From assembly GCF_900112005.1 (NCBI RefSeq), contig NZ_FOKK01000003.1, positions 62,001 to 126,000 on the forward strand: 64,000 bases of DNA, written 5' to 3'. Below the pieces are notes generated by a model. It did no database searches. It had not been told where the DNA came from and saw nothing but the letters and a program-made list of their open reading frames with translations. The DNA is from Algoriphagus aquimarinus. GTDB taxonomy: Bacteria > Bacteroidota > Bacteroidia > Cytophagales > Cyclobacteriaceae. Below, piece after piece: positions 1 to 64,000 of the stretch. Both the position numbers and the translations under genes were made by a program. The first letter of the stretch is position 1. Each line of letters begins with the position of its first letter.

Positions 1-21
1 AGCGAAGACATTGAAGAGTGA
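1..21 (+). CDS. C-terminal end of an upstream protein (partial)
   Basis: The first seven codons read S-E-D-I-E-E and then TGA. This fits the acidic tail of a gene that starts before the window. The next gene encodes a MacB-type ATPase followed by TolC, so the missing gene could be a periplasmic adaptor or permease of the same efflux system. That is inference from position only, because six residues carry no family information. The 79 bases before the next start are AT-rich with imperfect reiterations of an AATTTAAAATTT-like unit. Confidence 0.3.
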   Translation, partial: SEDIEE

Positions 22-100
22 ATAGAATTTAAAATTTAGAATGAATAATTAGAAATGGATAGTATTCCAATTTTTCAATTTTCAAATATTTCAATTTAAA

Positions 101-784
101 ATGATAGAATTAAAAAACCTGGATAAATACATTGAATCACGATTTCAGCGTGTATTTATCCTCAAAGGAATAGATCTTACGATTAATGAAGGGGAATTCA
201 TCACGCTCATGGGGCCAAGCGGCGCAGGAAAGTCTACTCTCCTAAACATCCTTGGTTTACTGGATGAGGAGTATGATGGAAATTACCTCTTTGGTGACAG
301 AAGCATTAAATCAATGAAAGATCGGGAGCGTTCGGCACTTCACAAAAGTGAGTTTGGATACATTTTCCAAGCTTACCATTTGATCGATGAGTTGACGGTA
401 TACGAGAATATCGAAACCCCACTTTTGTATAGAAAAGTATCTTCCAATGAGCGTAAAAGCATTATTGCTGATCTTCTTGATCGATTTAATATGGTTGCGA
501 AAAAAGATCTTTTTCCAGCTCAACTTTCTGGGGGGCAGCAGCAGTTGGTAGGTATAGCAAGGGCTGTAGCGGGTAAGCCGCGCGTACTTCTAGCAGATGA
601 GCCTACTGGGAATTTGCACTCTGGTCAGGCTAAGGAAATCATGGAAATTTTTCAGGAATTGCACCGCGAAGGAACTACAATTATTCAAGCTACCCATGCA
701 CGGGAAAATGCGGATTACGGCACTCGATTAATCGATATGCTGGATGGAAAAATAGAAAAAGATGAAGCGATTATACATGTATAA
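101..784 (+). CDS. ABC transporter ATP-binding protein, MacB/LolD type
   Basis: This 227-residue cytoplasmic ATPase would power a FtsX/MacB-type permease for export or lipoprotein release. Walker A (GPSGAGKST) is at residues 38-46, the Q-loop Gln near 89, the signature LSGGQQQ at 141-147, Walker B (VLLADEP) at 161-167 and the H-loop His near 198. Length and order are normal for the LolD/MacB class. The Arg that usually follows the signature (LSGGQQQR) is Leu here. The stop overlaps the start of the tolC-like gene, so the two are probably co-transcribed as part of a tripartite efflux system. The permease is not in the window and probably lies upstream. The exact substrate cannot be told. Confidence 0.93.
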   Translation: MIELKNLDKYIESRFQRVFILKGIDLTINEGEFITLMGPSGAGKSTLLNILGLLDEEYDGNYLFGDRSIKSMKDRERSALHKSEFGYIFQAYHLIDELTVYENIETPLLYRKVSSNERKSIIADLLDRFNMVAKKDLFPAQLSGGQQQLVGIARAVAGKPRVLLADEPTGNLHSGQAKEIMEIFQELHREGTTIIQATHARENADYGTRLIDMLDGKIEKDEAIIHV

Positions 785-2126
785 AAAGTTTATAACCCTA
801 TTTATCCCGATAGCTATCGGGACATTGCTGTTAACAGGTGCTGTTCAGGCTCAGGATACGGTGAGAATTAACTTTCGTCAAGCGGTGGATTTGGCTTTGG
901 CATCCAATGTCGCTTACCAAATTCAGGCGAACACTATGGAAGTGCTAAAGCTGCAGAAGCAATCAGCTCTTCTTTCTCATCTGCCAAATGCAAATATCAA
1001 CACCTCGTTTTCTCAGCAGTCCGGACAGCAGTTTCAGCAAATAGAAGGAGAAATAGTCGTGACTAATGTGACCAATGAGGTTGTCAATGCAGGGCTAAAT
1101 ATGAGTATGCCTATTTTCAATGCTGGCAGGAGAATTTTGGATACTCAGTCATCAAAGTTGGCATACGAAGCAGGAGGCAAAGGTTTGGATAGAGCAGCAC
1201 AGCAAGTGATGTTTGATGTGGCCAGGAGATATCTCCAAGTGCTTTTGGATCAGGAGATAGTTAGAATTTCTAAGGAGAACCTGGAGAATCAGCAAGAGTT
1301 ATTACGGCAAATCGAAGGTTTTTTGGAAGCGGGTTTGAGAACCATGTCGGATAAATACAACCAGCAATCTGAAGTCGCTAGATTGGAATCAGTGCTCGTA
1401 GATGCAGAGCTGCAATACCAAAATGATATCTGGGATTTGTCAGAGTATTTGCAACTGGAAGCAGGAGTAGTGCCCGTTTTGGAGGCTGTAGATCCTAGGT
1501 CTGATGAATCAAGATTTGAAGGAATGAGCATGCCGGAGTTGTATGACATAGCACAGGCGAACCGAGCTGATGGCACTCAGCAGCAACTTCTCGAGACATC
1601 TTACAAGAAGGATATGCAAGCGATTAAAGCCATGTATTACCCGAGAATTGGAGCTTTTTACAATTACAATACCTTCTTTACTTCTTTGGATGATAGAAAT
1701 CTACAGGATCAACTGTGGAAGGTTTACCCTCAAAACACACTTGGACTTAGTTTAGCAATTCCAATTTTCAATAATTTTCAAAACAGACTGGATGTAAGTA
1801 GAAGTAGAGTGGCCTATAAAAATCAGATTTTGCAAAAGGAATCGGTCAACAGAAAAATCTACCAAGACGTGAAACTGGCTTATCTAAACTATATGGCCGC
1901 AGTGAAAAAGGAGGGAAACACAGGCATACAGGTAATGGCAGCTAAAGAAGCACAAAATGCAATCAGCGAGCGTTTCCGTCTAGGGATTTCCAATTTCGTT
2001 GACTTGGCTACATCCAATCAGCAACTGGTTAGCGCTCAGGCTGATCAAGCTCAGGCTATTTACACCTTGTTCTTCCAAGAAGTATTGATGCAGCATGCGT
2101 TGGGTACGTTGGAGGTGTTGGAGTAG
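777..2126 (+). CDS. TolC family outer membrane efflux protein
   Basis: The protein is an outer membrane channel of the TolC/OEP family, about 450 residues. It has two related halves rich in long amphipathic helices (about 40-230 and 250-450) with many Gln, Ala and Asn residues, as in the periplasmic helical barrel. The start at 777 (MYKKF...) is preferred to the in-frame ATG at 762, because it gives a compact signal peptide ending VQAQ and overlaps the ATPase stop by only 8 bases. It probably forms the exit duct for the ABC pump encoded just upstream. The signal-peptide codons contain a perfect 18-base palindrome at 805-822. Confidence 0.9.
   Translation: MYKKFITLFIPIAIGTLLLTGAVQAQDTVRINFRQAVDLALASNVAYQIQANTMEVLKLQKQSALLSHLPNANINTSFSQQSGQQFQQIEGEIVVTNVTNEVVNAGLNMSMPIFNAGRRILDTQSSKLAYEAGGKGLDRAAQQVMFDVARRYLQVLLDQEIVRISKENLENQQELLRQIEGFLEAGLRTMSDKYNQQSEVARLESVLVDAELQYQNDIWDLSEYLQLEAGVVPVLEAVDPRSDESRFEGMSMPELYDIAQANRADGTQQQLLETSYKKDMQAIKAMYYPRIGAFYNYNTFFTSLDDRNLQDQLWKVYPQNTLGLSLAIPIFNNFQNRLDVSRSRVAYKNQILQKESVNRKIYQDVKLAYLNYMAAVKKEGNTGIQVMAAKEAQNAISERFRLGISNFVDLATSNQQLVSAQADQAQAIYTLFFQEVLMQHALGTLEVLE
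805..822. repeat. 18-base perfect palindrome inside the tolC signal peptide codons
   Basis: The bases TCCCGATAGCTATCGGGA form a perfect inverted repeat with no spacer. They encode part of the hydrophobic signal-peptide core (I-P-I-A-I-G). From memory, this palindrome is over-represented in genomes of this group. I see one copy in the window, so the repeat claim rests on recall. It could form a cruciform or mRNA hairpin close to the start codon. Confidence 0.6.
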
Positions 2127-2216
2127 ATAGGAAAATTAAGACGTTAGACATTAGATTCAAGAAGCTAGATTCAAGGCAAAGCAGGATTAGAAGATTTCTT
2201 GTCTGAATCCACCAGT

Positions 2217-2370
2217 CGTTCCTACGGAACGAAAAGCACTAACTATTTATACATTTTCTACAGACCAGACCTTCCTACGGAAGGTTGAATTTACGCTGAA
2301 AACTTGCCCCATGGGGGCAATTGGTTTGTAGCTAGGAAGTCGCAATTCATTTAATCGTTCCTGCGGAACG
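2217..2370. repeat. Cluster of short stem-loops of the GTTCC-TAC-GGAAC class
   Basis: Three near-identical small hairpins lie in the spacer after tolC: CGTTCC-TAC-GGAACG at 2217-2231, ACCTTCC-TAC-GGAAGGT at 2269-2285 and CGTTCC-TGC-GGAACG at 2356-2370. A fourth, TTGCCCC-ATG-GGGGCAA, is at about 2304-2320. None has a T-tract, so they are not intrinsic terminators. They share stem style and a 3-base loop but differ in arms, which suggests an interspersed palindromic repeat family. The rest of the 420-base spacer before the OmpA gene holds no convincing gene. Confidence 0.6.
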
Positions 2371-2440
2371 AGTCGTGATTGTTCCGAAAATGTGAGAAAA
2401 AATATAGTCCAGCTTCTGGAGTAGCAGGACATAGTTTAGC

Positions 2441-2479
2441 GTTCTCTGCGAAAAACTCTGTGTCCACTGCGGTAAAAAC
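2441..2479 (+). repeat. Interspersed filler element (copy 1)
   Basis: The stretch containing CTGTGTCCACTGCGGTAAAA is the reverse complement, with few differences, of 10785-10815 in the spacer after the FAD oxidoreductase. Both copies sit directly downstream of genes in non-coding DNA. It has no open frame, so it looks like a dispersed intergenic repeat of unknown role. Confidence 0.55.
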
Positions 2480-2484
2480 ATAAA

Positions 2485-2510
2485 AAAAGCAGGCTCTGGA
2501 GCCTGCTTTT
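2485..2510 (-). terminator. Intrinsic terminator after the OmpA-like gene
   Basis: An 11-base stem (AAAAGCAGGCT and AGCCTGCTTTT) with a CTGG loop lies 36 bases past the stop of the minus-strand OmpA gene. On the minus strand it is followed by an uninterrupted T run. It is symmetric enough to also stop transcription arriving from tolC. Confidence 0.85.
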
Positions 2511-2546
2511 CGGTTGTGGTGGTTAAAATAGTTGGTTGTTATTTGC

Positions 2547-3395
2547 TTATAGCATCGCGAAGAACATGTCCAAATCTGGGATCAAAACGATTCTTGTTCT
2601 TCTGTTGATAGCCATGTTTTCAGGAGTGTCATTGTCCACAAGTGGCATATAACTCGCTCTACCTGCAGCAATCATTTTCTCTGGTGCCACGTTATATTGC
2701 TCTTGAAGCTTTCTGATAATACTTGTTGCTCTTTTCACAGAAAGATCCCAGTTATCCTGAACTACTCCTGTTGAGATTGTTCTTGGATCTGTATGTCCTT
2801 CCACCATTACTTGAAGACTTGGTTCAGCATTGATCAGCTCTGCAAGCTTCTGTAGTAAAGGATCAGCTTTTGAATTTATTCTGTAGCTACCTGTATTAAA
2901 AAGTAATGCATCAGAAACCGAAATCATTACGACTGTCTGGTCTATACTGATATTGATTTCATCTTCTTGTCCTGCTTCAGTTGTAGAAGTAATATTTTTC
3001 TTAAGGTTGTATTCAACGGCAAGATTTACTGAATCTTCCAACGTCTGCGCTTGAGCCAATAAAGTTGGATCCACATTCGCTAAGGTTTGCTTCATTTTCT
3101 CCTTAGAGTTTTTGGACATTACCGTGGCGCCTTCTATACTTAGCATTCCGTCATTCTGCATGGTCAATGCATCATTGGTATCGCGAAGTGAGTTGATTCT
3201 AGAATTGTATTCTGCAACTCTATTCTCGATGATCTGCATTTTCTCCTCGAGCTCAGCTTTCTCTTGCTCAGTAGCGGCAAGTTGGGATTGAGTGCTGTAA
3301 AGATTGCCTTCTAATTCAGTGTATTTTTTTTTCGACACACATGATACCATTATAGTAGCACTCAGTAGTCCGGTTACAATAAGTGATTTTTTCAT
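2547..3395 (-). CDS. OmpA family lipoprotein
   Basis: This 282-residue cell-envelope protein has a lipoprotein signal ending VSC (lipidated Cys near residue 19), a coiled coil rich in Glu, Gln and Lys (about 25-75), and a C-terminal OmpA/MotB peptidoglycan-binding domain (about 150-270). That domain carries VEGHTDPRT and the conserved NRRTRIVLIP. It probably ties the outer membrane to the cell wall. An ATG 41 codons upstream is open but gives no signal peptide. The chosen start sits 33 bases after a TAGCTTTG promoter box and gives a proper lipobox. It is flanked by terminators on both sides, so it is monocistronic. Confidence 0.9.
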   Translation of the reverse strand: MKKSLIVTGLLSATIMVSCVSKKKYTELEGNLYSTQSQLAATEQEKAELEEKMQIIENRVAEYNSRINSLRDTNDALTMQNDGMLSIEGATVMSKNSKEKMKQTLANVDPTLLAQAQTLEDSVNLAVEYNLKKNITSTTEAGQEDEINISIDQTVVMISVSDALLFNTGSYRINSKADPLLQKLAELINAEPSLQVMVEGHTDPRTISTGVVQDNWDLSVKRATSIIRKLQEQYNVAPEKMIAAGRASYMPLVDNDTPENMAINRRTRIVLIPDLDMFFAML

Positions 3396-3427
3396 AGTTG
3401 ATTTCTTTGTCTTTCCATCTACTATTT

Positions 3428-3435
3428 CAAAGCTA
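3428..3435 (-). promoter_or_regulatory. Bacteroidota -7 box for the OmpA-like gene
   Basis: On the minus strand this reads TAGCTTTG, an exact match to the Bacteroidota -7 consensus TAnnTTTG. It lies 33 bases before the chosen ATG. No clear -33 TTTG is visible at the usual spacing. Confidence 0.55.
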
Positions 3436-3522
3436 TTGCCACAACTGAAAACCGATATTATTCTGCTTAAAATGAGTTCGAAACACGCATTTTGAGCCAA
3501 TGGATGCATTTTGTACAAAAAA

Positions 3523-3553
3523 AAGAAGTCCCAATATCTATTTGGGACTTCTT
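3523..3553 (-). terminator. Intrinsic terminator after the DUF4136 gene
   Basis: A 12-base stem (AAGAAGTCCCAA and TTGGGACTTCTT) is followed on the minus strand by eight T residues. It lies about 60 bases after the stop of the minus-strand DUF4136 gene and upstream of the OmpA promoter. Confidence 0.85.
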
Positions 3554-3613
3554 AGAAAAACTGTGGAATACCTACACAGGTTGATTAATATATTACTCAG
3601 AAACAAGTAGACA

Positions 3614-4198
3614 TCATTCCATGAGTCGGTTGATGACTTTAAATTCATTCATAACCCTATAGGCAGCCCGAGTGACGTCAGATTGAAAGTTTGGAGAATC
3701 TGAATCAAAGTTAGCAGCAGTGTATCCTTGCCAAATTGTATTTCCTCTTTTACTATCTATCACGTAGATCACGAGCATTCCTTGGTTTTGAGTATATCTT
3801 ACTTGATTATAAGTCTCGTCTTTTTCCTGCTCCTTATCTAGTTCGCCACTTTCTTTCTCAGGTACCGTTCCTACGCGCTTCAGCCAATAGTCAAACTCCG
3901 GCTGTACATACCCACGATAGCGAATAGAATCCATGAAGATTTTATAACTCACCAATAAGTCTGGCTTATTATCTTGTTCTCTGAATCCTTGAGAACCTAA
4001 TCTAGCACCTATAGTAGCGCTCAATACTGGAGATATCATGCTTGTGTCCTTTTCAGTAGGAACTACGAAGGCAAAGGTTTTATACTTTTTGAAAGAAGCT
4101 TGGTAATTGTAGTCGTAGTCGGTGACATAATCTTTGGAAGAAAAGCATCCCACACAGATAAAAATAAGGAGGGTGAAAAGTAAGTAAGTATTTTTCAT
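3614..4198 (-). CDS. DUF4136 domain lipoprotein
   Basis: The protein has 194 residues with a lipoprotein signal ending VGC (Cys near 18). The rest matches the DUF4136 pattern: a Y-x-x-F-K-K-Y-K-T-F-A-F segment after the signal, a middle I-G-A-R-L-x-x-x-G-F block, and a C-terminal IWQGY followed by V-x-R-A-A-Y-R-V-M. Such proteins are periplasm-facing lipoproteins of unknown function. An acidic insertion (about 110-130, KESGELDKEQEKDE) looks like a surface loop. It is a single-gene unit with its own terminator. Confidence 0.85.
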   Translation of the reverse strand: MKNTYLLFTLLIFICVGCFSSKDYVTDYDYNYQASFKKYKTFAFVVPTEKDTSMISPVLSATIGARLGSQGFREQDNKPDLLVSYKIFMDSIRYRGYVQPEFDYWLKRVGTVPEKESGELDKEQEKDETYNQVRYTQNQGMLVIYVIDSKRGNTIWQGYTAANFDSDSPNFQSDVTRAAYRVMNEFKVINRLME

Positions 4199-4419
4199 GG
4201 CATTTGGGAATGAGTGGTTGAAAGATATTTTACTATGTACGAACTGGAGGGGTTAGGTGGATTTAACTAAAATTAACACCAACATGTTTAAATTAATGGA
4301 TTGTAGTTCAGGAGAATAGCTTATTAATTTACCATAATTTCAGTATAAATAAGATTCTGATTTTTATTTCCTTCTTTTTTTCGTTCGAAAAGAGTATTAA
4401 ATCACTAAAATGTCGGCTG

Positions 4420-5004
4420 ATGGATAGTTTTGAGAAATTAATAACTGAAGCGAAGGCTTGTCGATTATGTGAATCATTCCTGCCGCTAGGCCCCCGTCCA
4501 GTATTTTCTATACGTCCTACAAGTAAGATTCTGGTGATAGGTCAAGCTCCCGGAACTAAGGTTCACAAAACAGGTATTCCATGGAATGACCCAAGCGGGG
4601 ATGAATTGAGACGATGGTTAGGAGTAGATAGAGATGTGTTTTACGAGCCGGAGATTTTTGGGATTATGCCTATGGGTTTTTGCTATCCGGGTAGGGGAAA
4701 AGGGGGAGATATGCCGCCAAGGCCAGAGTGCGCTCCTACTTGGCATGAGAGAATGAGAGCTCAGATGCCTGTGGTTCAGTTGACCCTGTTGATTGGGCAA
4801 TATGCCCAGAAGTACTATTTGGGAGCGACTAGAAAGAGGACACTTACAGAGACCGTCATGGCTTTTGAAGAGTATTCGCCAGTGTATATTCCTTTAGTTC
4901 ATCCTTCTCCGCGCAATCGCATGTGGCAACGCAGAAATCCTTGGTTTGAGGAGGAAGTGGTCCCGACGCTCCGTGACCGTGTACATGAGTTGATTCGGGT
5001 ATAG
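4420..5004 (+). CDS. Uracil-DNA glycosylase family protein with Fe-S cysteines
   Basis: The protein has 194 residues of the UDG superfamily, which removes uracil from DNA at the start of base-excision repair. Motif GQAPG (41-45) and the C-terminal HPSPRN motif (161-166) form the active site. Cys14, Cys17, Cys88 and Cys104 match the CxxC...C-x15-C pattern that holds a [4Fe-4S] cluster in family 4 enzymes. The residue after the first Gly of motif A is Gln rather than the Glu typical of family 4, so substrate range may differ. It stands alone between oppositely oriented genes, with no clear promoter box in the AT-rich 220 bases upstream. Confidence 0.85.
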   Translation: MDSFEKLITEAKACRLCESFLPLGPRPVFSIRPTSKILVIGQAPGTKVHKTGIPWNDPSGDELRRWLGVDRDVFYEPEIFGIMPMGFCYPGRGKGGDMPPRPECAPTWHERMRAQMPVVQLTLLIGQYAQKYYLGATRKRTLTETVMAFEEYSPVYIPLVHPSPRNRMWQRRNPWFEEEVVPTLRDRVHELIRV

Positions 5005-5194
5005 ATTAAAATCTTTTAGTTGTGGTTTCTAGCTGAAAATTAGTTTGTAATCTACGACTCTGAAAATCGAGCAAGTGACTTTCTAAATGCTATGATTTGG
5101 AAAAAACAGGAAGTCATATGATGTGTCTTCATTCCTTTCAACAGAAATCTCCTTTCGGAAATAAATACCCAAGTAGTACCAGTCTATAATAAGC

Positions 5195-6118
5195 TCAGCT
5201 TTTCAGACAAACGCTCAGCCCTTCCTTCATCAAAGTAGGCTTGAGCCCATATTCTTTTTGGATCTTGGAAGAGTCAAAGCAATAGTCAGAATCCGACTGA
5301 TAGCGAAGCTCAACGATTTCTTTCATCACAGACATGAAAATACCTAAGGTACTTACCAGCCAGGCGGGCATGACTTGTATTTTGAGCTTAGTGTTAAGTT
5401 GATTATTGACCATTTCTACGATTTCTTTTCCCGTAGGGTAAGAAGAATCAGTAGGGAGATTCCAAGTTTGATTCCATGCATCATCTTGTAGCGCCAGAAA
5501 TGCTGTAGCTTTCCCAGCATCAGGAATGTAAATGAATGAATGCTTTTTGTCTCCTGAATAGAGCCATTGTGCACCTTTTCCTGATTTCATTCGCTTAATT
5601 ACCAATTCGTTTAAAAAAGAATTGCTGGCTTCAGGACCGTAGAAGTCAGGTGCACGAGCGACCAAAGCTTTGAGCTTACCAGTTTTCACATTTACCCAAA
5701 GCATATCCAAAATCTGTTTTCTCACTTTCCCTTTTCGACTTTCTGGCTTCAAAGGAGTCTCCTCGGTGAGATGCCCGATATGGGTAGGATCACAAGCATA
5801 CATGTTGTCAAAGAAAACCAAGTTGGCTCCATGGGCGATGCAGGCACCTAATGTGTTCTTCATGATCTTTGGCCAGTCTCGCTTCCAGGTTGAGGACTTA
5901 TACTGTATGCCAGCCAATAAATAAACAACTTCAGATCCTTTTACGGCCTCGGACAAGGCGGCTGCATCCAACAAATCTCCAGAGAATAGTTCATCAGTTT
6001 CATTCACTTTTTGAGGTTTGCGACTGAACTGGCGAACTAGTACGTCTGACTTAGATAGCTCTGCAGAAACGATTTTGGCAATATTGCCATTGGCACCGAG
6101 AATGGTATGAAGGGGCAT
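5195..6118 (-). CDS. NAD(P)-dependent epimerase/dehydratase family protein
   Basis: This 307-residue Rossmann-fold protein is of the extended SDR/YbjT-like type. The N-terminal GANGNIA dinucleotide motif (8-14) has Ala instead of the third Gly. The VYLLAGIQY and FFDNMYACDP strands follow. The usual catalytic YxxxK is replaced by an SRKGKVR segment near 135. The substrate is unknown, and the missing Tyr argues against a classical sugar epimerase. A hydrophobic segment near 255-275 (VMPAWLVSTLGIFMSVM) is probably a helix packing the C-terminal domain. No operon partner is seen; the 190-base spacer before the glycosylase gene is empty. Confidence 0.85.
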   Translation of the reverse strand: MPLHTILGANGNIAKIVSAELSKSDVLVRQFSRKPQKVNETDELFSGDLLDAAALSEAVKGSEVVYLLAGIQYKSSTWKRDWPKIMKNTLGACIAHGANLVFFDNMYACDPTHIGHLTEETPLKPESRKGKVRKQILDMLWVNVKTGKLKALVARAPDFYGPEASNSFLNELVIKRMKSGKGAQWLYSGDKKHSFIYIPDAGKATAFLALQDDAWNQTWNLPTDSSYPTGKEIVEMVNNQLNTKLKIQVMPAWLVSTLGIFMSVMKEIVELRYQSDSDYCFDSSKIQKEYGLKPTLMKEGLSVCLKS

Positions 6119-6180
6119 GTGTTAGAAGTTTTATTATAGGCTTGAATAAATCATAGTATTCAGAAAGTTGAATTCAGGAA

Positions 6181-6430
6181 ATGTCAAAATCCTTACTCCC
6201 AAGATAAGTTATTCACGAGTAAATATTTGTCCAGACTTGTTGCCCTTGTATTATTCTTTTCTTGACAATCCAAAAACACATCTGACTATGAGGCTGATTT
6301 GCTTAGCTACATAGGAACTTCAACGGCAATTACAGACGTATTGCAAGCAAAAAAGAAGGCAATATCAGACCTTGTCTTTTCTCTGAATAACTCTCAGAGA
6401 GATTCGGTGAACCTTTGGGTTTAGCTTTTC
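6181..6430 (+). pseudogene. Relic of the 5' end of a FAD-dependent oxidoreductase gene
   Basis: This stretch aligns with the leader and first codons of the intact oxidoreductase at 9091-9340. The bases before the start are nearly the same (GATAAGTTATTCAC and AATAAGTTATTCAC). The ATG has become AGT at 6218-6220. The frame from 6221 reads KYLSRLVALVLFFS, then TGA (6263-6265) where the intact gene has its lipobox Cys. It continues as SDYEADLLSYIGTSTAIT, matching SDYEADLIIYGGTSAAIT. Similarity fades after about 6430 and the catalytic body is absent. It is a truncated, decayed duplicate. The 130 bases between it and the GH95 gene hold nothing recognisable. Confidence 0.85.
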
Positions 6431-6560
6431 TCTCATAAAGATTATGAGGAAATCTTCGATATCTCGACTATAGTAGATTAAATTCAAGACCAGCATTAAA
6501 GGTCTAAAGAAATAGATCAGTATGTAGTATGATTATAATTAGTAACAACTCAGTAGTATT

Positions 6561-9014
6561 ATGATAAGTAGTTTTTTTCAAAAGTCCTGTTTTTTAGTTC
6601 TTTTCAGTATTCTAGGATGTCAGTTTAGTCAGGCACAATCGACAGATAAATCCTTGTATTTCAAAAAGCCAGCAGTCAACCATCTGGAATCATTACCCAT
6701 TGGCAATGGGCATTTGGGGGGGATGATATTTGGGAACCCAAATCAAGACAGAATTATTCTAAACGAGAAAACACTTTGGTCAGGAGGGGTACAGGATGCA
6801 GATCGAGAAAACGCGCATCAGTACTTAAGTAAGATTCAAACGCTTCTGTTAAATGGGAATAATAAGGAGGCCGAGGCTTTACTTCAAGAGCATTTTGTCA
6901 GTAAAGGAGTGGGTTCGGGAGAAGGCATCGGAGCCAATGAGCACTATGGAAGTTATCAGACACTTGGAGATCTATTGATCAGCTGGGCGGATACACTTCA
7001 AGGATATGAGAATTACTCCAGAGTATTGGATTTGCAGGATGCTATTGCTACTACCACATGGAAGAGAAACGGTGTCACTTTTACACAGGAAGCCTTTTCC
7101 AGTATTGCTGATGATGTAATGGTCATCAAACTTTCTGCATCCAAGGCAGCACAATTGAGTTTTGCTATTGGATTGGATAGAAAGGAAAACGTAGCTTTTT
7201 CTTCAGCCGGAGATGATATTTTACTTATGACTGGGCAATTGCCAAATAAAGATCTTGCTGGGATGAAATATGCGGCTATGCTCAAGGTGGTTCAAGAAGG
7301 AGGGACTATCAAGAATACGGGGAAGCAGCTAGAAGTAGATGGGGCCGATGTTTGCTATTTGATTATTGCCGCTACGACGGATTATAACATTGATTCACCT
7401 GCTGAGCCTATAGGAGATCCAGTAAAGGAGGTTTCCAAAACGATTTCTGACTTTAAAATCGCTACAGCCAGAGCAAACCATATTCAATCCTATCAGGAAT
7501 ACTTTAATAGGAATAGCTTTCAATTGACAAGTCAAGACAAAGGAGTTTCTAAACTTTCTACTCCCGAGCGACTACAGCGATATGCGGAAGGAAATGAGGA
7601 TGCGCAGCTTCCGGTGCTCTATTATAACTATGGGAAATATCTCCTGATCTCCTCTTCACAGCCGGGGCAGTTACCAGCAAATTTGCAAGGGATCTGGGCG
7701 CCAGAATATCAGGCTCCTTGGAATGGAGATTATCATTTGGATATCAATATTCAAATGAATTACTGGTTGGCCGAACCCTTAGGCTTAGGAGATTTAGCTG
7801 AGCCTATGCATCGATTTACTGCCAATTTGGTGGAGAGTGGTGAGAAGACAGCAAAAGCATATTATGATGCTCCTGGTTGGGTGGCTCATGTGATTAGTAA
7901 TCCTTGGTATTATACCTCTCCAGGTGAAGGTGCGGGTTGGGGATCTACAATGTCTGGGGGATCCTGGATGACAGAGCATTTGTGGGAGCATTTTCGATTT
8001 ACTCAGGACACAGCTTTCCTGAAGGCCTATTATCCAGTGTTGAAAGGAGCATCTGAGTTTTTATCATCTATACTCATTGAGGAGCCTGAGAACCATTATT
8101 TGGTGACAGCACCATCCAACTCACCCGAGAATTCTTATATCAAACCGGATGGTTACCGTGGGCATACCGCTATGGGGCCGACGATGGACATGCAGATAGG
8201 TAGGGAGCTTTTTGGAAATACTATTGAGGCAGCTGAGATTTTAGGGATTGATCAGGACTTCACAGCTATACTGGCAGAGAAAAGAGCGAGATTGGCTCCA
8301 AATAAGATCGGGGCAGCTGGAGATCTAAACGAATGGCTACATGACTGGAAGGAGACTGATCCGCATCACAGACATATTTCTCACTTGTACGGCCTACATC
8401 CTTATGATGAAATCACGCCATGGGCAACACCTGACTTGACATCTGCGGTGACAGAGACACTCAAGGATAGAGGAGACGATGCTACAGGTTGGAGTAGAGC
8501 TTGGAAGATTAATTTTTGGGCAAGACTAGGTGACGGTGATCATGCCTTATTGCTGTTGAAAAAATTACTTCAGCCAATTGGTGGAGACGGTTCTAAAATC
8601 GTTTGGGGAGATGGGGGAACCTATTCCAATTTATTTTGTGCGCATCCTCCATTTCAAATTGATGGGAATTTTGGTGGCACCGCAGGTATTGTAGAAATGC
8701 TATTTCAAAGCCATGGTCAAGATGAAGTCATCCGATTGATTCCAGCTCTTCCTAGCAGTGAAAGCTGGCAGAAGGGATCAGTAAAAGGAATGCACGCTAG
8801 AGGCGCATTTGTTGTTGATTTCAGTTGGGCAAAAGGCAGAATAGCTGCTGCGAATATTCATTCCTTAAAAGGTCTGGACTGTAAAGTGCTACTTCCAGCG
8901 GGGATGAAAATCTTGGATGCTAGCGGAACTCAATTGGGAGAAAATACTGGTAATGATGCCAAGGAAGTTGAATTTGAAACAAGAGCAGGGATGGATTACC
9001 AATTGGTGAAATGA
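6561..9014 (+). CDS. Glycoside hydrolase family 95 protein (alpha-L-fucosidase type)
   Basis: The 817-residue exported enzyme has full GH95 length. After a signal peptide (cleavage near FSQAQ, or a possible lipidated Cys20) come the N-terminal beta-sandwich with [10 protein letters not shown] (46-55) and [10 protein letters not shown], then the (alpha/alpha)6 barrel with [20 protein letters not shown] (392-402), [19 protein letters not shown] and [11 protein letters not shown] (696-706). Glu523 (SPEN) and Asp701 match the known catalytic acid and base-side residues. The first Asn of the Asn-x-Asn pair is Asp394 here. GH95 enzymes release alpha-1,2-fucose, some alpha-L-galactose, from glycans. 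It is followed by an oxidoreductase on the same strand. No SusC/SusD pair is present. Confidence 0.93.
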
Positions 9015-9127
9015 TCTGACTAGACTTCTGAATTGGATTGTGTTAGCAGACCTAGATAAAATACATTATTTTGAGAGGCGAACATCCGTACTGTCAAAAT
9101 TCACTCACCCGAAATAAGTTATTCACT

Positions 9128-10774
9128 ATGAAATTTTTATCCAGCCTAGTTGTCCTACTGTTATTATTCTCTTGCCAACCCCAAAAAAATGCTTCTGACT
9201 ACGAAGCAGATCTGATTATTTACGGCGGAACTTCAGCGGCTATTACAGCGGCTGTGCAGGCAAAGAAAATGGGTAAAACAGTCATTATCGTTTCTCCGGA
9301 TACCCATTTAGGAGGATTGTCTTCCGGTGGTTTGGGCTATACCGATACAGGGAATAAGTCTGTGATTGGAGGTTTGGCTCGTGAGTTTTATCATCGCGTA
9401 TATATGCATTACCAGACGGACTCGGCTTGGAAATGGCAGAAAAAGGATGAGTATGGAAATAAGGGTCAAGGCACTCCAGCGATGGATGGGGAGAATAGAA
9501 CCATGTGGATTTTTGAACCCCATGTGGCGGAGCAGGTTTTTGAGGGTTTTTCCAAAGAAAATGAGTTGGAAATTCACCGAAATGAATGGTTGGATAGAGA
9601 ATCCGGTGTAACCAAAGAGAATGGCAAAATCACTCAGATCAAAACGCTATCAGGCAAAACCTATTCTGGAAAAGTATTTATAGATGCGACTTATGAAGGA
9701 GATCTGCTGGCTGCCGCTGGAGTAAGCTATCATGTGGGAAGGGAATCGAATGCGACCTACGGTGAAAAGTGGAACGGAGTGCAAGTGGGTGTCTTTCAGC
9801 ACAAGCATTATTTCAATGTGAATATTAGCCCTTATGTGATCGCTGATGATCCTGCTAGCGGATTGCTTCCTGAGATATCGACTAATCCTCCTGGAGAGAA
9901 TGGGGAAGGAGATAAGAGACTGCAGGCTTACAATTACAGAATGGCACTAAGTCGCCATCCTGATAATCGTGTGCCTTTTGCGAAGCCAGAGAACTACGAC
10001 CCCGCTCGCTATGAACTTCTTGCTCGGGTCTATGCAGCTGGACGGGATGATACTTTTGAGAAATATGATCCTATTCCAAATCTCAAAACTGATACAAATA
10101 ATCACGGACCTTTCTCGACGGATTACATAGGAAAGAACTATGCATACCCAGAAGCAAGCTATGAAGAGAGAAAGGATATCCTTCAAGAGCATATTGACTA
10201 TCAAAAAGGTTTGATGTACTATTTAGCAAATGATCCTAAAGTGCCGGCTGAAGTTCGTGAAGAAATGGCGCAATGGGGATTGGCGAAGGATGAGTTTACA
10301 GACAATGGCAATTGGCCACATCAAATCTATGTGCGTGAAGCCAGACGAATGATCGGAGCTTATGTGATGACTGAGCACGATGTGCTTGGTGCCAAAACTG
10401 TTCCTGAGCCAGTTGGAATGGGTTCATATTCCTTGGATTCACATAATGCGCAGCGATTTGTGACTGCAGAAGGTTTTGTGCAGAATGAAGGTGATATCGG
10501 GGTTCACCCAGAGAATCCCTATTCAATTTCCTACGGTACGCTAGTGCCAAAGAAAGAAGAATGCACTAATCTGATTGTTCCTGTGTGCGTTTCCAGTTCA
10601 CATACAGCTTTTGGCTCGATCCGAATGGAACCTGTTTTTATGATTTTGGGACAGTCAGCCGCTGCTGCAGCTTCCTTGGCAATTGATCAAGGGATTCCAG
10701 TTCAGGAGCTGAGTTATGCCGATTTGAAAGTAGTTTTGGATGAAGAGAAGCAGATTCTAACTCAGGAAAAGTAG
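9128..10774 (+). CDS. FAD-dependent oxidoreductase, lipoprotein
   Basis: The 548-residue protein belongs to the FAD_oxidored class often found beside glycoside hydrolases in Bacteroidota (sometimes called xanthan lyase-like). The start at 9128 gives a short lipoprotein signal ending FSC (Cys16); the longer open frame from 9071 does not. The dinucleotide motif DLIIYGGTSAAITAA is at 28-42, followed by THLGGLSSGGLGYTD (59-73). A C-terminal segment with SSHTAFGSIRMEPVFM and GQSAAAAASLA closes the FAD site. The substrate is unknown; position suggests oxidation of a sugar freed by the GH95 enzyme. The 5' end of a second copy survives as a relic at 6181-6430. Confidence 0.9.
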   Translation: MKFLSSLVVLLLLFSCQPQKNASDYEADLIIYGGTSAAITAAVQAKKMGKTVIIVSPDTHLGGLSSGGLGYTDTGNKSVIGGLAREFYHRVYMHYQTDSAWKWQKKDEYGNKGQGTPAMDGENRTMWIFEPHVAEQVFEGFSKENELEIHRNEWLDRESGVTKENGKITQIKTLSGKTYSGKVFIDATYEGDLLAAAGVSYHVGRESNATYGEKWNGVQVGVFQHKHYFNVNISPYVIADDPASGLLPEISTNPPGENGEGDKRLQAYNYRMALSRHPDNRVPFAKPENYDPARYELLARVYAAGRDDTFEKYDPIPNLKTDTNNHGPFSTDYIGKNYAYPEASYEERKDILQEHIDYQKGLMYYLANDPKVPAEVREEMAQWGLAKDEFTDNGNWPHQIYVREARRMIGAYVMTEHDVLGAKTVPEPVGMGSYSLDSHNAQRFVTAEGFVQNEGDIGVHPENPYSISYGTLVPKKEECTNLIVPVCVSSSHTAFGSIRMEPVFMILGQSAAAAASLAIDQGIPVQELSYADLKVVLDEEKQILTQEK

Positions 10775-10784
10775 TTCTTTTGAA

Positions 10785-10815
10785 AATTTTTAACCGCGGT
10801 GGACACGGAGGATTA
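10785..10815 (-). repeat. Interspersed filler element (copy 2)
   Basis: TTTTTAACCGCGGTGGACAC is the inverted counterpart of the element at 2441-2479, with only a few changed bases. It begins about 10 bases after the oxidoreductase stop. Two copies 8 kb apart in opposite orientation support a dispersed repeat rather than chance. Confidence 0.55.
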
Positions 10816-10884
10816 TGCAGATAGCGTAAAATAATTAGTATTGTTATCGTTCAAGTAAAACGAATGGTTGAGTAGGACTTAATG

Positions 10885-11096
10885 GTTGCACCCCTTCGGG
10901 GCTTGATTTTACTAATATTTTCTCTGCCCCCGGCTTTGCCGAGGGTTATGAATTGTTTCAATCCTTCGGATCTTCCTTGAAGAAAATATTTAAGCTTTTT
11001 ATAAAGGAAAAGGGCTGAAAGCCCAAAATACCCTAGCCCAGTCCGATAGGGCTGGGTTGAAAAAGATTATTCAATTGTACAAGCTCTGAAGGAGCG
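10885..11096. repeat. Composite intergenic repeat of successive small hairpins
   Basis: Within 210 bases lie at least six compact inverted repeats: CCCC-TTC-GGGG (10891-10901), CCCCCGGC-TTT-GCCGAGGG (10927-10945), ATCC-TTC-GGAT (10961-10971), GGGCT-GA-AAGCCC (11012-11024), a CCCAGTCCGATAGGGCTGGG region (11037-11056) and GCTC-TGAAG-GAGC (11083-11095). None has a T-tract and there is no open frame. The GGGCTGAAAGCCC plus CTCTGAAGGAGCGAAAT arrangement resembles, from memory, a dispersed repeat family of Bacteroidota. It fills most of the 470-base spacer between the oxidoreductase and the PadR promoter. Confidence 0.6.
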
Positions 11097-11207
11097 AAAT
11101 ACTCCTACCCACCATGTTTTCTGATGACTCAATTCAGGTTTGAGATCTAAGTAAAAATTGCGTGCAATATTTTTATTCACATATCATCTACAAATATGAA
11201 AGTAATC

Positions 11208-11235
11208 TATTACATTTACTTTTGTAAATATAATA
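11208..11235 (+). promoter_or_regulatory. PadR operator overlapping the promoter -7 box
   Basis: A 28-base dyad has 12-base arms TATTACATTTAC (11208-11219) and GTAAATATAATA (11224-11235) separated by TTTT. The arms pair at 11 of 12 positions. It contains TACTTTTG (11217-11224), an exact -7 TAnnTTTG box, 22 bases before the padR ATG. PadR dimers bind such AT-rich dyads, so self-repression of padR and the permease is the simple reading. Confidence 0.75.
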
Positions 11236-11245
11236 GAAGACGTTT

Positions 11246-11587
11246 ATGAAGGGCTATAATTTAGGTGAATTGGAAGAGTTGATTCTACTGACTGTGGGGA
11301 TCTTGGATCAGGAGGCTTACGGAGTCGCTATACTGGAAGAGATAAAAAACCAAACCGGCAGAAAAGTCAATATCTCAGCGATTCATACTGTTTTGAACCG
11401 ACTGGAAGAAAAGGGCTTTTTGAAATCCTACATGGGAGGTGCGACTGAAGAAAGAGGAGGTAGACGAAAGCGCTTGTTCTCAATATCGGCTACGGGCAGA
11501 GCTGCTATAGAAGAAGTCAAGAATGTCAGAAATAAACTCTTCGACCAACTTCCTCCCTTGGCTTTAGATTTTTCTCATGGACACTAA
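11246..11587 (+). CDS. PadR family transcriptional regulator
   Basis: This 113-residue winged-helix repressor matches PadR: a helix with LGELEELILLTVGIL, then YGVAILEEI, then SAIHTVLNRLEEKGFL (recognition helix and start of the wing), GGRRKRLFSISATGRAAIEE (wing and following helix), and a short C-terminal dimerisation helix. The protein should bind the dyad over its own promoter. Its last 11 bases overlap the permease gene, so regulator and transporter are translationally coupled. PadR-permease pairs like this are common in Cytophagales. The inducing signal is unknown. Confidence 0.93.
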   Translation: MKGYNLGELEELILLTVGILDQEAYGVAILEEIKNQTGRKVNISAIHTVLNRLEEKGFLKSYMGGATEERGGRRKRLFSISATGRAAIEEVKNVRNKLFDQLPPLALDFSHGH

Positions 11588-14183
11588 ACTCAAGCATCAT
11601 CCACCCAAATGGCCAGATCGGTTTCTGGAATTCTACTGCAGTCCCAGTCGATTGGAGCAGATACAGGGAGATGCATATGAGCTTTTTTATATGAATTTGG
11701 AGGAGCGAGGCATACGCTACGCAAGATTCCGATTTCTCATCCATGTACTCAGTTTTTTCAGATGGGGCAATATCAGACGATCAAAACCTTCTTATCAGAC
11801 CTATAACCAAGGAGCTATGTTTAAGAACTATATGAAAATTGGCTGGAGAAATCTTGTCAAGCAAAAAGGAACGACCTTCATCTCAATCTTTGGGTTAGCA
11901 GCTGCTGTGGGTTGCTGCTTGGTGGCTTATCTATTTATTGAGCAAGTTTGGTTCAAAGGCATGCATCAGGAGAATAAAGATGAGATTTACCAGATTACTT
12001 ATACGGCCGAAGGTGAAAACGGAAAGACTACCTATGGCACTGTAGCCGAGCCGATTTCGGAATTGATTAGCGATGAATTGCCGAATATCAAAGCTCAAAC
12101 GCGAATTCTGACTGATTTCCCTGTTCTTATTCACAAAAATGAGAGCTATTTCCAACGCGCTCAATATGTGGATCCAGGTTATATGGAGATGTTTACCTAT
12201 TCCATGCTTTATGGTTACCCCGGCGCATTGAATGAACCGGAACAGGTTATTTTGACTGAGGAGCTTTCTACAAAGCTCTTTGGTAATACCCATCCTATTG
12301 GACAGGACATCGCGCTGATTACTAATGGGGAAGAAAAGCTCTACAAAGTGGGAGGGGTTTTCAAGTCATTCAATGATATGGAAATGTTCAACTTTGACTT
12401 GCTAGTGAACATGTCAACTCATTCAAATGAAAATCATGCTCTACCTCTAAAGGATGCCTGGGCGTCAGAATTATGGACATTCATTCAGCTGGAAAAAGAT
12501 GTGGATGCTGGTAGTTTATCCACGGGACTTGCAGAAATTGTAAGTGCTCAGAATAAGATCAATCCTGAAAATCCATACCTGAGTCTTCAGCTTGAATCTT
12601 TCAACGACTTGGTGAAGAATTCTGAGAATGTAGAAAGAGGTGTGGTTAGTTTCTTGGCAGTTGCACCCCAGATTTTACTATCAGCAATCGGGATTTTTAT
12701 TTTGATTTTGGCAGTGTTCAATTACATCAATATTTCTATTTTGATGGCTTCCAGACGTCTCAAAGAAATAGGTGTTCGTAAGGTGATTGGTAGCAATAAG
12801 GGGCAACTGATCGCTCAGTTTCTCAGTGAAAATCTCATGGTCTGCTTCATGGCTATCGTATTGGGACTCTTATTAGCCGCTTTTATTTTCCTTCCAGGCT
12901 TCAATGAAATAGCCTCGAAAAACATCAAAATTGATCTGCTAAATGATCATTTAGTCTGGATGTTTTTAGGTGCTATGCTGCTATTTATTACGTTAGTTTC
13001 TGGACTGTACCCAGCGATTTATATCACCTCATTTAAGCCAATCAATATCCTGAAAGGGAATCAGCAAATGGGGAGCAAAAGTGTCTTTACTAGTGTTTTG
13101 CTAACTTTCCAGTTTACGCTTGCTATCATCAGTATTGTAGCGGGAGTTGCTTTTGTGCAGACCAATCACATCAATGCAAATCGCGATTGGGGATATGATA
13201 GCTCAGATAAGATTATTGTAAATGTTCCAAGTTCTCAGGACTACTTGCCGCTTAAAAACAAATTGTCAGCACTGGCTTCTGTGATCGAAGTCAGTGGAAG
13301 TCAAGATTATGTGGGGAATTGGATACGTGAAGAAGAGCTTGTTTTTCATGAGGAAAAGTATGAAATCAGCCTTTTGAATGCAGAGGCTAATTATCCTGAA
13401 TTATTGGATTTGAAACTGAAGCAAGGCAGAATGTTCAACACAGAACTGATCTCTGATACGCAGGAATCAGTTCTCGTAAATCAGACTTTCTTAGATGAAC
13501 TAGGACTGATTTTTCCCCTAACTGAAAAAATTATCTTAGATAGTGCAAGCTATGACGTGGTAGGTGTGGTGGAGGATTTTCATACCATATTCTTCCAAAG
13601 TTTTATTGATCCTATGGTGATCCGGGCTTCTCCAGATACTACGTTCAACTACCTCACGCTGAAAATGACTTCTGGAACAGCTTATTCTTCTATGGAGTCA
13701 GTGAAGAAAATCTGGCATGAAGCTATTCCCAGAGGACTATTTGAGGGAAAATTACAAACTGAAGTATTTGACCGTGAATTCAGTGACGTGAACGGAGTAA
13801 GTAATATTCTGTTGTTTTCTGCGATACTAGCAGTGGTTCTGGCGGCTCTCGGACTCTTTGGATTGGTGTCTTTGAATATGAATTCCCGTATCAAAGATTT
13901 CTGCGTGAGAAAAGTGTTTGGCGCCGATGCGGGAGATCTGTCCATGAAGTTGGCGAAGAGATATTTGATTATTTGGGGAGTTGCTTCGGTGCTTGGTGGA
14001 GGAATATCGATAGTTCTTGTTTCAGCTTTTCTAAATACCTTCTTTGCTTTCCACTCAGGGGTAGGTTTGATTCCAATAGGCTTAGGTCTTTTGATTCTAT
14101 TGCTTGTCGTCGCAGGGACGGTTGGATCTCAGATTTTGAAAATAGTGAAGGCAAATCCGGCTACGATTCTCAAAGCGGAATAA
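11577..14183 (+). CDS. ABC transporter permease with PadR-linked prefix domain (MacB/FtsX type)
   Basis: The 868-residue protein starts with an approximately 75-residue soluble prefix (PPKWPDRFLEFYCSPSRLEQIQGDAYELF) matching the permease prefix domain found only on PadR-linked permeases. Two MacB/FtsX-type halves follow. Membrane segments lie near 105-125, 375-400, 425-450, 475-495, 515-535 and three more after about 750. Large periplasmic MacB_PCD-like domains lie at about 125-370 and 540-740. The motif RRLKEIGVRKVIGSNKGQL, and its echo RIKDFCVRKVFGADAGDL in the second half, mark the coupling loops. No ATPase is adjacent, so it may borrow one or act as a mechanotransmission protein. Confidence 0.9.
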   Translation: MDTKLKHHPPKWPDRFLEFYCSPSRLEQIQGDAYELFYMNLEERGIRYARFRFLIHVLSFFRWGNIRRSKPSYQTYNQGAMFKNYMKIGWRNLVKQKGTTFISIFGLAAAVGCCLVAYLFIEQVWFKGMHQENKDEIYQITYTAEGENGKTTYGTVAEPISELISDELPNIKAQTRILTDFPVLIHKNESYFQRAQYVDPGYMEMFTYSMLYGYPGALNEPEQVILTEELSTKLFGNTHPIGQDIALITNGEEKLYKVGGVFKSFNDMEMFNFDLLVNMSTHSNENHALPLKDAWASELWTFIQLEKDVDAGSLSTGLAEIVSAQNKINPENPYLSLQLESFNDLVKNSENVERGVVSFLAVAPQILLSAIGIFILILAVFNYINISILMASRRLKEIGVRKVIGSNKGQLIAQFLSENLMVCFMAIVLGLLLAAFIFLPGFNEIASKNIKIDLLNDHLVWMFLGAMLLFITLVSGLYPAIYITSFKPINILKGNQQMGSKSVFTSVLLTFQFTLAIISIVAGVAFVQTNHINANRDWGYDSSDKIIVNVPSSQDYLPLKNKLSALASVIEVSGSQDYVGNWIREEELVFHEEKYEISLLNAEANYPELLDLKLKQGRMFNTELISDTQESVLVNQTFLDELGLIFPLTEKIILDSASYDVVGVVEDFHTIFFQSFIDPMVIRASPDTTFNYLTLKMTSGTAYSSMESVKKIWHEAIPRGLFEGKLQTEVFDREFSDVNGVSNILLFSAILAVVLAALGLFGLVSLNMNSRIKDFCVRKVFGADAGDLSMKLAKRYLIIWGVASVLGGGISIVLVSAFLNTFFAFHSGVGLIPIGLGLLILLLVVAGTVGSQILKIVKANPATILKAE

Positions 14184-14250
14184 GAAAAGGGAAGGTAGGA
14201 TACCCAAATCGCTACCTAAACACTTTATTCCACCTGAGGTTAATAGAAAT

Positions 14251-14604
14251 ATGGAGGTTAATTATTCTCAGGAAAAAGGGTTGATAAGCTATGTGATCAA
14301 TGGGGAAATCACAGTCGATGATATGCGTCAATTGCAGGAGGCAAGAAATCAGCTTGCCACAATAAGCGCATTAAAAGTATTGGCGATTGTAACTTCTTTT
14401 AAAGGTTATAAAAGCTTCAAAGCCATGAAAGATGCGCTTTTGGGAGATTGGAGAATGCTTCCTAGGCTATCCAAATACGCAATGCTCACAGATAGCACTT
14501 GGCTGCGGGCTTTGATTTTTATCTTAAACCTTTTGGTTCTAAAAAGTGAGCTGAAAGCATTTCCCTTACGAGATCGCAAGTTAGCCGATAGGTGGTTGGA
14601 GTAG
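14251..14604 (+). CDS. SpoIIAA-like (STAS-fold) protein
   Basis: The 117-residue soluble protein resembles the SpoIIAA-like/STAS family: an N-terminal strand pair with GLISYVINGEITVDDMRQL, a central strand KVLAIVTSFKGY, and later ML-x-RLSKYAMLTDSTWLRAL, where family members have KVAVVGD...W. The C-terminal FPLRDRKLADRWL fits the family ending (F-x-x-x-E-x-A-x-x-WL). The function is unknown; such proteins may bind lipid or act in stress signalling. It lies 67 bases after the permease with no clear terminator between, so read-through is possible. Confidence 0.7.
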   Translation: MEVNYSQEKGLISYVINGEITVDDMRQLQEARNQLATISALKVLAIVTSFKGYKSFKAMKDALLGDWRMLPRLSKYAMLTDSTWLRALIFILNLLVLKSELKAFPLRDRKLADRWLE

Positions 14605-14655
14605 CTTTCAGCGCTTTTTAGTTACTTGGGTTACAATTATAACATAGATCGTCTC

Positions 14656-16461
14656 TTAGGTCATGCTAGCTTCTACAGGCTTACTTAACTGTTCGATTTC
14701 GCATTTGATTTTAGCGAACTGATCTGCCATTTTTTCAAGGATTGCACTGGAATCTACCTCTACTTTATCTATCAACTCTTGGTAGTATTCTACTCCTTGA
14801 ATCAGGTTAATTCTGAATTTTTCCAAGTAAGCTTCCTTCTTGGCTACTTTCTCAGTGACTTTGGTGTCAAATTCCTTTTTCAAGTAAGTCACATATAGTT
14901 GCAATTCCTTCACAAAAACATGCGGTCTGTCTATATCCACTTTTAGCGAAAGCTTGCCATAGATATGATCTGCCATTTCTTTGAGTGAAAAAGTACCTTT
15001 GAAGTAAGCCAGATTCGGTCCAGGACAAATGGTAACTGCATTGAGATTACGTCGCGGAGTTTCACCTGCTGCCAAAATTGCGGGAGCGCTCAGTCCTTCG
15101 CAAAGGCAGTCTTTAGCTTCTACTTTTTCCATTTCTTCCGCTTCTATTTCTCCAGCCTCGAATTGCTTTGCTTTAAGGTCTTGATATTGTCTGGAAGCTG
15201 TGCAAATCGGCTTGTCTGTGAACTCGGTATTATTCATCAGAAACTTCTTGTAGCAAGGACTTCCAGCTCTGTTCTTCTCAATTCTTACTACTCGCTGTTC
15301 CTCGCCTGAGGAAGTTCGGAGATTGTTAAAAGGTACTCCGAGTGGAGAGGCATGGCTCAGGTAGAAGTCAGATTTTTTTGCTTGGAAGAGTCGGTCTAAA
15401 GTGTCGCCATCCACAGAGGTTGCTTCGGGCACTAGAAGAAAAGGACTTCCCCAACCAGTTCCGTCGAGTTCATAGTACTCGCGTAGAAAGCTATCCTCGC
15501 TTGCCGTTCCTATTCCACCTTGGTAGGTGATCTTGAAAGTTGGTGAGTTTGAAAGTTTGAATATTTCCTTGCCTTCCAAGGCACTTTGACAAGTGTCAAA
15601 AAGTGTTTGAAACAGCTCATTTCTGTTGTTTTTGAACTCTTCCAAAATCGGTCCGATCAGAAAGCCATCCGTTGCAAATGCATGGCCGCCACAGTTCAGA
15701 CCAGATTCTATTCTGAATTCGGAAACCCAAAGTCCCTTCTTTGCCAAGAATTTCCCTTGGATCAAAGCAGATCTATAGTCACTTACTTTTAGGATGATTC
15801 CTTTCGAAATCTCTCCGAATTGATTTGGGTAAAATTCTGAAAATTGCTCTGCATATCCGTACAGAGCCGGGTTCATTCCTGCAGAAAATACTACCGATCC
15901 ATTGGCTTTGCTCTTGGCAAAACCTCTCAATGCAGACAAGGCATCTGAGTATTCTCGTGGTAATTCATTGCCTGCTTTATCGATGTTTATCTTGTCCACC
16001 TTCGTCATGATATTCACGTCGACAGCGCCTATGCTCAGCTTGGATTTCAATTCTTCTTTGAGTTGAAATTTCTCAGAATCCGAAGCTGTTACCATCTTTG
16101 CCAGCAAGTCTAATAGCATAGTATTTTGAGGCAAAAGGTCCAAGTACTTTCTGAATTCGGTATTGGTTTGCCAGTCGGCATTGATTAATTTATTGAATTG
16201 CTCTTCCACGAGAGACTGAGTCAAATCCAGGTAGGCAGTGATTCGCTTTGCCCGATAATCCTCTTCAGTGTCTGAGATAGGAATGAATTCACGCACAAAT
16301 TTCTTCGAGTAGATTTTTCGCATGTCTTCGAGCAGATGATCATCCATAATGGAGATCACACTTGAAATGCCATATTTGGCCACTTTGATCGGAGTGTCTA
16401 CAGTATATCCTAATCCCATAACTGGGATGTGGAATGTGTGTGTTAATGATTGAGAATTCAT
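14656..16461 (-). CDS. Uncharacterised 601-residue protein, possible FMN TIM barrel with cysteine cluster
   Basis: I do not recognise a named family with confidence. The first residues (HIPVMGLGYTVDTPIKVAKYGISSVISIMDD) and the later GGIGTASEDSFLREYYELDGTGWGSPFLLVPEATS (about 315-349) resemble the start and the phosphate-binding end of nitronate monooxygenase/GltS-type FMN barrels. Between them are FRIESGLNCGGHAFATDG (249-266) and a long helical insertion. After the barrel, Cys403, Cys420, Cys452, Cys454 and Cys479 form C-x16-C...C-x-C...C, a possible Fe-S or Zn site. The C-terminus (490-595) is helical. There is no signal peptide, so it is probably cytosolic. It is a single gene. Confidence 0.6.
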   Translation of the reverse strand: MNSQSLTHTFHIPVMGLGYTVDTPIKVAKYGISSVISIMDDHLLEDMRKIYSKKFVREFIPISDTEEDYRAKRITAYLDLTQSLVEEQFNKLINADWQTNTEFRKYLDLLPQNTMLLDLLAKMVTASDSEKFQLKEELKSKLSIGAVDVNIMTKVDKINIDKAGNELPREYSDALSALRGFAKSKANGSVVFSAGMNPALYGYAEQFSEFYPNQFGEISKGIILKVSDYRSALIQGKFLAKKGLWVSEFRIESGLNCGGHAFATDGFLIGPILEEFKNNRNELFQTLFDTCQSALEGKEIFKLSNSPTFKITYQGGIGTASEDSFLREYYELDGTGWGSPFLLVPEATSVDGDTLDRLFQAKKSDFYLSHASPLGVPFNNLRTSSGEEQRVVRIEKNRAGSPCYKKFLMNNTEFTDKPICTASRQYQDLKAKQFEAGEIEAEEMEKVEAKDCLCEGLSAPAILAAGETPRRNLNAVTICPGPNLAYFKGTFSLKEMADHIYGKLSLKVDIDRPHVFVKELQLYVTYLKKEFDTKVTEKVAKKEAYLEKFRINLIQGVEYYQELIDKVEVDSSAILEKMADQFAKIKCEIEQLSKPVEASMT

Positions 16462-17006
16462 ATATACCTAAGATGAAATTTGCACTTATTTGAAAAAGTA
16501 AAATTAGGCCCAATGACAGCCCCTTTGCCTGCCAGGTCTCAGTGCTGGGTCTGACTTTCGTCATGTTTTGTGAATTCGGGTTTTTTACCGAAGCGTGCAC
16601 CAGTGTTTAGCAAAAGGAGACATTGCGACAATTGTAAATCCCACTAGTCGTCAACTTGATAATTGCCCACTGAATCTGAACATTGATCATTAGCATTGAA
16701 AAACAAGCAACTAGCAACCGATAACTATTTGCATCTGTTTTCCCATTTTAAATTTTATGTATATCCGCTTTTCTACCAGTAAAGAGGGAAAAGCAATCTA
16801 GAATTTGTTCAAATTTATAATTGAGGTCACTTCGGTCTTCGGTCATCGGTCTTCCGACCAGATAAACAAAGAATCTAAGGCAACTGGCATCATTGCGGAT
16901 AATCACATTAAATTTTAAATTCACCCATTTCTAATTGCCCTTTCAAAAATATTTCTCTTCCCCTGTAGCGTCTCGAGGAAGAACTCCGTCAGGGTAATAA
17001 AGAAAG
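16462..17006. other. 545-base spacer with quasi-repeat filler, no gene seen
   Basis: No credible open frame or RNA gene is visible. The DNA contains runs of short imperfect reiterations, each with its own theme: GAACATTGATCATTAGCATTG at about 16678-16698, GCAACTAGCAACCGATAACT at about 16708-16727, CTTCGGTCTTCGGTCATCGG at about 16830-16849, and ATTAAATTTTAAATTCACCC at about 16908-16927. The last ~80 bases before the small secreted protein gene are AT-rich and may hold its promoter, but no consensus box is clear. Confidence 0.5.
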
Positions 17007-17264
17007 ATGAAGACACTTCTAAGGATCTATTTGGTTTTGATATTTGCGAGCAGCGCATTAAACGCGGGCCCAGAGAATGATTTGATCAACAAGGGATTCC
17101 CGATAGAAGCATCTAATTTTGCTGCAAATCCTCGCAATCCTCAGAATCTTGATGGAATTGCTGACTGCATGAGTTCCCCAGTTCAACTAGAGGAACGTGC
17201 AATAAACAAGGTAATTAAGGGGGGAAATTCAATAGTAATATCCTCTGAGGGACTGAGTAAATGA
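17007..17264 (+). CDS. Small secreted protein of unknown function
   Basis: The frame encodes 85 residues. A signal peptide (MKTLLRIYLVLIFASSALNA) is clear and would leave a mature part of about 65 residues with one Cys (DCMSSP). I recognise no family. It sits 65 bases upstream of an ECF sigma factor gene on the same strand, so it may belong to that transcription unit or be an unrelated envelope peptide. Purines (AAAGA) just before the ATG are compatible with a start. The signal peptide is the main evidence that the gene is real. Confidence 0.55.
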   Translation: MKTLLRIYLVLIFASSALNAGPENDLINKGFPIEASNFAANPRNPQNLDGIADCMSSPVQLEERAINKVIKGGNSIVISSEGLSK

Positions 17265-17329
17265 ATAGCTGAGAAGTGAAATCGCGACTCCAAAAGGAAT
17301 GTCGTTAATTATAGATTAATAGGTTTGAA

Positions 17330-17878
17330 TTGAATTGGACTGACCAAGAGCTGATCGAAGGTTGCAAACGAAAATCGGCTAAGTACGAAGAGGTATTCTA
17401 TAAAAAATACTATGGCTATGTCATGGGGATCAGTCTGTCTTATTCCAAAGATAAAGCTCTAGCCGATGAGATCACCAACGACTCATTTATGAAGTTTTTT
17501 GGTTCGATCAAGAAATTCGAAGACTTCCAGTCTGTAAAGGCTTGGCTTCGCCGCATCACTGTAAACACCGCGATAGACTATTTCCGTAAGCAGAAGAAGT
17601 TTCAAAATCAAACCGACGTGTCAGAGGAAACTGGCATATTCCATGAAGTGAATGCGCTGCAGGATCTAGCATTTCAGGATATAGTAAACCTAATCAATCT
17701 ATTACAGGACGATCACAAAATGGTGTTCAATCTCTATGAGATCGAAGGCTATAGTCATAAAGAAGTTGGCGAAAAGCTGGGCCTGACGGAAAGCTCCTCC
17801 AGAGTTTATCTGGCTAGAGCAAAGTCTCAACTTCGCCAATTAGTATCATTACACTTGAAAGAATATGAAGGAAGATAA
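17330..17878 (+). CDS. ECF-type RNA polymerase sigma factor
   Basis: The 182-residue sigma-70 family factor has region 2 at about 20-95 (YYGYVMGISLSYSKDKALADEITNDSFMKFF, then VKAWLRRITVNTAIDYFRKQKK) and region 4 at about 120-175 (LLQDDHKMVFNLYEIEGYSHKEVGEKLGLTESSSRVYLARAKSQLR). It would direct RNA polymerase to a small regulon, often including its own operon. The only in-frame start compatible with region 2 is TTG at 17330, since a stop lies at 17312 and no ATG occurs before residue 31. The gene overlaps the next by 14 bases, so sigma factor and partner are coupled. Confidence 0.92.
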   Translation: MNWTDQELIEGCKRKSAKYEEVFYKKYYGYVMGISLSYSKDKALADEITNDSFMKFFGSIKKFEDFQSVKAWLRRITVNTAIDYFRKQKKFQNQTDVSEETGIFHEVNALQDLAFQDIVNLINLLQDDHKMVFNLYEIEGYSHKEVGEKLGLTESSSRVYLARAKSQLRQLVSLHLKEYEGR

Positions 17879-19241
17879 GCTAGATGAGGAAATCGCTGCT
17901 TCCCTTAAAAAGAAGTTAGTCGAAGCCTCCGTACCCTACGAACTGGGTGCATGGGAAGTGTTTCAGAAAAAACGCGCACAGCGCAAACGTAGGGCTATTG
18001 CCTATTGGGCATCTGGAATCGCTGCGTCTCTACTGCTCATCGCAGTGGGGCTTAATACTGTGGATACCCCTGAAAAGAATACGCCAAGTTCTCCTGAAAA
18101 TCAGCTGACAGAAAATGCTGAGAAACCTTCTGAAAATGGAGTAGAGGAAATAATTACCAGGGAAACTGAAGCAGTTGCTGAAAATTCAGCTGTTGAAATT
18201 CAAGAAAGGCTAGCTCCAGAAACAAATGATTCGAGCTCTAAAGCATCGGAGGAAGCTCCGAAAGTCCAAAAGTCTGAGACAAATCCTACTGATACAAAAG
18301 CTTTAGCTACTGTTCCTCAGCCTGTAAAAAAGGCTATAGAAAAGCCCGTGAAAACGGAAAACGTGGTACCTACGGTACCAATAATTTCCAATGAAAAAGC
18401 TGTAGCTCAAGTACCTGAAAAACAAAGCTCACAACAGCAGACACTTATAACCAAAGTGGAGCAAGTGGAAAAGCTAGAAGAGTTGAAGGCTCCAGAGGAG
18501 ACGTTGGCTTTGGCAAAAGTTGAAGAGCCCGTGAAAGCTGTAGAAAAGGAGAAGTTTGTAGCAGAAAATGACTTTCCTATAATTGAAAAAGATAAAGCAT
18601 CGGTAGGGCTAGGGATGGGGCTTTCTCCAGGTTTCGGAGCGATCCAAAGCGATAATCAAGTAGCTACAGCTCAATCGATTGGATTGGGAATGCTGGTAAA
18701 TATAGATCTTCCGGGCAAGCTTACCTTAGGCTCTGGTCTTGGTCTGAACTACCTCAACCAAAATAATGAACAGGAAAGCACGGTGATGTCTTTAGGCAAT
18801 ACCTATCCGCAGGTACAAAAACTGGAAGTACGTCAGATGCAGGTAGAAGTGCCTGTCTTCGTGAAATATCCTGTAACCAGAAATAACTCCGTTTCCATAC
18901 AGGCTGGTTTTTCAAACTATTACGCATTAAATCAAACAGCTAGTCAAGAAAATACCACGGAGCGCCAATCTGCTTTTTATGCAAATGATGCATTGGGTAG
19001 TTCTTCGGTCTCCCTTCGTCAGCAATCAGTGACAGAAAGCTCTATGCTAGAATCTAACAGTGGTAAATTCTATCCTTTTGCCGCGCTGAATTTTGGAGTC
19101 AATCTACGAGTCTTGGAGACCAAAGGCGCCAACTATGTGGTTATGCCATTCTACAATTACCAGCTGAAGCAGGTCTCTGGCTATGGAGATACTTATGGTT
19201 TATTTGGCGCTAGCTTCAAGATGAATTTTGGAGGGAAGTAG
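17865..19241 (+). CDS. Anti-sigma-like inner-membrane protein with C-terminal beta-barrel-like domain
   Basis: The 458-residue protein is coupled to the sigma factor and is probably its regulator. Residues 1-42 are a charged cytoplasmic segment (ELGAWEVFQKKRAQRKRR) like short anti-sigma domains. A single membrane helix lies at about 43-62 (AIAYWASGIAASLLLIAVGL). Then comes a long Glu/Lys/Pro/Ala-rich linker (about 65-240) reminiscent of TonB-like periplasm-spanning rods. The last ~215 residues have alternating glycine-rich strands (GLGMGLSPGFGAI, LGSGLGLNYL, FKMNFGG) typical of outer membrane beta-barrels. If so, one chain could link both membranes. A purely periplasmic beta domain is the alternative. 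Confidence 0.75.
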   Translation: MKEDKLDEEIAASLKKKLVEASVPYELGAWEVFQKKRAQRKRRAIAYWASGIAASLLLIAVGLNTVDTPEKNTPSSPENQLTENAEKPSENGVEEIITRETEAVAENSAVEIQERLAPETNDSSSKASEEAPKVQKSETNPTDTKALATVPQPVKKAIEKPVKTENVVPTVPIISNEKAVAQVPEKQSSQQQTLITKVEQVEKLEELKAPEETLALAKVEEPVKAVEKEKFVAENDFPIIEKDKASVGLGMGLSPGFGAIQSDNQVATAQSIGLGMLVNIDLPGKLTLGSGLGLNYLNQNNEQESTVMSLGNTYPQVQKLEVRQMQVEVPVFVKYPVTRNNSVSIQAGFSNYYALNQTASQENTTERQSAFYANDALGSSSVSLRQQSVTESSMLESNSGKFYPFAALNFGVNLRVLETKGANYVVMPFYNYQLKQVSGYGDTYGLFGASFKMNFGGK

Positions 19242-19648
19242 GGGCGAAAATGTTCAGTTTTCAGTGATCAGTCGCAGTCACAGTGAGCAATAATTATCCT
19301 ACAGATCCGAATAGAAGGGAAGGTATTACCTCGCTGTTTGAACCATTTCCTGAATATTAGTTAAGTTTTAATTACTCAAAAAGCCTTTCTGGATCTCGGG
19401 AAGGCTTTTTTGGTGTTGGGTATAGACAGAGAGTTGCCCAGATTCTTCAGAAACTGGACTTGTCTCGATAGACAGTAGTTCTAGAAAAAGTTCTGTGGTC
19501 TGTTGCCTATTTTCAGTCCTCGATTATCTGCATTTTTTTTAATTTGTAGACTGGTTTGGTTGCCGAAAATTATACGATACTAGGTTCTATACCATCCATT
19601 TTATCTACTTCAAAAGCCTATTTCTCTTTAATTACTATATTAGAAACT
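19242..19648. other. Spacer with CAGT-rich quasi-repeat, no gene seen
   Basis: Just after the anti-sigma gene lies TCAGTTTTCAGTGATCAGTC (about 19254-19273), followed by further CAGT-type units to about 19290. A terminator is at 19378-19411. The remaining DNA to the protease start is AT-rich. An open frame from the TTG at 19556 runs into the protease, but those 31 residues look like untranslated leader. Confidence 0.5.
19378..19411 (+). terminator. Intrinsic terminator after the sigma/anti-sigma operon
   Basis: AAAAAGCCTT and AAGGCTTTTTT pair around a 13-base loop, followed by a T run. It lies about 135 bases after the anti-sigma stop and closes that transcription unit. Confidence 0.8.
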
Positions 19649-21148
19649 ATGAAAATCTCAATAATAGTTGTCATTACCGCTTTGTGGGCTTCTAGCATTA
19701 CAAAGTGTACTGTAAATGATGAGAATACTGTGTGGGTTGACCCTGCATATACTGCGACTGACAGCTTACAAACCATTGTCGTTTGGTTTGAAGATCAATA
19801 TTTAGAGAATGCGGACTCTTTTCTGAAAAAAGCGGAAGAGTTCAACGATAGAAAGCGGGGAGAATTAAGGAAAGAAGTGATGCTATCATTGAAGACCTTG
19901 AGCAATTCATCTTTTGATAAAGTTAAGAATCAGTTAAACGCTCCAGAATATTCTGAACAGATATTGGCAGTAACACAGCATTGGATTATTAACGGCTTCA
20001 CCTGTACTGTTACAACAGCAGGGTTCAATACTATTAAAACTTTAGAAGGGGTAGACAAAATATTTATCAAAAGACCTTCTTCCTATTCTAAAGGGGAAGA
20101 TATGGGGCCTGAGTTTATAGAAACCAAACCTGCTTCTCGCTTTGATGTCAAAAGTGTAGAATCATATCCTTGGAATATTGAAAAAATCCGTGCTCCAGAA
20201 GTATGGAATGAGTTTGGGATCACAGGAAAAGGAACACTAAATGTGGTTCATGATTCTGGGTTTAAGTTAGATGTCCCAGCTTTGGCAGAGACTATTTATA
20301 CGAACGATGGAGAGATTCCTGGTAATGGTTTGGATGATGATAATAATGGCTTCATAGATGATTATCATGGTTATAATTTTGATGCTGAGCTTGCCAATCT
20401 AAACGAACCTACTATTCGAAGAGGCACCAACATTCACGGTAATATGTGTGCTGCGCTGATTTCTGGGACCTTTGAAACAAATACTAAGCGGTCTGTGGGG
20501 ATTTCTCCGGATTCTCAATGGGCGCCTGTAATTGGAAGTTCGAATTTTGAACAAGCGGTAGAGTGGGCGATAGAGCAAGGTGCTGATACTTATAGCATGA
20601 GTTTCTCTCAGCCAAATCTTGGTGAATTCCGAACGCATTGGAGAAAGGTACTAGAACAAGGCACTTTGTGTGGTGTTGTGTTTATTTCAGGTGCGGGAAA
20701 TTTTGCAGCAGGGGAAAGTGAAGCTCCAATTCCTGTTCAGATGCGTACCCCAGAGGATATTCCAAATGTGGTTTTAGGAGTTGCAGGAGTGGGGCAGGAT
20801 GGGAAACGGCCTATCTTCAGTAGTCAGGGGCCAGTGGAATGGAATACTGATTACTACAAAGATGGTACGGTAGAAAAGCCGGATTTTGCGACATTAAACT
20901 TCGAGATACCCTGTATAGATCCAGAGGGTAACTTAGCGAATTTTGCTAATGGGAATTCACTTTCTAGCCCACATATGGCTGGCATCGTGTCCTTAATGTT
21001 TTCGGCAAATCCAGATTTACTGCCATGGAAAATCAAAGAAATTCTGCTAGAGACAGCTGAAGATATAGGTGATAAGGGGTTTGATTACCAAAGTGGACAT
21101 GGATTTGTAAATGCTTATGATGCAGTGAAAGCCGTTTTGGAGCTTTGA
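19649..21148 (+). CDS. S8 family serine peptidase (subtilisin-like)
   Basis: The exported subtilase has 499 residues from the ATG at 19649, which gives a signal peptide (MKISIIVVITALWASS). Upstream codons open from a TTG are not a plausible N-terminus. An inhibitor-like propeptide (about 25-150) precedes the catalytic domain. The triad is Asp202 (VHDSG), His263 (IHGN) and Ser437 (GNSLSSPHMAG), with oxyanion Asn351 (GAGNF). The segment GNGLDDDNNGFIDDYHGYNF is typical of Bacteroidota S8 enzymes. Thr of the usual GTS motif is Asn here. There is no T9SS C-terminal domain, so it probably stays in the periplasm or uses another route. Confidence 0.9.
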   Translation: MKISIIVVITALWASSITKCTVNDENTVWVDPAYTATDSLQTIVVWFEDQYLENADSFLKKAEEFNDRKRGELRKEVMLSLKTLSNSSFDKVKNQLNAPEYSEQILAVTQHWIINGFTCTVTTAGFNTIKTLEGVDKIFIKRPSSYSKGEDMGPEFIETKPASRFDVKSVESYPWNIEKIRAPEVWNEFGITGKGTLNVVHDSGFKLDVPALAETIYTNDGEIPGNGLDDDNNGFIDDYHGYNFDAELANLNEPTIRRGTNIHGNMCAALISGTFETNTKRSVGISPDSQWAPVIGSSNFEQAVEWAIEQGADTYSMSFSQPNLGEFRTHWRKVLEQGTLCGVVFISGAGNFAAGESEAPIPVQMRTPEDIPNVVLGVAGVGQDGKRPIFSSQGPVEWNTDYYKDGTVEKPDFATLNFEIPCIDPEGNLANFANGNSLSSPHMAGIVSLMFSANPDLLPWKIKEILLETAEDIGDKGFDYQSGHGFVNAYDAVKAVLEL

Positions 21149-21326
21149 AAATTTCATCCTTTTATCTGTATTCAGTTAGTAAAAGGAATTAGTGTGTTAC
21201 TATCATAATTGCGTCAGTTGTACAAATCGGTTTTAAAACCTTCAAGGAGATTCTTTGCGCCGGTGTAGCTAGCAATCTTCTGAAAGATTCTCTATACGCC
21301 GCTAAGTGAAGTCAAAAGCATCAAAA

Positions 21327-21356
21327 AAAATCCCGATCTAGATAGAGCGGGATTTT
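21327..21356 (-). terminator. Intrinsic terminator after the DUF4397 gene
   Basis: AAAATCCCG and CGGGATTTT form a 9-base stem with a 12-base loop. On the minus strand it is followed by a run of T. It lies about 20 bases past the DUF4397 stop and could also stop transcripts from the convergent protease gene. Confidence 0.8.
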
Positions 21357-21377
21357 GAACTGTGGTACTTAGATTAC

Positions 21378-22100
21378 TTAGTAATCTATATAGTTGGTCA
21401 ATAATTGTAAATCAAGCTTTTTGGAAGTGTCAGTGGTCAGCTCATATCCTCTTAATACAAGAGTGTACACTCTGTTTCCTTTAAGTTCTAGGTTATTAGC
21501 AGAAGCAATAGTTTCTCCAGTGCTGGAAACTACTTTCAAATTATAAACTTTGGTAGCTAGGCTTTTAAACTCTGAATTTCCCTTAAATGTCAAATCAGAG
21601 AATAAAGCAGTTGCCACTTCGTCGATCATAAGAGATACAGTTCCTGAATCTGGCGAGAGGTTTACCATTCTAATTTGCGCTTCAGCAGCAGTTGGTTCCG
21701 ACCAGTCATCATCTACCAAAACAGCATCCAGTGCTCCCGAATTCTCTACCATAAACAGAGAGTAAACGGAATCTACTTTGATCTCAAATTCCTTTTCTAA
21801 AAGGGAAGTCACAGAGTTTGCTTCTGAAAATTTGAAGAGTCTATCTCCTGGATAGAAGTTTTTGTACGGCAATACTTCTGAGTACCTCAATGGGGAATTG
21901 TTCACTTGATTTTGGTCGGCGTAGACAATTACTCCTGCATTACTCGGTGCGCCATTGTAAATAGATATGTAACCTGCGGCAGGATATTCAATGGGGTCAT
22001 TGTCATCCATACAGCTTGTCAGGCCCATAGTACCTGCAAGTAAAGCTAGGGAAGCTAGAGATCTAAGATTCTTAGTCGCAAATGATTTTATACTCATCAT
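21378..22100 (-). CDS. DUF4397 domain lipoprotein
   Basis: The 240-residue protein has a long lipoprotein signal ending LTSC (Cys30). After an acidic tether (MDDNDPIEYPA) come two related halves with the DUF4397 pattern: YISIYNGAPSNAGVIVYADQNQV and IRMVNLSPDSGTVSLMIDEV, each followed by a strand pair and a VYSL or VYTL segment. Members are surface or periplasmic lipoproteins that may bind carbohydrate or act in adhesion; the function is not established. Two adjacent ATG codons (22100, 22097) are equally possible starts. The gene is alone, with its own terminator. Confidence 0.85.
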   Translation of the reverse strand: MMSIKSFATKNLRSLASLALLAGTMGLTSCMDDNDPIEYPAAGYISIYNGAPSNAGVIVYADQNQVNNSPLRYSEVLPYKNFYPGDRLFKFSEANSVTSLLEKEFEIKVDSVYSLFMVENSGALDAVLVDDDWSEPTAAEAQIRMVNLSPDSGTVSLMIDEVATALFSDLTFKGNSEFKSLATKVYNLKVVSSTGETIASANNLELKGNRVYTLVLRGYELTTDTSKKLDLQLLTNYIDY

Positions 22101-22250
22101 ATGTATTTGTTGGTTTTTGTTTTAAATCAGAACCAAGACGCATGATAAGTTTTATTCGCTACAGAAAGAATGAAGATTTAAATAAGCTGCTTATTTATAA
22201 AGGGTTAAGAATTTGTAACAGAAGTCTCTGTCCTCAAAGACCTACTTGTG

Positions 22251-22274
22251 GCGGCCTGTGAGGACACAGACCGC
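22251..22274. repeat. Perfect hairpin of the GGTCTGTG class (copy 1)
   Basis: Arms GCGGCCTGTG and CACAGACCGC flank AGGA, with nine Watson-Crick pairs and one near-match. The same architecture with a 4-base loop recurs at 29452-29475. No T-tract follows, so it is not a normal terminator, although it sits 13 bases after the DinB stop on the minus strand. Confidence 0.6.
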
Positions 22275-22287
22275 TTAAACCAAAGTT

Positions 22288-22782
22288 TTAATACTGCTCC
22301 CAGAAGTTTGGAGGAGTGATGCCTAAAGCGCGCAGATAGACAAAACCCTGTCCTCTGTGGTGAATTTCATTGTCAATGATGTAGAATAAGATGCTGTAAC
22401 CTGTGCCATCATATTGTCCAAAGGCTTTGATCTGCTTCTGGAATTCTTCCATCGTAATATCCTTCCAAAACTGTTGTATTTCTTCTGTGGATTTATCCCA
22501 ACTAGCCAAAAGTTCAGTTTTTGTAGTCAGTTCAGCTTTTTCCTCATCCAGGGCTTCCCAGGTAGAAGTAGCCAGACCTCTAGCTGTCGCACTATCCATA
22601 GCCAGCATTTCTTTCATCAGCTGCGCAAAAGTCCGCATTCCACCTATGCTGAATTCGAAAAGTTCTTTCTCAGGAAAAGCTTCCAGCGTTCTGCGGGTGA
22701 CTTTGCGGTGTCCTAGCCAGTGGGTGAGCAATTGATCTTTGTTGATGAGTTGAGCGCCTGTTGATGATGTTGTCGTTTCCAT
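22288..22782 (-). CDS. DinB family protein
   Basis: The four-helix-bundle protein has 164 residues from the ATG at 22782, chosen because the ten extra residues of the longer frame are not family-like. The helices are seen in LLTHWLGHRKVTRRTLEAF, FAQLMKEMLAMDSATARG, ELLASWDKSTEEIQQFW and the C-terminal IIDNEIHHRGQGFVYLRALGI. The C-terminal His-His pair fits the metal site. The helix-2 His of most DinB proteins appears replaced in MLAMDSA, so metal binding may be partial. It may be a thiol S-transferase-like enzyme or a stress protein. It is divergent from a WYL regulator that may control it. Confidence 0.8.
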   Translation of the reverse strand: METTTSSTGAQLINKDQLLTHWLGHRKVTRRTLEAFPEKELFEFSIGGMRTFAQLMKEMLAMDSATARGLATSTWEALDEEKAELTTKTELLASWDKSTEEIQQFWKDITMEEFQKQIKAFGQYDGTGYSILFYIIDNEIHHRGQGFVYLRALGITPPNFWEQY

Positions 22783-22920
22783 TGTGGGTATGTTTTGTTT
22801 AAGAATACTCAAATAAACAACCGCATAGTGTCAGCCCTATGTCAGTAGGGTTATGGGATTTGAAAGGTTTTCTGACTTTTTTCCACTTTCTTTACTTTCA
22901 ATCTGGATTATGCATTTTTT

Positions 22921-23874
22921 ATGAACAGAATAGACCGACTCACAGCCATACTTACTCATCTCCAATCCAAGCGAACTGTGCGGGCCTCCGAACTTGCGGC
23001 TCGTTTTGAGGTGAGTTTGCGGACTATCTATAGAGATGTGAGATCTCTGGAAGAGTCGGGCGTTCCAATTATCGGAGAGGCAGGACAGGGATATTCTCTG
23101 ATGGAAGGCTATAGACTTCCACCCATCATGTTTAGTAGGGAGGAGGCATTGGCTCTTTTAGTTGCTGAGAAGTTGGTGGAAAAATCTCTTGATGATCAAA
23201 GTAGTAAGTTTTTTAAGGAAGCGCTGATTAAGATTAAGGCTGTGCTGAAGTCCTCCGAAAAGGATTTATTGGCAGAAGTGCAGGATACGATCCAAGTTTT
23301 GAAGTCGAGTTCTTCGAAAATTATGAACAGATCCAGCAAGGCTTTTCAAGCCATTCTTCAGGCTATTTCGGAGAAAAAAGTACTGTCAACCACCTACGTC
23401 ACTTTTGATCCAGAGCAGATGTCAGTAAGAGATCTTGAGCCAATAGGATTGTTTCATTCTTATGAACAATGGTATATGATGGCCTTTTGCCGCCTGAGAG
23501 GTGATTACCGTACCTTTCGACTGGATCGCTTTAGTAAACTTCAGGTGACAGATATTTCCTGTTCCACCTCTAAGCACCCTTCCTTGCAGTCTTATTTGGA
23601 CAAAATAGCCAGCGAACAAAAACTACATCAAATCATTCTGGAAGTGCCTGATGGTTCTCTGAAATACCTCGTCAATTCGAAATACAATAATGGATTTGTG
23701 TCTGAGGAAAGAGTAGGGAACAAGACCGTGATGACTTTTATGAACTCTTCCATCGAGGGCTTTGTGCGCTGGATAATCGCACTGGGAGATATGGTGGTGG
23801 TCATGGAGCCAGATCTCCTTAGGAATCGTTTGGCTGAGCTAATAGGAGAAATTAAGGAAATGCAGCGGGACTGA
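22921..23874 (+). CDS. HTH and WYL domain transcriptional regulator (YafY type)
   Basis: The 317-residue regulator begins with an HTH_11 winged helix (about 5-60: LTAILTHLQSKRTVRASELAARFEVSLRTIYRDV). A bridging region follows (YSLMEGYRLPPIMFSREEALALL), then a WYL domain (about 140-215, with PIGLFHSYEQWYMMAFCRLRGDYRTFRLDRF) and a WCX C-terminal part. WYL domains bind ligands such as nucleotides to switch DNA binding. It is divergent from the DinB gene with ~140 bases between, an arrangement that often means mutual control. I see no clear operator dyad in that gap. Confidence 0.9.
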   Translation: MNRIDRLTAILTHLQSKRTVRASELAARFEVSLRTIYRDVRSLEESGVPIIGEAGQGYSLMEGYRLPPIMFSREEALALLVAEKLVEKSLDDQSSKFFKEALIKIKAVLKSSEKDLLAEVQDTIQVLKSSSSKIMNRSSKAFQAILQAISEKKVLSTTYVTFDPEQMSVRDLEPIGLFHSYEQWYMMAFCRLRGDYRTFRLDRFSKLQVTDISCSTSKHPSLQSYLDKIASEQKLHQIILEVPDGSLKYLVNSKYNNGFVSEERVGNKTVMTFMNSSIEGFVRWIIALGDMVVVMEPDLLRNRLAELIGEIKEMQRD

Positions 23875-24003
23875 ATATTTCCTCAGGAGGTTTTTGAAAT
23901 TATGAAGGTGTTGTTGTAGTCCTTTTTCCTAACCGTATTCCTCTGCAATGATCTGTTTCTTTCCGGATTACTCACCAAGCCATGGTGTCTACTTCGATGC
24001 CTT

Positions 24004-24687
24004 TCACAAACTGATCCGTCTACCTTCTATTCCACCTTCTTCTGTGAACTGATCGTATTCCGGGCCAGTGATCACAGTCCAGCCTAAGGATTCCAATACC
24101 TTATCGCTGAGTTTTTCTTGGTTGAATTCGGTAAGGTGGATGTTTCCATATTTGCAGATATTGAATCTTAGGTTCTCCGCTTCATCAAAAAAGAAAATAT
24201 ACTCAGGGTTATTTGGATCACACCGCACAGTCCAGAAGAAAATCTCTATCAAATCATCAAGCTCTTCCATGTTCACATGAAAAGCTTCTGAATAGGTATC
24301 CGCTCCCACTATTTTTTCCAGCTTCTCATAGGCCAGAGCCAAAGGCTTGTAATCATCTTTTTTATCCCCACAAAGTTCCAGTTTGATATGAGAAAGCACA
24401 TAACAAGATGTTACTCCAGAAAACTCAAGAAGCACTTTGATTTGCTCTGTTAGCCTGTTAGTGTAACTATAAATGATCTTATGCTCAAATCCAATTATTT
24501 TGCTGTAGAAATCGTAGTTGATTACAGCAGCGTGTGCATGATCATACATCTCCAAGTAGATATCTTCCTCTCCATTCTCTTTATATTCCTCCAGCATTTC
24601 CTCATCGTAAAAAGCTTTTTGGAAGGCCGTGATTTCAGAAGAGATAATTGATTTGTTTTTGGTGACTTGTAATCGGGGTAGGAGCAT
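24004..24687 (-). CDS. Hypothetical protein, 227 residues
   Basis: I do not recognise the family. The protein is acidic and soluble, without signal peptide or membrane segments, and rich in aromatic residues. Helical stretches (SEITAFQKAFYDEEMLEEYKE, LALAYEKLEKIV) alternate with strand-like ones (IEIFFWTVRCDP, EYIFFFDEAENLRFNICKYGNIHLTEF). The last part looks like a small beta domain. It has no operon partner: the WYL gene converges on it, and ~490 bases without a gene lie upstream. Real coding is supported by length and codon use like its neighbours. Confidence 0.65.
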   Translation of the reverse strand: MLLPRLQVTKNKSIISSEITAFQKAFYDEEMLEEYKENGEEDIYLEMYDHAHAAVINYDFYSKIIGFEHKIIYSYTNRLTEQIKVLLEFSGVTSCYVLSHIKLELCGDKKDDYKPLALAYEKLEKIVGADTYSEAFHVNMEELDDLIEIFFWTVRCDPNNPEYIFFFDEAENLRFNICKYGNIHLTEFNQEKLSDKVLESLGWTVITGPEYDQFTEEGGIEGRRISL

Positions 24688-25089
24688 ATGGTTACGATCG
24701 CTTTTGGTGATAATTATATTCTGTTTGCTCGAAATATTTTTTTTAATTTCTATAAAATTGGGGGAAACAGAGAGTTTCTATTTACTTATTCTCAGCTGAA
24801 TTTGGTGAAAGTTCTTTTGAGGAAAAATACATAATATGATTTGGAAGAATTATTGGTGAATCTCAATTTACAGGGGGAGCATTTCCCCATTTCAGGGAGA
24901 TTAGGCACAATGCAATTTGTGGATTCAATCTTTTGCAATTTTTATTGTTCTTCAATTGCACTAATAGCTACTTAGGGCTCAGCTTAAGAAAAAGATGGAT
25001 ATCACCCAAAAGCTAGTTTCTAGACCTATCTAGATGCATTTTGAAAGGAAATCAATAGCAGTAAAAGGTGCATTCCATTCTGATATCAA
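24688..25089. other. Spacer, nothing recognisable
   Basis: About 400 AT-rich bases hold no open frame of note, no strong hairpin and no repeat of the classes seen elsewhere. The far end leads into a promoter box at 25090. Promoter elements for the minus-strand hypothetical gene should lie near its start, but no consensus box is evident. Confidence 0.4.
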
Positions 25090-25097
25090 TAACTTTG
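25090..25097 (+). promoter_or_regulatory. Bacteroidota -7 box for the conserved lipoprotein gene
   Basis: TAACTTTG matches TAnnTTTG exactly. It lies 82 bases before the ATG at 25179, which would give a leader of about 75 bases. No TTTG is visible at the -33 spacing, so support is moderate. Confidence 0.4.
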
Positions 25098-25178
25098 TAG
25101 AAGCATTTTATTCTGAGTAGCGATGGAATGGCATTTGAGACTACTAATGAAAATCACAATCATCAAAAACTGAAAATT

Positions 25179-25976
25179 ATGAATGTTAAAATATTAGGTA
25201 CAGCTGCTGCGGCATTATTGATAGCGGTAAGTTGCCAACCAAAAAAAATAGAGAATGAAGAAGTAGCAGAGATGGAGATCGTTGCTCCGGCGGAGATTTC
25301 GATTGAGAAATTCACTGATTCTCCTGCCTATTTGACTTCAACTTTAACTTTAAAAAAACCAACTAGCACAACAATTGCGAAAGCAGGTGAAGTGGATTTC
25401 GCATTCGATGTGAAAGACTACAAGTTGGGAGAAGTGACTGAGCGTACGGGTATGGCTGAGAACTTGGCTAATTCTGACAAAGGTCAGCACATCCACTTTA
25501 TCTTAGATAATGAGCCTTATTCTGCTCACTACGAGTCTGAATTCAAGCGTGAGATGCCAGAAGGAACACACTACTTGGTAGCGTTTCTTAGTAGATCATA
25601 CCATGAGTCGGTGAAGAATGACAAATCTTTCATAGCCAAAAAAATAGTTGTTGGTAAGGCAAGCGACGATAAGAATGTAGATTTCTCAAAGCCTACTATG
25701 ATCTATAGCCGTCCAAAAGGTGAGTATAGCGGAGCAGATACTGAGAACTTATTACTTGATTTCTTCTTGCTAAACACCACACTTTCTGAAACTGGAAATA
25801 AAGTAAGAGCAACCATCAACGGTCAGGAATTCATGATCGCAGAATGGGCTCCTTATGTAATCAAAGGCCTTGCAAAAGGTGAGGTGACTATCAAATTGGA
25901 ATTGTTGGATGCAGACGGAACTTTGATCCCAGGTGGATTCAATGACGTAACTAGAACAGTAACTTTGAAAGACTAA
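25179..25976 (+). CDS. Conserved Bacteroidota lipoprotein (phosphopeptide-binding-like)
   Basis: The 265-residue lipoprotein has a signal ending AVSC (Cys16). The start at 25179 is chosen because the 17 codons upstream do not fit a signal peptide. The mature part carries a conserved block DKGQHIHFILDNEPYSAHYESEF and then EGTHYLVAFLSRSYHESVK, with several His and Tyr residues that could form a ligand or metal site. From memory such proteins are labelled phosphopeptide-binding, but I see no FHA motif. The fold looks all-beta. It has a promoter box at 25090 and a strong terminator, so it is monocistronic. Confidence 0.75.
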   Translation: MNVKILGTAAAALLIAVSCQPKKIENEEVAEMEIVAPAEISIEKFTDSPAYLTSTLTLKKPTSTTIAKAGEVDFAFDVKDYKLGEVTERTGMAENLANSDKGQHIHFILDNEPYSAHYESEFKREMPEGTHYLVAFLSRSYHESVKNDKSFIAKKIVVGKASDDKNVDFSKPTMIYSRPKGEYSGADTENLLLDFFLLNTTLSETGNKVRATINGQEFMIAEWAPYVIKGLAKGEVTIKLELLDADGTLIPGGFNDVTRTVTLKD

Positions 25977-26002
25977 TCCATAAACGATTAAGTCTGATAC
26001 TT

Positions 26003-26039
26003 AAAACTCCGTGTGATTGATTTCACACGGAGTTTTTTT
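26003..26039 (+). terminator. Strong intrinsic terminator
   Basis: A perfect 14-base stem (AAAACTCCGTGTGA and TCACACGGAGTTTT) with a 6-base loop runs into seven T residues, 27 bases after the lipoprotein stop. Confidence 0.92.
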
Positions 26040-26050
26040 ATGATCTAATC

Positions 26051-26107
26051 TCTCGCAACGGCGCGGCGGCGCAACGTTTTGATAACCTTTGAGATTTTCA
26101 AAATCTC
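26051..26107. repeat. GCAACG-type quasi-repeat and adjacent palindrome
   Basis: The bases around CGCAACGGCGCGGCGGCGCAACG reiterate a CGCAACG/GCGGCG unit imperfectly in an otherwise AT-rich spacer. They are followed at 26091-26107 by the palindrome GAGATTTT-C-AAAATCTC. It has no coding potential and fits the same class of intergenic filler seen in other spacers of this window. Confidence 0.45.
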
Positions 26108-26168
26108 CATGGGTTTTCTACTGTTCTTAAATTCTTGGTTTAATTCCAATCAAACTTTGAGAACTTAA

Positions 26169-27173
26169 TTACACTACAGGAAAATACTCAGGAACTAGGC
26201 CTTTGATTTTATCCAAAGTTTCAGGCATGGAGAGTGCACTCATTCCTCCAGATGCATTTGCGTGTCCACCTCCATCGAAATGATTCGCAGCCAAACCATT
26301 TACTGGATTATCTTTTCCTTTGGAACGGAAGGAAATCTTGATAATGCCATCCCGTTCCGAAAAGACCATGGCGGCTTTTATCCCTTTGATAGATAGCGCA
26401 AGGTTGGCTAGACTATCTGTATCTCCTTTTTTGTACTGATATTTTTCCAGTTCTTCCTTAGTAAGAGAAATGATAGCCACAGCGTTTTGCTCCATGATCT
26501 CCATTTTTTGGCTCATCGCAAATCCCTGAAGACGTAGACGCGATGCAGTATTCGTATCATTCAGTAATTCATGGATCAGGTGATGTTTTACTCCTGTAGC
26601 AAGCAATTTTGCTAGCACCTCGTGAGTTCTAGGCTTGACGGAGTTGAAGCGAAAACTTCCTGTATCAGTCAGAATTCCTAGGTATAAGGGATTCCCGATT
26701 TTTTCATCCAATAGAGCGACGTTTCCAGATTGCTCGATCAATTCTACGATCAATTCAGCCGTTGAGGATGCGGAGGTATCGGATACTGTAATGGAGGCGA
26801 AGTTCTGAGGATCTAGATGATGATCGATCATGATTTTGGTACAGGTTGCAGATTCCAGCAAGGGTTGCATTCCTTTTCCTACACGGTCTGTTGCATTATA
26901 ATCTAGAGAAAAAATGAGATCCGCATTTTGAAATGCTGCCGTTACTTTCTCAGGTTCCTGATCCATCACGATGATGGAAGAGAGCTCAAGGAAATCCAAA
27001 AAATCTGGAGCTTTATCAGGATGACAGATGGTTGCCTTTTTTCCTAGCTTTTCTATAAAATGCAATAGCCCCAAAGAAGAACCGACAGAGTCACCATCGG
27101 CAGATTTGTGGGCAGTAATAAGGATGTTTGATGCTGCTAGAATTTCAGCTTCTATTTGTTTGAACCTATTCAT
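26169..27173 (-). CDS. nrnA: DHH family oligoribonuclease/pAp phosphatase (NrnA-like)
   Basis: The 334-residue DHH/DHHA1 phosphoesterase degrades nanoRNAs and/or dephosphorylates 3'-phosphoadenosine 5'-phosphate. Metal ligands are visible: Asp26 and Asp28 (SADGDS), Asp91 (SLDYNATD) and the DHH triad 117-119 (MIDHHLD). A STAELIVELI segment follows, then the C-terminal DHHA1 substrate motif FDGGGHANASGG (about 304-315). Length and order are those of bacterial NrnA. It is the first gene of a minus-strand stretch, but a 147-base gap separates it from DUF4199 upstream, so operon membership is unsure. Confidence 0.92.
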   Translation of the reverse strand: MNRFKQIEAEILAASNILITAHKSADGDSVGSSLGLLHFIEKLGKKATICHPDKAPDFLDFLELSSIIVMDQEPEKVTAAFQNADLIFSLDYNATDRVGKGMQPLLESATCTKIMIDHHLDPQNFASITVSDTSASSTAELIVELIEQSGNVALLDEKIGNPLYLGILTDTGSFRFNSVKPRTHEVLAKLLATGVKHHLIHELLNDTNTASRLRLQGFAMSQKMEIMEQNAVAIISLTKEELEKYQYKKGDTDSLANLALSIKGIKAAMVFSERDGIIKISFRSKGKDNPVNGLAANHFDGGGHANASGGMSALSMPETLDKIKGLVPEYFPVV

Positions 27174-27320
27174 GAATGGGAGTTGTACTGGGAAATTGAG
27201 CTTTGATAAGAACGAAGTGGGTGATGTACTTCTGAATGCAAAGGAACAAAAGTGAAGAGCAAAAACTGGCTTATTGGACTTTTAATTCCATCGCAGTTGG
27301 CTGTGTCCACACAAAATATT

Positions 27321-27845
27321 TTATCCTTTTACCTTATTCTTTATAAAAATCAAAGACAGCAACGCGACTAGCGTAGGAATAACAACGACCGAAGGGATCA
27401 GGGATGAAAGCCTAAATAGATCCGCTTGAGCGACAGACGAAGTTTTCATGTTCTCTAATGTTGCGGTAATCTCCTCTTGTGGGACATTTACTGCGGTCAG
27501 TTCTACCTCCTTCAAATTCAGCACTGCGCCAAACCAATCTGGATTGATGAAATGATGATAGGTATATAAAAAAGGATTGTAAATAAGGTAAGAGATTGCG
27601 CTGACGAAAATGGCAATTCCAATTCTTTGAATGATTGAAACCTGATAAGAGTTGGTTTCCTGTTTGATTGCCCAAAAGATCATAACTATAGGAAGTAGTA
27701 TGATGGCCATGTCAACGTATTGCCCAATGCTCAGATAGGTGGTGTCTAATTTTGTCAACCACATTAAGGTCGTGTAAAGACAAAAGGCAAGGCCCATGAT
27801 TATCCCTTGTTTAAGGGTTGATTTGAAAAAAGATGTCTTGTTCAT
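27321..27845 (-). CDS. DUF4199 integral membrane protein
   Basis: The 174-residue inner membrane protein has four predicted helices at about 12-30, 42-60, 72-95 and 147-168. The amphipathic periplasmic stretch between helices 3 and 4 (about 105-140) carries many Glu and Thr. The pattern fits DUF4199, a Bacteroidota family of unknown function often found beside glycosyltransferases. Here the next gene upstream (44 bases away, same strand) encodes a GT39-type enzyme, so co-expression in envelope glycosylation is plausible but unproven. Confidence 0.85.
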   Translation of the reverse strand: MNKTSFFKSTLKQGIIMGLAFCLYTTLMWLTKLDTTYLSIGQYVDMAIILLPIVMIFWAIKQETNSYQVSIIQRIGIAIFVSAISYLIYNPFLYTYHHFINPDWFGAVLNLKEVELTAVNVPQEEITATLENMKTSSVAQADLFRLSSLIPSVVVIPTLVALLSLIFIKNKVKG

Positions 27846-27889
27846 TTAGGATTGCGTTGGTTTATTCTCGTTGGTAGTTCTTAAGATTT

Positions 27890-29416
27890 TTACTCTCTTA
27901 GCTCAGCCCGTTTTTCTTCTATCTCAGCTGCCAAAATCGCATTGATATCGGTTTTGGTGCCTAGAAGTAGTTGGATGACTGTGCCGAATTCTCTAGCATT
28001 GGCATCGGTGATAGTTCCTATTTCTTCTGATTTTTCGAAGAAGGATATTTCTCTTTCGCTGATACGGTCTGCGGAATCTCTGACAAGAATTACATTATTT
28101 ATTTTACGACTTAGATCTATCCAATTGACATAGTCGGCATTCATCGTAAATGCTCGTAATCCCTTGGTTTTGGCGTAAAAGTTAATCGCTCCGGCCTGTC
28201 CGTAGTTGTCACAAATAATCACCGTGTACTCATCAGCAGGTGCTTTGGAATAGGCCAAATCCACTTTTCCTGCCAGCTCTTTCCAGCCTAGCATATCTGC
28301 AAAATCCTGAGGCAAGTCATGGATTTCACCATCTTCCCAGCGGTTTTCCATCAGATCAGGATGTCGGGATTGTACTCCTTTAAGGTATTCTGGATTACCT
28401 ATCGGAAATGCTATAGGAATGGCTAGGATAAATAGGAATACAGGAATAATCATAGCCACTGGCTTCAGGTATTTTCCCCAGCTTTTGCGAAGCAAGTGAG
28501 AAAGATAAATCGCTCCAAATGCAAAGTGAATAGGGTAGAGGCCGATGGCGTAATAGCTTTTGGCTTTGAGGTAAGTGAAGATCGCCAAAGTGAAAAATGT
28601 CGTCCAAAAGAAAACTTGGTACTTGCGAAAAGAGGGATAAGTGAAATACGAAATCAGCGCTAGACAGAGAACGAAAAATGATCCGAAAAAGAAGAAAAAC
28701 TGATCATTCAGAAAATCAAATCGGTTTACATTCACCAACTGATATTGGCTCAGCATGCGCATATGCCAGAGCACAGGGAAATCATTTTGCAACTGCCATA
28801 TCAGGTTCGGTAGCGCAATAAAAAAAGCTAACCCAAATGCAGCATAGAAGTGTGGATTTTTGAAAATCTTCCGCTCTGAAGTCAGCAATAAAGCGGGCAA
28901 TAATCCCAGTACTTGAAAGGCGATGTTGTACTTGTTCAAAAAGCCAAAACCTATACCGATTCCCAGCAAGTATAGCCATTTGTTTTTGCCAGTTTGGATA
29001 AAGTATAGCAAGGCGAAGAACACAAAAGTCCAAGCTAGAATATCAAAGGAATTGGGCTGGAATAAGATATTCAGCCGAGCCAAAGAAGAAAATATCAGAC
29101 AAATTGCTGCCAAAGACTGAGCATATAAACTGCCACCAAGTCTTTCTGTTGCCTTCCAAACCAGCATAATAGTCAGTGCTCCAAAGAGCGCAGGGAAGAA
29201 CTTGACCCAGAATTCTGTATAACCAAGAAGATATATCAGGTAAGAAAACCAGGAAGTCACAGGAGGAACTGAGATATATCCCCAAGCCAAATGATGAGCT
29301 TGGTCTAGATGCAGGTATTCGTCCCGATGGAGATCGTAACCCGAACCTATCAGCAGGTATTGAAGGATGAACTTGATCAGTATGAATCCGAATAAAAATA
29401 AGTTTCGCTGGTTCAT
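27890..29416 (-). CDS. Glycosyltransferase family 39 protein (ArnT/PMT-like)
   Basis: The 508-residue polytopic enzyme of the GT-C fold would transfer a sugar from a polyprenyl phosphate donor to lipid or protein in the periplasm. The first luminal loop has the acidic DLHRDEYLHLDQAHHLAWGY motif (about 30-49), where GT39 enzymes keep their catalytic Asp/Glu. About ten membrane helices follow up to about 340. The last ~150 residues form a soluble domain. The acceptor cannot be told. It is probably co-transcribed with DUF4199. A perfect hairpin sits in the 92 bases between it and the kinase gene upstream. Confidence 0.88.
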   Translation of the reverse strand: MNQRNLFLFGFILIKFILQYLLIGSGYDLHRDEYLHLDQAHHLAWGYISVPPVTSWFSYLIYLLGYTEFWVKFFPALFGALTIMLVWKATERLGGSLYAQSLAAICLIFSSLARLNILFQPNSFDILAWTFVFFALLYFIQTGKNKWLYLLGIGIGFGFLNKYNIAFQVLGLLPALLLTSERKIFKNPHFYAAFGLAFFIALPNLIWQLQNDFPVLWHMRMLSQYQLVNVNRFDFLNDQFFFFFGSFFVLCLALISYFTYPSFRKYQVFFWTTFFTLAIFTYLKAKSYYAIGLYPIHFAFGAIYLSHLLRKSWGKYLKPVAMIIPVFLFILAIPIAFPIGNPEYLKGVQSRHPDLMENRWEDGEIHDLPQDFADMLGWKELAGKVDLAYSKAPADEYTVIICDNYGQAGAINFYAKTKGLRAFTMNADYVNWIDLSRKINNVILVRDSADRISEREISFFEKSEEIGTITDANAREFGTVIQLLLGTKTDINAILAAEIEEKRAELRE

Positions 29417-29451
29417 GGAGTTATTAAGAAGATGGGGAAAATCTAAGTTCC

Positions 29452-29475
29452 GTGGTCTGTGTGTTCACAGACCAC
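29452..29475. repeat. Perfect hairpin of the GGTCTGTG class (copy 2)
   Basis: Arms GTGGTCTGTG and CACAGACCAC pair perfectly around TGTT. It resembles the hairpin at 22251-22274 in arm sequence, arm length and loop size. It sits between the kinase stop and the glycosyltransferase start, both on the minus strand. There is no T-tract. Confidence 0.65.
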
Positions 29476-29508
29476 AATGCCAGGTCCTCAAGCTTTCTGA
29501 ATTTTAAA

Positions 29509-30852
29509 TTACCCGTTAAATATCAACTTAAACGTAGTCCCTTCACCCTGGATAGAGCGAACCTGAATATTGCCTTTGTGGCGACGCATGATCTGCTTAG
29601 AAAGACTTAAGCCGATTCCAGAGCCTTTGGATTTGGTGGTGAAGAATGGGATGAAAATCTTGGAGAGTGCTTCCTCTTCAATTCCTTTTCCGGTATCTGC
29701 CACTTCCAGAATTATTTTTCCAGCCTCATCGATAAATGCCTTTAGAATTATCCGTTTCACTTCAGAATCTTCTACCGCCTGAATGGCGTTTTGGGTAAGA
29801 TTAATCATGACTTGCTCTATCTGAGTTTGGTCGCCAAATAGGATTAACTCTTTTGGATTGATCTCTTTGATCAGTTCGATCTGAAAGGTGTCCAGTTGGT
29901 TTTGTAGTAAAACTTCCAGCTGATGGAAAAGCTTTGCGATAGCAATACTGCTGAACTTTGGTGCTGGAATATGAGCCAAACTTCTGAAGTCAGACACAAA
30001 GCTGATCAGACCTTGACTACGCTTTTCAATCGTGCTTATTCCCATCAGATAGTCTTCCATTTCCGCAGGAGTGATTTGTTCCACGTTGTCTATTTTGCTT
30101 TCCATTTCCCCTTGGATCGTTCCTGCCAACGAAGAAATAGGCGCGATTGAATTCATAATTTCATGCGTAAGGATTTTGACAAGGTTCTGCCAAGCTTCCA
30201 TTTCCTTTTCTTCCAATTCTGATTGAATGTTCTGAAGGGAAACGAGTTTAAACTTTTCCCCACGCATCAATAATTCAATCACATAGACAGAAATCTGCAT
30301 GATCCCGTCAGGATGCGCGATCTTGATCAACTCAGATCCACCTGTTCGTAGGTTGTTGATTGCTAGGTGCAATTCCTTATTAATACCCTCGATTTCACCG
30401 ATATTTTTCAGTTCATCTACATCGAGAATTCGCTTAGCAGCAGTATTCACAATCTGAATTCCTCCATTTTCACCGAAGGTGATCAGACCTATACTCAGGT
30501 GCTTAAAGACCGAACGGAAGTACTGGTAATTTGCTTCTTTCTCGGCTTGATCTTCCTTTAGTTTGGCTAGAATAGCATTGAATTCTATATGTAGATCATC
30601 CGTTTCTGTTCCGTCAAATTTGACAGGATAGAGTTGGGAGTATTTGTCCTGCTTGATGTTGTCCAGAAAAACGCGCACTTTATTAAATGAGCCTTCGGAA
30701 TAGCGAAGCAAATAGATGATCTGAAATACGACTAAAATGAGAAAAAGGGAAATCATGAAAACTCCCCAACTATCGATAATAGCGTATGCAAGAAGAAAAA
30801 GAGAGGCCGCTAAAAAGGCGATTCTCCCAAGTAAACCAACTTTATAGTCCAT
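29509..30852 (-). CDS. Sensor histidine kinase (NtrB/AtoS type)
   Basis: The 447-residue inner membrane kinase has two adjacent hydrophobic helices (about 7-25 and 30-48) with almost no periplasmic loop, so it probably senses from within the cell. A PAS-like domain (about 105-210, YFRSVFKHLSIGLITFGENGGIQIVNTAA) precedes the phosphoacceptor His230 (ILTHEIMNSIAPISSL). The ATPase domain has N box NLTQNAIQAV, G1 DTGKGIEEEAL, F box IFIPFFTTK and G2 GSGIGLSLS. It overlaps the NtrC-type regulator gene by 11 bases and should phosphorylate that protein. The signal is unknown. Confidence 0.93.
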   Translation of the reverse strand: MDYKVGLLGRIAFLAASLFLLAYAIIDSWGVFMISLFLILVVFQIIYLLRYSEGSFNKVRVFLDNIKQDKYSQLYPVKFDGTETDDLHIEFNAILAKLKEDQAEKEANYQYFRSVFKHLSIGLITFGENGGIQIVNTAAKRILDVDELKNIGEIEGINKELHLAINNLRTGGSELIKIAHPDGIMQISVYVIELLMRGEKFKLVSLQNIQSELEEKEMEAWQNLVKILTHEIMNSIAPISSLAGTIQGEMESKIDNVEQITPAEMEDYLMGISTIEKRSQGLISFVSDFRSLAHIPAPKFSSIAIAKLFHQLEVLLQNQLDTFQIELIKEINPKELILFGDQTQIEQVMINLTQNAIQAVEDSEVKRIILKAFIDEAGKIILEVADTGKGIEEEALSKIFIPFFTTKSKGSGIGLSLSKQIMRRHKGNIQVRSIQGEGTTFKLIFNG

Positions 30853-32224
30853 ATTTTTCCAGCCTTCTGTACAAGGAAGCTCGTGTCAATCCAAGCTCCT
30901 TCGCTGCTTTTGAGATGTTTCCTCCGTTTTTGTCTATTGCTCGTTGGATCGTAGTACGCTCCATATCATCGAGGTTAAGCGTCACTGAAACTGGCGCTTT
31001 GTCCGAAGCTGGTTTGGCAGAAAGAAAGAAGAAATCTCTGGAATCCAGTTCATCACCTTCAGCCATAATGATTGCACGCTCGATAGCATGCTGCAGCTCA
31101 CGGATGTTTCCTGGCCAGCCATATCTCTGAAGCAATTCCATACCAGCAGAAGTGAATCCAGTGAAGGTTTTACGATATTTTTGACTATAGCTTTTTAGGA
31201 AGTGATTAGCTAAGGTTGGAATGTCATCCTGTCTTTCGCGAAGTGGTGGTAGGAAAATCTCCACCGTGTTGATTCTATATAGTAAATCTTGACGGAAGGT
31301 ATTGTCAGCGATACTTTCATGCAATGGCATATTGGTAGCACAGATCAAACGTATATCTACTGGAATGGCTTTGTTGGTACCTATTCTGGTGACTTCTCTT
31401 CTTTGAAGAACAGTAAGGAGTTTTGACTGTAGTGGAAGGGACAGGTTTCCGATTTCATCCAGAAACAAGGAGCCTTTGTCAGCTATTTCAAACCTACCTG
31501 CACGATCATCTTTTGCATCGGTGAATGCACCTCTTTTATGTCCGAAAAGCTCAGATTCAAATAAACTTTCTGTAATAGAACCCATATCTACCCCAACAAA
31601 AATGTCATCTTTTCGAAGTGAGCGGTCATGAATCGCGCGCGCAATAAGTTCTTTTCCTGTTCCATTTTCACCCAAAATCAACACGTTAGCGTCGGTTTGA
31701 GCTACTTTATCGATGATAGAGAAAATGTTTTTCATAGAAGCAGACTGGCCGATAATGTCCGTGTACGGCTTCTTCATGTCCGTCTGCATCTGCTTTTGCT
31801 TCTTTTGCAGCTTATCGACTTCATTATAGCTTTCCTTCAGTTTGATAGCAGCGGAAAGTGTAGCGATCAACTTCTCATTTTGCCAAGGCTTCAGAATAAA
31901 ATCAGTAGCACCTTCCTTTAATGCTTGCACAGCCATTTCCACATCACCGAATGCCGTGATCAGGATCACTACAGCTTTTGGGTCAATTTCTTTGATTTGC
32001 TTCAGCCAGTGAAAACCTTCCTTGCCTGAAGTGGTGTCCTCCCGGAAATTCATGTCTAGAAGGATTACATCGTAATTATTGTTATTAACCAGAAAAGGGA
32101 TTCGTCGAGGATCCTTTTCTATCATGACTTCTTTAGCATGCTTTTTAAGAAGCATTTTGGCGGCAAAGAGTAAGTCTTCATTATCATCAATGATAAGAAT
32201 CTTGCCTAAATCTTGAGTTTCCAT
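30842..32224 (-). CDS. Sigma-54-dependent response regulator (NtrC family)
   Basis: The 460-residue protein has a receiver domain (1-125; Asp57 phosphoacceptor in LLDMNF, Lys112 in LKPW), then a AAA+ activator domain with Walker A GENGTGKE (185-192), loop GAFTDA (232-237), Walker B LFLDEIGNL and R-fingers near RRLI/REL..AIERA, and a Fis-type HTH (about 425-460, ISKAAKELGLTRASLYRRLEKYG). It activates sigma-54 promoters when phosphorylated by the coupled kinase. The sigma-54 contact loop is GAFTDA rather than GAFTGA, a variant I recall as frequent in Bacteroidota. It is the first gene of the kinase operon. Confidence 0.94.
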   Translation of the reverse strand: METQDLGKILIIDDNEDLLFAAKMLLKKHAKEVMIEKDPRRIPFLVNNNNYDVILLDMNFREDTTSGKEGFHWLKQIKEIDPKAVVILITAFGDVEMAVQALKEGATDFILKPWQNEKLIATLSAAIKLKESYNEVDKLQKKQKQMQTDMKKPYTDIIGQSASMKNIFSIIDKVAQTDANVLILGENGTGKELIARAIHDRSLRKDDIFVGVDMGSITESLFESELFGHKRGAFTDAKDDRAGRFEIADKGSLFLDEIGNLSLPLQSKLLTVLQRREVTRIGTNKAIPVDIRLICATNMPLHESIADNTFRQDLLYRINTVEIFLPPLRERQDDIPTLANHFLKSYSQKYRKTFTGFTSAGMELLQRYGWPGNIRELQHAIERAIIMAEGDELDSRDFFFLSAKPASDKAPVSVTLNLDDMERTTIQRAIDKNGGNISKAAKELGLTRASLYRRLEKYGL

Positions 32225-32375
32225 GGTGAATTGTTTGGTGTTCTTAAGGGGAAAATGATGCCAACCCTAATATAAGCCCATATAATGGGTTTTAGAGATA
32301 AAAGTGTTCGGTATTGTACGGTTTTACTCTGAAATCGGACAATCGGGTTCGGTTTTCTACCCTAAGAGATTTTTG

Positions 32376-32383
32376 TACCTTTG
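32376..32383 (+). promoter_or_regulatory. Bacteroidota -7 box for the FKBP gene
   Basis: TACCTTTG is an exact TAnnTTTG match, 23 bases before the ATG at 32406. The same octamer precedes ahcY. Confidence 0.65.
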
Positions 32384-32405
32384 TACTTTACTAAAACAAA
32401 AGACT

Positions 32406-32831
32406 ATGCAAGCTAAAAAAGGAGATGCAGTTCAAGTGCATTATACCGGTAAATTAGAAGATGGAAGCGTATTTGATACTTCAGCAAATCGCGAACCGCT
32501 AGGATTTACCTTAGGCGACGGAAATATGATCAAGGGCTTCGATACAGCTGTTGATGGCATGACATTGGGTGACAAGGTTACCGTGACTATCCCTGCTGCG
32601 GAAGCGTACGGTGAGCGAAGAGATGACATGATGATTGAAGTGCCAAAGACGCAGGTACCTGCGGACATCAAACCTGAAGTTGGACTTGATCTGATGCTTC
32701 AAGGTGGAAATGGTCAGCCAATGCCTGTAAAGGTGGTAGCCATTGACGATGAGAAAGTCACTCTTGATGCAAACCATCAGTTGGCTGGTAAAGACTTGAT
32801 CTTTGATATTGAGTTGGTGAAAGTCAATTAA
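32406..32831 (+). CDS. FKBP-type peptidyl-prolyl cis-trans isomerase, SlyD-like
   Basis: The 141-residue cytosolic isomerase/chaperone starts with VQVHYTGKLEDGSVFDTS, then LGDGNMIKGFDTAVDGMTLGDKVTVTIPAAEAYGER, the FKBP active-site strands. An inserted-in-flap region (about 70-120: MIEVPKTQVPADIKPEVGLDL...VKVVAIDDEKVTLDANHQLAGKDLIFDIELV) follows, as in SlyD. The His-rich metal-binding tail of E. coli SlyD is absent. The 34 codons upstream of the ATG at 32406 are open but lie over the promoter. A promoter box and a terminator frame it as a single-gene unit. Confidence 0.92.
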   Translation: MQAKKGDAVQVHYTGKLEDGSVFDTSANREPLGFTLGDGNMIKGFDTAVDGMTLGDKVTVTIPAAEAYGERRDDMMIEVPKTQVPADIKPEVGLDLMLQGGNGQPMPVKVVAIDDEKVTLDANHQLAGKDLIFDIELVKVN

Positions 32832-32857
32832 TATTCAATACTCTACTTAGAGTGAAG

Positions 32858-32888
32858 ACAGTTCTGATTTTTCAGAACTGTTTTTTTT
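32858..32888 (+). terminator. Intrinsic terminator after the FKBP gene
   Basis: ACAGTTCTGA and TCAGAACTGT pair as a perfect 10-base stem around a short T-rich loop, followed by eight T residues. Confidence 0.92.
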
Positions 32889-33295
32889 ATGCCCAATATA
32901 TTTTTCCAATTTGGAATAGTAGATAATCGGGGCTATGTTTGATGTTAATCTAAATGAAAGGGCAGTTAGTAACTGTTTTTAGATTGAGTAGAAATGATAT
33001 TGAAAAGTTCACATATCGCCCTATTTATTTTTATTGCATCTCTTTTGGATGCTATCTGTAAGCTTGATTTTTCTGCGTTCAAGCATAAGCTATTGCTGAA
33101 TATCCGTAAATCCCAGCTCATCTTTCTGTATTAATTAGCATTTGCGAGCATGCTAAAAAGATCCTTTAAATTTCATTAATTACTTGATGTGTAGAACTTT
33201 AAGTCTATACACTTGTGCTCGTGTATGAAATTTTCAGAAAAGAGGATTGTCGTTTTATATATTTCTAATTATAACTATAAAAAGGTATAAATATC
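32889..33295. other. Spacer before the 35-residue protein, no other gene seen
   Basis: About 400 bases of AT-rich DNA. Open frames are very short and none has a family-like sequence. The last ~60 bases (TTTTATATATTTCTAATTATAACTATAAAAAGG region) are strongly AT-rich and probably contain the promoter and leader of the small gene at 33296. Confidence 0.4.
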
Positions 33296-33403
33296 ATGGC
33301 AAGAGGTAAAGATTTAAAATCGCCAAGTGTTGACTTAAAAGCTAAAAAGCAGGAAAAAATCCAACAAAAACTAGAAGCTAAACAAACACGGAAAAGAAGA
33401 TAG
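33296..33403 (+). CDS. Small basic protein, 35 residues
   Basis: An ATG-started frame encodes M-A-R-G-K-D-L-K-S-P-S-V-D-L followed by a Lys/Gln/Glu-rich helix ending K-R-R. It is very basic and probably one long helix, with no signal peptide. Support that it is real: AAAAGG lies 12 bases before the ATG, a strong terminator follows 48 bases after the stop, and no other frame in this terminated unit is longer. I recognise no family. It could bind nucleic acid or the ribosome, but that is only a guess from charge. Confidence 0.65.
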   Translation: MARGKDLKSPSVDLKAKKQEKIQQKLEAKQTRKRR

Positions 33404-33451
33404 ATTTAGAGATAGTTGCTCTATGTAATTTTCTAATATAACCTTGTATTT

Positions 33452-33486
33452 AAACAGGTGTAGCTATTAGCTTCACCTGTTTTTTT
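33452..33486 (+). terminator. Intrinsic terminator after the small basic protein gene
   Basis: Stem AAACAGGTG and CACCTGTTT, extended inward by AGCT and AGCT around ATT, followed by a T run. It gives the small gene its own transcript end. Confidence 0.9.
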
Positions 33487-33576
33487 CTTTTGCACTAATA
33501 CCTTCAGTAGTGTTTTTAATATGTTTTAAATCATATGTGAAGTAGCCTATTTTTCTTAAAACCAATTTCAAGCTTG

Positions 33577-33609
33577 AAAAAAGGTGATGAATTTAAAATT
33601 CACCACCTT
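33577..33609 (-). terminator. Intrinsic terminator after the AhpD-like gene
   Basis: On the minus strand AAGGTGGTGAATTT and AAATTCATCACCTT pair with one mismatch and are followed by six T residues, 10 bases past the AhpD-like stop. Confidence 0.75.
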
Positions 33610-33618
33610 ATATTTTGC

Positions 33619-34164
33619 TTAAAGTTCTGGAGCAACAGGGAAATCAATTGCAAAACCAGCTAGATTGTGAATGTAATTGCTAATGATTTTGTCGCCAATC
33701 ACCATGACAACATCTATGAGGTTTGCTTCGGTATAACCTGCATTAAAGAAATCAGCCTTTGCATCGTTGCTGGCTTGTCCTCTTTGTTCAACAACTATGG
33801 CTGTGAATTTTGCCAACGCGTCTATTTTGCTATCAAAGCTTGCTACTCCGCTTCTGATTTCTAACACTTGCTCCTCCGTGAATCCATTCATTTTGCCTAA
33901 TACGGTATGTGCTGATTGGCAATAGCGACATCCATTGATTTGGCTGGTTACAAGATTAATTACTTCTCTTTCTTTTGCTTTTAATGTTGACTTTCTTCCT
34001 TGTAAAGCTAAATAGTCAGGGAGTGCGGTTTCATTTTTCGCATAGTAGGCGTATAGGTTTGGCACCATGCCCATTTGTTTTTTGAGTTGGTCAAAAATAG
34101 CTTGGTTGCTTTCGGAAACTTCGTCTCTTGTTGGTATGCTGAACTGTGCTGTTGTAGTACTCAT
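33619..34164 (-). CDS. Carboxymuconolactone decarboxylase/AhpD family protein
   Basis: The 181-residue all-helical protein carries the AhpD redox motif: NGCRYCQSAHTVLGK (about 78-92) with CxxC and the following His. A preceding Glu in LKAKEREVINLV completes the proton relay. Such proteins reduce peroxides with a thiol partner. The N-terminal MGMVPNLYAYYAKNETALPDYLAL region matches the peroxidase-related subgroup. CATCTTTG on the minus strand at 34201-34208 is one base off the -7 consensus at a sensible distance. The AraC-type gene upstream, same strand, may regulate it. Confidence 0.88.
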   Translation of the reverse strand: MSTTTAQFSIPTRDEVSESNQAIFDQLKKQMGMVPNLYAYYAKNETALPDYLALQGRKSTLKAKEREVINLVTSQINGCRYCQSAHTVLGKMNGFTEEQVLEIRSGVASFDSKIDALAKFTAIVVEQRGQASNDAKADFFNAGYTEANLIDVVMVIGDKIISNYIHNLAGFAIDFPVAPEL

Positions 34165-34306
34165 TTTGTTCGTCTTTTATTGTTAGTATTAATTACAATA
34201 CAAAGATGAGGGAAGTGGAGGGTGATGAGTTAGGCTGCAATTCCTTAGTACTTGGCAATATTTCCCGAACAGTCTTTTTGAGTGTGATTTCAGTGAAAAA
34301 ATAGGA

Positions 34307-35134
34307 TCAATGGACCATATCTCTATACTCTCTGGGTGAACATCCTTCATTGTTCTTGAAAAAACGGCTAAAGCTTTGAATGTCTTGAAAGCCCAGTTCA
34401 TAGCCAATCTCAGAAACGTCCTTTTCAGTATAGTATATCATCCTTCGTGCTTCCAACAGTATCCGCTCTTGGATAAATTTTAAGGGTGATTTTTGCCCTA
34501 TTTTCTTAAAAGTGTTAGTAATTGTTTTTGGAGATTTATAAAGCATATCGGCATATTCTGCCACGCTGTGTTTCTCTCGAAAATGAGATTCTACCAAGAA
34601 ATTGAACTCCCTTACCAGATCATGTTGGGATTTGCTGAGTTCTTCGTGCTGAGGTTGGTTTTTATATATTCTGGCACAAAGGATAAGAATACGTTTCAGC
34701 ATCATTTGAAGCATTTCCTGCTGTAGATTGTCTTCCATCTCAAATTCGAGGCTGGCCATCTTCCATGCTGTTTGAAGAACCTCAAGTTCCATCCCAAAAG
34801 CTGAGATAATAGGGAGTTTGGCAGCGCCATAATATAGAATACCCTTACAGCCTACTTCGCTATCATGATCTAGTATGCAATAAAATGGTCGGTTGAATCT
34901 TAGTAGATTAACGGTGTTGATATGCTCGTATTCTAGTTGATGAAACTGCGTGAGCGTTACTATGTCGTTCTTGTTGAAAGTATAGGGTATTCTGTCTATT
35001 TTGATTCGGTTGTGATCGGAGGTGAACCATAGAAGGCGCAAAGTTTCTGGCTGAGTTTCCTTCAAATGCAGGCAGTTGTGATCATTGATTTCTTGTGCCT
35101 CAAAGTATTCCCCTGTTTTCCCTGTGAATTTCAT
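34307..35134 (-). CDS. AraC family transcriptional regulator
   Basis: The 275-residue regulator has a C-terminal AraC HTH pair (about 180-272: HSVAEYADMLYKSPKTITNTFKKIGQKSPLKFIQERILLEARRMIYYTEKDVSEIGYELGFQDIQSFSRFFKNNEGCSPREYR). The N-terminal half (1-130) is a cupin-like sensing domain with HDSEVGCKGILYYG. The ligand is unknown. It sits 142 bases upstream of the AhpD-like gene in the same direction and 9 bases downstream of the propeller-like gene, so it may be read from the lpxH promoter as well as controlling its neighbour. Confidence 0.92.
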   Translation of the reverse strand: MKFTGKTGEYFEAQEINDHNCLHLKETQPETLRLLWFTSDHNRIKIDRIPYTFNKNDIVTLTQFHQLEYEHINTVNLLRFNRPFYCILDHDSEVGCKGILYYGAAKLPIISAFGMELEVLQTAWKMASLEFEMEDNLQQEMLQMMLKRILILCARIYKNQPQHEELSKSQHDLVREFNFLVESHFREKHSVAEYADMLYKSPKTITNTFKKIGQKSPLKFIQERILLEARRMIYYTEKDVSEIGYELGFQDIQSFSRFFKNNEGCSPREYRDMVH

Positions 35135-35143
35135 GACGCCTTC

Positions 35144-35974
35144 TTATTGTATGGTTTTTAGCCAGCTCGGTAGGTGATATAGACTAATTGTATCCTTGGA
35201 GACAATAGCAAGCCTTTCTTGTCCGATTTGAAGGTAAGAGGCTTCTGAGTTATCCAACTGAGCCAGAGTAAGAGTTTCATTGGTAGATAGAGATACAGCC
35301 ATTAGCTTTCCCGCTTCTAACCATAGCAGATGGTCCTTGTAGTAGCATAATTTGTTGATTCCTATGACTGCTACTTTTCGCATTAGGTTACCTTGATTAT
35401 CAAAAATGAAAATTCCTGTAGTAGGCACATTGATAAATAGCCTGTTTTTGAATTCACGGATTTCTGAGATATTTAGATCTTCGGATGCTAAAATTAAATT
35501 GAGCGGTTGAGATTGAATAATCAGATTTCGTAGGTAATCTAATGACTTCAAGTTCAGATCAGATTCATCCCAAACCCAGATGACATTATTATTTCCGAGT
35601 GTCGCAGCCTTGGCTAAATTGATTTCAGTTGGAGAAAATCCTTTTTCTGCCAAAGGATTCAGAAATCTATCTAGGATTCTATACTCTTGGAGGTCTGCCG
35701 AAAAGCTGAAAATATTCACTGTCCAGCTAGCTTCTAATTGATTTAATCTCCCTTGACGGGCTGGAGAAAATAGGTTGAGCTGCTTTCCTTCCTGGCTGTA
35801 AAGATAAATGTCACCAGAAGTATTGCTGGCGAATAATTGATCCTTGGTGTCAAAAGAAATCAGGTCAAGAGTTTCAAGTGATATTTCTGCAAGTGGGGCA
35901 CCAAGCTTTGGCGGCGTTTGTGCAGAAGCTACAAGTGGCAGAAACAAATAAATAAGCAGCCCTAGCGATTTCAT
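35144..35974 (-). CDS. Exported beta-propeller-like protein of unknown function
   Basis: The 276-residue protein has a signal peptide (MKSLGLLIYLFLPLVASAQ). The mature part has repeated ~40-residue strand-rich units with D-x-x-G turns (FASNTSGDIYLYSQEGK, IFIFDNQGNLMRKVAV, LWLEAGKLMAVSLSTNE), like NHL/WD propeller blades but without a clean consensus. Its ATG overlaps the lpxH stop by 4 bases, so the two are translationally coupled. A role in envelope or lipid A biology is suggested only by that coupling. I do not recognise a named family. Confidence 0.7.
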   Translation of the reverse strand: MKSLGLLIYLFLPLVASAQTPPKLGAPLAEISLETLDLISFDTKDQLFASNTSGDIYLYSQEGKQLNLFSPARQGRLNQLEASWTVNIFSFSADLQEYRILDRFLNPLAEKGFSPTEINLAKAATLGNNNVIWVWDESDLNLKSLDYLRNLIIQSQPLNLILASEDLNISEIREFKNRLFINVPTTGIFIFDNQGNLMRKVAVIGINKLCYYKDHLLWLEAGKLMAVSLSTNETLTLAQLDNSEASYLQIGQERLAIVSKDTISLYHLPSWLKTIQ

Positions 35975-36747
35975 CCTTTGAAGGTAATGAGCTTTGTTCC
36001 GTGAGCATCAAATTCAAGGTAGGTGTTTTGAGAAACCCACTCTCCAAGGTTGTAATAGGTAGAGTTTGATCCAACTTCAAGTTCCAATGGCAGGTGTCTA
36101 TGCCCGAAAATATAGTAATCGTGGTGTTTCTTTTCCTCCAATTCCTTGCAATACGTCCAAAGCCATTCGTCGTCGCCAAGAAAGTGGCTTTCATCTTTTT
36201 CGATATTGGTAATGCGGCTATGTCCTGACCAAGATTTGGCGAGTTTCATTCCTAGATCGGGATGAAACCAACGGAAAAGCCATTGAGCTATTGGGTTTGT
36301 AAACACTTTCTTCAGAAACTTATAAGAATTGTCTCCAGGACCTAGACCGTCTCCATGGCCAACTAATATTGATTTTCCTTCAACTTTCAGCTCTATTGGA
36401 TGGGTGTATACTGGGATTCCGAGCTCAATGGTGAAGTAATCTTTCATCCATAAATCATGATTTCCAGTGAAAAAAATGATAGGAATACCACGATCTCTGA
36501 GTTGACTTATTTTAGAAATAAATAGAATAAAACCTTTTGGAATTACCTGACCATACTCAAACCAAAAGTCGAAGATATCACCAACCAAAAAGATGGCAGC
36601 GGCATCATCTGCAATTGAATCAAGCCACCGAATTATTCTTTTTTCACGGATCTTGCTTTCCACATCATTTGGCGCTCCAAGATGAAAGTCAGATGCGAAA
36701 TAGAGTTTTTTTCCTTTCAGCGGAAAGTCCAAAGGGTTTGATTGCAT
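35971..36747 (-). CDS. lpxH: UDP-2,3-diacylglucosamine diphosphatase
   Basis: The 258-residue calcineurin-like phosphoesterase cleaves UDP-2,3-diacylglucosamine to lipid X in lipid A synthesis at the inner membrane surface. Metal motifs are in order: DFHLG near 19-23, GDIFDFWFEYG, GNHD, HGDGLGPGD and FGHRH. A long helical cap (FLKKVFTNPIAQWLFRWFHPDLGMKLAKSW) matches LpxH. The start is the ATG at 36747; the longer frame would need a TTG and covers the promoter box. A TATCTTTG box lies only 3 bases before this ATG, so the mRNA may be leaderless. It is coupled to the propeller-like gene. Confidence 0.92.
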   Translation of the reverse strand: MQSNPLDFPLKGKKLYFASDFHLGAPNDVESKIREKRIIRWLDSIADDAAAIFLVGDIFDFWFEYGQVIPKGFILFISKISQLRDRGIPIIFFTGNHDLWMKDYFTIELGIPVYTHPIELKVEGKSILVGHGDGLGPGDNSYKFLKKVFTNPIAQWLFRWFHPDLGMKLAKSWSGHSRITNIEKDESHFLGDDEWLWTYCKELEEKKHHDYYIFGHRHLPLELEVGSNSTYYNLGEWVSQNTYLEFDAHGTKLITFKG

Positions 36748-36750
36748 GGC

Positions 36751-36758
36751 CAAAGATA
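36751..36758 (-). promoter_or_regulatory. -7 box abutting the lpxH start codon
   Basis: The minus strand reads TATCTTTG, an exact consensus match, ending 3 bases before the lpxH ATG. Transcription would then begin at or near the A of ATG. The ftsH terminator lies just upstream, which supports a new promoter here. Confidence 0.55.
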
Positions 36759-36779
36759 AACTTGCGGATACTAAAACAA

Positions 36780-36806
36780 AAAAGCCCCGAGCTAGTCGGG
36801 GCTTTT
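36780..36806 (-). terminator. Intrinsic terminator after ftsH
   Basis: AAAAGCCCCGA and TCGGGGCTTTT form a perfect 11-base stem with a 5-base loop, followed by a T run on the minus strand. It begins one base after the ftsH stop and separates ftsH from lpxH. Confidence 0.92.
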
Positions 36807-36807
36807 A

Positions 36808-38880
36808 TTATAAAATTCTATTATCAGAATTTGGCTCCGGAATCGGATCAATCAGTGGATCTGATGATTCAGGATTTTCATCTTCACCTTCTGAGGAAAT
36901 CAAGTCAGGTACTTTAGGCTTATCCTTTTTATTGGTGAAAGCTTGGTAAGTAGTTTCCTTTTCAAAAGGTCTTTTACCAATCAAACGCTCCAAATCAGCT
37001 TGGAATAGGATCTCTTTTTCCAATAACTCTTTAGCTAATATTTCCAATTCTTTAATGCGGTGAGTCAGCAATTCTTTGGTTCTGTCATAAGCCGACTGAA
37101 TCAGTTTTCTCACTTCCTCATCAATCACCTCAGCGGTAGATTCAGAGTAAGGTTTGGTCATTTTATACCCGTCCGCTTTAGAATCGTAGAATGAAACGTT
37201 ACCAATTTTGTCGTTCATACCATAGACAGATACGATAGAGTAGGCAAGTTTTGTCACTCGCTCCAAATCGCTCAATGCTCCGGTAGAAATTTTCTTGAAG
37301 ATGATTTCTTCAGCAGCACGACCACCTAGAGTCATACACATTTCGTCCATCAACTGCTCCGTTTGATACAAGAACTGCTCTTTTGGAAGGTATTGAGCAT
37401 AGCCCAACGCTGCCACTCCACGAGGAACGATACTTACTTTGACCAAAGGGTCCGCATGCTCCAAGAACCAGCCAGCTACTGCGTGACCTGCTTCGTGGAA
37501 TGCAACGATTTTCTTTTCCTCTGGAGAGATGATTTTATTTTTCTTTTCCAAACCACCGATTACTCTATCGACTGCGTCCTGGAAATCCTGCATATCTACT
37601 GCATTCTTATTTCTTCTAGCTGCGATCAAAGCGGCTTCATTACATACGTTTGCGATTTCAGCACCAGCGAAACCTGGAGTCTGAGCAGCACACTTCTTAG
37701 GATCTACATCATCAGCCGTTTTGATTGGCTTCAAGTGAACTTTGAAAATAGCCTCACGACCATTGATGTCTGGTTTGTCGATTGATATCTGTCTGTCAAA
37801 ACGTCCCGGTCTTAGTAACGCGCTATCAAGCACATCAGGTCTGTTAGTTGCAGCAACTACAATTACACCTGTGTCAGTTCCGAATCCATCCATTTCTACC
37901 AATAGAGAGTTAAGCGTATTCTCTCTTTCGTCATTGGAACCTGGCATCTGGCCTTTACCTCTAGATCTACCGATTGCGTCTATCTCATCGATAAAGATGA
38001 TACACGGCGCTTTCTCTTTGGCTTGCTTAAATAAGTCACGAACTCTAGCAGCACCTACACCTACGAACATCTCTACGAAATCAGAACCTGAAAGAGTAAA
38101 GAATGGAACGCCCGCTTCTCCTGCAACAGCTTTTGCAAGCAAGGTTTTACCTGTACCTGGAGGGCCTACGAGCAACGCACCTTTAGGTATTTTACCGCCT
38201 AGTTTGGTGAATTTCCCTGGGTTCTGTAGGAATTCAACGATTTCCTGAACTTCTTCTTTTGCTTCGTCAAGTCCAGCAACATTGTCAAAAGTGATTTTGA
38301 CTTTGTTTTCAGCATCGAACAACTGAGCTTTAGATTTGCCCACATTGAATATCTGTCCACCTGGCCCAGATGGTCCAGACATTCTTCTCATCATAAACCA
38401 GAAAAGAACAAATAGTAAGATCAAGAAGCCAAAGCTGCTGAAGTAGCTACCCCAGTTTTCTTCCGTTGCAACCGATAATTCTATGCGATCCTCTTGTGGA
38501 ACTTGTTCCTTCAAAGTATCGAAATCATTTGCAAATTTCTCAATAGAAGCTACCTGAAAAGAATAGTGAGGTCCTGCGGGATTGAAAAATGAAGAATTGG
38601 ATTCCAATTCTGTCTTGTATTTATCAGTAGATAAAGCAGAAGATTTTAGTGTAATGTCCACTCGTTCCATGTTTTTGACCATGGTCACTTTAGAAACATC
38701 TCCCACCAAATACATGTCCTCAAATCTCTTTTGAGTGATGTCAACCACCGAGTTCCTGTTTTGGATATAAGTAAGTCCAAGTAGGACAGCTACTGCAGCA
38801 ATAATCAGGTAAAGCTGAAAATTGGGCTTTTGAGGTGTCTTTGGGGTGAATTTTTTAGTTTTATTTTTTGTGTCGCTCAT
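36808..38880 (-). CDS. ftsH: ATP-dependent zinc metalloprotease FtsH
   Basis: The 690-residue hexameric membrane protease degrades misfolded membrane proteins and short-lived regulators. A membrane helix at about 21-38, a periplasmic domain at about 40-148, a second helix at about 149-165, Walker A GPPGTGKT (239-246), Walker B IIFIDEID (about 294-301), SRH with [10 protein letters not shown], and the zinc site HEAGH (462-466) are all intact. The C-terminal ~40 residues are an acidic, Pro/Ser-rich tail ([20 protein letters not shown]). It lies 65 bases after rsfS, probably in one operon, and ends in a strong terminator. Confidence 0.97.
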
Positions 38881-38945
38881 TTCTTGTTAGGGTAATTCTA
38901 TAAACTTAAGGTAAAACGGAAGAGGGAGATGAAAGTTTGCAGGGA

Positions 38946-39302
38946 TTAACCTACTTGGGTAACTTTAGCATCGCCCCATAGCTCTTCCAATCCATAAAAT
39001 GCTCTCTTGTCTTTAAGGAAAATATGTGCTACAACGTTCACATAGTCAACCAAAATCCATTGTCGACTACTTTTTCCTTCACTTTTCCAGGGGTTTCCTT
39101 GACCGATTTTTATCACTTCTTCTTCAATAGAATCCGCGATAGCATCGAGTTGAGTGTCAGAGTTGCCTGAGCAAATAACAAAAAAATCTGTTACAGTATT
39201 TTTCACATCTCTAAGATCCATCAACACAATGTCAGAAGCTTTTTTCTCCTCCATTCCTTTGATGATTACTTTGCTCAGCTCTTCTGCTGTCATATTATTC
39301 AT
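38946..39302 (-). CDS. rsfS: Ribosome silencing factor RsfS
   Basis: The 118-residue protein binds ribosomal protein uL14 and blocks subunit joining in poor nutrition. It shows KASDIVLMDLRDVKNTVTDFFVICSGNSDTQLDAIADSIEEE and then KSSRQWILVDYVNVVAHIFLKDKRAFYGLEELWGDA, the full family pattern. It is the first gene of the rsfS-ftsH unit, divergent from birA with only 55 bases between. That gap holds a TATCTTCG box on the minus strand. The rsfS-ftsH order is common in Bacteroidota. Confidence 0.96.
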   Translation of the reverse strand: MNNMTAEELSKVIIKGMEEKKASDIVLMDLRDVKNTVTDFFVICSGNSDTQLDAIADSIEEEVIKIGQGNPWKSEGKSSRQWILVDYVNVVAHIFLKDKRAFYGLEELWGDAKVTQVG

Positions 39303-39317
39303 TTAATTTTACAATGC

Positions 39318-39325
39318 CGAAGATA
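39318..39325 (-). promoter_or_regulatory. Variant -7 box (TAnnTTCG) for rsfS-ftsH
   Basis: The minus strand reads TATCTTCG, one base off TAnnTTTG, 16 bases before the rsfS ATG. The same TTCG ending recurs before the SDR, DUF4494 and YigZ genes at similar distances, which raises its credibility. Confidence 0.4.
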
Positions 39326-39357
39326 AAAAACATACTTATTCGACCAACTCAAAATTT

Positions 39358-40116
39358 ATGTATAAAATTCTTGCCAATACGATTTTTTTAGGGAAAGATG
39401 TTCATTTCCTGCCAGAGTGTCATTCGACTAATGACATCGCATTGAATTTGGTCAGGCAAAGGCAGGCTGATGAAGGTAGCGTAATAATTTGTGATCATCA
39501 GACCAAAGGGAAGGGGCAACGAGGCAATTTATGGCAATCTCATGCAGGGAAGAACTTAATTTTTTCGCTGGTGCTTCGGCCAGATTTCATGGATCTATCT
39601 GAGCAGTTTTATTTGAATATGGCTGTCTCGAATAGTATCCGGCGCTTGCTGCAGGACTATGTGCCACATTTAGAAGTGAAATGGCCGAATGATTTAATCG
39701 TGCCTGGGTTTGGAAAGGTTGGAGGGATCTTAATTGAAAATACTTTTTCAGGTAAAGAATGGGAATATGCCGTTGTTGGAATTGGGTTGAATATTAATCA
39801 GCGTGAATTTGAATCCGCAAATGCTGCCTCGATTAGCACTATTACAGGAAGTCAATTTGAACTCGAAGAGATATTTCGTCTATTAATCACTCAACTGGAG
39901 CAGGGCTATATTCAGTTGAAAAAAGGAAAGTGGAATGAGATAAAGGCAGAATACCTGATGCATTTATATAGAATGGATTCATGGGCAAATTATTCCGCCG
40001 AAGGGAAACAATTCTCAGGTAAAATAGTTGGAATAAATGCAGACGGGAAACTTCAGGTGGAATTGAAAGATGGTGAAATAGCCATTTTTGGATTAAAAGA
40101 GATCTCTTTTCTATAG
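39358..40116 (+). CDS. birA: Biotin--[acetyl-CoA-carboxylase] ligase
   Basis: The 252-residue biotin protein ligase activates biotin with ATP and attaches it to a carboxyl carrier lysine. Motif KGKGQRGNLWQS (about 48-59) is the GRGRxGRxW-type biotinyl-AMP loop. VKWPNDLIV (about 112-120) supplies the catalytic Lys, and KVGGILIEN plus VVGIGLNIN complete the site. A small C-terminal SH3-like domain (about 205-252) is present. There is no N-terminal DNA-binding domain, so this is a group I enzyme that does not repress biotin genes. It is divergent from rsfS. Confidence 0.95.
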   Translation: MYKILANTIFLGKDVHFLPECHSTNDIALNLVRQRQADEGSVIICDHQTKGKGQRGNLWQSHAGKNLIFSLVLRPDFMDLSEQFYLNMAVSNSIRRLLQDYVPHLEVKWPNDLIVPGFGKVGGILIENTFSGKEWEYAVVGIGLNINQREFESANAASISTITGSQFELEEIFRLLITQLEQGYIQLKKGKWNEIKAEYLMHLYRMDSWANYSAEGKQFSGKIVGINADGKLQVELKDGEIAIFGLKEISFL

Positions 40117-40150
40117 TAGGCCTCTATTTTAGATTCCAAATTTTATGCGG

Positions 40151-40158
40151 TACCTTTG
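40151..40158 (+). promoter_or_regulatory. Bacteroidota -7 box for ahcY
   Basis: TACCTTTG is an exact TAnnTTTG match, 40 bases before the ahcY ATG. The leader would be about 33 bases, too short for an SAH riboswitch. Confidence 0.65.
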
Positions 40159-40197
40159 CAGAGGTTTTAGTGAAAAAATACGTTAACTATCAATATT

Positions 40198-41517
40198 ATG
40201 TCAGAAACTACATCTGAAAAGTACGTTCAATACAAGGTAAAAGACATTTCCTTGGCAGAGTGGGGAAGAAAAGAAATTAAATTGGCGGAAGCTGAAATGC
40301 CAGGTTTGATGTCACTTCGTGAGGAATATGGAGATGCTCAGCCTTTGAAAGGAGCTAGAATCGCAGGTTGTCTTCACATGACTATCCAAACTGCAGTTTT
40401 GATTGAGACTTTGGTTGCTCTTGGAGCAGAGGTGACTTGGTCATCTTGTAATATTTTTTCTACGCAGGATCACGCTGCTGCTGCTATTGCTGCTGCCGGT
40501 ATTTCTGTGTATGCATGGAAAGGTTTGAATGAGGAGGATTTTGACTGGTGTATTGAGCAGACATTGTTCTTCGGAGAAGATCGTCAGCCTCTAAACATGA
40601 TCTTGGATGATGGTGGAGATTTGACTAACATGGTCTTGGATCAGTATCCTGAGCTTGTTGGAGCGATCAAAGGTCTTTCTGAAGAGACTACTACTGGTGT
40701 TCACAGACTTTATGAGAGAATGAAGAATGGTACACTTCCTATGCCAGCTATCAATGTAAATGACTCAGTAACGAAGTCAAAATTTGATAACAAGTATGGT
40801 TGCAAAGAATCATTAGTAGATGCGATCAGAAGAGCAACTGACGTGATGATGGCTGGTAAAGTAGCTGTTGTTGGCGGTTATGGTGATGTAGGGAAAGGTT
40901 CTGCAGCCTCTTTGAGCGGTGCTGGAGCAAGAGTAATCGTTACTGAAATCGACCCGATCTGTGCACTTCAAGCGGCAATGGACGGATATGCAGTAAAGAA
41001 AATGGTAGATGCTGTGAAAGAAGCTGATATCATAGTTACAGCAACTGGAAACAAGAACATTATCACTGAGGAGCATTTCAGACTGATGAGAGATAAGACT
41101 ATCGTTTGTAACATCGGTCACTTCGATAATGAAATCGATATGGCTTGGTTGAACGGGACTTATGGTAATACTAAAATAGAGATTAAGCCTCAGGTCGATC
41201 TTTATAATGTAGACGGAAATGAAATCATCGTTTTGGCAGAAGGCCGTCTAGTAAACTTAGGTTGTGCTACAGGTCACCCATCATTCGTAATGTCCAACTC
41301 ATTTACGAACCAGACTTTGGCACAATTAGAGCTTTGGAATAATACGGATCAGTATAAGCCAGGTGTTTATGTTCTGCCTAAGCATTTGGATGAAAAAGTA
41401 GCTGCTTTGCACCTTTCTAAATTAGGAGTTGTGCTTGAAGAGCTTTCTCAGGAGCAAGCGGAATATATCGGAGTAACTGTAGAAGGGCCATTCAAGCCTG
41501 ACTATTACAGATATTAA
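40198..41517 (+). CDS. ahcY: Adenosylhomocysteinase
   Basis: The 439-residue NAD-dependent enzyme hydrolyses S-adenosylhomocysteine to homocysteine and adenosine, clearing the by-product of methylation. The substrate domain has [16 protein letters not shown] and [17 protein letters not shown]. The catalytic region has [17 protein letters not shown]. The NAD motif is [17 protein letters not shown]-terminal [27 protein letters not shown] and the closing KPDYYRY are conserved, with Lys and Tyr that reach the NAD of the neighbouring subunit. It has a promoter box upstream and a terminator directly after, so it is a single-gene unit. Confidence 0.97.
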
Positions 41518-41538
41518 TAGACTAAAGAGTCAATATGA

Positions 41539-41566
41539 AGCCCCGATGGAAATCGGGGTTTTTTTT
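41539..41566 (+). terminator. Intrinsic terminator after ahcY
   Basis: CCCCGAT and ATCGGGG pair around GGAA (flanking A and T extend the stem), followed by eight T residues, 22 bases after the ahcY stop. It lies 6 bases from the end of the convergent lipoprotein gene and may serve both. Confidence 0.92.
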
Positions 41567-41571
41567 GTTAT

Positions 41572-42387
41572 CTATTCGCTTGGATTAAGCAAGAGTTTTC
41601 TGCCATCTGGAAGAATAGCGAAAACACTGGTGGTGCAGGTAGCAGAAGTTTCGTAGCTCACTGAATAGGAAACTTTAGAATTATTGCCTCTTTCCACTGA
41701 CCAAGTTTCTTGACCTGCAGAATGCTGCACAAGGTTTTGTTTAAAGCAGCTCATTTTTTGAACCTTGGGAGAAGTGATTTTGATGTCAAGTGTCCTTCCA
41801 ACAGGGTTAATTCCTTCCATTTCACCGGTGGATTCGATTTGGGTAAGACTACCATTTTGCAAGGTAAGCACATGGATCATATCACCTGAAACTTGAGTGG
41901 TTATGTTATTATCTCCTGATCGGATGATTAATTCATTGAATGAGCCTAGTACATTGGTAGAATTGAATTGGGAGAAAAACATGGAGCCTTCTAAGTAATA
42001 AGCCCCGGATTTATAGTTGTTATAACTTAAAATCACATTGCTATCAGGAGAGCTCGAGAGCGCGTCATATTGCAGTTGAATTTCTCCAGTTCTTGCGTAT
42101 TTCTTTGAAGATTCACAAGTTGTACTGGATAGGAAATTAAGAGTGACCAGCTTTAGATTTTTATTTATAGTGACTGTTGGGCAACCTGGTAATGCAAGTG
42201 AATCCAAGGTTTGATAATTGTTCCATCCAAATAGGGCGAAAACAGCACTTTCGCTTAGTGCGCTAGAAGTCTCGAACAATTGCTCAGCTTCTAAAGCAAG
42301 ATCAGTTTGGATGACTTTTGATTCATCTTCCTCACAGCTCATCAGGATTGGTAATAGGACAATAAGTCCGAAAAGTATTTTTCTCAT
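41572..42387 (-). CDS. Hypothetical lipoprotein, 271 residues
   Basis: A signal ending LMSC (Cys18) is followed by an acidic tether (EEDESK). The mature part looks all-beta, with four Cys residues that could form two disulphides (CPTVTI, TTCESSKKY, MSCFKQN, ATCTTSVF). I recognise no named domain. The composition, with Ser, Thr and Asn and repeated strand pairs, fits surface lipoproteins of Cyclobacteriaceae. It is transcribed towards the ahcY terminator. Its start is 98 bases from the divergent SDR gene. Confidence 0.7.
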   Translation of the reverse strand: MRKILFGLIVLLPILMSCEEDESKVIQTDLALEAEQLFETSSALSESAVFALFGWNNYQTLDSLALPGCPTVTINKNLKLVTLNFLSSTTCESSKKYARTGEIQLQYDALSSSPDSNVILSYNNYKSGAYYLEGSMFFSQFNSTNVLGSFNELIIRSGDNNITTQVSGDMIHVLTLQNGSLTQIESTGEMEGINPVGRTLDIKITSPKVQKMSCFKQNLVQHSAGQETWSVERGNNSKVSYSVSYETSATCTTSVFAILPDGRKLLLNPSE

Positions 42388-42453
42388 TGAATGAATTTTG
42401 AAAATATCAGAGATGGTTTAATTTTCCTGCTTCAATTACCAAGCCGAAATAAC

Positions 42454-42461
42454 TATCTTCG
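42454..42461 (+). promoter_or_regulatory. Variant -7 box (TAnnTTCG) for the SDR gene
   Basis: TATCTTCG lies 25 bases before the SDR ATG, identical to the box before rsfS. Confidence 0.4.
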
Positions 42462-42485
42462 AAATCGACGATAAACCACAAATTT

Positions 42486-43355
42486 ATGATTTTAGCAGAA
42501 GGTATGCTCAAACCTGGAGCACTGAAAGGGAAAAACATCGTAATCACTGGAGGAGGAACAGGACTTGGGAAATCGATGGGAGAGTATTTTTTGGAGTTGG
42601 GAGCCAATTTGGTAATTACATCCAGAAAACTGGACGTACTTCAGGAAACTGCCAAGGAAATGATGGCTGCGAAGGGAGGGAAAGTAATTCCTCTTGCCTG
42701 CGACGTGCGTGAGATAGACCAAGTAGAAACTATGTGGAAAGATGCCACAGAGCAGTTGGGGCAAATCCACGTAGTTCTTAACAATGCTGCAGGGAATTTT
42801 ATTAGCCCAACCGAACGACTATCGACAAATGCATTCAATACGGTTTTAGATATTGTGTTGAAAGGCACCTCACAAGTGACCCTCACTGCTGGTAAATACT
42901 GGATTGCAAATAAGCAGCCGGGCACTTTTCTTAATATCGTGACTACCTACGCTTGGACTGGCTCAGGGTATGTAGTTCCATCAGCTGCTGCCAAAGCCGG
43001 TGTGTTGGCAATGACACGTTCTTTAGCCGTAGAATGGGCTAAATATGATATTCGCTCGAATGCGATTGCACCTGGTCCATTTCCTACGGAAGGAGCATGG
43101 AGTCGATTATTACCAGGAGATTTGGTAAAGAAATTTGATCCTGCTAAGAAAGTTCCTGTAGGCAGAGTGGGGGAGCATCAGGAGCTTGCAAATTTGGCAG
43201 CTTACTTGGTGTCGGATTATTCTTCTTATGTGAATGGAGAGGTAATGACTATTGATGGAGGAGAATGGTTGAAAGGAGCAGGGGAATTTAATAATCTGGA
43301 TCAAATACCAGATGAAATGTGGGACATGATGGAAGCTTCAAGGGGAAAAAAGTAA
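42486..43355 (+). CDS. SDR oxidoreductase, 2,4-dienoyl-CoA reductase-like
   Basis: The 289-residue Rossmann-fold enzyme has the cofactor motif TGGGTGLG (about 20-27), NNAAGNF (98-104) and a C-terminal YVNGEVMTIDGGEWL. The catalytic Tyr of the usual YxxxK is Ser in SAAAKAG, with the Lys kept. This Ser-x3-Lys form and the N-A-A-G-N-F motif are those of 2,4-dienoyl-CoA reductases of the mammalian DECR type, which act in beta-oxidation of polyunsaturated fatty acids. The residue pattern is the evidence; the substrate is inferred. No other fatty-acid gene is adjacent. Confidence 0.88.
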   Translation: MILAEGMLKPGALKGKNIVITGGGTGLGKSMGEYFLELGANLVITSRKLDVLQETAKEMMAAKGGKVIPLACDVREIDQVETMWKDATEQLGQIHVVLNNAAGNFISPTERLSTNAFNTVLDIVLKGTSQVTLTAGKYWIANKQPGTFLNIVTTYAWTGSGYVVPSAAAKAGVLAMTRSLAVEWAKYDIRSNAIAPGPFPTEGAWSRLLPGDLVKKFDPAKKVPVGRVGEHQELANLAAYLVSDYSSYVNGEVMTIDGGEWLKGAGEFNNLDQIPDEMWDMMEASRGKK

Positions 43356-43357
43356 TG

Positions 43358-43379
43358 AGCCCCAAAGTAATTTGGGGCT
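43358..43379 (+). terminator. Hairpin after the SDR gene, weak terminator
   Basis: AGCCCCAAA and TTTGGGGCT form a perfect 9-base stem with a GTAA loop, 2 bases after the stop codon. No T run follows, so termination may be partial or the hairpin may protect the mRNA 3' end. Confidence 0.55.
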
Positions 43380-43458
43380 ATCTAAAAGCTAAGTGGAAAA
43401 TCAGAAATTTGTAAAGCAAAAATCGGAATTTTAAATAAATCCAATCTTACAAAGCTTA

Positions 43459-44502
43459 TTAAGAGATTACATCCTCCATAGATTTGTTTTTGGATACTGA
43501 TTCTTTGATGCTTTTCTTTAAAGATTGATCAAGAAGTTTAGTTTCTCTTTTGATGAGTTGTACCAGTCTTTTGGATTCATTGTTTTGAGGTTCGCTATCA
43601 AGAATCTCTAGAATTCCCAGAATATTTGCCACTCGTGCGCGAAGGGTGTGGGACTGCTCAAAAGCCAATTCCTTGAGGAAATAATGATGTTCCTTTAACC
43701 AGATTTCTTGTTTCTTTCTGTCGGAAATATCTAGAATACATCCCAATATTTTGGTAGGACGTCCGGTGCTTGACCATTCTATGGTTTTACCAAAGCCTAA
43801 AGCCCAAATGGTTTGATTGGTTTTTTGATTTATGCGAAATTCCTTTTTAAAAGGGATGTTTCCCGTAGTTTTAAAATGACTGCCAAGATCCCGAAGCAAG
43901 TTTGGGAAATCCTCCGGATGAATATGCTTCTGCCAAGAAATAGGGGTTGTTCCAGATAATTCATCTTGGGTATAACCTAACATGTGGCCTAGTCCCTGAC
44001 TGATTTTGTCGCCTTTATTTGTGAGATCAAATTCCCAAAACCCAAGGAGTTTATCTTCTAATATACTGTCAATAATTTGCTTGCCTTCACTAGTTGTGCT
44101 GTCAAAAAAATCACCTAATCCTAAATTATAAGGCATTGGTTGTGAATATGGATGTCCTATTCCTAGGCATGTACCAAAGTCATCAGAGACAAAAAAGAAT
44201 TCCCATTTGGTGTCTACTATTTCACCCTGAGGGTGTACTATTTTTTGAAGGTCTACGGTGAAGGATTGGTGAGAATTTCTCCAGGCTTTAATCCGCTGAC
44301 TCTCGTATTTACCCCAATTAGAAGGCACAAAGCAATCCGAAAAATATATTGGTTTCTCTTTATTATCGAAAAAAGTAGGTATCGGACCTATGCCTGAGTC
44401 AGAAGAAATGACCTTGCCATTTTTGTCTAAGGTGACTTGCAAAAAATAATCGGATACAACCGCTAGATGACTTAGGGCCTGAATAGGATCGTAATTGTTC
44501 AT
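43459..44502 (-). CDS. PAS domain protein with a kinase-like dimerisation helix but no ATPase domain
   Basis: The 347-residue cytosolic sensor has two PAS regions (about 10-130 and 150-265). The second carries FWEFDLTNKGDKISQGLGHMLGYTQDEL and ends with IGCILDISDRKKQE-like PAC residues. The last ~75 residues form a helix pair with EQSHTLRARVANILGILEIL, which resembles a histidine kinase DHp segment (His after EQS). The protein then stops, without N, G1 or G2 boxes. It may be a signalling partner for a separate kinase. The minus strand has TAAATTTG just 4 bases before the ATG, a leaderless arrangement. Confidence 0.8.
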   Translation of the reverse strand: MNNYDPIQALSHLAVVSDYFLQVTLDKNGKVISSDSGIGPIPTFFDNKEKPIYFSDCFVPSNWGKYESQRIKAWRNSHQSFTVDLQKIVHPQGEIVDTKWEFFFVSDDFGTCLGIGHPYSQPMPYNLGLGDFFDSTTSEGKQIIDSILEDKLLGFWEFDLTNKGDKISQGLGHMLGYTQDELSGTTPISWQKHIHPEDFPNLLRDLGSHFKTTGNIPFKKEFRINQKTNQTIWALGFGKTIEWSSTGRPTKILGCILDISDRKKQEIWLKEHHYFLKELAFEQSHTLRARVANILGILEILDSEPQNNESKRLVQLIKRETKLLDQSLKKSIKESVSKNKSMEDVIS

Positions 44503-44842
44503 AAAACAAATTTAAAGAATCCCGCGGTTAAATGCTTTAAAAAACATAATAAATAGTATGAAATGCATAATAATATATTTGAATAGGTATTAATAGGTCT
44601 TGATTGTCTTGGTGATGAGGATGAATGGCTTGCCATATTTAGAGCGCATAGCTTATGCACCATAAATACCTCAACTGTAGGAGCATTTGTTGATCAACTT
44701 CAAAAAGGCAAGGAGTAGGTGAACCAGGAGATGAAGCCTGTGAAAAATATAGTTGTGCTTTTTATTTTCCAGAGCAGATAGAGGGAAAATATTTTTAAAA
44801 TCACACAATTAGGGAAAGTATAAATACGGCTTTTAAGCAAGC
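44503..44842. other. Spacer with no gene seen
   Basis: About 340 bases between the PAS gene and the DUF4494 terminator. Short frames here are broken and show no family sequence. The near end holds the PAS promoter box, the far end the DUF4494 terminator. No repeat of the classes seen elsewhere is evident. Confidence 0.4.
44507..44514 (-). promoter_or_regulatory. -7 box abutting the PAS gene start codon
   Basis: The minus strand reads TAAATTTG, an exact TAnnTTTG match, separated from the ATG by four bases. The transcript would begin at about the first codon. Confidence 0.45.
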
Positions 44843-44870
44843 AAAAAAGGCCGCTAATGCGGCCTTTTTT
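44843..44870 (-). terminator. Intrinsic terminator after the DUF4494 gene
   Basis: AAAAAAGGCCGC and GCGGCCTTTTTT pair perfectly around TAAT, 20 bases past the DUF4494 stop, with T runs on both strands. Confidence 0.92.
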
Positions 44871-44890
44871 TATTTAATGCTTGAGTTAAA

Positions 44891-45388
44891 CTACTCTTCG
44901 TCTTGAGTCACTTCTGAAACAGGTCTGAAGTTTCCTTCTGGCAGTTGCTCAGCTACTTCGTCTCTTTCATATGGGAAAACTTCCACAATTGCGCTTTCTA
45001 CAATATCAGGCACTCTGAAACTCACTAACATATTGCCTAAGCTCTCCTGAATTCTATCGTAAGCTTCTTTGACATCATTTGCTGTGACAATCATGTATTG
45101 GGTAACCTTTTTTTCCTTTCCGCTTTCTCCATCAGCAACCATATAGGAGATTTTGCACTTGTGCCATATATCAGCATCCTCGTAGAAAAATACATCTACA
45201 ATATTACTCTTGCTGATTCCGGTCACTTGAAAATCTCCTCTTATCTGAGAAGCTAGCCTATCATAAAGGATTGCTTCTGATTCGGTAAAGGATACCGCAT
45301 CCACTAGGTATTGCTCAGAAATATTCTTCAGCAATCCTTGTTCATTTTCTTTCGCGTACTTGACTTTGCACAAAAACCAGGTTCTCAT
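44891..45388 (-). CDS. DUF4494 domain protein
   Basis: The 165-residue protein begins MRTWFLCKVKYAKENEQG and continues with EQYLVDAVSFTESEAILYDRL, the DUF4494 hallmark. A second half has VTQYMIVTANDVKEAYDRIQESLGNM. The family is small, Bacteroidota-specific and of unknown function. It is cytosolic with an acidic C-terminal tail. A TACCTTCG box lies 19 bases before the ATG and a strong terminator after the stop, so it is transcribed alone. Confidence 0.88.
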   Translation of the reverse strand: MRTWFLCKVKYAKENEQGLLKNISEQYLVDAVSFTESEAILYDRLASQIRGDFQVTGISKSNIVDVFFYEDADIWHKCKISYMVADGESGKEKKVTQYMIVTANDVKEAYDRIQESLGNMLVSFRVPDIVESAIVEVFPYERDEVAEQLPEGNFRPVSEVTQDEE

Positions 45389-45406
45389 ATCTTTCTATTT
45401 GAATTT

Positions 45407-45414
45407 CGAAGGTA
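45407..45414 (-). promoter_or_regulatory. Variant -7 box (TAnnTTCG) for the DUF4494 gene
   Basis: The minus strand reads TACCTTCG, 19 bases before the ATG. It is one base off the TACCTTTG seen before ahcY and the FKBP gene. Confidence 0.4.
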
Positions 45415-45605
45415 AAATTTATCCTTAGAAGGACAAGAGTATTTTCCTTCAAAGAATTACCTAATCTACTGTCATGGAGAGTAAGTGGCTGATAGTCAAG
45501 TTGATTTATTTGACCTTGAAAAAAGGTTAGAAATTGAACTGACTGAAAGCTACCCTAATTGTGGGGAGTAAAAGAAAAGCAGTAAATTATCGCAAAACCT
45601 TTTAC

Positions 45606-47912
45606 ATGCGGGATAAAATCTGGTACAGCTTTCCTGTACAATTATTTTTACTTCACCTACGAAAAAATTTAGGCCTTACACTTATTTGGGCGGTCCTGTT
45701 GGGCGTTATTTTAGAATACTTAGGTGTAATGTTAGGTATCCCATATCTTTTTCTTGATCCTGAATATTTGCATCAGGTTTCTTGGGTAAGTTTTTTCCTG
45801 ATGGGGGTGGGCTTTGCTGTTTTGACTATGGGTTTTCATATGTCCACCTATATTATGGATGGTAGACATTTTCCCTTTTTAGCTATAGTCAATAAGCCAT
45901 TTATTCATTATTGCGTGAATAATGGTCTCATTCCTCTGATTTTTTATTTAGTATATATTTTCAGATTTGTTAGTTTTCAATTGGGAAATGATCTCTCCAA
46001 TGACTGGGTAGTATTGTATTATTTTCTCGGATTTTTGGGAGGAGGTATAATAACCTACTCGCTCATATTTGGGTATTTTGCTCTTACGAATAAGGATTTC
46101 TTTATCTTATTTGCGGGGACAGTAGATAAAAGATTGCGTAAAGTCAGATTGACCAGAGCGAATGTCCTCAGTCAATACAAAGATCTTAAAAACCAAAATT
46201 ACAAGGTTTTATACTATCTAAATATCAATCTTAGGCCTGAGAAAGTGAGGCCAGATATTTCTAGGTTTGAAGGGACCAAGCTGCTGAGAGTCTTCGATCA
46301 GAATCACTTGAATCTGTTCATTATTCAAATAGCCCTGATTCTTTTCGTCTTGTTTCTAGGCTTTTTTAAAGAGAATCAATATCTCCAGTTGCCTGCAGCT
46401 ATGAGTGCGACTTTATTGTTTGCGATACTGATCATGCTGGTGGGAGCGGTTAGTTTTTGGCTGAGAAGGTGGTCTACGTTTGCCGTATTTGCCTTTGTAA
46501 TACTGGCTAATTATTTCAGCAATTTCAATTTTCTAAATCGTCCACACGAAGCTTATGGGTTAGATTATTCTGTGCCTCCAGTGACCTATAGTTTGGCTCA
46601 TATGGATTCACTTTTGACTCCAGAGATTGTCAAAAAGGATCGAGATAATGTTCTGGAAATATTGAAAAATTGGAAGTCTAAGTTTCCTGAGGAGAGTAAA
46701 CCAAAACTAGTGATGGTTGCCGCTAGTGGAGGAGGACAACGGGCAGCACTTTGGACAGTTAAAGTTCTGCAGAGTATTTATGAAATTGAGCAAGGAGAGG
46801 TGCTAAAACATACTGAACTTCTTACAGGTGCTTCAGGAGGAGTGCTGGGCGAAGCTTTTTTCAGGGAAGTTTACCTTAGGTCACTGACAGATTCTTCCGT
46901 AGACCCTATGGATCCGAAGTATCTAGATCAAATATCTGCTGATAATCTGAACCCTATTATTTTCACTTTGCTGGTGAATGATTTATTGATTCGCAATCAA
47001 AATTTCCAGTATAACGGACATAAATATCTTAAGGATAGAGGGTTTGCTTTTGAGGACCAGTTAAATAAGAACACAAATGGAATATTGGATAAGCCTATTT
47101 CTGCCTATAAAGAACCTGAATTCACTGGAAGTATACCTCTGCTGCCTGTGACTACTTTGATTACCAATGATGGTAGGAAGCTGGTGATTTCTCCTCACTC
47201 CATGTCATTTTTCGGAACCTCACTATTAGGAAAAATGGGGTCAGATGAGAAAAAACAAACAATAGACTTCCTAAGATTTTTCGAAGGTCATGACTCAAAA
47301 AATCTACGATTTCTCTCTGCATTGCGCATGAGTGCTACTTTTCCATTCATTACTCCTAATATCGAACTTCCTACGGAGCCAATCATGGAAACGATGGATA
47401 CAGGATTGTCTGATAATTTTGGGATTCAGGATGCACTTCGGTTTATGTATGTATTCCAATCGTGGATAAACGAAAATACAAGCGGTGTGGTATTGATTAC
47501 TATTCGGGATTCTGAGAAAATAACGGAAATCGCTCCAAGTTTTCCTCCGAGAATTTTCGAAAAGGTTTTTACCCCTCTTAAAAATATTTATGCGAATTGG
47601 GACAATGTGCAAACCATACAAAACGAAGTTCTTTTCAACTATATGGCAGAATCCATGCCCTTTGATCTGGAAAGAATAGAGTTTGAATACGCGCCTGAGA
47701 AAGTGCAAGCGGAGGAATTGACAGTCAGTCAAGAAACTATGCAGAGAGCGTCTCTAAATTGGCGTCTGACTGCCAGAGAGAAAAAGTCAATTCTTGAAAG
47801 TGTCTACACGCTTAAAAATCAAAGCTCACTGAAGCGTCTGGAGGATTTGTTTAGTAAAAATCAGCCGATTATTGAAGATAGCGTGCTAGTGACAAAAGAT
47901 GATGCTCAATAA
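45606..47912 (+). CDS. Membrane-anchored patatin-like phospholipase
   Basis: The protein has 768 residues from the ATG at 45606; a GTG 15 codons earlier is open but gives no better N-terminus. The N-terminal ~300 residues carry six to seven membrane helices (first near 25-45, later clusters near 55-80, 105-125, 135-160, 235-255, 265-300). The rest is a cytosolic patatin domain: oxyanion motif SGGGQRAA (about 374-381), nucleophile Ser410 in GASGG, and the catalytic Asp in MDTGLSDNFG. It would cleave acyl chains from membrane lipids. The membrane domain is unlike soluble patatins. It converges with the Mpo1-like gene, overlapping 7 bases. Confidence 0.88.
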   Translation: MRDKIWYSFPVQLFLLHLRKNLGLTLIWAVLLGVILEYLGVMLGIPYLFLDPEYLHQVSWVSFFLMGVGFAVLTMGFHMSTYIMDGRHFPFLAIVNKPFIHYCVNNGLIPLIFYLVYIFRFVSFQLGNDLSNDWVVLYYFLGFLGGGIITYSLIFGYFALTNKDFFILFAGTVDKRLRKVRLTRANVLSQYKDLKNQNYKVLYYLNINLRPEKVRPDISRFEGTKLLRVFDQNHLNLFIIQIALILFVLFLGFFKENQYLQLPAAMSATLLFAILIMLVGAVSFWLRRWSTFAVFAFVILANYFSNFNFLNRPHEAYGLDYSVPPVTYSLAHMDSLLTPEIVKKDRDNVLEILKNWKSKFPEESKPKLVMVAASGGGQRAALWTVKVLQSIYEIEQGEVLKHTELLTGASGGVLGEAFFREVYLRSLTDSSVDPMDPKYLDQISADNLNPIIFTLLVNDLLIRNQNFQYNGHKYLKDRGFAFEDQLNKNTNGILDKPISAYKEPEFTGSIPLLPVTTLITNDGRKLVISPHSMSFFGTSLLGKMGSDEKKQTIDFLRFFEGHDSKNLRFLSALRMSATFPFITPNIELPTEPIMETMDTGLSDNFGIQDALRFMYVFQSWINENTSGVVLITIRDSEKITEIAPSFPPRIFEKVFTPLKNIYANWDNVQTIQNEVLFNYMAESMPFDLERIEFEYAPEKVQAEELTVSQETMQRASLNWRLTAREKKSILESVYTLKNQSSLKRLEDLFSKNQPIIEDSVLVTKDDAQ

Positions 47913-48385
47913 GAAAACCCCCACTTTTTATATATAAAGTGCATCAACCATGCAGGGCCTATTAGCAAAAATTGAAGATCTCTAAGAAATGTGGGTTTTT
48001 TGCCTTCAATCTTATGACCGTAAAACTGCATGAACCAAGCCAGTACAAATATACCAAGGCTAAACATCCACAGCTTTCCTGGGAAAGTCAAGTCTATATA
48101 ATTAGCGACGGCAAGGCATAGGGAAGAAAAAAGAAACATCCCCAACGTAAGTGGAGTAGAGAGCATGAGGTAATAAATGAGTACCAATACCAAAGCTACG
48201 GTGGCCCAATTGGCGAAATTGGCGAGGAAGGGCATCAAATCGGGTAAGGGACCCACTGGAATACTAAAAAGCAAGCCCACGATACTGAAGAAAATTGCAG
48301 GCACACAAAACCAGTGTATGAGCTTATTTGTCATGTTTTGATGACTCAACCCGTATTCTTGGAATAAAGCATCAATTTTTCTCAT
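47906..48385 (-). CDS. Mpo1-like (DUF962) membrane protein
   Basis: The 159-residue protein has about four membrane helices and the conserved His/Asn motifs of DUF962: EYGLSHQNMTNKLIHWFCVP (about 10-29) and FMQFYGHKIEGKKP (about 117-130). The yeast member Mpo1 is an Fe(II)-dependent dioxygenase that shortens 2-hydroxy fatty acids, with the His residues as metal ligands. A similar activity is plausible here, but bacterial members are little studied. Its last bases overlap the patatin gene on the other strand. Both proteins touch membrane lipid metabolism. Confidence 0.88.
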   Translation of the reverse strand: MRKIDALFQEYGLSHQNMTNKLIHWFCVPAIFFSIVGLLFSIPVGPLPDLMPFLANFANWATVALVLVLIYYLMLSTPLTLGMFLFSSLCLAVANYIDLTFPGKLWMFSLGIFVLAWFMQFYGHKIEGKKPTFLRDLQFLLIGPAWLMHFIYKKWGFSY

Positions 48386-48460
48386 GGTATTTTGGGATTA
48401 TATCGTTTAGATTGAATTAAAATACTAAATCTATTTTAATTCCTTTTTCTAAAATTCGAA

Positions 48461-49588
48461 ATGTTCAGCTATTGGGAGACAAAACACTTTTTTGAGTACG
48501 ATCTTATCGTGGTAGGCTCAGGCTTCGTGGGCTTATCTACGGCAATTCATTACAAGGAAAAACACCCCAAGGCAAATGTGCTTGTGGTAGAGCGAGGAGT
48601 TTTTCCTACTGGAGCAAGTACCAAAAACGCTGGTTTTGCATGCTTTGGAAGTTTGACCGAGATTTTGGATGATTTCTGGAACATGACTCAAGATGAAGTG
48701 TTGGCCTTGGTTGAGCGCAGGTATAAAGGCTTGAAGTCGATTAGGAAGCAATTTGGAGATAAAAACCTGGGGTATGCGCATACCGATGGCTACGAACTTC
48801 TAGAGGAAAGCCAATTGAAAGCTGTGGATCAAATGACTGGAGTGAATAAACTTCTCAAGTCTGTTTTTAAAGAAGATGTTTTTTCTCAGGTAAAGAGTCC
48901 GGAGAAAATGGGATTCGCGGAACAGATTAAAGTGGTAGTGAAAAATAAATTCGAAGGGGAATTGGACCCTGGGAAGTACATGAATTCACTTTGGAGACTC
49001 GCTCAGAATGAAGGAGTCAGAATTTTAACAGGTGTTTCAGTTTGCGAAATAAGGAAAGATGAAGGACTAGTATTAGCTGAGGATGGTAACGGAGAAACAA
49101 ATCTGGAATTCAAGGCGAAGAAAATTGCTATTTGCACCAATGCATTCACGAAGAAGCTATTGCCAGAATCAGATATTCAGCCAGGTCGAGGTTTGATTCT
49201 CCTATCTAAACCTTTGGAGTTCAAGGCACCATGGAAAGGAACTTTTCACATGGACAAAGGCTACGTTTATTTTCGACAGGTTGACGGAAGACTTCTACTA
49301 GGTGGAGCTAGGAATAAGGATTTTAAAGGTGAGGAAAGCACTGATTTTACAGTTAATCCAAAAATAAAATCACATTTAGACAAACTTGCACGAGAAGTGA
49401 TCTTTCCTGGAAAAAGTATTGAGTGGGATACTGAATGGACTGGTATTATGGCTTTTGGCAAAATAAAATCTCCGCTAATACAGCAGGTGGGAGACAAAAC
49501 AGTTGCTGCGGTACGTCTTGGCGGAATGGGTGTAGCTATAGGTTGGCAAGTTGGAAAGGAGCTTTCTACACTTTTGTCCAAGATGTAA
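48461..49588 (+). CDS. FAD-dependent oxidoreductase, DAO family
   Basis: The 375-residue flavoenzyme shows the dinucleotide motif VVGSGFVGLSTA (about 17-28), then VVERG and the GASTKNAGFACFGS substrate-side segment, and the C-terminal LGGMGVAIGWQVGKEL. This is the D-amino-acid oxidase/glycine oxidase fold. The STKNAGFAC motif resembles gamma-glutamylputrescine or amino-acid oxidases, but the substrate cannot be fixed. It lies 49 bases before nhaC on the same strand and may be co-transcribed with it. Confidence 0.88.
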   Translation: MFSYWETKHFFEYDLIVVGSGFVGLSTAIHYKEKHPKANVLVVERGVFPTGASTKNAGFACFGSLTEILDDFWNMTQDEVLALVERRYKGLKSIRKQFGDKNLGYAHTDGYELLEESQLKAVDQMTGVNKLLKSVFKEDVFSQVKSPEKMGFAEQIKVVVKNKFEGELDPGKYMNSLWRLAQNEGVRILTGVSVCEIRKDEGLVLAEDGNGETNLEFKAKKIAICTNAFTKKLLPESDIQPGRGLILLSKPLEFKAPWKGTFHMDKGYVYFRQVDGRLLLGGARNKDFKGEESTDFTVNPKIKSHLDKLAREVIFPGKSIEWDTEWTGIMAFGKIKSPLIQQVGDKTVAAVRLGGMGVAIGWQVGKELSTLLSKM

Positions 49589-49637
49589 TTAATTTTTTTT
49601 CTTAGATTCAGATTCTTAACTCACCAAACCCCAATTA

Positions 49638-51101
49638 ATGCAAGGTTTTACCCGCTCTCCAAAAGTTTTTGACGCACTGATTCCCCTGGTTTTTTTGATT
49701 GTCCTTTTGGTATTGAATATTCAAGTTTTTGGCACAGATGGGCTTTCGGGTTCTAACCAAATCGTACTTATCCTTTCTTCTATGGTTGCTGCTTTGGTAG
49801 CAATCTTTCGATTAGGTTTCAATTGGGAGACGCTCCAAGATGGAGTTATTAAAAGTATCAGTGCTGCGATGTCCAGTATTTTGATTCTGTTCCTTATTGG
49901 TGCGCTTGCTGGTACTTGGTTGCTTAGTGGTATTGTGCCAGCCATGATCTACTATGGTCTTCAGATTTTAAGCCCGGCTATATTCCTGGTTGCAGCATGT
50001 GTAGTTAGTGCTATCGTTTCCGTAGCTACAGGAAGTAGCTGGACTACAGTTGCCACAGTGGGCGTTGCTCTATTGGGTATAGGCAAAGCTTTAGGTTTTG
50101 AAGAAGGAATTATTGCCGGAGCGATCATTTCCGGAGCATATTTCGGAGATAAAATGTCACCATTATCAGATACGACTAATCTTGCTCCGGCCATGGCAGG
50201 AACAGATTTATTCACTCACATTCGGTACATGGCGAAGACTACTATTCCGTCCATCAGTATTACGCTTATTATCTTCATAGTGATTGGTTTGAATTATGAG
50301 ACCAACGGCTCTGTGAATGACGTACAGGCTATTTCAGATGTGATTTTGCAGAAATTCAATGTGACGGGTTGGTTATTTATTGTGCCAATATTGGTCATAG
50401 TAATGATCGTTAAAAAAGTGCCTGCTATTCCTGCCTTGCTAACTGGAGCTCTTTTGGGAGGGCTGTTTGCCTTGATTTTCCAACCAGAAATCATTCGCCT
50501 GATTGCAAATGAAAATGCTTCTTATGCCTATCAGAGTTTCAAAGCAGTAATGATGTCTCTTTACGGAGAAATCAGCATTACTACAAGTAATGACGTCGTG
50601 AATGAATTGCTCATGACAAGCGGAATGGCCGGAATGATGTACACGATTTGGTTGATCATAGCTGCAATGGTATTCGGCGGAATCATGGAAGAAAGTGGAA
50701 TGCTAAGAGTTCTGGCAGAAGCGATAATTCAGAAGGTTCACAGCGTAGGCTCCCTGATTGCATCCACTGTTGCAACTTGTGTGTTCTTCAATATCACTAC
50801 TTCCGATCAGTATTTAGCCATCCTAGTTCCCGGTAGAATGTATGCAGATGTGTATAAGAAAAGAGGTTTAGCACCGGAAAATCTAAGTAGAACCTTGGAA
50901 GATTCAGGTACAGTAACTTCGGTGCTGGTGCCATGGAACACGTGTGGAGCAACACAGGCTTCGGTTTTGGGTGTAGCTACCTTGGCGTACGCACCTTATT
51001 GCTTTTTTAATATTATTAGTCCCTTTATGACCATTCTATATGGCTATTTCAAAATTGGGATCACTTATTACGATGACGTAGAAGAAGAAAAATTGGTATG
51101 A
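49638..51101 (+). CDS. nhaC: Na+/H+ antiporter NhaC family
   Basis: The 487-residue inner membrane antiporter has about eleven to twelve helices. It contains the family motif GAYFGDKMSPLSDTTNLAPAMAGTDLF (about 166-192), a later FNITTSDQYLAILVPGRMY, and NTCGATQASVLGVAT near the end. It exchanges Na+ for H+ and may help pH or salt tolerance, as expected in a marine-type bacterium. Its last four bases (ATGA) are shared with the start of the exonuclease gene. Confidence 0.93.
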   Translation: MQGFTRSPKVFDALIPLVFLIVLLVLNIQVFGTDGLSGSNQIVLILSSMVAALVAIFRLGFNWETLQDGVIKSISAAMSSILILFLIGALAGTWLLSGIVPAMIYYGLQILSPAIFLVAACVVSAIVSVATGSSWTTVATVGVALLGIGKALGFEEGIIAGAIISGAYFGDKMSPLSDTTNLAPAMAGTDLFTHIRYMAKTTIPSISITLIIFIVIGLNYETNGSVNDVQAISDVILQKFNVTGWLFIVPILVIVMIVKKVPAIPALLTGALLGGLFALIFQPEIIRLIANENASYAYQSFKAVMMSLYGEISITTSNDVVNELLMTSGMAGMMYTIWLIIAAMVFGGIMEESGMLRVLAEAIIQKVHSVGSLIASTVATCVFFNITTSDQYLAILVPGRMYADVYKKRGLAPENLSRTLEDSGTVTSVLVPWNTCGATQASVLGVATLAYAPYCFFNIISPFMTILYGYFKIGITYYDDVEEEKLV

Positions 51102-51697
51102 TTCCATTTAAGATTACAAAAGATGAGGTAAACGCTCTTCCGCTGGGACAGTTTGAGGGCGAAATGTTTTTAATTGATAAACTTGAAGATGTAGAGGAGG
51201 TGGCTGAGTTTCTTGTGCAGCAGCGAGTGATCGGCTTTGATACGGAGACTAAACCCGCCTTTCAAAAGGGTGTGACCAATCAAGTTTCTTTACTGCAGCT
51301 TTCTACTTCTACCCAAGCATTTCTATTTAGATTGAATGAAATTGGTTTTCCTGATTCCATTCGGAACATCCTAGAAAAAGAGAGTATTGTGAAAGTTGGT
51401 GCAGCCGTTCATGATGATATCAAAGGATTGTCAAAGCTCACGGACTCTTTTTATGCAAATTCTTTCTTCGATCTAAATGACGAGCTGAAAAGAGTTGGTT
51501 TTATCAATATTGGTGTGCGAAACCTGTGTGCGATGGTTCTCGGAATGCGTATTTCTAAATCCGAGCAAGTTTCAAATTGGGAAGCAGAAAAGCTTACGAT
51601 CAAGCAACAACGCTATGCCGCCACTGATGCTTGGGGATGTTTGGAAATATTCAAAAAGCTAAAAGCCGAAGGTTACCTAGACGAGTTGTTTAAATAA
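51098..51697 (+). CDS. 3'-5' exonuclease, RNase D/DnaQ-like (DEDDy)
   Basis: The 199-residue nuclease has the DEDDy residues in order: Asp/Glu in GFDTETKP (about 46-53), Asp in AAVHDDIKGLSKL (about 107-119), and Tyr plus Asp in QQRYAATDAWGCLEIF (about 170-185). It has no HRDC domain, so it is the short standalone type that trims RNA or DNA 3' ends. It is translationally coupled to nhaC through an ATGA overlap, which does not reveal its role. It overlaps the convergent YigZ gene by 8 bases. Confidence 0.92.
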   Translation: MIPFKITKDEVNALPLGQFEGEMFLIDKLEDVEEVAEFLVQQRVIGFDTETKPAFQKGVTNQVSLLQLSTSTQAFLFRLNEIGFPDSIRNILEKESIVKVGAAVHDDIKGLSKLTDSFYANSFFDLNDELKRVGFINIGVRNLCAMVLGMRISKSEQVSNWEAEKLTIKQQRYAATDAWGCLEIFKKLKAEGYLDELFK

Positions 51698-52316
51698 CTG
51701 CTAATTCCAGTCCTTCAATTTCCTCAAGAGAGTTGACGATTAGCTCTTCCAATCCTTTTCTGAACTCCAAATTCATTTGGCAATCCAGCGTCATTTCCTG
51801 CGATAGGATATGCAGATCATGAGTTTTGATGAGTTTCATTACGTCGTTCATCACTGGATAAGGGAAGTGAATAGAAACGGATGTTTTCACCTGCTCTTCG
51901 ATGATCTCATTCTCCTCGATAGCCAAAGCTGCGGAAGTTTTGTAGGCTTGAATCAATCCGCTCATTCCGAGCTTAGTTCCTCCGAAATAACGAACTACAA
52001 CTATTAGGATGTCTGTAAGGTTATTTGATCTGATTTGTCCCAAAATCGGGTCTCCAGCAGAGTGATTGGGCTCTCCGTCATCATTGGCTCTAAAGTGATC
52101 TCCATCCTTTCCTAGCGTCCATGCAAAGCAATGGTGTCTTGCATCATAGTATTTTTTTCGAAGCTCAGCCAAGTGATTTTTGATTTCTTCTTCATTTTTT
52201 ACTGGATAGGAAAAATAGAGAAACTTGCTGCTTCTGTCTTTATACAGGCCTTCGCTAGTTCCGGAAATCGTAAAAAATGTATCTTCGAATGCTGACTCGT
52301 CGCCGAAGTCTGACAT
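51690..52316 (-). CDS. YigZ/IMPACT family protein
   Basis: The 208-residue cytosolic protein has the IMPACT N-terminal domain: KDRSSKFLYFSYPVKNEEEIKNHL, then ARHHCFAWTLG, DDGEPNHSAGDPILGQI and VVRYFGGTKLGMSGLIQAYKTSA, all close to the family consensus. A small ferredoxin-like C-terminal domain (about 135-205) follows. Eukaryotic IMPACT binds Gcn1; the bacterial role is unknown, possibly translation related. A TAAATTCG box lies 25 bases upstream. Confidence 0.93.
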   Translation of the reverse strand: MSDFGDESAFEDTFFTISGTSEGLYKDRSSKFLYFSYPVKNEEEIKNHLAELRKKYYDARHHCFAWTLGKDGDHFRANDDGEPNHSAGDPILGQIRSNNLTDILIVVVRYFGGTKLGMSGLIQAYKTSAALAIEENEIIEEQVKTSVSIHFPYPVMNDVMKLIKTHDLHILSQEMTLDCQMNLEFRKGLEELIVNSLEEIEGLELAVI

Positions 52317-52340
52317 GGATTTGCTAAAGTGGATGAGAAG

Positions 52341-52348
52341 CGAATTTA
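52341..52348 (-). promoter_or_regulatory. Variant -7 box (TAnnTTCG) for the YigZ gene
   Basis: The minus strand reads TAAATTCG, 25 bases before the ATG; this is the fourth TTCG-type box in the window. Confidence 0.35.
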
Positions 52349-52419
52349 GAAAATTAACAAATGGGGAACGGTTTATCCGTTCGAATTATCTTAATTTTAG
52401 CTAGAGGAAATCTTAACCA

Positions 52420-52845
52420 ATGCCTGAATCAATCACTGCGCAAGCACCTTATGTTTTTTCACTTCCTGGCAACTCCAGCGAAACTGGAAGTCTTCACTTT
52501 TGGGAGAATTTAGAACTCTTTCCTGATGGTATTCAGCGATGTTTTTGGATATCAGGTGTGAAGGAAGGTGAGACGAGAGGGAATCATGCGCATTGGCAAG
52601 AGTCACAAGTGATCGTAGCTGTAGCCGGAAGTGTTCAGCTAGAAATTCAGTCTGCACAAGGTGAGGTTTATTATTTTGACATAGATTCACCTGGGCAAGC
52701 AGTTTTTATTCCCCCTTTAAATTGGTTAGTCGCTAGATTTTCACCCAACTCAGTATTACTTGGGATGTCAGATCGCGCTTTTTCAGAAGATGATTACATC
52801 AGAGACCTAGATAATTTTGGAAAGCTTCAAGAAAGAAATAAGTGA
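52420..52845 (+). CDS. FdtA/QdtA-like sugar 3,4-ketoisomerase cupin
   Basis: The 141-residue cupin resembles dTDP-4-keto-6-deoxyhexose 3,4-ketoisomerases (WxcM C-terminal type). Visible residues are RGNHAHWQESQ (about 51-61) with the catalytic His pair, VAGSVQLEIQSAQGEV, FIPPLNWLVARFSPNSVLLGMSD and the family ending DDYIRDLDNFGKL. The enzyme would make a 3-keto sugar for later transamination and N-acetylation. The next genes encode a GNAT-like protein and a GT2 enzyme, which fits a surface-glycan cassette. The nucleotide-sugar synthesis and transaminase genes are not in the window. Confidence 0.85.
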   Translation: MPESITAQAPYVFSLPGNSSETGSLHFWENLELFPDGIQRCFWISGVKEGETRGNHAHWQESQVIVAVAGSVQLEIQSAQGEVYYFDIDSPGQAVFIPPLNWLVARFSPNSVLLGMSDRAFSEDDYIRDLDNFGKLQERNK

Positions 52846-53746
52846 TCCCCACGAGCTTCGTGTGATATCGGCCTCGACGGAGGCAAAGGATTATTTTTTA
52901 AGCAACTTCCCAATTGATGGATGTCAGGAACACTTGGACTTTATCTGGGAGAAAAAACATAAAGCTAAGGCAATCATTACGTTTGCAATTTCTAATGATG
53001 CACAAGCAGTTTCACTTCCTCAATCACCTTTTGGTGGATTTTGGATACAGGACGGTTTGAGCTCGACTTCTTTGGAAGCTTTTATAATGGCTATTGAAGC
53101 GGAAATGAAGCTAAGAGGAATACGCTCTATTTCTCTGACGCAGTCACCCAAACCATACGAGCCACAGTCTGATTTGATCAATTACCTTTTATTTAAAAAT
53201 GGATTTGAACAAGGGAAAGTATTAAGTCATCATTTTTTCATAGGTAAAAAGAAGATCAAAAAGTTAGCTCAAAAAGAGGTAGTAAAGCTTCAGTCTAAGA
53301 GTAAAATTGCTGGGTTGAGCGTCAGTCATTCACCTATTTCAAACTTTGGGTTTTTGAAGGAAATACGATTTTGGAATCTTGAAAAAGGCTATGAAGTCGC
53401 AATTGATGACAATAGAATGGTTCAGCAAGTTTCGGAGTATCCAGATAGGTATTTCTTAATTACACTTAGAAAAAATAGTGAAGCAATTGGATACTCAGTT
53501 GGTGTCAAACTCACAGGTGATTCTCTATATTATTTTCTTTCAGCGATTAATCCAAAAATCAGGGTGAAGAATGGAGGAGAGCTTATACTGAGTGCCCTTT
53601 TTCAGCTTGCTGTGGAGCAGAAAGTGAACTTTATAGACTTAGGGTCCTCAGATCTTGAAGAAGGTGTAAATCATAGTTTGATGTTCTTTAAATCACGATT
53701 CTCTAATGATGTTTGTAATAAGATCATTTGGGTAAAGAAAATCTAA
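52817..53746 (+). CDS. GNAT/FemAB-like acyltransferase-type protein
   Basis: The protein has about 309 residues. The fold is suggested by a C-terminal acetyltransferase-like pattern: YFLITLRKNSEAIGYSVGVKLTGDSLYYFLSAINPKIRVKNGGELILSALFQLAVEQKVNFIDLGSSD. The N-terminal half looks like a second, weaker copy, as in FemAB-type proteins. The longest frame starts at a TTG inside the upstream gene (29-base overlap); a GTG at 52862, 15 codons later, is an equally possible start. Neighbours suggest it acylates an amino sugar. Function is inferred, not seen. Confidence 0.65.
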   Translation: MESFKKEISDPHELRVISASTEAKDYFLSNFPIDGCQEHLDFIWEKKHKAKAIITFAISNDAQAVSLPQSPFGGFWIQDGLSSTSLEAFIMAIEAEMKLRGIRSISLTQSPKPYEPQSDLINYLLFKNGFEQGKVLSHHFFIGKKKIKKLAQKEVVKLQSKSKIAGLSVSHSPISNFGFLKEIRFWNLEKGYEVAIDDNRMVQQVSEYPDRYFLITLRKNSEAIGYSVGVKLTGDSLYYFLSAINPKIRVKNGGELILSALFQLAVEQKVNFIDLGSSDLEEGVNHSLMFFKSRFSNDVCNKIIWVKKI

Positions 53747-53747
53747 C

Positions 53748-54698
53748 ATGAAGTTTACAAATCGAGTTACTATTATTTGTATTGCTTTCAATCATGAAAA
53801 ATGGGTGGAAAAGGCGCTGATAAGTGTATTGTTGCAAGATTTCGAGGATAGAGAGTTAATCATTGTGGATAATGGAAGTAAGGATCGGACTCCAGATATA
53901 ATCAAGGAATGGGTAAAAAATAATACAGATAAACTCCCTGTTACTGCGATTTATAAGAGCAAGTCCGAACCCTATTGTCAGTTGTTCAATGAGGTTTTAA
54001 GTCGGGTGGAAAGTGAGTTTGTGGTTGATCTGTCTGGAGATGACTTTTTGTATGAAAACCATTTGTCTCTTTCGATTGCCAAATTACAACAGACACCAAC
54101 TGGCGCTTTTGTTTTTTCTGATGCTATGATTCTTGATGAAAATGGTGAGCAGAGCACTTTCTACAAGCGGGAGGATTATAAGGAGTTGGCAGAGGTAACT
54201 CAGGCCAATAGGATGTATGAAATACTAATTCGAAGAAGTTATATTTCAGCTCCAACTGTGGTTTTCAATACAGATCTTCTCAAACAAATAGGAGGGTATG
54301 ATGCTTCACTTGCCTACGAAGACTTTGATGTTCAGCTAAGATTGTCTAGAGATTTCTCTATAGTTTTTTCCGAGCATATAGGCGTTTTGAAGAGGAAACA
54401 CGGGGATTCTCTGTCAGCAAGCCAGTACCAGCGCTACCAATCGAAAATGCTTCCGAGTACACTTCGAGTTTGTGAAAAAATCAAGGAGATGAATAAAAGC
54501 TCAATTGAAAATGATGCACTTGCAGAACGCATTTTGTTTGAGTTGAAGCATACGCTATGGTCTGCAAATTTTGAGGTTGCTAAAGGGTTTGTAAAGCTTG
54601 CGGAGGAGATGAATATACAAGGCATTCAGTTTAATTTATTTAAACTGTGGCTTCGCGTTCGACTTGATATCTCTTGGCTTTATGTCAATCTAACCTGA
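53748..54698 (+). CDS. Glycosyltransferase family 2
   Basis: The 316-residue GT-A enzyme has VTIICIAFNHEKWVEKALISVLLQ (about 6-29), IIVDNGSKDRTPDII (about 37-51) with the nucleotide-binding Asp, VDLSGDDFLYENHL (about 92-105) as the metal-binding D-x-D-like site, and GGYDASLAYEDFDVQLRL (about 183-200) with the catalytic acid. It adds a sugar to a growing surface glycan. Only one base separates it from the GNAT-like gene, so the three genes 52420-54698 form one operon. Confidence 0.93.
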   Translation: MKFTNRVTIICIAFNHEKWVEKALISVLLQDFEDRELIIVDNGSKDRTPDIIKEWVKNNTDKLPVTAIYKSKSEPYCQLFNEVLSRVESEFVVDLSGDDFLYENHLSLSIAKLQQTPTGAFVFSDAMILDENGEQSTFYKREDYKELAEVTQANRMYEILIRRSYISAPTVVFNTDLLKQIGGYDASLAYEDFDVQLRLSRDFSIVFSEHIGVLKRKHGDSLSASQYQRYQSKMLPSTLRVCEKIKEMNKSSIENDALAERILFELKHTLWSANFEVAKGFVKLAEEMNIQGIQFNLFKLWLRVRLDISWLYVNLT

Positions 54699-55970
54699 TC
54701 AGCCTACAACTACCTCAATGAATGGTGGTTTGTCAAAGTATTTTTGACCCACTGTAATGATGTCATCTGCGGTGAATGTTTTCAGATAAGCCAGTTTTTG
54801 GGCGTAATAATCGAAATCCATTCCTGAGTGATGCACTGCCTGAAATCTGTCAATTAAGTCGAATGAAGTGCTGAATTGCTTAAGCATCTGACCGATTAGG
54901 TAATTCCGCACTACTTCCAATTCATCCGCATCGATTTTCACTCGCGTCAACAACTCAATTTCGTGGTAGATTTCTTTGATTACATCTGGGTAAAAGGCCT
55001 TTTGAACATCAGCTGCAATTACCCAAAAATTAGAATCTCCAATTTCAGCTAATGATGAATAAATTCCATAGGTATGACCTTTGTCTTCGCGGATGTTTTT
55101 GATAAGGCGAGAGCCAAAATAGCCACCTAGAATTGTATTGAAAACAGTGAGTGCTATAAAGTCTGGATGTGTTTTTGGAATAGACCAGCTGCCAATTCTA
55201 ATACTGCTTTGAACAGATTTCTCTTTAGGTTCTGTTACAGCCAAAAGTGTGTTTATTCCTGGTAATAGTATGGAATCAGAGACGGCTCGATTTGGCAATT
55301 TCCCGAAAAGAGAACAGAGTTTTTCAAGTTCTTTAGAATCGAAATCCCCGGTAACAAAAATTTCTATGTCTTGCCAAAGCATAGTTTCGTAATAAGAAAT
55401 CAGCTGATCTCTGGTCACATTATCCACATGGCTTTCCTCGAGGTCTGCTCCATAAGGATGGTTCGCACCAAAAAGACACTTTCTGAAAACTGTACTAGCT
55501 CTTGATGCTGTTTTTTCTTTCTCAAGTAGTATACTGAGTTTACGCTGAGATTTTCTCTTTTCTAGCATATTCTCTGGAAAAGTAGCCTCTGTAAATAGAG
55601 AATTGAAAATATCTAATACAGTAGATAGGTGTTTTTTGGTAGACAAAAGTCCAAGGCCTTCATGAGAGTATGTGGAAATAGGATGAACCTCCGAAGCATA
55701 AAAATCAAAGAATTCTGCAAGTTCACCAGCATCCTTTTCGGCTGTACCTTCCTGTAGCATTTGAAGAGTGAAGGAAGAAACTAATGAATGATCGAGTGGG
55801 AGGGAGTTTCGCTGACCTTTACCAATCACATCAATTTTCACGGCGTTTAAACCAGGGGTAGGAACATAAAAGAACTTTGCTCCATTGGAAAGTTTGAATT
55901 CCGATGGAGGCAATAGTTCAAAATCCTCAGGAACCTTAAATTCCGGAGCTTTTGACCTGTCTAAAACCAT
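54699..55970 (-). CDS. M16 family peptidase-like protein lacking the HxxEH zinc motif
   Basis: The 423-residue protein is of the pitrilysin/insulinase fold. At the place of the zinc motif it reads SLVSSFTLQMLQEGT, so the HxxEH site is missing. The substrate-binding R/Y segment of the second half is kept (NIREDKGHTYGIYSSL). This is the pattern of the non-catalytic partner in two-subunit M16B proteases; a catalytic partner is not in the window. No signal peptide is seen. It starts 2 bases after porV and is the last gene of the porU operon. Confidence 0.85.
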   Translation of the reverse strand: MVLDRSKAPEFKVPEDFELLPPSEFKLSNGAKFFYVPTPGLNAVKIDVIGKGQRNSLPLDHSLVSSFTLQMLQEGTAEKDAGELAEFFDFYASEVHPISTYSHEGLGLLSTKKHLSTVLDIFNSLFTEATFPENMLEKRKSQRKLSILLEKEKTASRASTVFRKCLFGANHPYGADLEESHVDNVTRDQLISYYETMLWQDIEIFVTGDFDSKELEKLCSLFGKLPNRAVSDSILLPGINTLLAVTEPKEKSVQSSIRIGSWSIPKTHPDFIALTVFNTILGGYFGSRLIKNIREDKGHTYGIYSSLAEIGDSNFWVIAADVQKAFYPDVIKEIYHEIELLTRVKIDADELEVVRNYLIGQMLKQFSTSFDLIDRFQAVHHSGMDFDYYAQKLAYLKTFTADDIITVGQKYFDKPPFIEVVVG

Positions 55971-55972
55971 TT

Positions 55973-57184
55973 TTAATTGGGGATATCGTACATTAAAGTA
56001 AACCTTAATGTCTCTGCGAGTGGGTGATTTTGCTTTTGAGGAACTAAGTAGGAGAAGTCAAATCCAAGTTTTTTCAGATCAAAACCTACACCCATGGTGA
56101 AGTATTTTCTTCCACCTTTATTTGGGTTTTCGTAAAAGTAGCCTGTACGTAGTGCAAACTTATCGTCGTAATTGTATTCTACTCCAAAAGAAATCATGAC
56201 TTCCTGTAGTTCTTCTGAGAATCCACCTGGAGCATCAGCAAAAGAACCGAACATTCCTGAAATCAATGGACGATTAGGATCCTTCCCTTGTGAGATAACC
56301 AAATTACCATTCTCATCTGTTTCCAAAGTCCCATCTTCATTTGTAGAGTAGATAGGTGGAGTTGGGACAAGTAGTTTGTTAAGGTCTAACGCGAAGGTTA
56401 ATGTGTTTAGGTCGTCAAGATCGATTGAATACGCTGCTCCCACTTTAAGATTAGTAGGGATGTAGTCAAGGTCGTCAGCAGAGTTGTAAGTAATCTTAGG
56501 GCCGATGTTAGTTATGCTAAGTCCCCAAGAGAAATTTGCATCTTTTGCTCCAGCAAACATTGGCTTTGAATAATAAAGGCCAACGTCTGTACCTACGCTG
56601 ACTCCTGGCTTAGCTTCACTTCCACCGACGGAAGAGATGTTACCAGAAAGGTTTGAGTAGATAAAACGTGCTGAAATCCCCAAACCTAAATAGGAGGATA
56701 GCTTTCTAGAGTATGTGCCGCCAATTGCAATATCACGTGGGTTGAATTCTCCGAGTGAATTTCCTCGTCCATCCGTCAATTGAATGTCGCCCATATTGAA
56801 ATAGCGCAAATCAAATCCAAAAGCGGAAACCTCGTCAACTCTGAAGTATCCGGTTAAATAGCTCAGTGACATGTCGTTCACTAACTTGCCAAGCCATGGA
56901 GAGTAAGAAAGTGAAAAACCCATTTCGTCTTCTACGAAAGCAAGTTTTCCTGCATTCCAATGTGCTGAATTTGCATCGGGAGAAGTAGCAACACCTGCAT
57001 CACCCATACCTGAATGTCTGGAGTCTGGTGCGAAATTCAAAAATGGTACAGCAGTGGTGATTACTCTACGGGTAGGATCCTGACCGGAAATAATAGTGCT
57101 ATTCTGGGCATACACGGATAAAGTAGCCAGGGTAAAAACTGCAACGAGTAAGTTTTTCCTATTTAGAATGGCCATTTTTTTCAT
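55973..57184 (-). CDS. porV: Type IX secretion outer membrane protein PorV
   Basis: The 403-residue protein has a signal peptide ending VYAQ and the PorV signature: FLNFAPDSRHSGMGDAGVATSPDANSAHWNAGKLAF (about 48-83). It is a FadL-like beta-barrel (LGLGISARFIYSNL, FALRTGYFYENPNKGGRKYFTMGVGFDL) whose C-terminus ends in an aromatic-rich strand. PorV carries substrates from the T9SS translocon to the PorU sortase. It overlaps porU by 4 bases, as expected for partners. The inner insertion with SQGKDPNRPLI is probably an extracellular loop. Confidence 0.95.
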   Translation of the reverse strand: MKKMAILNRKNLLVAVFTLATLSVYAQNSTIISGQDPTRRVITTAVPFLNFAPDSRHSGMGDAGVATSPDANSAHWNAGKLAFVEDEMGFSLSYSPWLGKLVNDMSLSYLTGYFRVDEVSAFGFDLRYFNMGDIQLTDGRGNSLGEFNPRDIAIGGTYSRKLSSYLGLGISARFIYSNLSGNISSVGGSEAKPGVSVGTDVGLYYSKPMFAGAKDANFSWGLSITNIGPKITYNSADDLDYIPTNLKVGAAYSIDLDDLNTLTFALDLNKLLVPTPPIYSTNEDGTLETDENGNLVISQGKDPNRPLISGMFGSFADAPGGFSEELQEVMISFGVEYNYDDKFALRTGYFYENPNKGGRKYFTMGVGFDLKKLGFDFSYLVPQKQNHPLAETLRFTLMYDIPN

Positions 57185-60100
57185 TGAATCACGATTTGTC
57201 CGCTCACTGAAGCTACCGAATTATTACCTTCCGACTGTAGCGTTAATTTGTAAATATAAGTTCCTTTTGCTGGATATTTGGTTTGGTTTTGTAAAAAAAA
57301 CCAAGACAAATCCCTTATATGAGCGTCAGCTTTGACTAAACGTTCACTTTCTGTAAATAGTATCTTGCCGTCTGTTTGATAAACCACCAATGTAAGAATC
57401 AAATTCTCTCCTGGTTGATTATGCTCAAGCTCAAAATGACTTTCAATATGAGCCGGATTTGGATAAGTCTTGTGATTTAAAATTCGAAGTCTATCACTTC
57501 CTTCCACTATAATTTCCTGCTTGAACACACTCTGGTTACCTAAGATATCCCAAGCTTTGATAGTTACCAAATTCTTGCCTTCTTTTAATCCTGTTAATTT
57601 GAAATTCACTTTTCCAGATGTAAACGTGTTGTCAACTGATATAAAAAACTCATTTAATACTACTATATCATTTTGATTTATTTGAACGGTCAAATTTTCC
57701 GATGGTAAAAAGCCTGAAATATTAATGCCACTTATATCTGAAAATAGAGCTTCCATCGCTATAGATGTAGATGAAAATGTAAATGGAGCTACATCTCTTT
57801 CTCCAAAAATTGCCTTGATCTCGGGGCCTTCCGTGTCTAGTGAGGGCTTACTGGCACTTCCACCTATTACTGAGGTCTTAAATCCAAATGCTTCCCAAGC
57901 TTGATCCTCACTTATTCCAAGAATGCGGATTTTGCCTTCTCCAAGCTCTAAATCTATGTTTTTTGGAATTTTCAACCTTCCTTTAATCAGTCCTGCCGCA
58001 ATTGTCCCTGTTCCTTTAAAAAGTAGGATTTTCTCCTCTGCAAATTCCACTGGACTACTTTCGTTTCCCAGAGTTTTTGATTTCACAGGTTTGTCCCGCA
58101 CCTCTATCCTATAGGAACCATTGTAATTACTTGCTACTCCACCTGTGCTTGGATTAATTACTTGAGCTTCGAATTCCACTTCCTGCAAAGCGGAAAGTGT
58201 ATCTACAGAATTTTCATTTTCTGGATCTCTGAAGGAGGTAAAACTAATATTAAATTCAGGTCTGGCTAACTTCATGCTCGGATCGGCCAAGAGACTAAAG
58301 TTTCTGTTAAGTGCACCATTTTGACTTCTGTTTTTAGTGTTTCTGAAAATGCTTCCCAAATCTTGTGGGGTCCCTTCTTCCAGTCTGAAGACTTCTTCGA
58401 TAAATGCTTCATTCAAAGAGAAGTTTACACTGCTGAAAACTGGTCTTCCGGTGCTTAAAAGCCCTATTGCGCCTTTATTGGGAGCTGTTAGTAGTTCTTC
58501 TGCTGCGGATCGTACAAATGGACTGTCGTGCCTTCCAAATTCGCAGGTAGCAGTCATCCAGAGCGCCAATTGATCTTGGTCAGCCCAATTAGCAATGTCA
58601 GAGACCATAAAAACTTCTTCGGCTGTCAGCGTAGTTTCATTTCCGTGACCTATATAGTTTAAGAGCAACGTGCCGCTTTCAAGTGTTTCTTCCAGTGCAG
58701 CTTTTCCTTGAGGTGAAGATTGTCTTTCTCCAATTTTCTCTTGTTCAAACCTATCCAAGTACAATTTCTCCTGCTTGAATTCCTTATGATTGTCACTGAG
58801 AAACTTGGCGTGAGTTTCCGAATCTCGTAAATGAATGTTGTTATCTCCATCGTCAGCAAGAAAAGTCACGGTTTGTTTCCAATCCCCAGCTTTCGGGTTG
58901 CTTTCGTAATTAATTATTTTGTCCACTACAATTTTGGCTTCCTGAGGATTGATCACTGGCAGTCTCCCCACTCCAATTTGATTTAATTCGTCACCGTCAC
59001 GACTTTCTTCCCATTCGCCTTGCCCAAACTCAAGCAAAGAGAAGTAATCGTCGGAGCTGAAGGTCGTCAATGGATTTAGACTGTTTCTGCTGGTGTAAAT
59101 AGGGACAAGGTTTGGTCTGCCTCCTAATATTCCTTTGTAATCAAATGTTCCTTTCCCTAAAATGAGGACATTTTTAAGCTTCCCTCCTTGATGATAATGC
59201 CATGCCAGGAAATTGCGAATGGCATTTAAGTCAGAGTTGCCGTAGCCAAAGGCATCGTAGATTTCATCGAGATATGCCACCTCGGAATAGATACCCATTC
59301 CTATTTTATGAAGGGCGAGTTTCTCTGAAGAATTACTAAGAAGTCGCGGCGTTATAATAAGTAAGGCCGGCCAGGGGGATTGTATTCTCAGAGAAAGATT
59401 AGCTTTTTCAATTTCAGCGATTTCTGGCGTTTTTGCTTCGTCGAACACAATGAATTTCTTTCCAGTTACGTTTGATCCCTTGCTTAAGTCCAGAGCTTGT
59501 GGTTGGTAGAAATCACTTATTTCCCAAGCCGATAAACCTGCCAATAGAGCTATAGAAATAGAAGAAGTCTGATCCATTGAAAAAATGCCTTCATGTAATG
59601 ATTTGCTTGATTGAGGCACACCAATTCCTATGTATTCAAAATAACCACTTGCATTTGGATCTGATGCCTGAAAGGAAATTCTAAGTCTTTCTACTTTATT
59701 TCCTAGAGGAGAGAACTCTTCACTAACCCGAATCTCTTGACCTTTTATGCCATAAGTACTGGTGGGAATACCACCTATAAGGCTTTCGGAAATGGTCATA
59801 TCATCTACGGCCAAATTGATCTTTGATTCTGAATTTGAAGCTCCCATTAGCTTTGCAGAAACTTTCCATTTGTCAGTTGATTCAGTTGAGAGAGGTAAGG
59901 GATAACCTCTTGTTACGCCAGGTGCTACAGCTCTTGAATACCAAGCTCTTCCGGAATTCAGCATGTTGTTTACATCTTCCTTTAGCCAATTCCATTGATA
60001 TAATACAGCTGGGATGGAAGGACCCGAATGAGCGGAGATGGTTGATATTCTTTTTGCATTTTCCGATGTGCCAATTAGAAAACTGATTGAATCTGAAAAT

Positions 60101-60435
60101 TGATTTGGGTGATATTCTATAGCATTCTCTGTGTAGTGATAGCTATTAGGAGATGATAAATAGAAATACAGATTGCCATCTTTTTCTAATGCTGGAATTT
60201 CCTGCAAGTTTAAATTCTCACTTACCAGAAGTTGAGGTAGCATGCCTGGGTATCCGTAAACCGCAATTTCACTCAATGAATTTGCACCTAGTTTTTGAGC
60301 TTGGCTAGCACTGATTTTATAGATGCCTTCTTTGGTGATTTTAAATTTGAAAAATGAATTTTGGCCAGAAGCAGATCCAATCAACAAAAAGCTGACAAAT
60401 AGATAAACAAGGAGCTTCTGACAGGGGGATGTCAT
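57181..60435 (-). CDS. porU: Type IX secretion sortase PorU
   Basis: The 1084-residue C25 cysteine peptidase cuts off T9SS C-terminal signals and attaches cargo to the cell surface. A signal peptide (ends SASGQ) leads to an N-terminal beta domain (about 28-330). The gingipain-like catalytic domain (about 355-730) has His597 (NYIGHGNE) and Cys631 (TATCEFGRH). An Ig-like region (about 870-980) precedes a C-terminal CTD-like domain with YPNPAH near 1000. Length is normal. It is coupled by ATGA overlaps to pssA and porV. Few cargo candidates are visible in the window. Confidence 0.96.
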   Translation of the reverse strand: MTSPCQKLLVYLFVSFLLIGSASGQNSFFKFKITKEGIYKISASQAQKLGANSLSEIAVYGYPGMLPQLLVSENLNLQEIPALEKDGNLYFYLSSPNSYHYTENAIEYHPNQFSDSISFLIGTSENAKRISTISAHSGPSIPAVLYQWNWLKEDVNNMLNSGRAWYSRAVAPGVTRGYPLPLSTESTDKWKVSAKLMGASNSESKINLAVDDMTISESLIGGIPTSTYGIKGQEIRVSEEFSPLGNKVERLRISFQASDPNASGYFEYIGIGVPQSSKSLHEGIFSMDQTSSISIALLAGLSAWEISDFYQPQALDLSKGSNVTGKKFIVFDEAKTPEIAEIEKANLSLRIQSPWPALLIITPRLLSNSSEKLALHKIGMGIYSEVAYLDEIYDAFGYGNSDLNAIRNFLAWHYHQGGKLKNVLILGKGTFDYKGILGGRPNLVPIYTSRNSLNPLTTFSSDDYFSLLEFGQGEWEESRDGDELNQIGVGRLPVINPQEAKIVVDKIINYESNPKAGDWKQTVTFLADDGDNNIHLRDSETHAKFLSDNHKEFKQEKLYLDRFEQEKIGERQSSPQGKAALEETLESGTLLLNYIGHGNETTLTAEEVFMVSDIANWADQDQLALWMTATCEFGRHDSPFVRSAAEELLTAPNKGAIGLLSTGRPVFSSVNFSLNEAFIEEVFRLEEGTPQDLGSIFRNTKNRSQNGALNRNFSLLADPSMKLARPEFNISFTSFRDPENENSVDTLSALQEVEFEAQVINPSTGGVASNYNGSYRIEVRDKPVKSKTLGNESSPVEFAEEKILLFKGTGTIAAGLIKGRLKIPKNIDLELGEGKIRILGISEDQAWEAFGFKTSVIGGSASKPSLDTEGPEIKAIFGERDVAPFTFSSTSIAMEALFSDISGINISGFLPSENLTVQINQNDIVVLNEFFISVDNTFTSGKVNFKLTGLKEGKNLVTIKAWDILGNQSVFKQEIIVEGSDRLRILNHKTYPNPAHIESHFELEHNQPGENLILTLVVYQTDGKILFTESERLVKADAHIRDLSWFFLQNQTKYPAKGTYIYKLTLQSEGNNSVASVSGQIVIQ

Positions 60436-61124
60436 TCTGTACTCATACCATTTTCTATCACGGACAAACCAAGGTATGCTAAGATGAGTACTGGGATTCC
60501 TGCTAATCCAAATAACAAAATCAGTGCAAGACCAATTAGTAGAAGTGCATACCTAAATTTATTGTCCGCAAAAGAGTAGGACTTGAATTTCAAAGCGATT
60601 AATGGAAGTTCAACGAGTAATAATATTGCAAACACCCATGCTATCACAACCAAAAAAAATGGAGACGTGACCCAAGTGCCCACCCAAGTCCATTTTATGG
60701 CGAAGTACGGCAACGTGCTTATAAACAAGGCGTTTGCAGGAGTGGGTAAGCCAATAAACTTATCACTTTGTCTTGTGTCAAGGTTGAACTTGGCTAAACG
60801 AACTGCAGACAATAGAGGTACAATCAAAGTAAGATACGGAAGCCATTCAATCTCAGTAGTAACTTTGGCCATTTGGAAAAGGATCAGCCCAGGAAGTACT
60901 CCAAAAGAAACCAAGTCAGCCAATGAGTCTAGCTGTTTACCAAGCTCACCTTGCACATTGAGTAGTCTAGCTGCAAACCCATCAAAGAAGTCAAATACAG
61001 CTGCCAAAATGATGAAATATGCACCGGAAACTATGTTTCCATTGATTACCCAAATAATTCCAATTACTCCTGAAAGTAGATTTAGGAGTGTGATTGCATT
61101 TGGGATATGTGATTTGATTTTCAA
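60432..61124 (-). CDS. pssA: CDP-diacylglycerol--serine O-phosphatidyltransferase
   Basis: The 230-residue inner membrane enzyme makes phosphatidylserine, the precursor of phosphatidylethanolamine. The CDP-alcohol motif is complete: FDFFDGFAARLLNVQGELGKQLDSLADLVSFG (about 44-75), with D-G-x2-A-R-x8-G-x3-D-x3-D. About seven membrane helices follow the family pattern. It overlaps both the MBL hydrolase and porU by 4 bases, placing phospholipid synthesis in the same operon as the T9SS sortase. Confidence 0.95.
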   Translation of the reverse strand: MKIKSHIPNAITLLNLLSGVIGIIWVINGNIVSGAYFIILAAVFDFFDGFAARLLNVQGELGKQLDSLADLVSFGVLPGLILFQMAKVTTEIEWLPYLTLIVPLLSAVRLAKFNLDTRQSDKFIGLPTPANALFISTLPYFAIKWTWVGTWVTSPFFLVVIAWVFAILLLVELPLIALKFKSYSFADNKFRYALLLIGLALILLFGLAGIPVLILAYLGLSVIENGMSTE

Positions 61125-61774
61125 GGTCTTGCGTTTTTACCCACGAATGGGTTATGTGTTTTCTCGAAAGCTATTGTTGTTTCAGGTCCATGCCCTGGGT
61201 AAATAACTGTTTCCTCAGGAAGTGTGAAAAGTTGCGATTTGATTTTGCTCAAAAGGAGTTCATGATCTCCACCTGGTAAGTCAGTGCGGCCAATACTCCC
61301 TCTGAAAAGCGTGTCGCCAGCGATGCATTGATGGGTAGCTTCGTGGTGAAAAACCACATGACCCGGCGCATGTCCTGGTACAAAGATGATTTTCAAGACT
61401 TCATCGCCCACTTTGATTTCGTCACCTTCTTTTAGAAATCCGTCCGCTTCACTTGACTCATAGCCTACAAAGCCGTAGTTGGGAGCATATACTTCCACCG
61501 CTTTCAATACAGCTTCTTCTTCTTTATGAATTAAGAGTTCCACTCCAAAAGTTTTTTTAGCCCAGGCATTTCCCAAGACATGGTCAATATGACAGTGTGT
61601 GTTGAGTAATTGAGTCACTCGTATATTTTTCTCCGTCACGAAATCTAACAACTCTTTTCGCTCAGCGAGATCAAAGCAGCCCGGATCTATCAATGTTCCA
61701 TTGCCATTTTCGTCATATAACAAGTAGGTGTTTTCCTGAAAAGGGTTGAATGTAAAAGACTTAATATAAAGCAT
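61121..61774 (-). CDS. Metallo-beta-lactamase fold hydrolase (glyoxalase II-like)
   Basis: The 217-residue cytosolic hydrolase starts at the ATG at 61774 (MLYIKSFTFNPFQENTYLL); a longer frame starts nine codons earlier without family support. Zinc ligands are in order: THCHIDH (about 58-64), later H in PGHAPGHVVFH, D in IAGDTLFRGSIGRTDLPGGD, and the final H in YPGHGPET. This is the small glyoxalase II/YcbL type, which hydrolyses thioesters; the true substrate is unknown. It is the first gene of the pssA-porU-porV operon, with 56 bases to the divergent flavoenzyme gene. Confidence 0.9.
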   Translation of the reverse strand: MLYIKSFTFNPFQENTYLLYDENGNGTLIDPGCFDLAERKELLDFVTEKNIRVTQLLNTHCHIDHVLGNAWAKKTFGVELLIHKEEEAVLKAVEVYAPNYGFVGYESSEADGFLKEGDEIKVGDEVLKIIFVPGHAPGHVVFHHEATHQCIAGDTLFRGSIGRTDLPGGDHELLLSKIKSQLFTLPEETVIYPGHGPETTIAFEKTHNPFVGKNARP

Positions 61775-61830
61775 GGGAAATGTATCGGTGTAAAGGAACA
61801 AAATAAGGAATTAAACCTTTATTTTGGGCT

Positions 61831-62877
61831 ATGGAAATTGATTTTTTGCTGATTGGACAAGGACTCGCTGGTACAGCGTTGGCTTATAGACTGAAGCAAG
61901 CTGGAAAGAAAATTAGAATAATTGATCAGCCTGAAGCTAATAACTCGAGTAGAATTGCTGCTGGGCTTTTTAATCCAGTGACTGGGAGGAAGATGGTGAA
62001 AACTTGGAAGGCTGATTCACTTTTTCCAGAAATCAAGCCGTTTTATCAAGAACTCGAACAGGCAACTGGAAGCAAATTTCTCACTGAAAAAGCAATTTAT
62101 AGGCCTTTTCTATCAATAGAAGAGCTCAATGAATGGATGGGGCATAGCGCTGATCCAGGTTTTGAAACCTATCTGGATAAGATCTATCAAGAGAGTCAAT
62201 CTGAGTTTCTCAAGGATCCTTATGGTGGAGTTATGCTTCGCAACTCTGGTTGGTTGAATATCAACAATCTACTTGATGCGATGACTTCGTATTTTAAAGA
62301 GGAATTGATTTTGGAAAAATTCGACGAGAGTTTATTTTCACGTGCGGATGATTTTTGGATTTATAGAGGGCTTAAAGCAAAAGCAGTAATTTATTGCAAC
62401 GGCTTGGGAGCTATGAATTCTAGGTTCTTCAATTTCCTTCCATTTGCTCCTGTTAAGGGTGAGATTTTGGAAGTTCAGCAAGCATTTACTCCGGATTATG
62501 TGGTCAACCGAGGAGTTTTCAGAGTTCATTTGGGAAATGGAATCCATCGAGTAGGATCAACCTATACGAAACACGATTTGGACGTAGGGGCGACAGATGC
62601 CGCGAAAACTGAGATTTTGGAGAAGTTGACAGATTTGGTGAGACTACCAGTGGAGGGAATTATTAGCCATAAGACAGGGATTAGACCTGCTACTAGAGAT
62701 AGAAAACCATTTTTGGGAAAACATCCTACCGAGGTAGGCGTTTACATATTCAATGGTTTTGGAGCCAAAGGCGTATCACTAATTCCTTATTTTAGTAAAC
62801 AAATGGTTGAACATCTACTTAATAGTAAGGCTATTGATTCTGAAGTGGACATAGCTAGGTATTTTAATTATATTTAA
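61831..62877 (+). CDS. FAD-binding amine/amino-acid oxidase, DadA-like
   Basis: The 348-residue flavoenzyme of the DAO fold shows IGQGLAGTALAYRLKQAGKKIRIID (about 7-31) as the dinucleotide motif, then SSRIAAGLFNPVTGRKMVKTW. The C-terminal region has GIRPATRDRKPFLGKHP and FNGFGAKGVSLIPYFSKQM, which hold the flavin. The substrate is unknown; the family includes glycine oxidase (ThiO) and D-amino-acid dehydrogenase. It lies 21 bases before the TolB-like gene and probably shares its transcript. Confidence 0.88.
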   Translation: MEIDFLLIGQGLAGTALAYRLKQAGKKIRIIDQPEANNSSRIAAGLFNPVTGRKMVKTWKADSLFPEIKPFYQELEQATGSKFLTEKAIYRPFLSIEELNEWMGHSADPGFETYLDKIYQESQSEFLKDPYGGVMLRNSGWLNINNLLDAMTSYFKEELILEKFDESLFSRADDFWIYRGLKAKAVIYCNGLGAMNSRFFNFLPFAPVKGEILEVQQAFTPDYVVNRGVFRVHLGNGIHRVGSTYTKHDLDVGATDAAKTEILEKLTDLVRLPVEGIISHKTGIRPATRDRKPFLGKHPTEVGVYIFNGFGAKGVSLIPYFSKQMVEHLLNSKAIDSEVDIARYFNYI

Positions 62878-62898
62878 AAACATCTTTCAGCAAACCGA

Positions 62899-64000
62899 AT
62901 GCGATATCACCTATTCCGAATTTTAGTTTTTGCTGGGTTATGGTTGAATTCATTTTTTGCCCTCGCTCAGTTTGATCAAGAGCGTTTTGGGAAAAACAGA
63001 CTTCAGCACCAGCAGTTTGAATGGTATTTTTATTCCTCAAATAATTTTGAGGTGTATTACTATGACCGTGGAGGCGCAAATGCCAAAATGGCCATTGATT
63101 ATCTGGAAAGCGAGTTCGATCGACTCACGCAGATGATTGGGTATGTAGCTTACACTAAGCCAAAAATTTACATTTATAACTCCCCGGAGGAGCTTTTGCA
63201 AAGTAATATCAATCTCAACAAAGAAGAATATAACGAGCAGGGGCAAACCAATTTCAACCGGCTTTTAGCTGAGATTTCTTATAAAGGAGAAGTTGATTTG
63301 TTTAAGGCCGACTTGATTTACGGTACTACAAAGGTGATTATTGAAGAAATGCTGTACGGTTCTTCTGTATCCGATGCGTTTCAGTCCAATCTGACAAATA
63401 GTTTTCCGGAGTGGTATGTGGAGGGTATAGCATTATATCTGGCAAAAGGTTGGAGTAGGGAAATGGATGATTTTGTTCGTCACTATTTCAAGGAAGATGA
63501 AAATCCAAAAATTCTTAAGTTAAAAGAAAGAGAAGCCGCTTTAGTCGGACAGTCCGTTTGGAATTACATAGCTGAAAGATATGGAAGAAGGTATGTTTCT
63601 AGTATTCTAAACCTGTCTAGAATAAACAGAAATGAGGAAAACAGTATTGCAAATACCGTTGGGTTGAATTACAAGACCTTCACTGAAGATTGGAAAAAGT
63701 ATTACTTGGATGTAAATAAGCAAGTTTCCTCCAATTTCAAGAATCCTAACGAGAGTGCTATAGTGGCCAAAACGTCTCCGAAATTTATTGGAGCTATAAA
63801 TGATATAAAGTTTAGTCCTGATGGCTTGAATTTGGCCTACGTAATCAATAATGAAGGAAAATATAAAGTTCAAGTAAGAGAGGTAAGTACTGGCCGCGAA
63901 CAAACCATATATTCTGGGGGAACATCCTTGCAGGATCAAGAGGCTAACTTCTACTCCCCAATTATTGCTTGGAGAGATTCAGCGAATATTGCTATCGCTT
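62899..64000 (+). CDS. TolB-like PD40 propeller protein with degenerate peptidase domain (partial)
   Basis: The gene starts at ATG 62899 and is cut by the window end after about 367 codons. A signal peptide (MRYHLFRILVFAGLWLNSFFALAQ) leads to a domain (about 30-260) resembling the MA/M1-type zincin scaffold: FEVYYYDRGGANAKMAIDYLESEFDRL, then FPEWYVEGIALYLAKGW. The helix before it reads IIEEMLYG, where a protease would have HExxH, so catalysis is doubtful. From about 295 PD40/WD-like blades begin (IGAINDIKFSPDGLNLAYVINNEGKYKVQVREVSTG). It probably is periplasmic; the function is unknown. It follows the flavoenzyme by 21 bases. Confidence 0.82.
   Translation, partial: MRYHLFRILVFAGLWLNSFFALAQFDQERFGKNRLQHQQFEWYFYSSNNFEVYYYDRGGANAKMAIDYLESEFDRLTQMIGYVAYTKPKIYIYNSPEELLQSNINLNKEEYNEQGQTNFNRLLAEISYKGEVDLFKADLIYGTTKVIIEEMLYGSSVSDAFQSNLTNSFPEWYVEGIALYLAKGWSREMDDFVRHYFKEDENPKILKLKEREAALVGQSVWNYIAERYGRRYVSSILNLSRINRNEENSIANTVGLNYKTFTEDWKKYYLDVNKQVSSNFKNPNESAIVAKTSPKFIGAINDIKFSPDGLNLAYVINNEGKYKVQVREVSTGREQTIYSGGTSLQDQEANFYSPIIAWRDSANIAIA

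Follow-up and report, generated by a model that had tools for sequence, protein, structure and literature searches.

A Bacteroidota protein family with six invariant cysteines, often encoded near denitrification genes, may join a flavin barrel to an iron-sulfur subdomain

The window, meaning the whole stretch of 64,000 nucleotides of Algoriphagus aquimarinus DNA that was analyzed, contains a coding sequence for a protein of 601 amino acids that runs from its ATG at position 16461 down to its stop codon at position 14656. The first-pass annotation had given the limits of this open reading frame (ORF) exactly; the strand, which it had not given, is the minus strand. A gene for a SpoIIAA-like protein (14251 to 14604) is convergent with the 601-aa gene, with 51 nt between the two ORFs. 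The other neighbors are a PadR regulator followed by a MacB/FtsX-type permease with matched domains from residue 100 (11246 to 14183), a glycoside hydrolase of family 95 (6561 to 9014), and a gene for a sigma-70-family factor that overlaps a gene with a weak match to an outer-membrane barrel (17330 to 19241). No Rfam match was found in the window. The features of the gene and of its upstream region are collected in Table 1.

Table 1. Features of the 601-aa gene and its upstream region. Coordinates are those of the window, residue numbers those of the 601-aa protein.
Feature	Coordinates	Strand	Basis
601-aa CDS, protein under study	14656..16461	-	ORF, homologues, dN/dS 0.04-0.07
Predicted barrel start, residues 8-55 (FHIPVMG ... 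YGISSVISI)	16297..16440	-	conservation; strand 34-38 in first model only, pLDDT 40-46
Helical insertion between predicted strands 1 and 2, residues 56-142	16036..16296	-	model helices
Rest of predicted barrel, residues 143-386	15304..16035	-	strands and helices alternate in both models
NCGGH, residues 256-260	15682..15696	-	56/56; aligned with NMO EAGGH
QGGIG, residues 314-318, candidate FMN-phosphate loop	15508..15522	-	aligned with NMO AAGGI
Cysteine region, residues 403-479	15025..15255	-	five Cys invariant in 56/56
C-terminal helices, residues 485-592, end less conserved	14686..15009	-	conservation, first model
FNR/DNR-type palindrome TGACGAAAGTCA	16552..16563	-	90 nt upstream of ATG

The 601-aa ORF is a real gene because matches were found in 142 of 395 genomes, all of them sampled from the Bacteroidota so that the spread was measured inside this phylum alone, and because the dN/dS values against five close species were between 0.04 and 0.07, with high dS values of 0.7 to 2.1. 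Most homologues were full length and about 45 to 65% identical. The gene is present as one copy in its own 5.1 Mb genome and is distributed patchily in its own genus and family, being present in genomes G000, G194, and G273 and absent from G076, G111, G049, G146, G186, and G320. Two full-length copies on two contigs (L054 and L055) occur in G152, and G095 harbors beside its intact copy (L044) a second one at C1:4371170-4372943 that lies in pieces in several frames, which is a decayed paralogue. Relatives sought among viral contigs, plasmids, and phages were not found. A profile search of 99 genomes identified no distant paralogue that would link the family to nitronate monooxygenases (NMOs); a lone match of 13.6 bits in G010 was taken as noise and, with this match counted as such, none of the 21 genomes of family f18 in this sample contained a real match.

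At E ≤ 1, the protein of the window had no match in Pfam, NCBIfam, or PHROGs. A PDB sequence search yielded no match with the 601-aa protein and a best E value of 0.27 with the family profile. Weak family matches appeared for some of the 28 homologues when 29 members were scanned, the best with an Apolipoprotein model (1.4e-5) and with alpha-xenorhabdolysin subunit A (2.6e-5). In L025, these matches cover the C-terminal helices and the helical insertion. NF001645 weakly matched 10 members (7.8e-4 or worse) and was positioned, where placed, on the insertion or on residues 251 to 304, and the Plasmodium domain CPW_WPC matched residues 390 to 439 of L042 with an E value of 0.048. The weak matches were placed for 14 of the 28 homologues, which were scanned singly in two sets of ten with six common to both, and were mainly on the helical insertion and the C-terminal helices, every one of them under the curated cut-offs. 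No title or abstract start among those listed in literature searches named the family or its setting, which is a weak negative since the family is nameless. The 601-aa family is a large, uncatalogued family of the Bacteroidota for which no curated cut-off of Pfam, NCBIfam, or PHROGs was reached in what was scanned. At the level of sequence, the initial remark that the protein fits no family holds for Pfam, NCBIfam, PHROGs, and the PDB, but FabX is a precedent for the architecture, as discussed below.

The protein possesses eight cysteine residues at positions 257, 291, 403, 420, 452, 454, 479, and 587. An alignment of 56 sequences, including the protein of the window, had Cys257, Cys403, Cys420, Cys452, Cys454, and Cys479 in every row, while Cys291 was kept in 18 of these 56 and Cys587 was unconserved; a smaller alignment of 35 rows gave the same result for the cysteines. 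The last five of the invariant residues had been placed correctly by the first-pass annotation, which left Cys257 out, and the alignment of homologues that it had set beforehand as a check ruled out a variation of these five. They follow the spacing C-x16-C-x31-C-x-C-x24-C, with the final cysteine in a CPGPN motif. Also invariant in all 56 sequences were His260, Asn150, Glu252, Gly315, Gly316, Gly318, Pro480, Gly481, and Asn483. Most positions of the NCGGH and QGGIG loops were likewise invariant; in the latter, Q314, G315, G316, and G318 were found in 56 of 56 sequences and residue 317 was either I or V.

The core motifs of the NMOs recur in the same order in the 601-aa family, as judged by eye and partly by hhalign. 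The pairs, with the family motif first, are VVFSAGMNP and VFTSAGNP, RIESGLNCGGH and AEGFEAGGH, ITYQGGIG and IAAGGIG, and GWGSPFLLVPEA and GVQVGTRFAASEES. The NCGGH loop is the counterpart of the NMO EAGGH loop including its histidine. NMOs are marked by a GGH loop with the active-site histidine and a GGI loop after the sixth strand, and the family has these motifs in the same order, with G258, G259, H260, G315, and G316 invariant in 56 of 56 sequences. The NMO profile PF03060 did not score with the window protein at E ≤ 1, was absent from 10 homologues scanned singly, and was not among 25 of the 30 families listed for 29 members. TIGR02814 (PfaD) matched neither the window protein at E ≤ 1 nor any other protein of its genome. 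Comparison of the family with 8 NMO sequences by hhalign resulted in a P value of 0.011 over 163 columns, and with 22 NMO sequences of 0.24 over 61 columns; HisF was nearly as good with 0.018 over 38 columns. IMPDH was considered as a bridge and rejected (P of 0.55). When the insertion and the ends were removed, the score was 24.7 (P of 0.015), compared with 60 column shuffles that averaged 15.6 and never exceeded 23.7, but the cut and the settings had been picked after the alignment was viewed, which leaves little weight to this result. The reversed NMO, as a control, scored 11.4. The uncut version scored 18.3, the setting -corr 0.3 gave a P value of 0.0003, and the global mode produced nothing. 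In an HMM cross-test, one homologue scored 7.3 bits, while the reversed controls stayed at or below 4.0 and the shuffled ones at or below 3.2, and the peak in the opposite direction was 4.4 versus 2.9; these scores were hardly better than the controls. Taken by themselves, the sequence tests do not make a convincing case for kinship with the NMOs.

The structure of the protein was predicted with AlphaFold in runs that used six close sequences. The first model covered the full length with a mean pLDDT of 42, and the second model, of residues 1 to 395, reached a pLDDT of 47 and a pTM of 0.52 and resembled a TIM barrel with low confidence. A large insertion, as proposed in the first-pass annotation, was helical in both models at about residues 56 to 142, with helices at 69 to 94, 101 to 109, 113 to 125, and 128 to 142 in the second model (block pLDDT of 55 to 82 over residues 61 to 140). 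Foldseek retrieved nothing below an E value of 0.15 with the full-length model, although many of the rows listed were TIM barrels, and nothing below 0.05 with the model of residues 1 to 395, for which malate synthase ranked first. A comparison of this second model by VIA-align 2 placed NMO-fold structures into 13 of the top 19 rows with Z scores of 6.3 to 7.3, all in the range below 8 that is ambiguous and, according to the warning of the tool, may reflect merely a common arrangement. These were the enoyl reductases DfnA (7.3) and MlnA (7.1), FabX (7.2, 7.2, 7.1, 7.0, and 6.6), PfaD or related proteins (6.8, 6.7, and 6.6), PA1024 (6.6), a 2-nitropropane dioxygenase (6.5), and FabK (6.3). The other six rows were three ene reductases and three chitinases, with chitinase at ranks 1 and 2 (Z of 7.5 and 7.3). 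This ranking lends moderate support to a barrel of the NMO type. The initial proposal of an NMO-like barrel followed by a cysteine cluster is the best fit to the collinear motifs and to the VIA-align comparison of the weak model, but profile searches provided no convincing test and the models are of low confidence; a fold lacking a barrel, which would have spoken against the proposal, did not emerge.

The first-pass annotation regarded the gene as monocistronic and its context as no help. Comparison across genomes contradicts this: the gene is repeatedly located near nosZ, nirK, and genes for the cbb3 oxidase, often together with an FNR-type box. There was no fixed operon in the 45 loci compared. 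With neighbors assigned by protein names or by homology clusters, nos genes were near the 601-aa gene in L036, L038, L051, and L060, NirK was near it in L048 and L051, and cbb3 ccoNO, a heavy-metal P-type ATPase, or both in L060, L068, and L073. In L036, the gene lies between RIC and an Rrf2 regulator, and a CRP/FNR-type regulator is close by in L073. The region in L036 (3467 to 12081) is a compact island encoding KatG, the iron-center repair protein RIC, the 601-aa protein, the Rrf2 regulator, a small protein, and NosZ.

Co-occurrence was evaluated in 198 genomes (G000 to G197), 75 of which contained the 601-aa gene and 73 NosZ over the cut-off. All following p values ignore kinship. Both genes were together in 38 genomes (Fisher p = 0.0023), on the same contig in 17 of these 38 and within 12 kb in 11 of 38, in nine genera belonging to four families. 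NirK over the cut-off was found in 33 of the 198 genomes, 21 times together with the 601-aa gene (p = 0.0014). Addition of 11 NirK-like matches of 130 to 177 bits, a group that was included after the table had been seen, decreased the p value to 1.3e-7, and nirK, nirK-like, or nosZ genes were present in 57 of the 75 genomes with the 601-aa gene versus 41 of the 123 without it (p = 6e-9). Conversely, 35 of the 73 NosZ genomes and 12 of the 33 NirK genomes lacked the 601-aa gene, and 37 of the 75 genomes with this gene were devoid of NosZ, 18 of them also of nirK and nirK-like genes. Of the 32 genomes with both the 601-aa gene and a nirK or nirK-like gene, 20 were entered for distances. The two genes shared a contig in 17 of these, separated by up to 6.1 kb in 5 genomes and by up to 26 kb in 10; in the remaining 12 genomes, they were on different contigs. 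The genome of the window itself contains nirK but no NosZ. The NirK-like proteins scored under the cut-off of TIGR02376, and all 11 of their holders (G022, G033, G061, G081, G089, G092, G119, G151, G159, G171, and G187) carry the 601-aa family, 8 of them on the same contig; this group is possibly a divergent nitrite reductase clade.

Upstream of the gene, the palindrome TGAYNNNNRTCA was present in 19 of 56 regions of 330 nt and missing in 37, versus 1.17 expected and a maximum of 5 in 300 first-order simulations, bearing in mind that the pattern was refined on the same data it scores and that several other palindromes had been tried earlier. In a coding control, it occurred in 1 of 56 sequences. 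The half-sites TGA and TCA peaked at a spacing of 6 (21 of 56), and other spacings between 0 and 11 gave 1 to 10. When the sequences close to the window (L002 to L006) and L010, a near twin of L058, were left out, the box remained in 14 of 50 regions versus a simulated mean of 1.1 and a maximum of 6 in 1000 runs, and the best other rearranged palindrome occurred in 5. A full FNR box was present in none of 45 upstream regions, and none of 56 had the complete box that includes the outer T and A. The DNR box is TTGAT-N4-ATCAA and the HcpR box TTGAC-N4-GTCAA in an excerpt of the source (PMC1274295), and the upstream box agrees only with their TGAY/RTCA core. The same box precedes ccoNO in L060 and L068 and nirK in L048 and L051, and TGACAAAAGTCA is located about 180 nt upstream of nirK in the window's own genome. 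The 601-aa gene is often located with genes for nitrogen-oxide respiration and has a control signal in common with them. As judged by eye, the stretch from the box to the ATG (16461 to 16563) looks conserved among Algoriphagus (L002 to L006) and is perhaps promoter and leader.

Across the genome of the window, CTGAYN4RTCAG was found at 28 places versus 13 for the reversed pattern, and 23 of the 27 examined (L124 was left out) were inside ORFs. TGAYRAAAGTCA was found at 22 places versus 4, with 16 inside ORFs, and the six sites outside belong to the 601-aa gene, nirK, L150, L162, L164, and a gene judged by eye to be MBL-fold-like (L151). No regulon was drawn from these scans. Speaking against such a control, an excerpt of the published study of a wastewater reactor community reports no evidence of CRP/FNR control of denitrification in genomes of Ignavibacteria, Flavobacteriales, and Saprospiraceae (PMC8510549).

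On balance, there is slightly more for than against the reading that the protein is an FMN barrel with a C-terminal subdomain of the Fe-S type, built like FabX with another cysteine pattern and used at low oxygen. It would be a soluble flavin enzyme whose NMO-type TIM barrel is interrupted by a helical block (about residues 56 to 142). The QGGIG and GWGSPF loops would accommodate the FMN, the acid/base next to the flavin would be His260 of NCGGH, and the neighboring Cys257 may either be redox-active or act as an additional ligand of the cluster. The invariant cysteines of the C-terminal subdomain would hold an Fe-S cluster that connects the flavin with an external partner by electron transfer, similar to the [4Fe-4S] cluster of FabX, which has been described as a second electron transfer component. 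A regulator of the FNR/DNR type would activate the gene when oxygen is low or nitrogen oxides are present, and the enzyme would serve cells that depend on denitrification or on respiration under microaerobic conditions. A barrel is likely, and expression at low oxygen has an equally good prospect of being correct; FMN as cofactor is fairly probable, and at the cysteines, Fe-S is rather more probable than zinc. For the reaction, an acyl dehydrogenase/isomerase or reductase activity like that of FabX or UfaA is the likeliest single guess, albeit one that is unlikely to be right. It would be more speculative still to assume that the protein provides the missing oxygen-independent step in the membrane building of denitrifying Bacteroidota, as a FabX/UfaA-like flavin and Fe-S acyl-ACP dehydrogenase/isomerase that has a cluster of a new cysteine pattern and delivers its electrons to an anaerobic respiratory chain instead of O2.

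Alternatively, the cysteines could bind structural zinc on the barrel or on another alpha/beta enzyme, which would leave the gene in a low-oxygen set. Invariant cysteines alone do not separate zinc from Fe-S, and the spacing x16, x31, x1, x24 differs from that of FabX, but a sixth invariant cysteine, Cys257, is positioned inside the putative flavin pocket and an Fe-S flavoenzyme is among the structural matches listed, so that zinc is unlikely. That the protein is a non-flavin TIM-barrel protein with a likeness to NMO by chance seems improbable: the profile scores are weak and chitinase and malate synthase are among the best structural matches, but the invariant motifs are collinear, and barrels of the NMO fold and of ene reductases make up 16 of the top 19 VIA-align rows.

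The genomic context would also agree with an assembly or repair factor for denitrification enzymes that contain copper or heme (NosZ, NirK, cbb3 oxidase) in place of a metabolic enzyme, considering the repeated location near nosZ and nirK and, beside ccoNO, near the heavy-metal P-type ATPase. However, the maturation of NosZ and NirK takes place outside the cytoplasm, and the N-terminus of the family belongs to the conserved motif block, which would hardly fit an extracytoplasmic role. The position of the gene is variable with no fixed operon in the 45 loci, and nosZ, nirK, and nirK-like genes are all missing from 18 of the 75 genomes that carry the gene; this function is held to be quite improbable. 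It is very improbable that the protein is a genuine nitronate monooxygenase serving to detoxify nitronates that arise with nitrogen oxides. The GGH and GGI loops are shared with the NMOs, and 2-nitropropane dioxygenase is among the structural matches, but the reaction consumes O2 according to an excerpt of PMC3032703, which conflicts with an FNR-type box, and the family has an additional cysteine subdomain and the window protein no PF03060 score.

A family of about 600 residues with six invariant cysteines that is present in over a third of the sampled genomes of a phylum, and whose member in the window matches no model of Pfam, NCBIfam, or PHROGs, is unusual. In view of its link to nirK, nosZ, and the FNR-type box, it is a candidate for a function needed anoxically by N2O-reducing and other denitrifying Bacteroidota. 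If the protein is a FabX-like enzyme, the family would represent a second, different solution for combining an NMO-type flavin barrel with an Fe-S cluster, and the question of the electron acceptor used without oxygen would become testable.

Among the known systems, the NMOs of PF03060 share the GGH and GGI loops in the same order, but the compared NMO proteins, of 312 to 362 residues, have nothing that corresponds to the insertion or to the C-terminal half of the family. PfaD and the trans-AT polyketide enoyl reductases DfnA and MlnA are large NMO-fold barrels of 437 to 530 residues with Z scores of 6.6 to 7.3 versus the family model, and the TIGR02814 profile of PfaD is not matched by the window protein; these enzymes are not known to have a cysteine cluster. 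UfaA/Npd (NGO1024) of Neisseria gonorrhoeae is reported to be about 36% identical to a FabX-type protein, whereas the window protein matches no NMO model. FabX and UfaA demonstrate that proteins of this build are able to produce unsaturated acyl chains. Excerpts of the respective sources state that UfaA makes unsaturated acyl chains anaerobically with an unknown acceptor (PMC11300592) and that the gonococcal npd is anaerobically induced (PMC3032703).

The closest counterpart is FabX of Helicobacter pylori, a decanoyl-ACP dehydrogenase/isomerase of the NMO fold with a [4Fe-4S] cluster, which would share the barrel with the family on the basis of the low-confidence model. Its cluster is within residues 267 to 363, immediately past the barrel, and is bound by C300-x3-C304-x3-C308-x11-C320, as given in an excerpt of PMC8626469. 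The family does not have this C-x3-C-x3-C-x11-C pattern but C403-x16-C420-x31-C452-x-C454-x24-C479 plus Cys257. With 350 to 372 residues, the FabX chains leave no room for the insertion and the extended C-terminal part of the family, and no sequence match with FabX was obtained in the PDB searches. Because the profiles did not match and the ligands differ, the 601-aa family was filed neither with the NMOs nor with FabX. The five FabX entries in the top 19 VIA-align rows had Z scores of 6.6 to 7.2 at 14 to 16% identity. The motifs assign the GGH-type His260 of the family as the counterpart of His182, which is located beside the flavin in FabX, and the FabX cluster subdomain (from residue 267) and the cysteine region of the family (403 to 479) seem to start at about the same place, because residues 1 to 386 of the second model are paired with residues 0 to 267 of FabX chain 9lt8.
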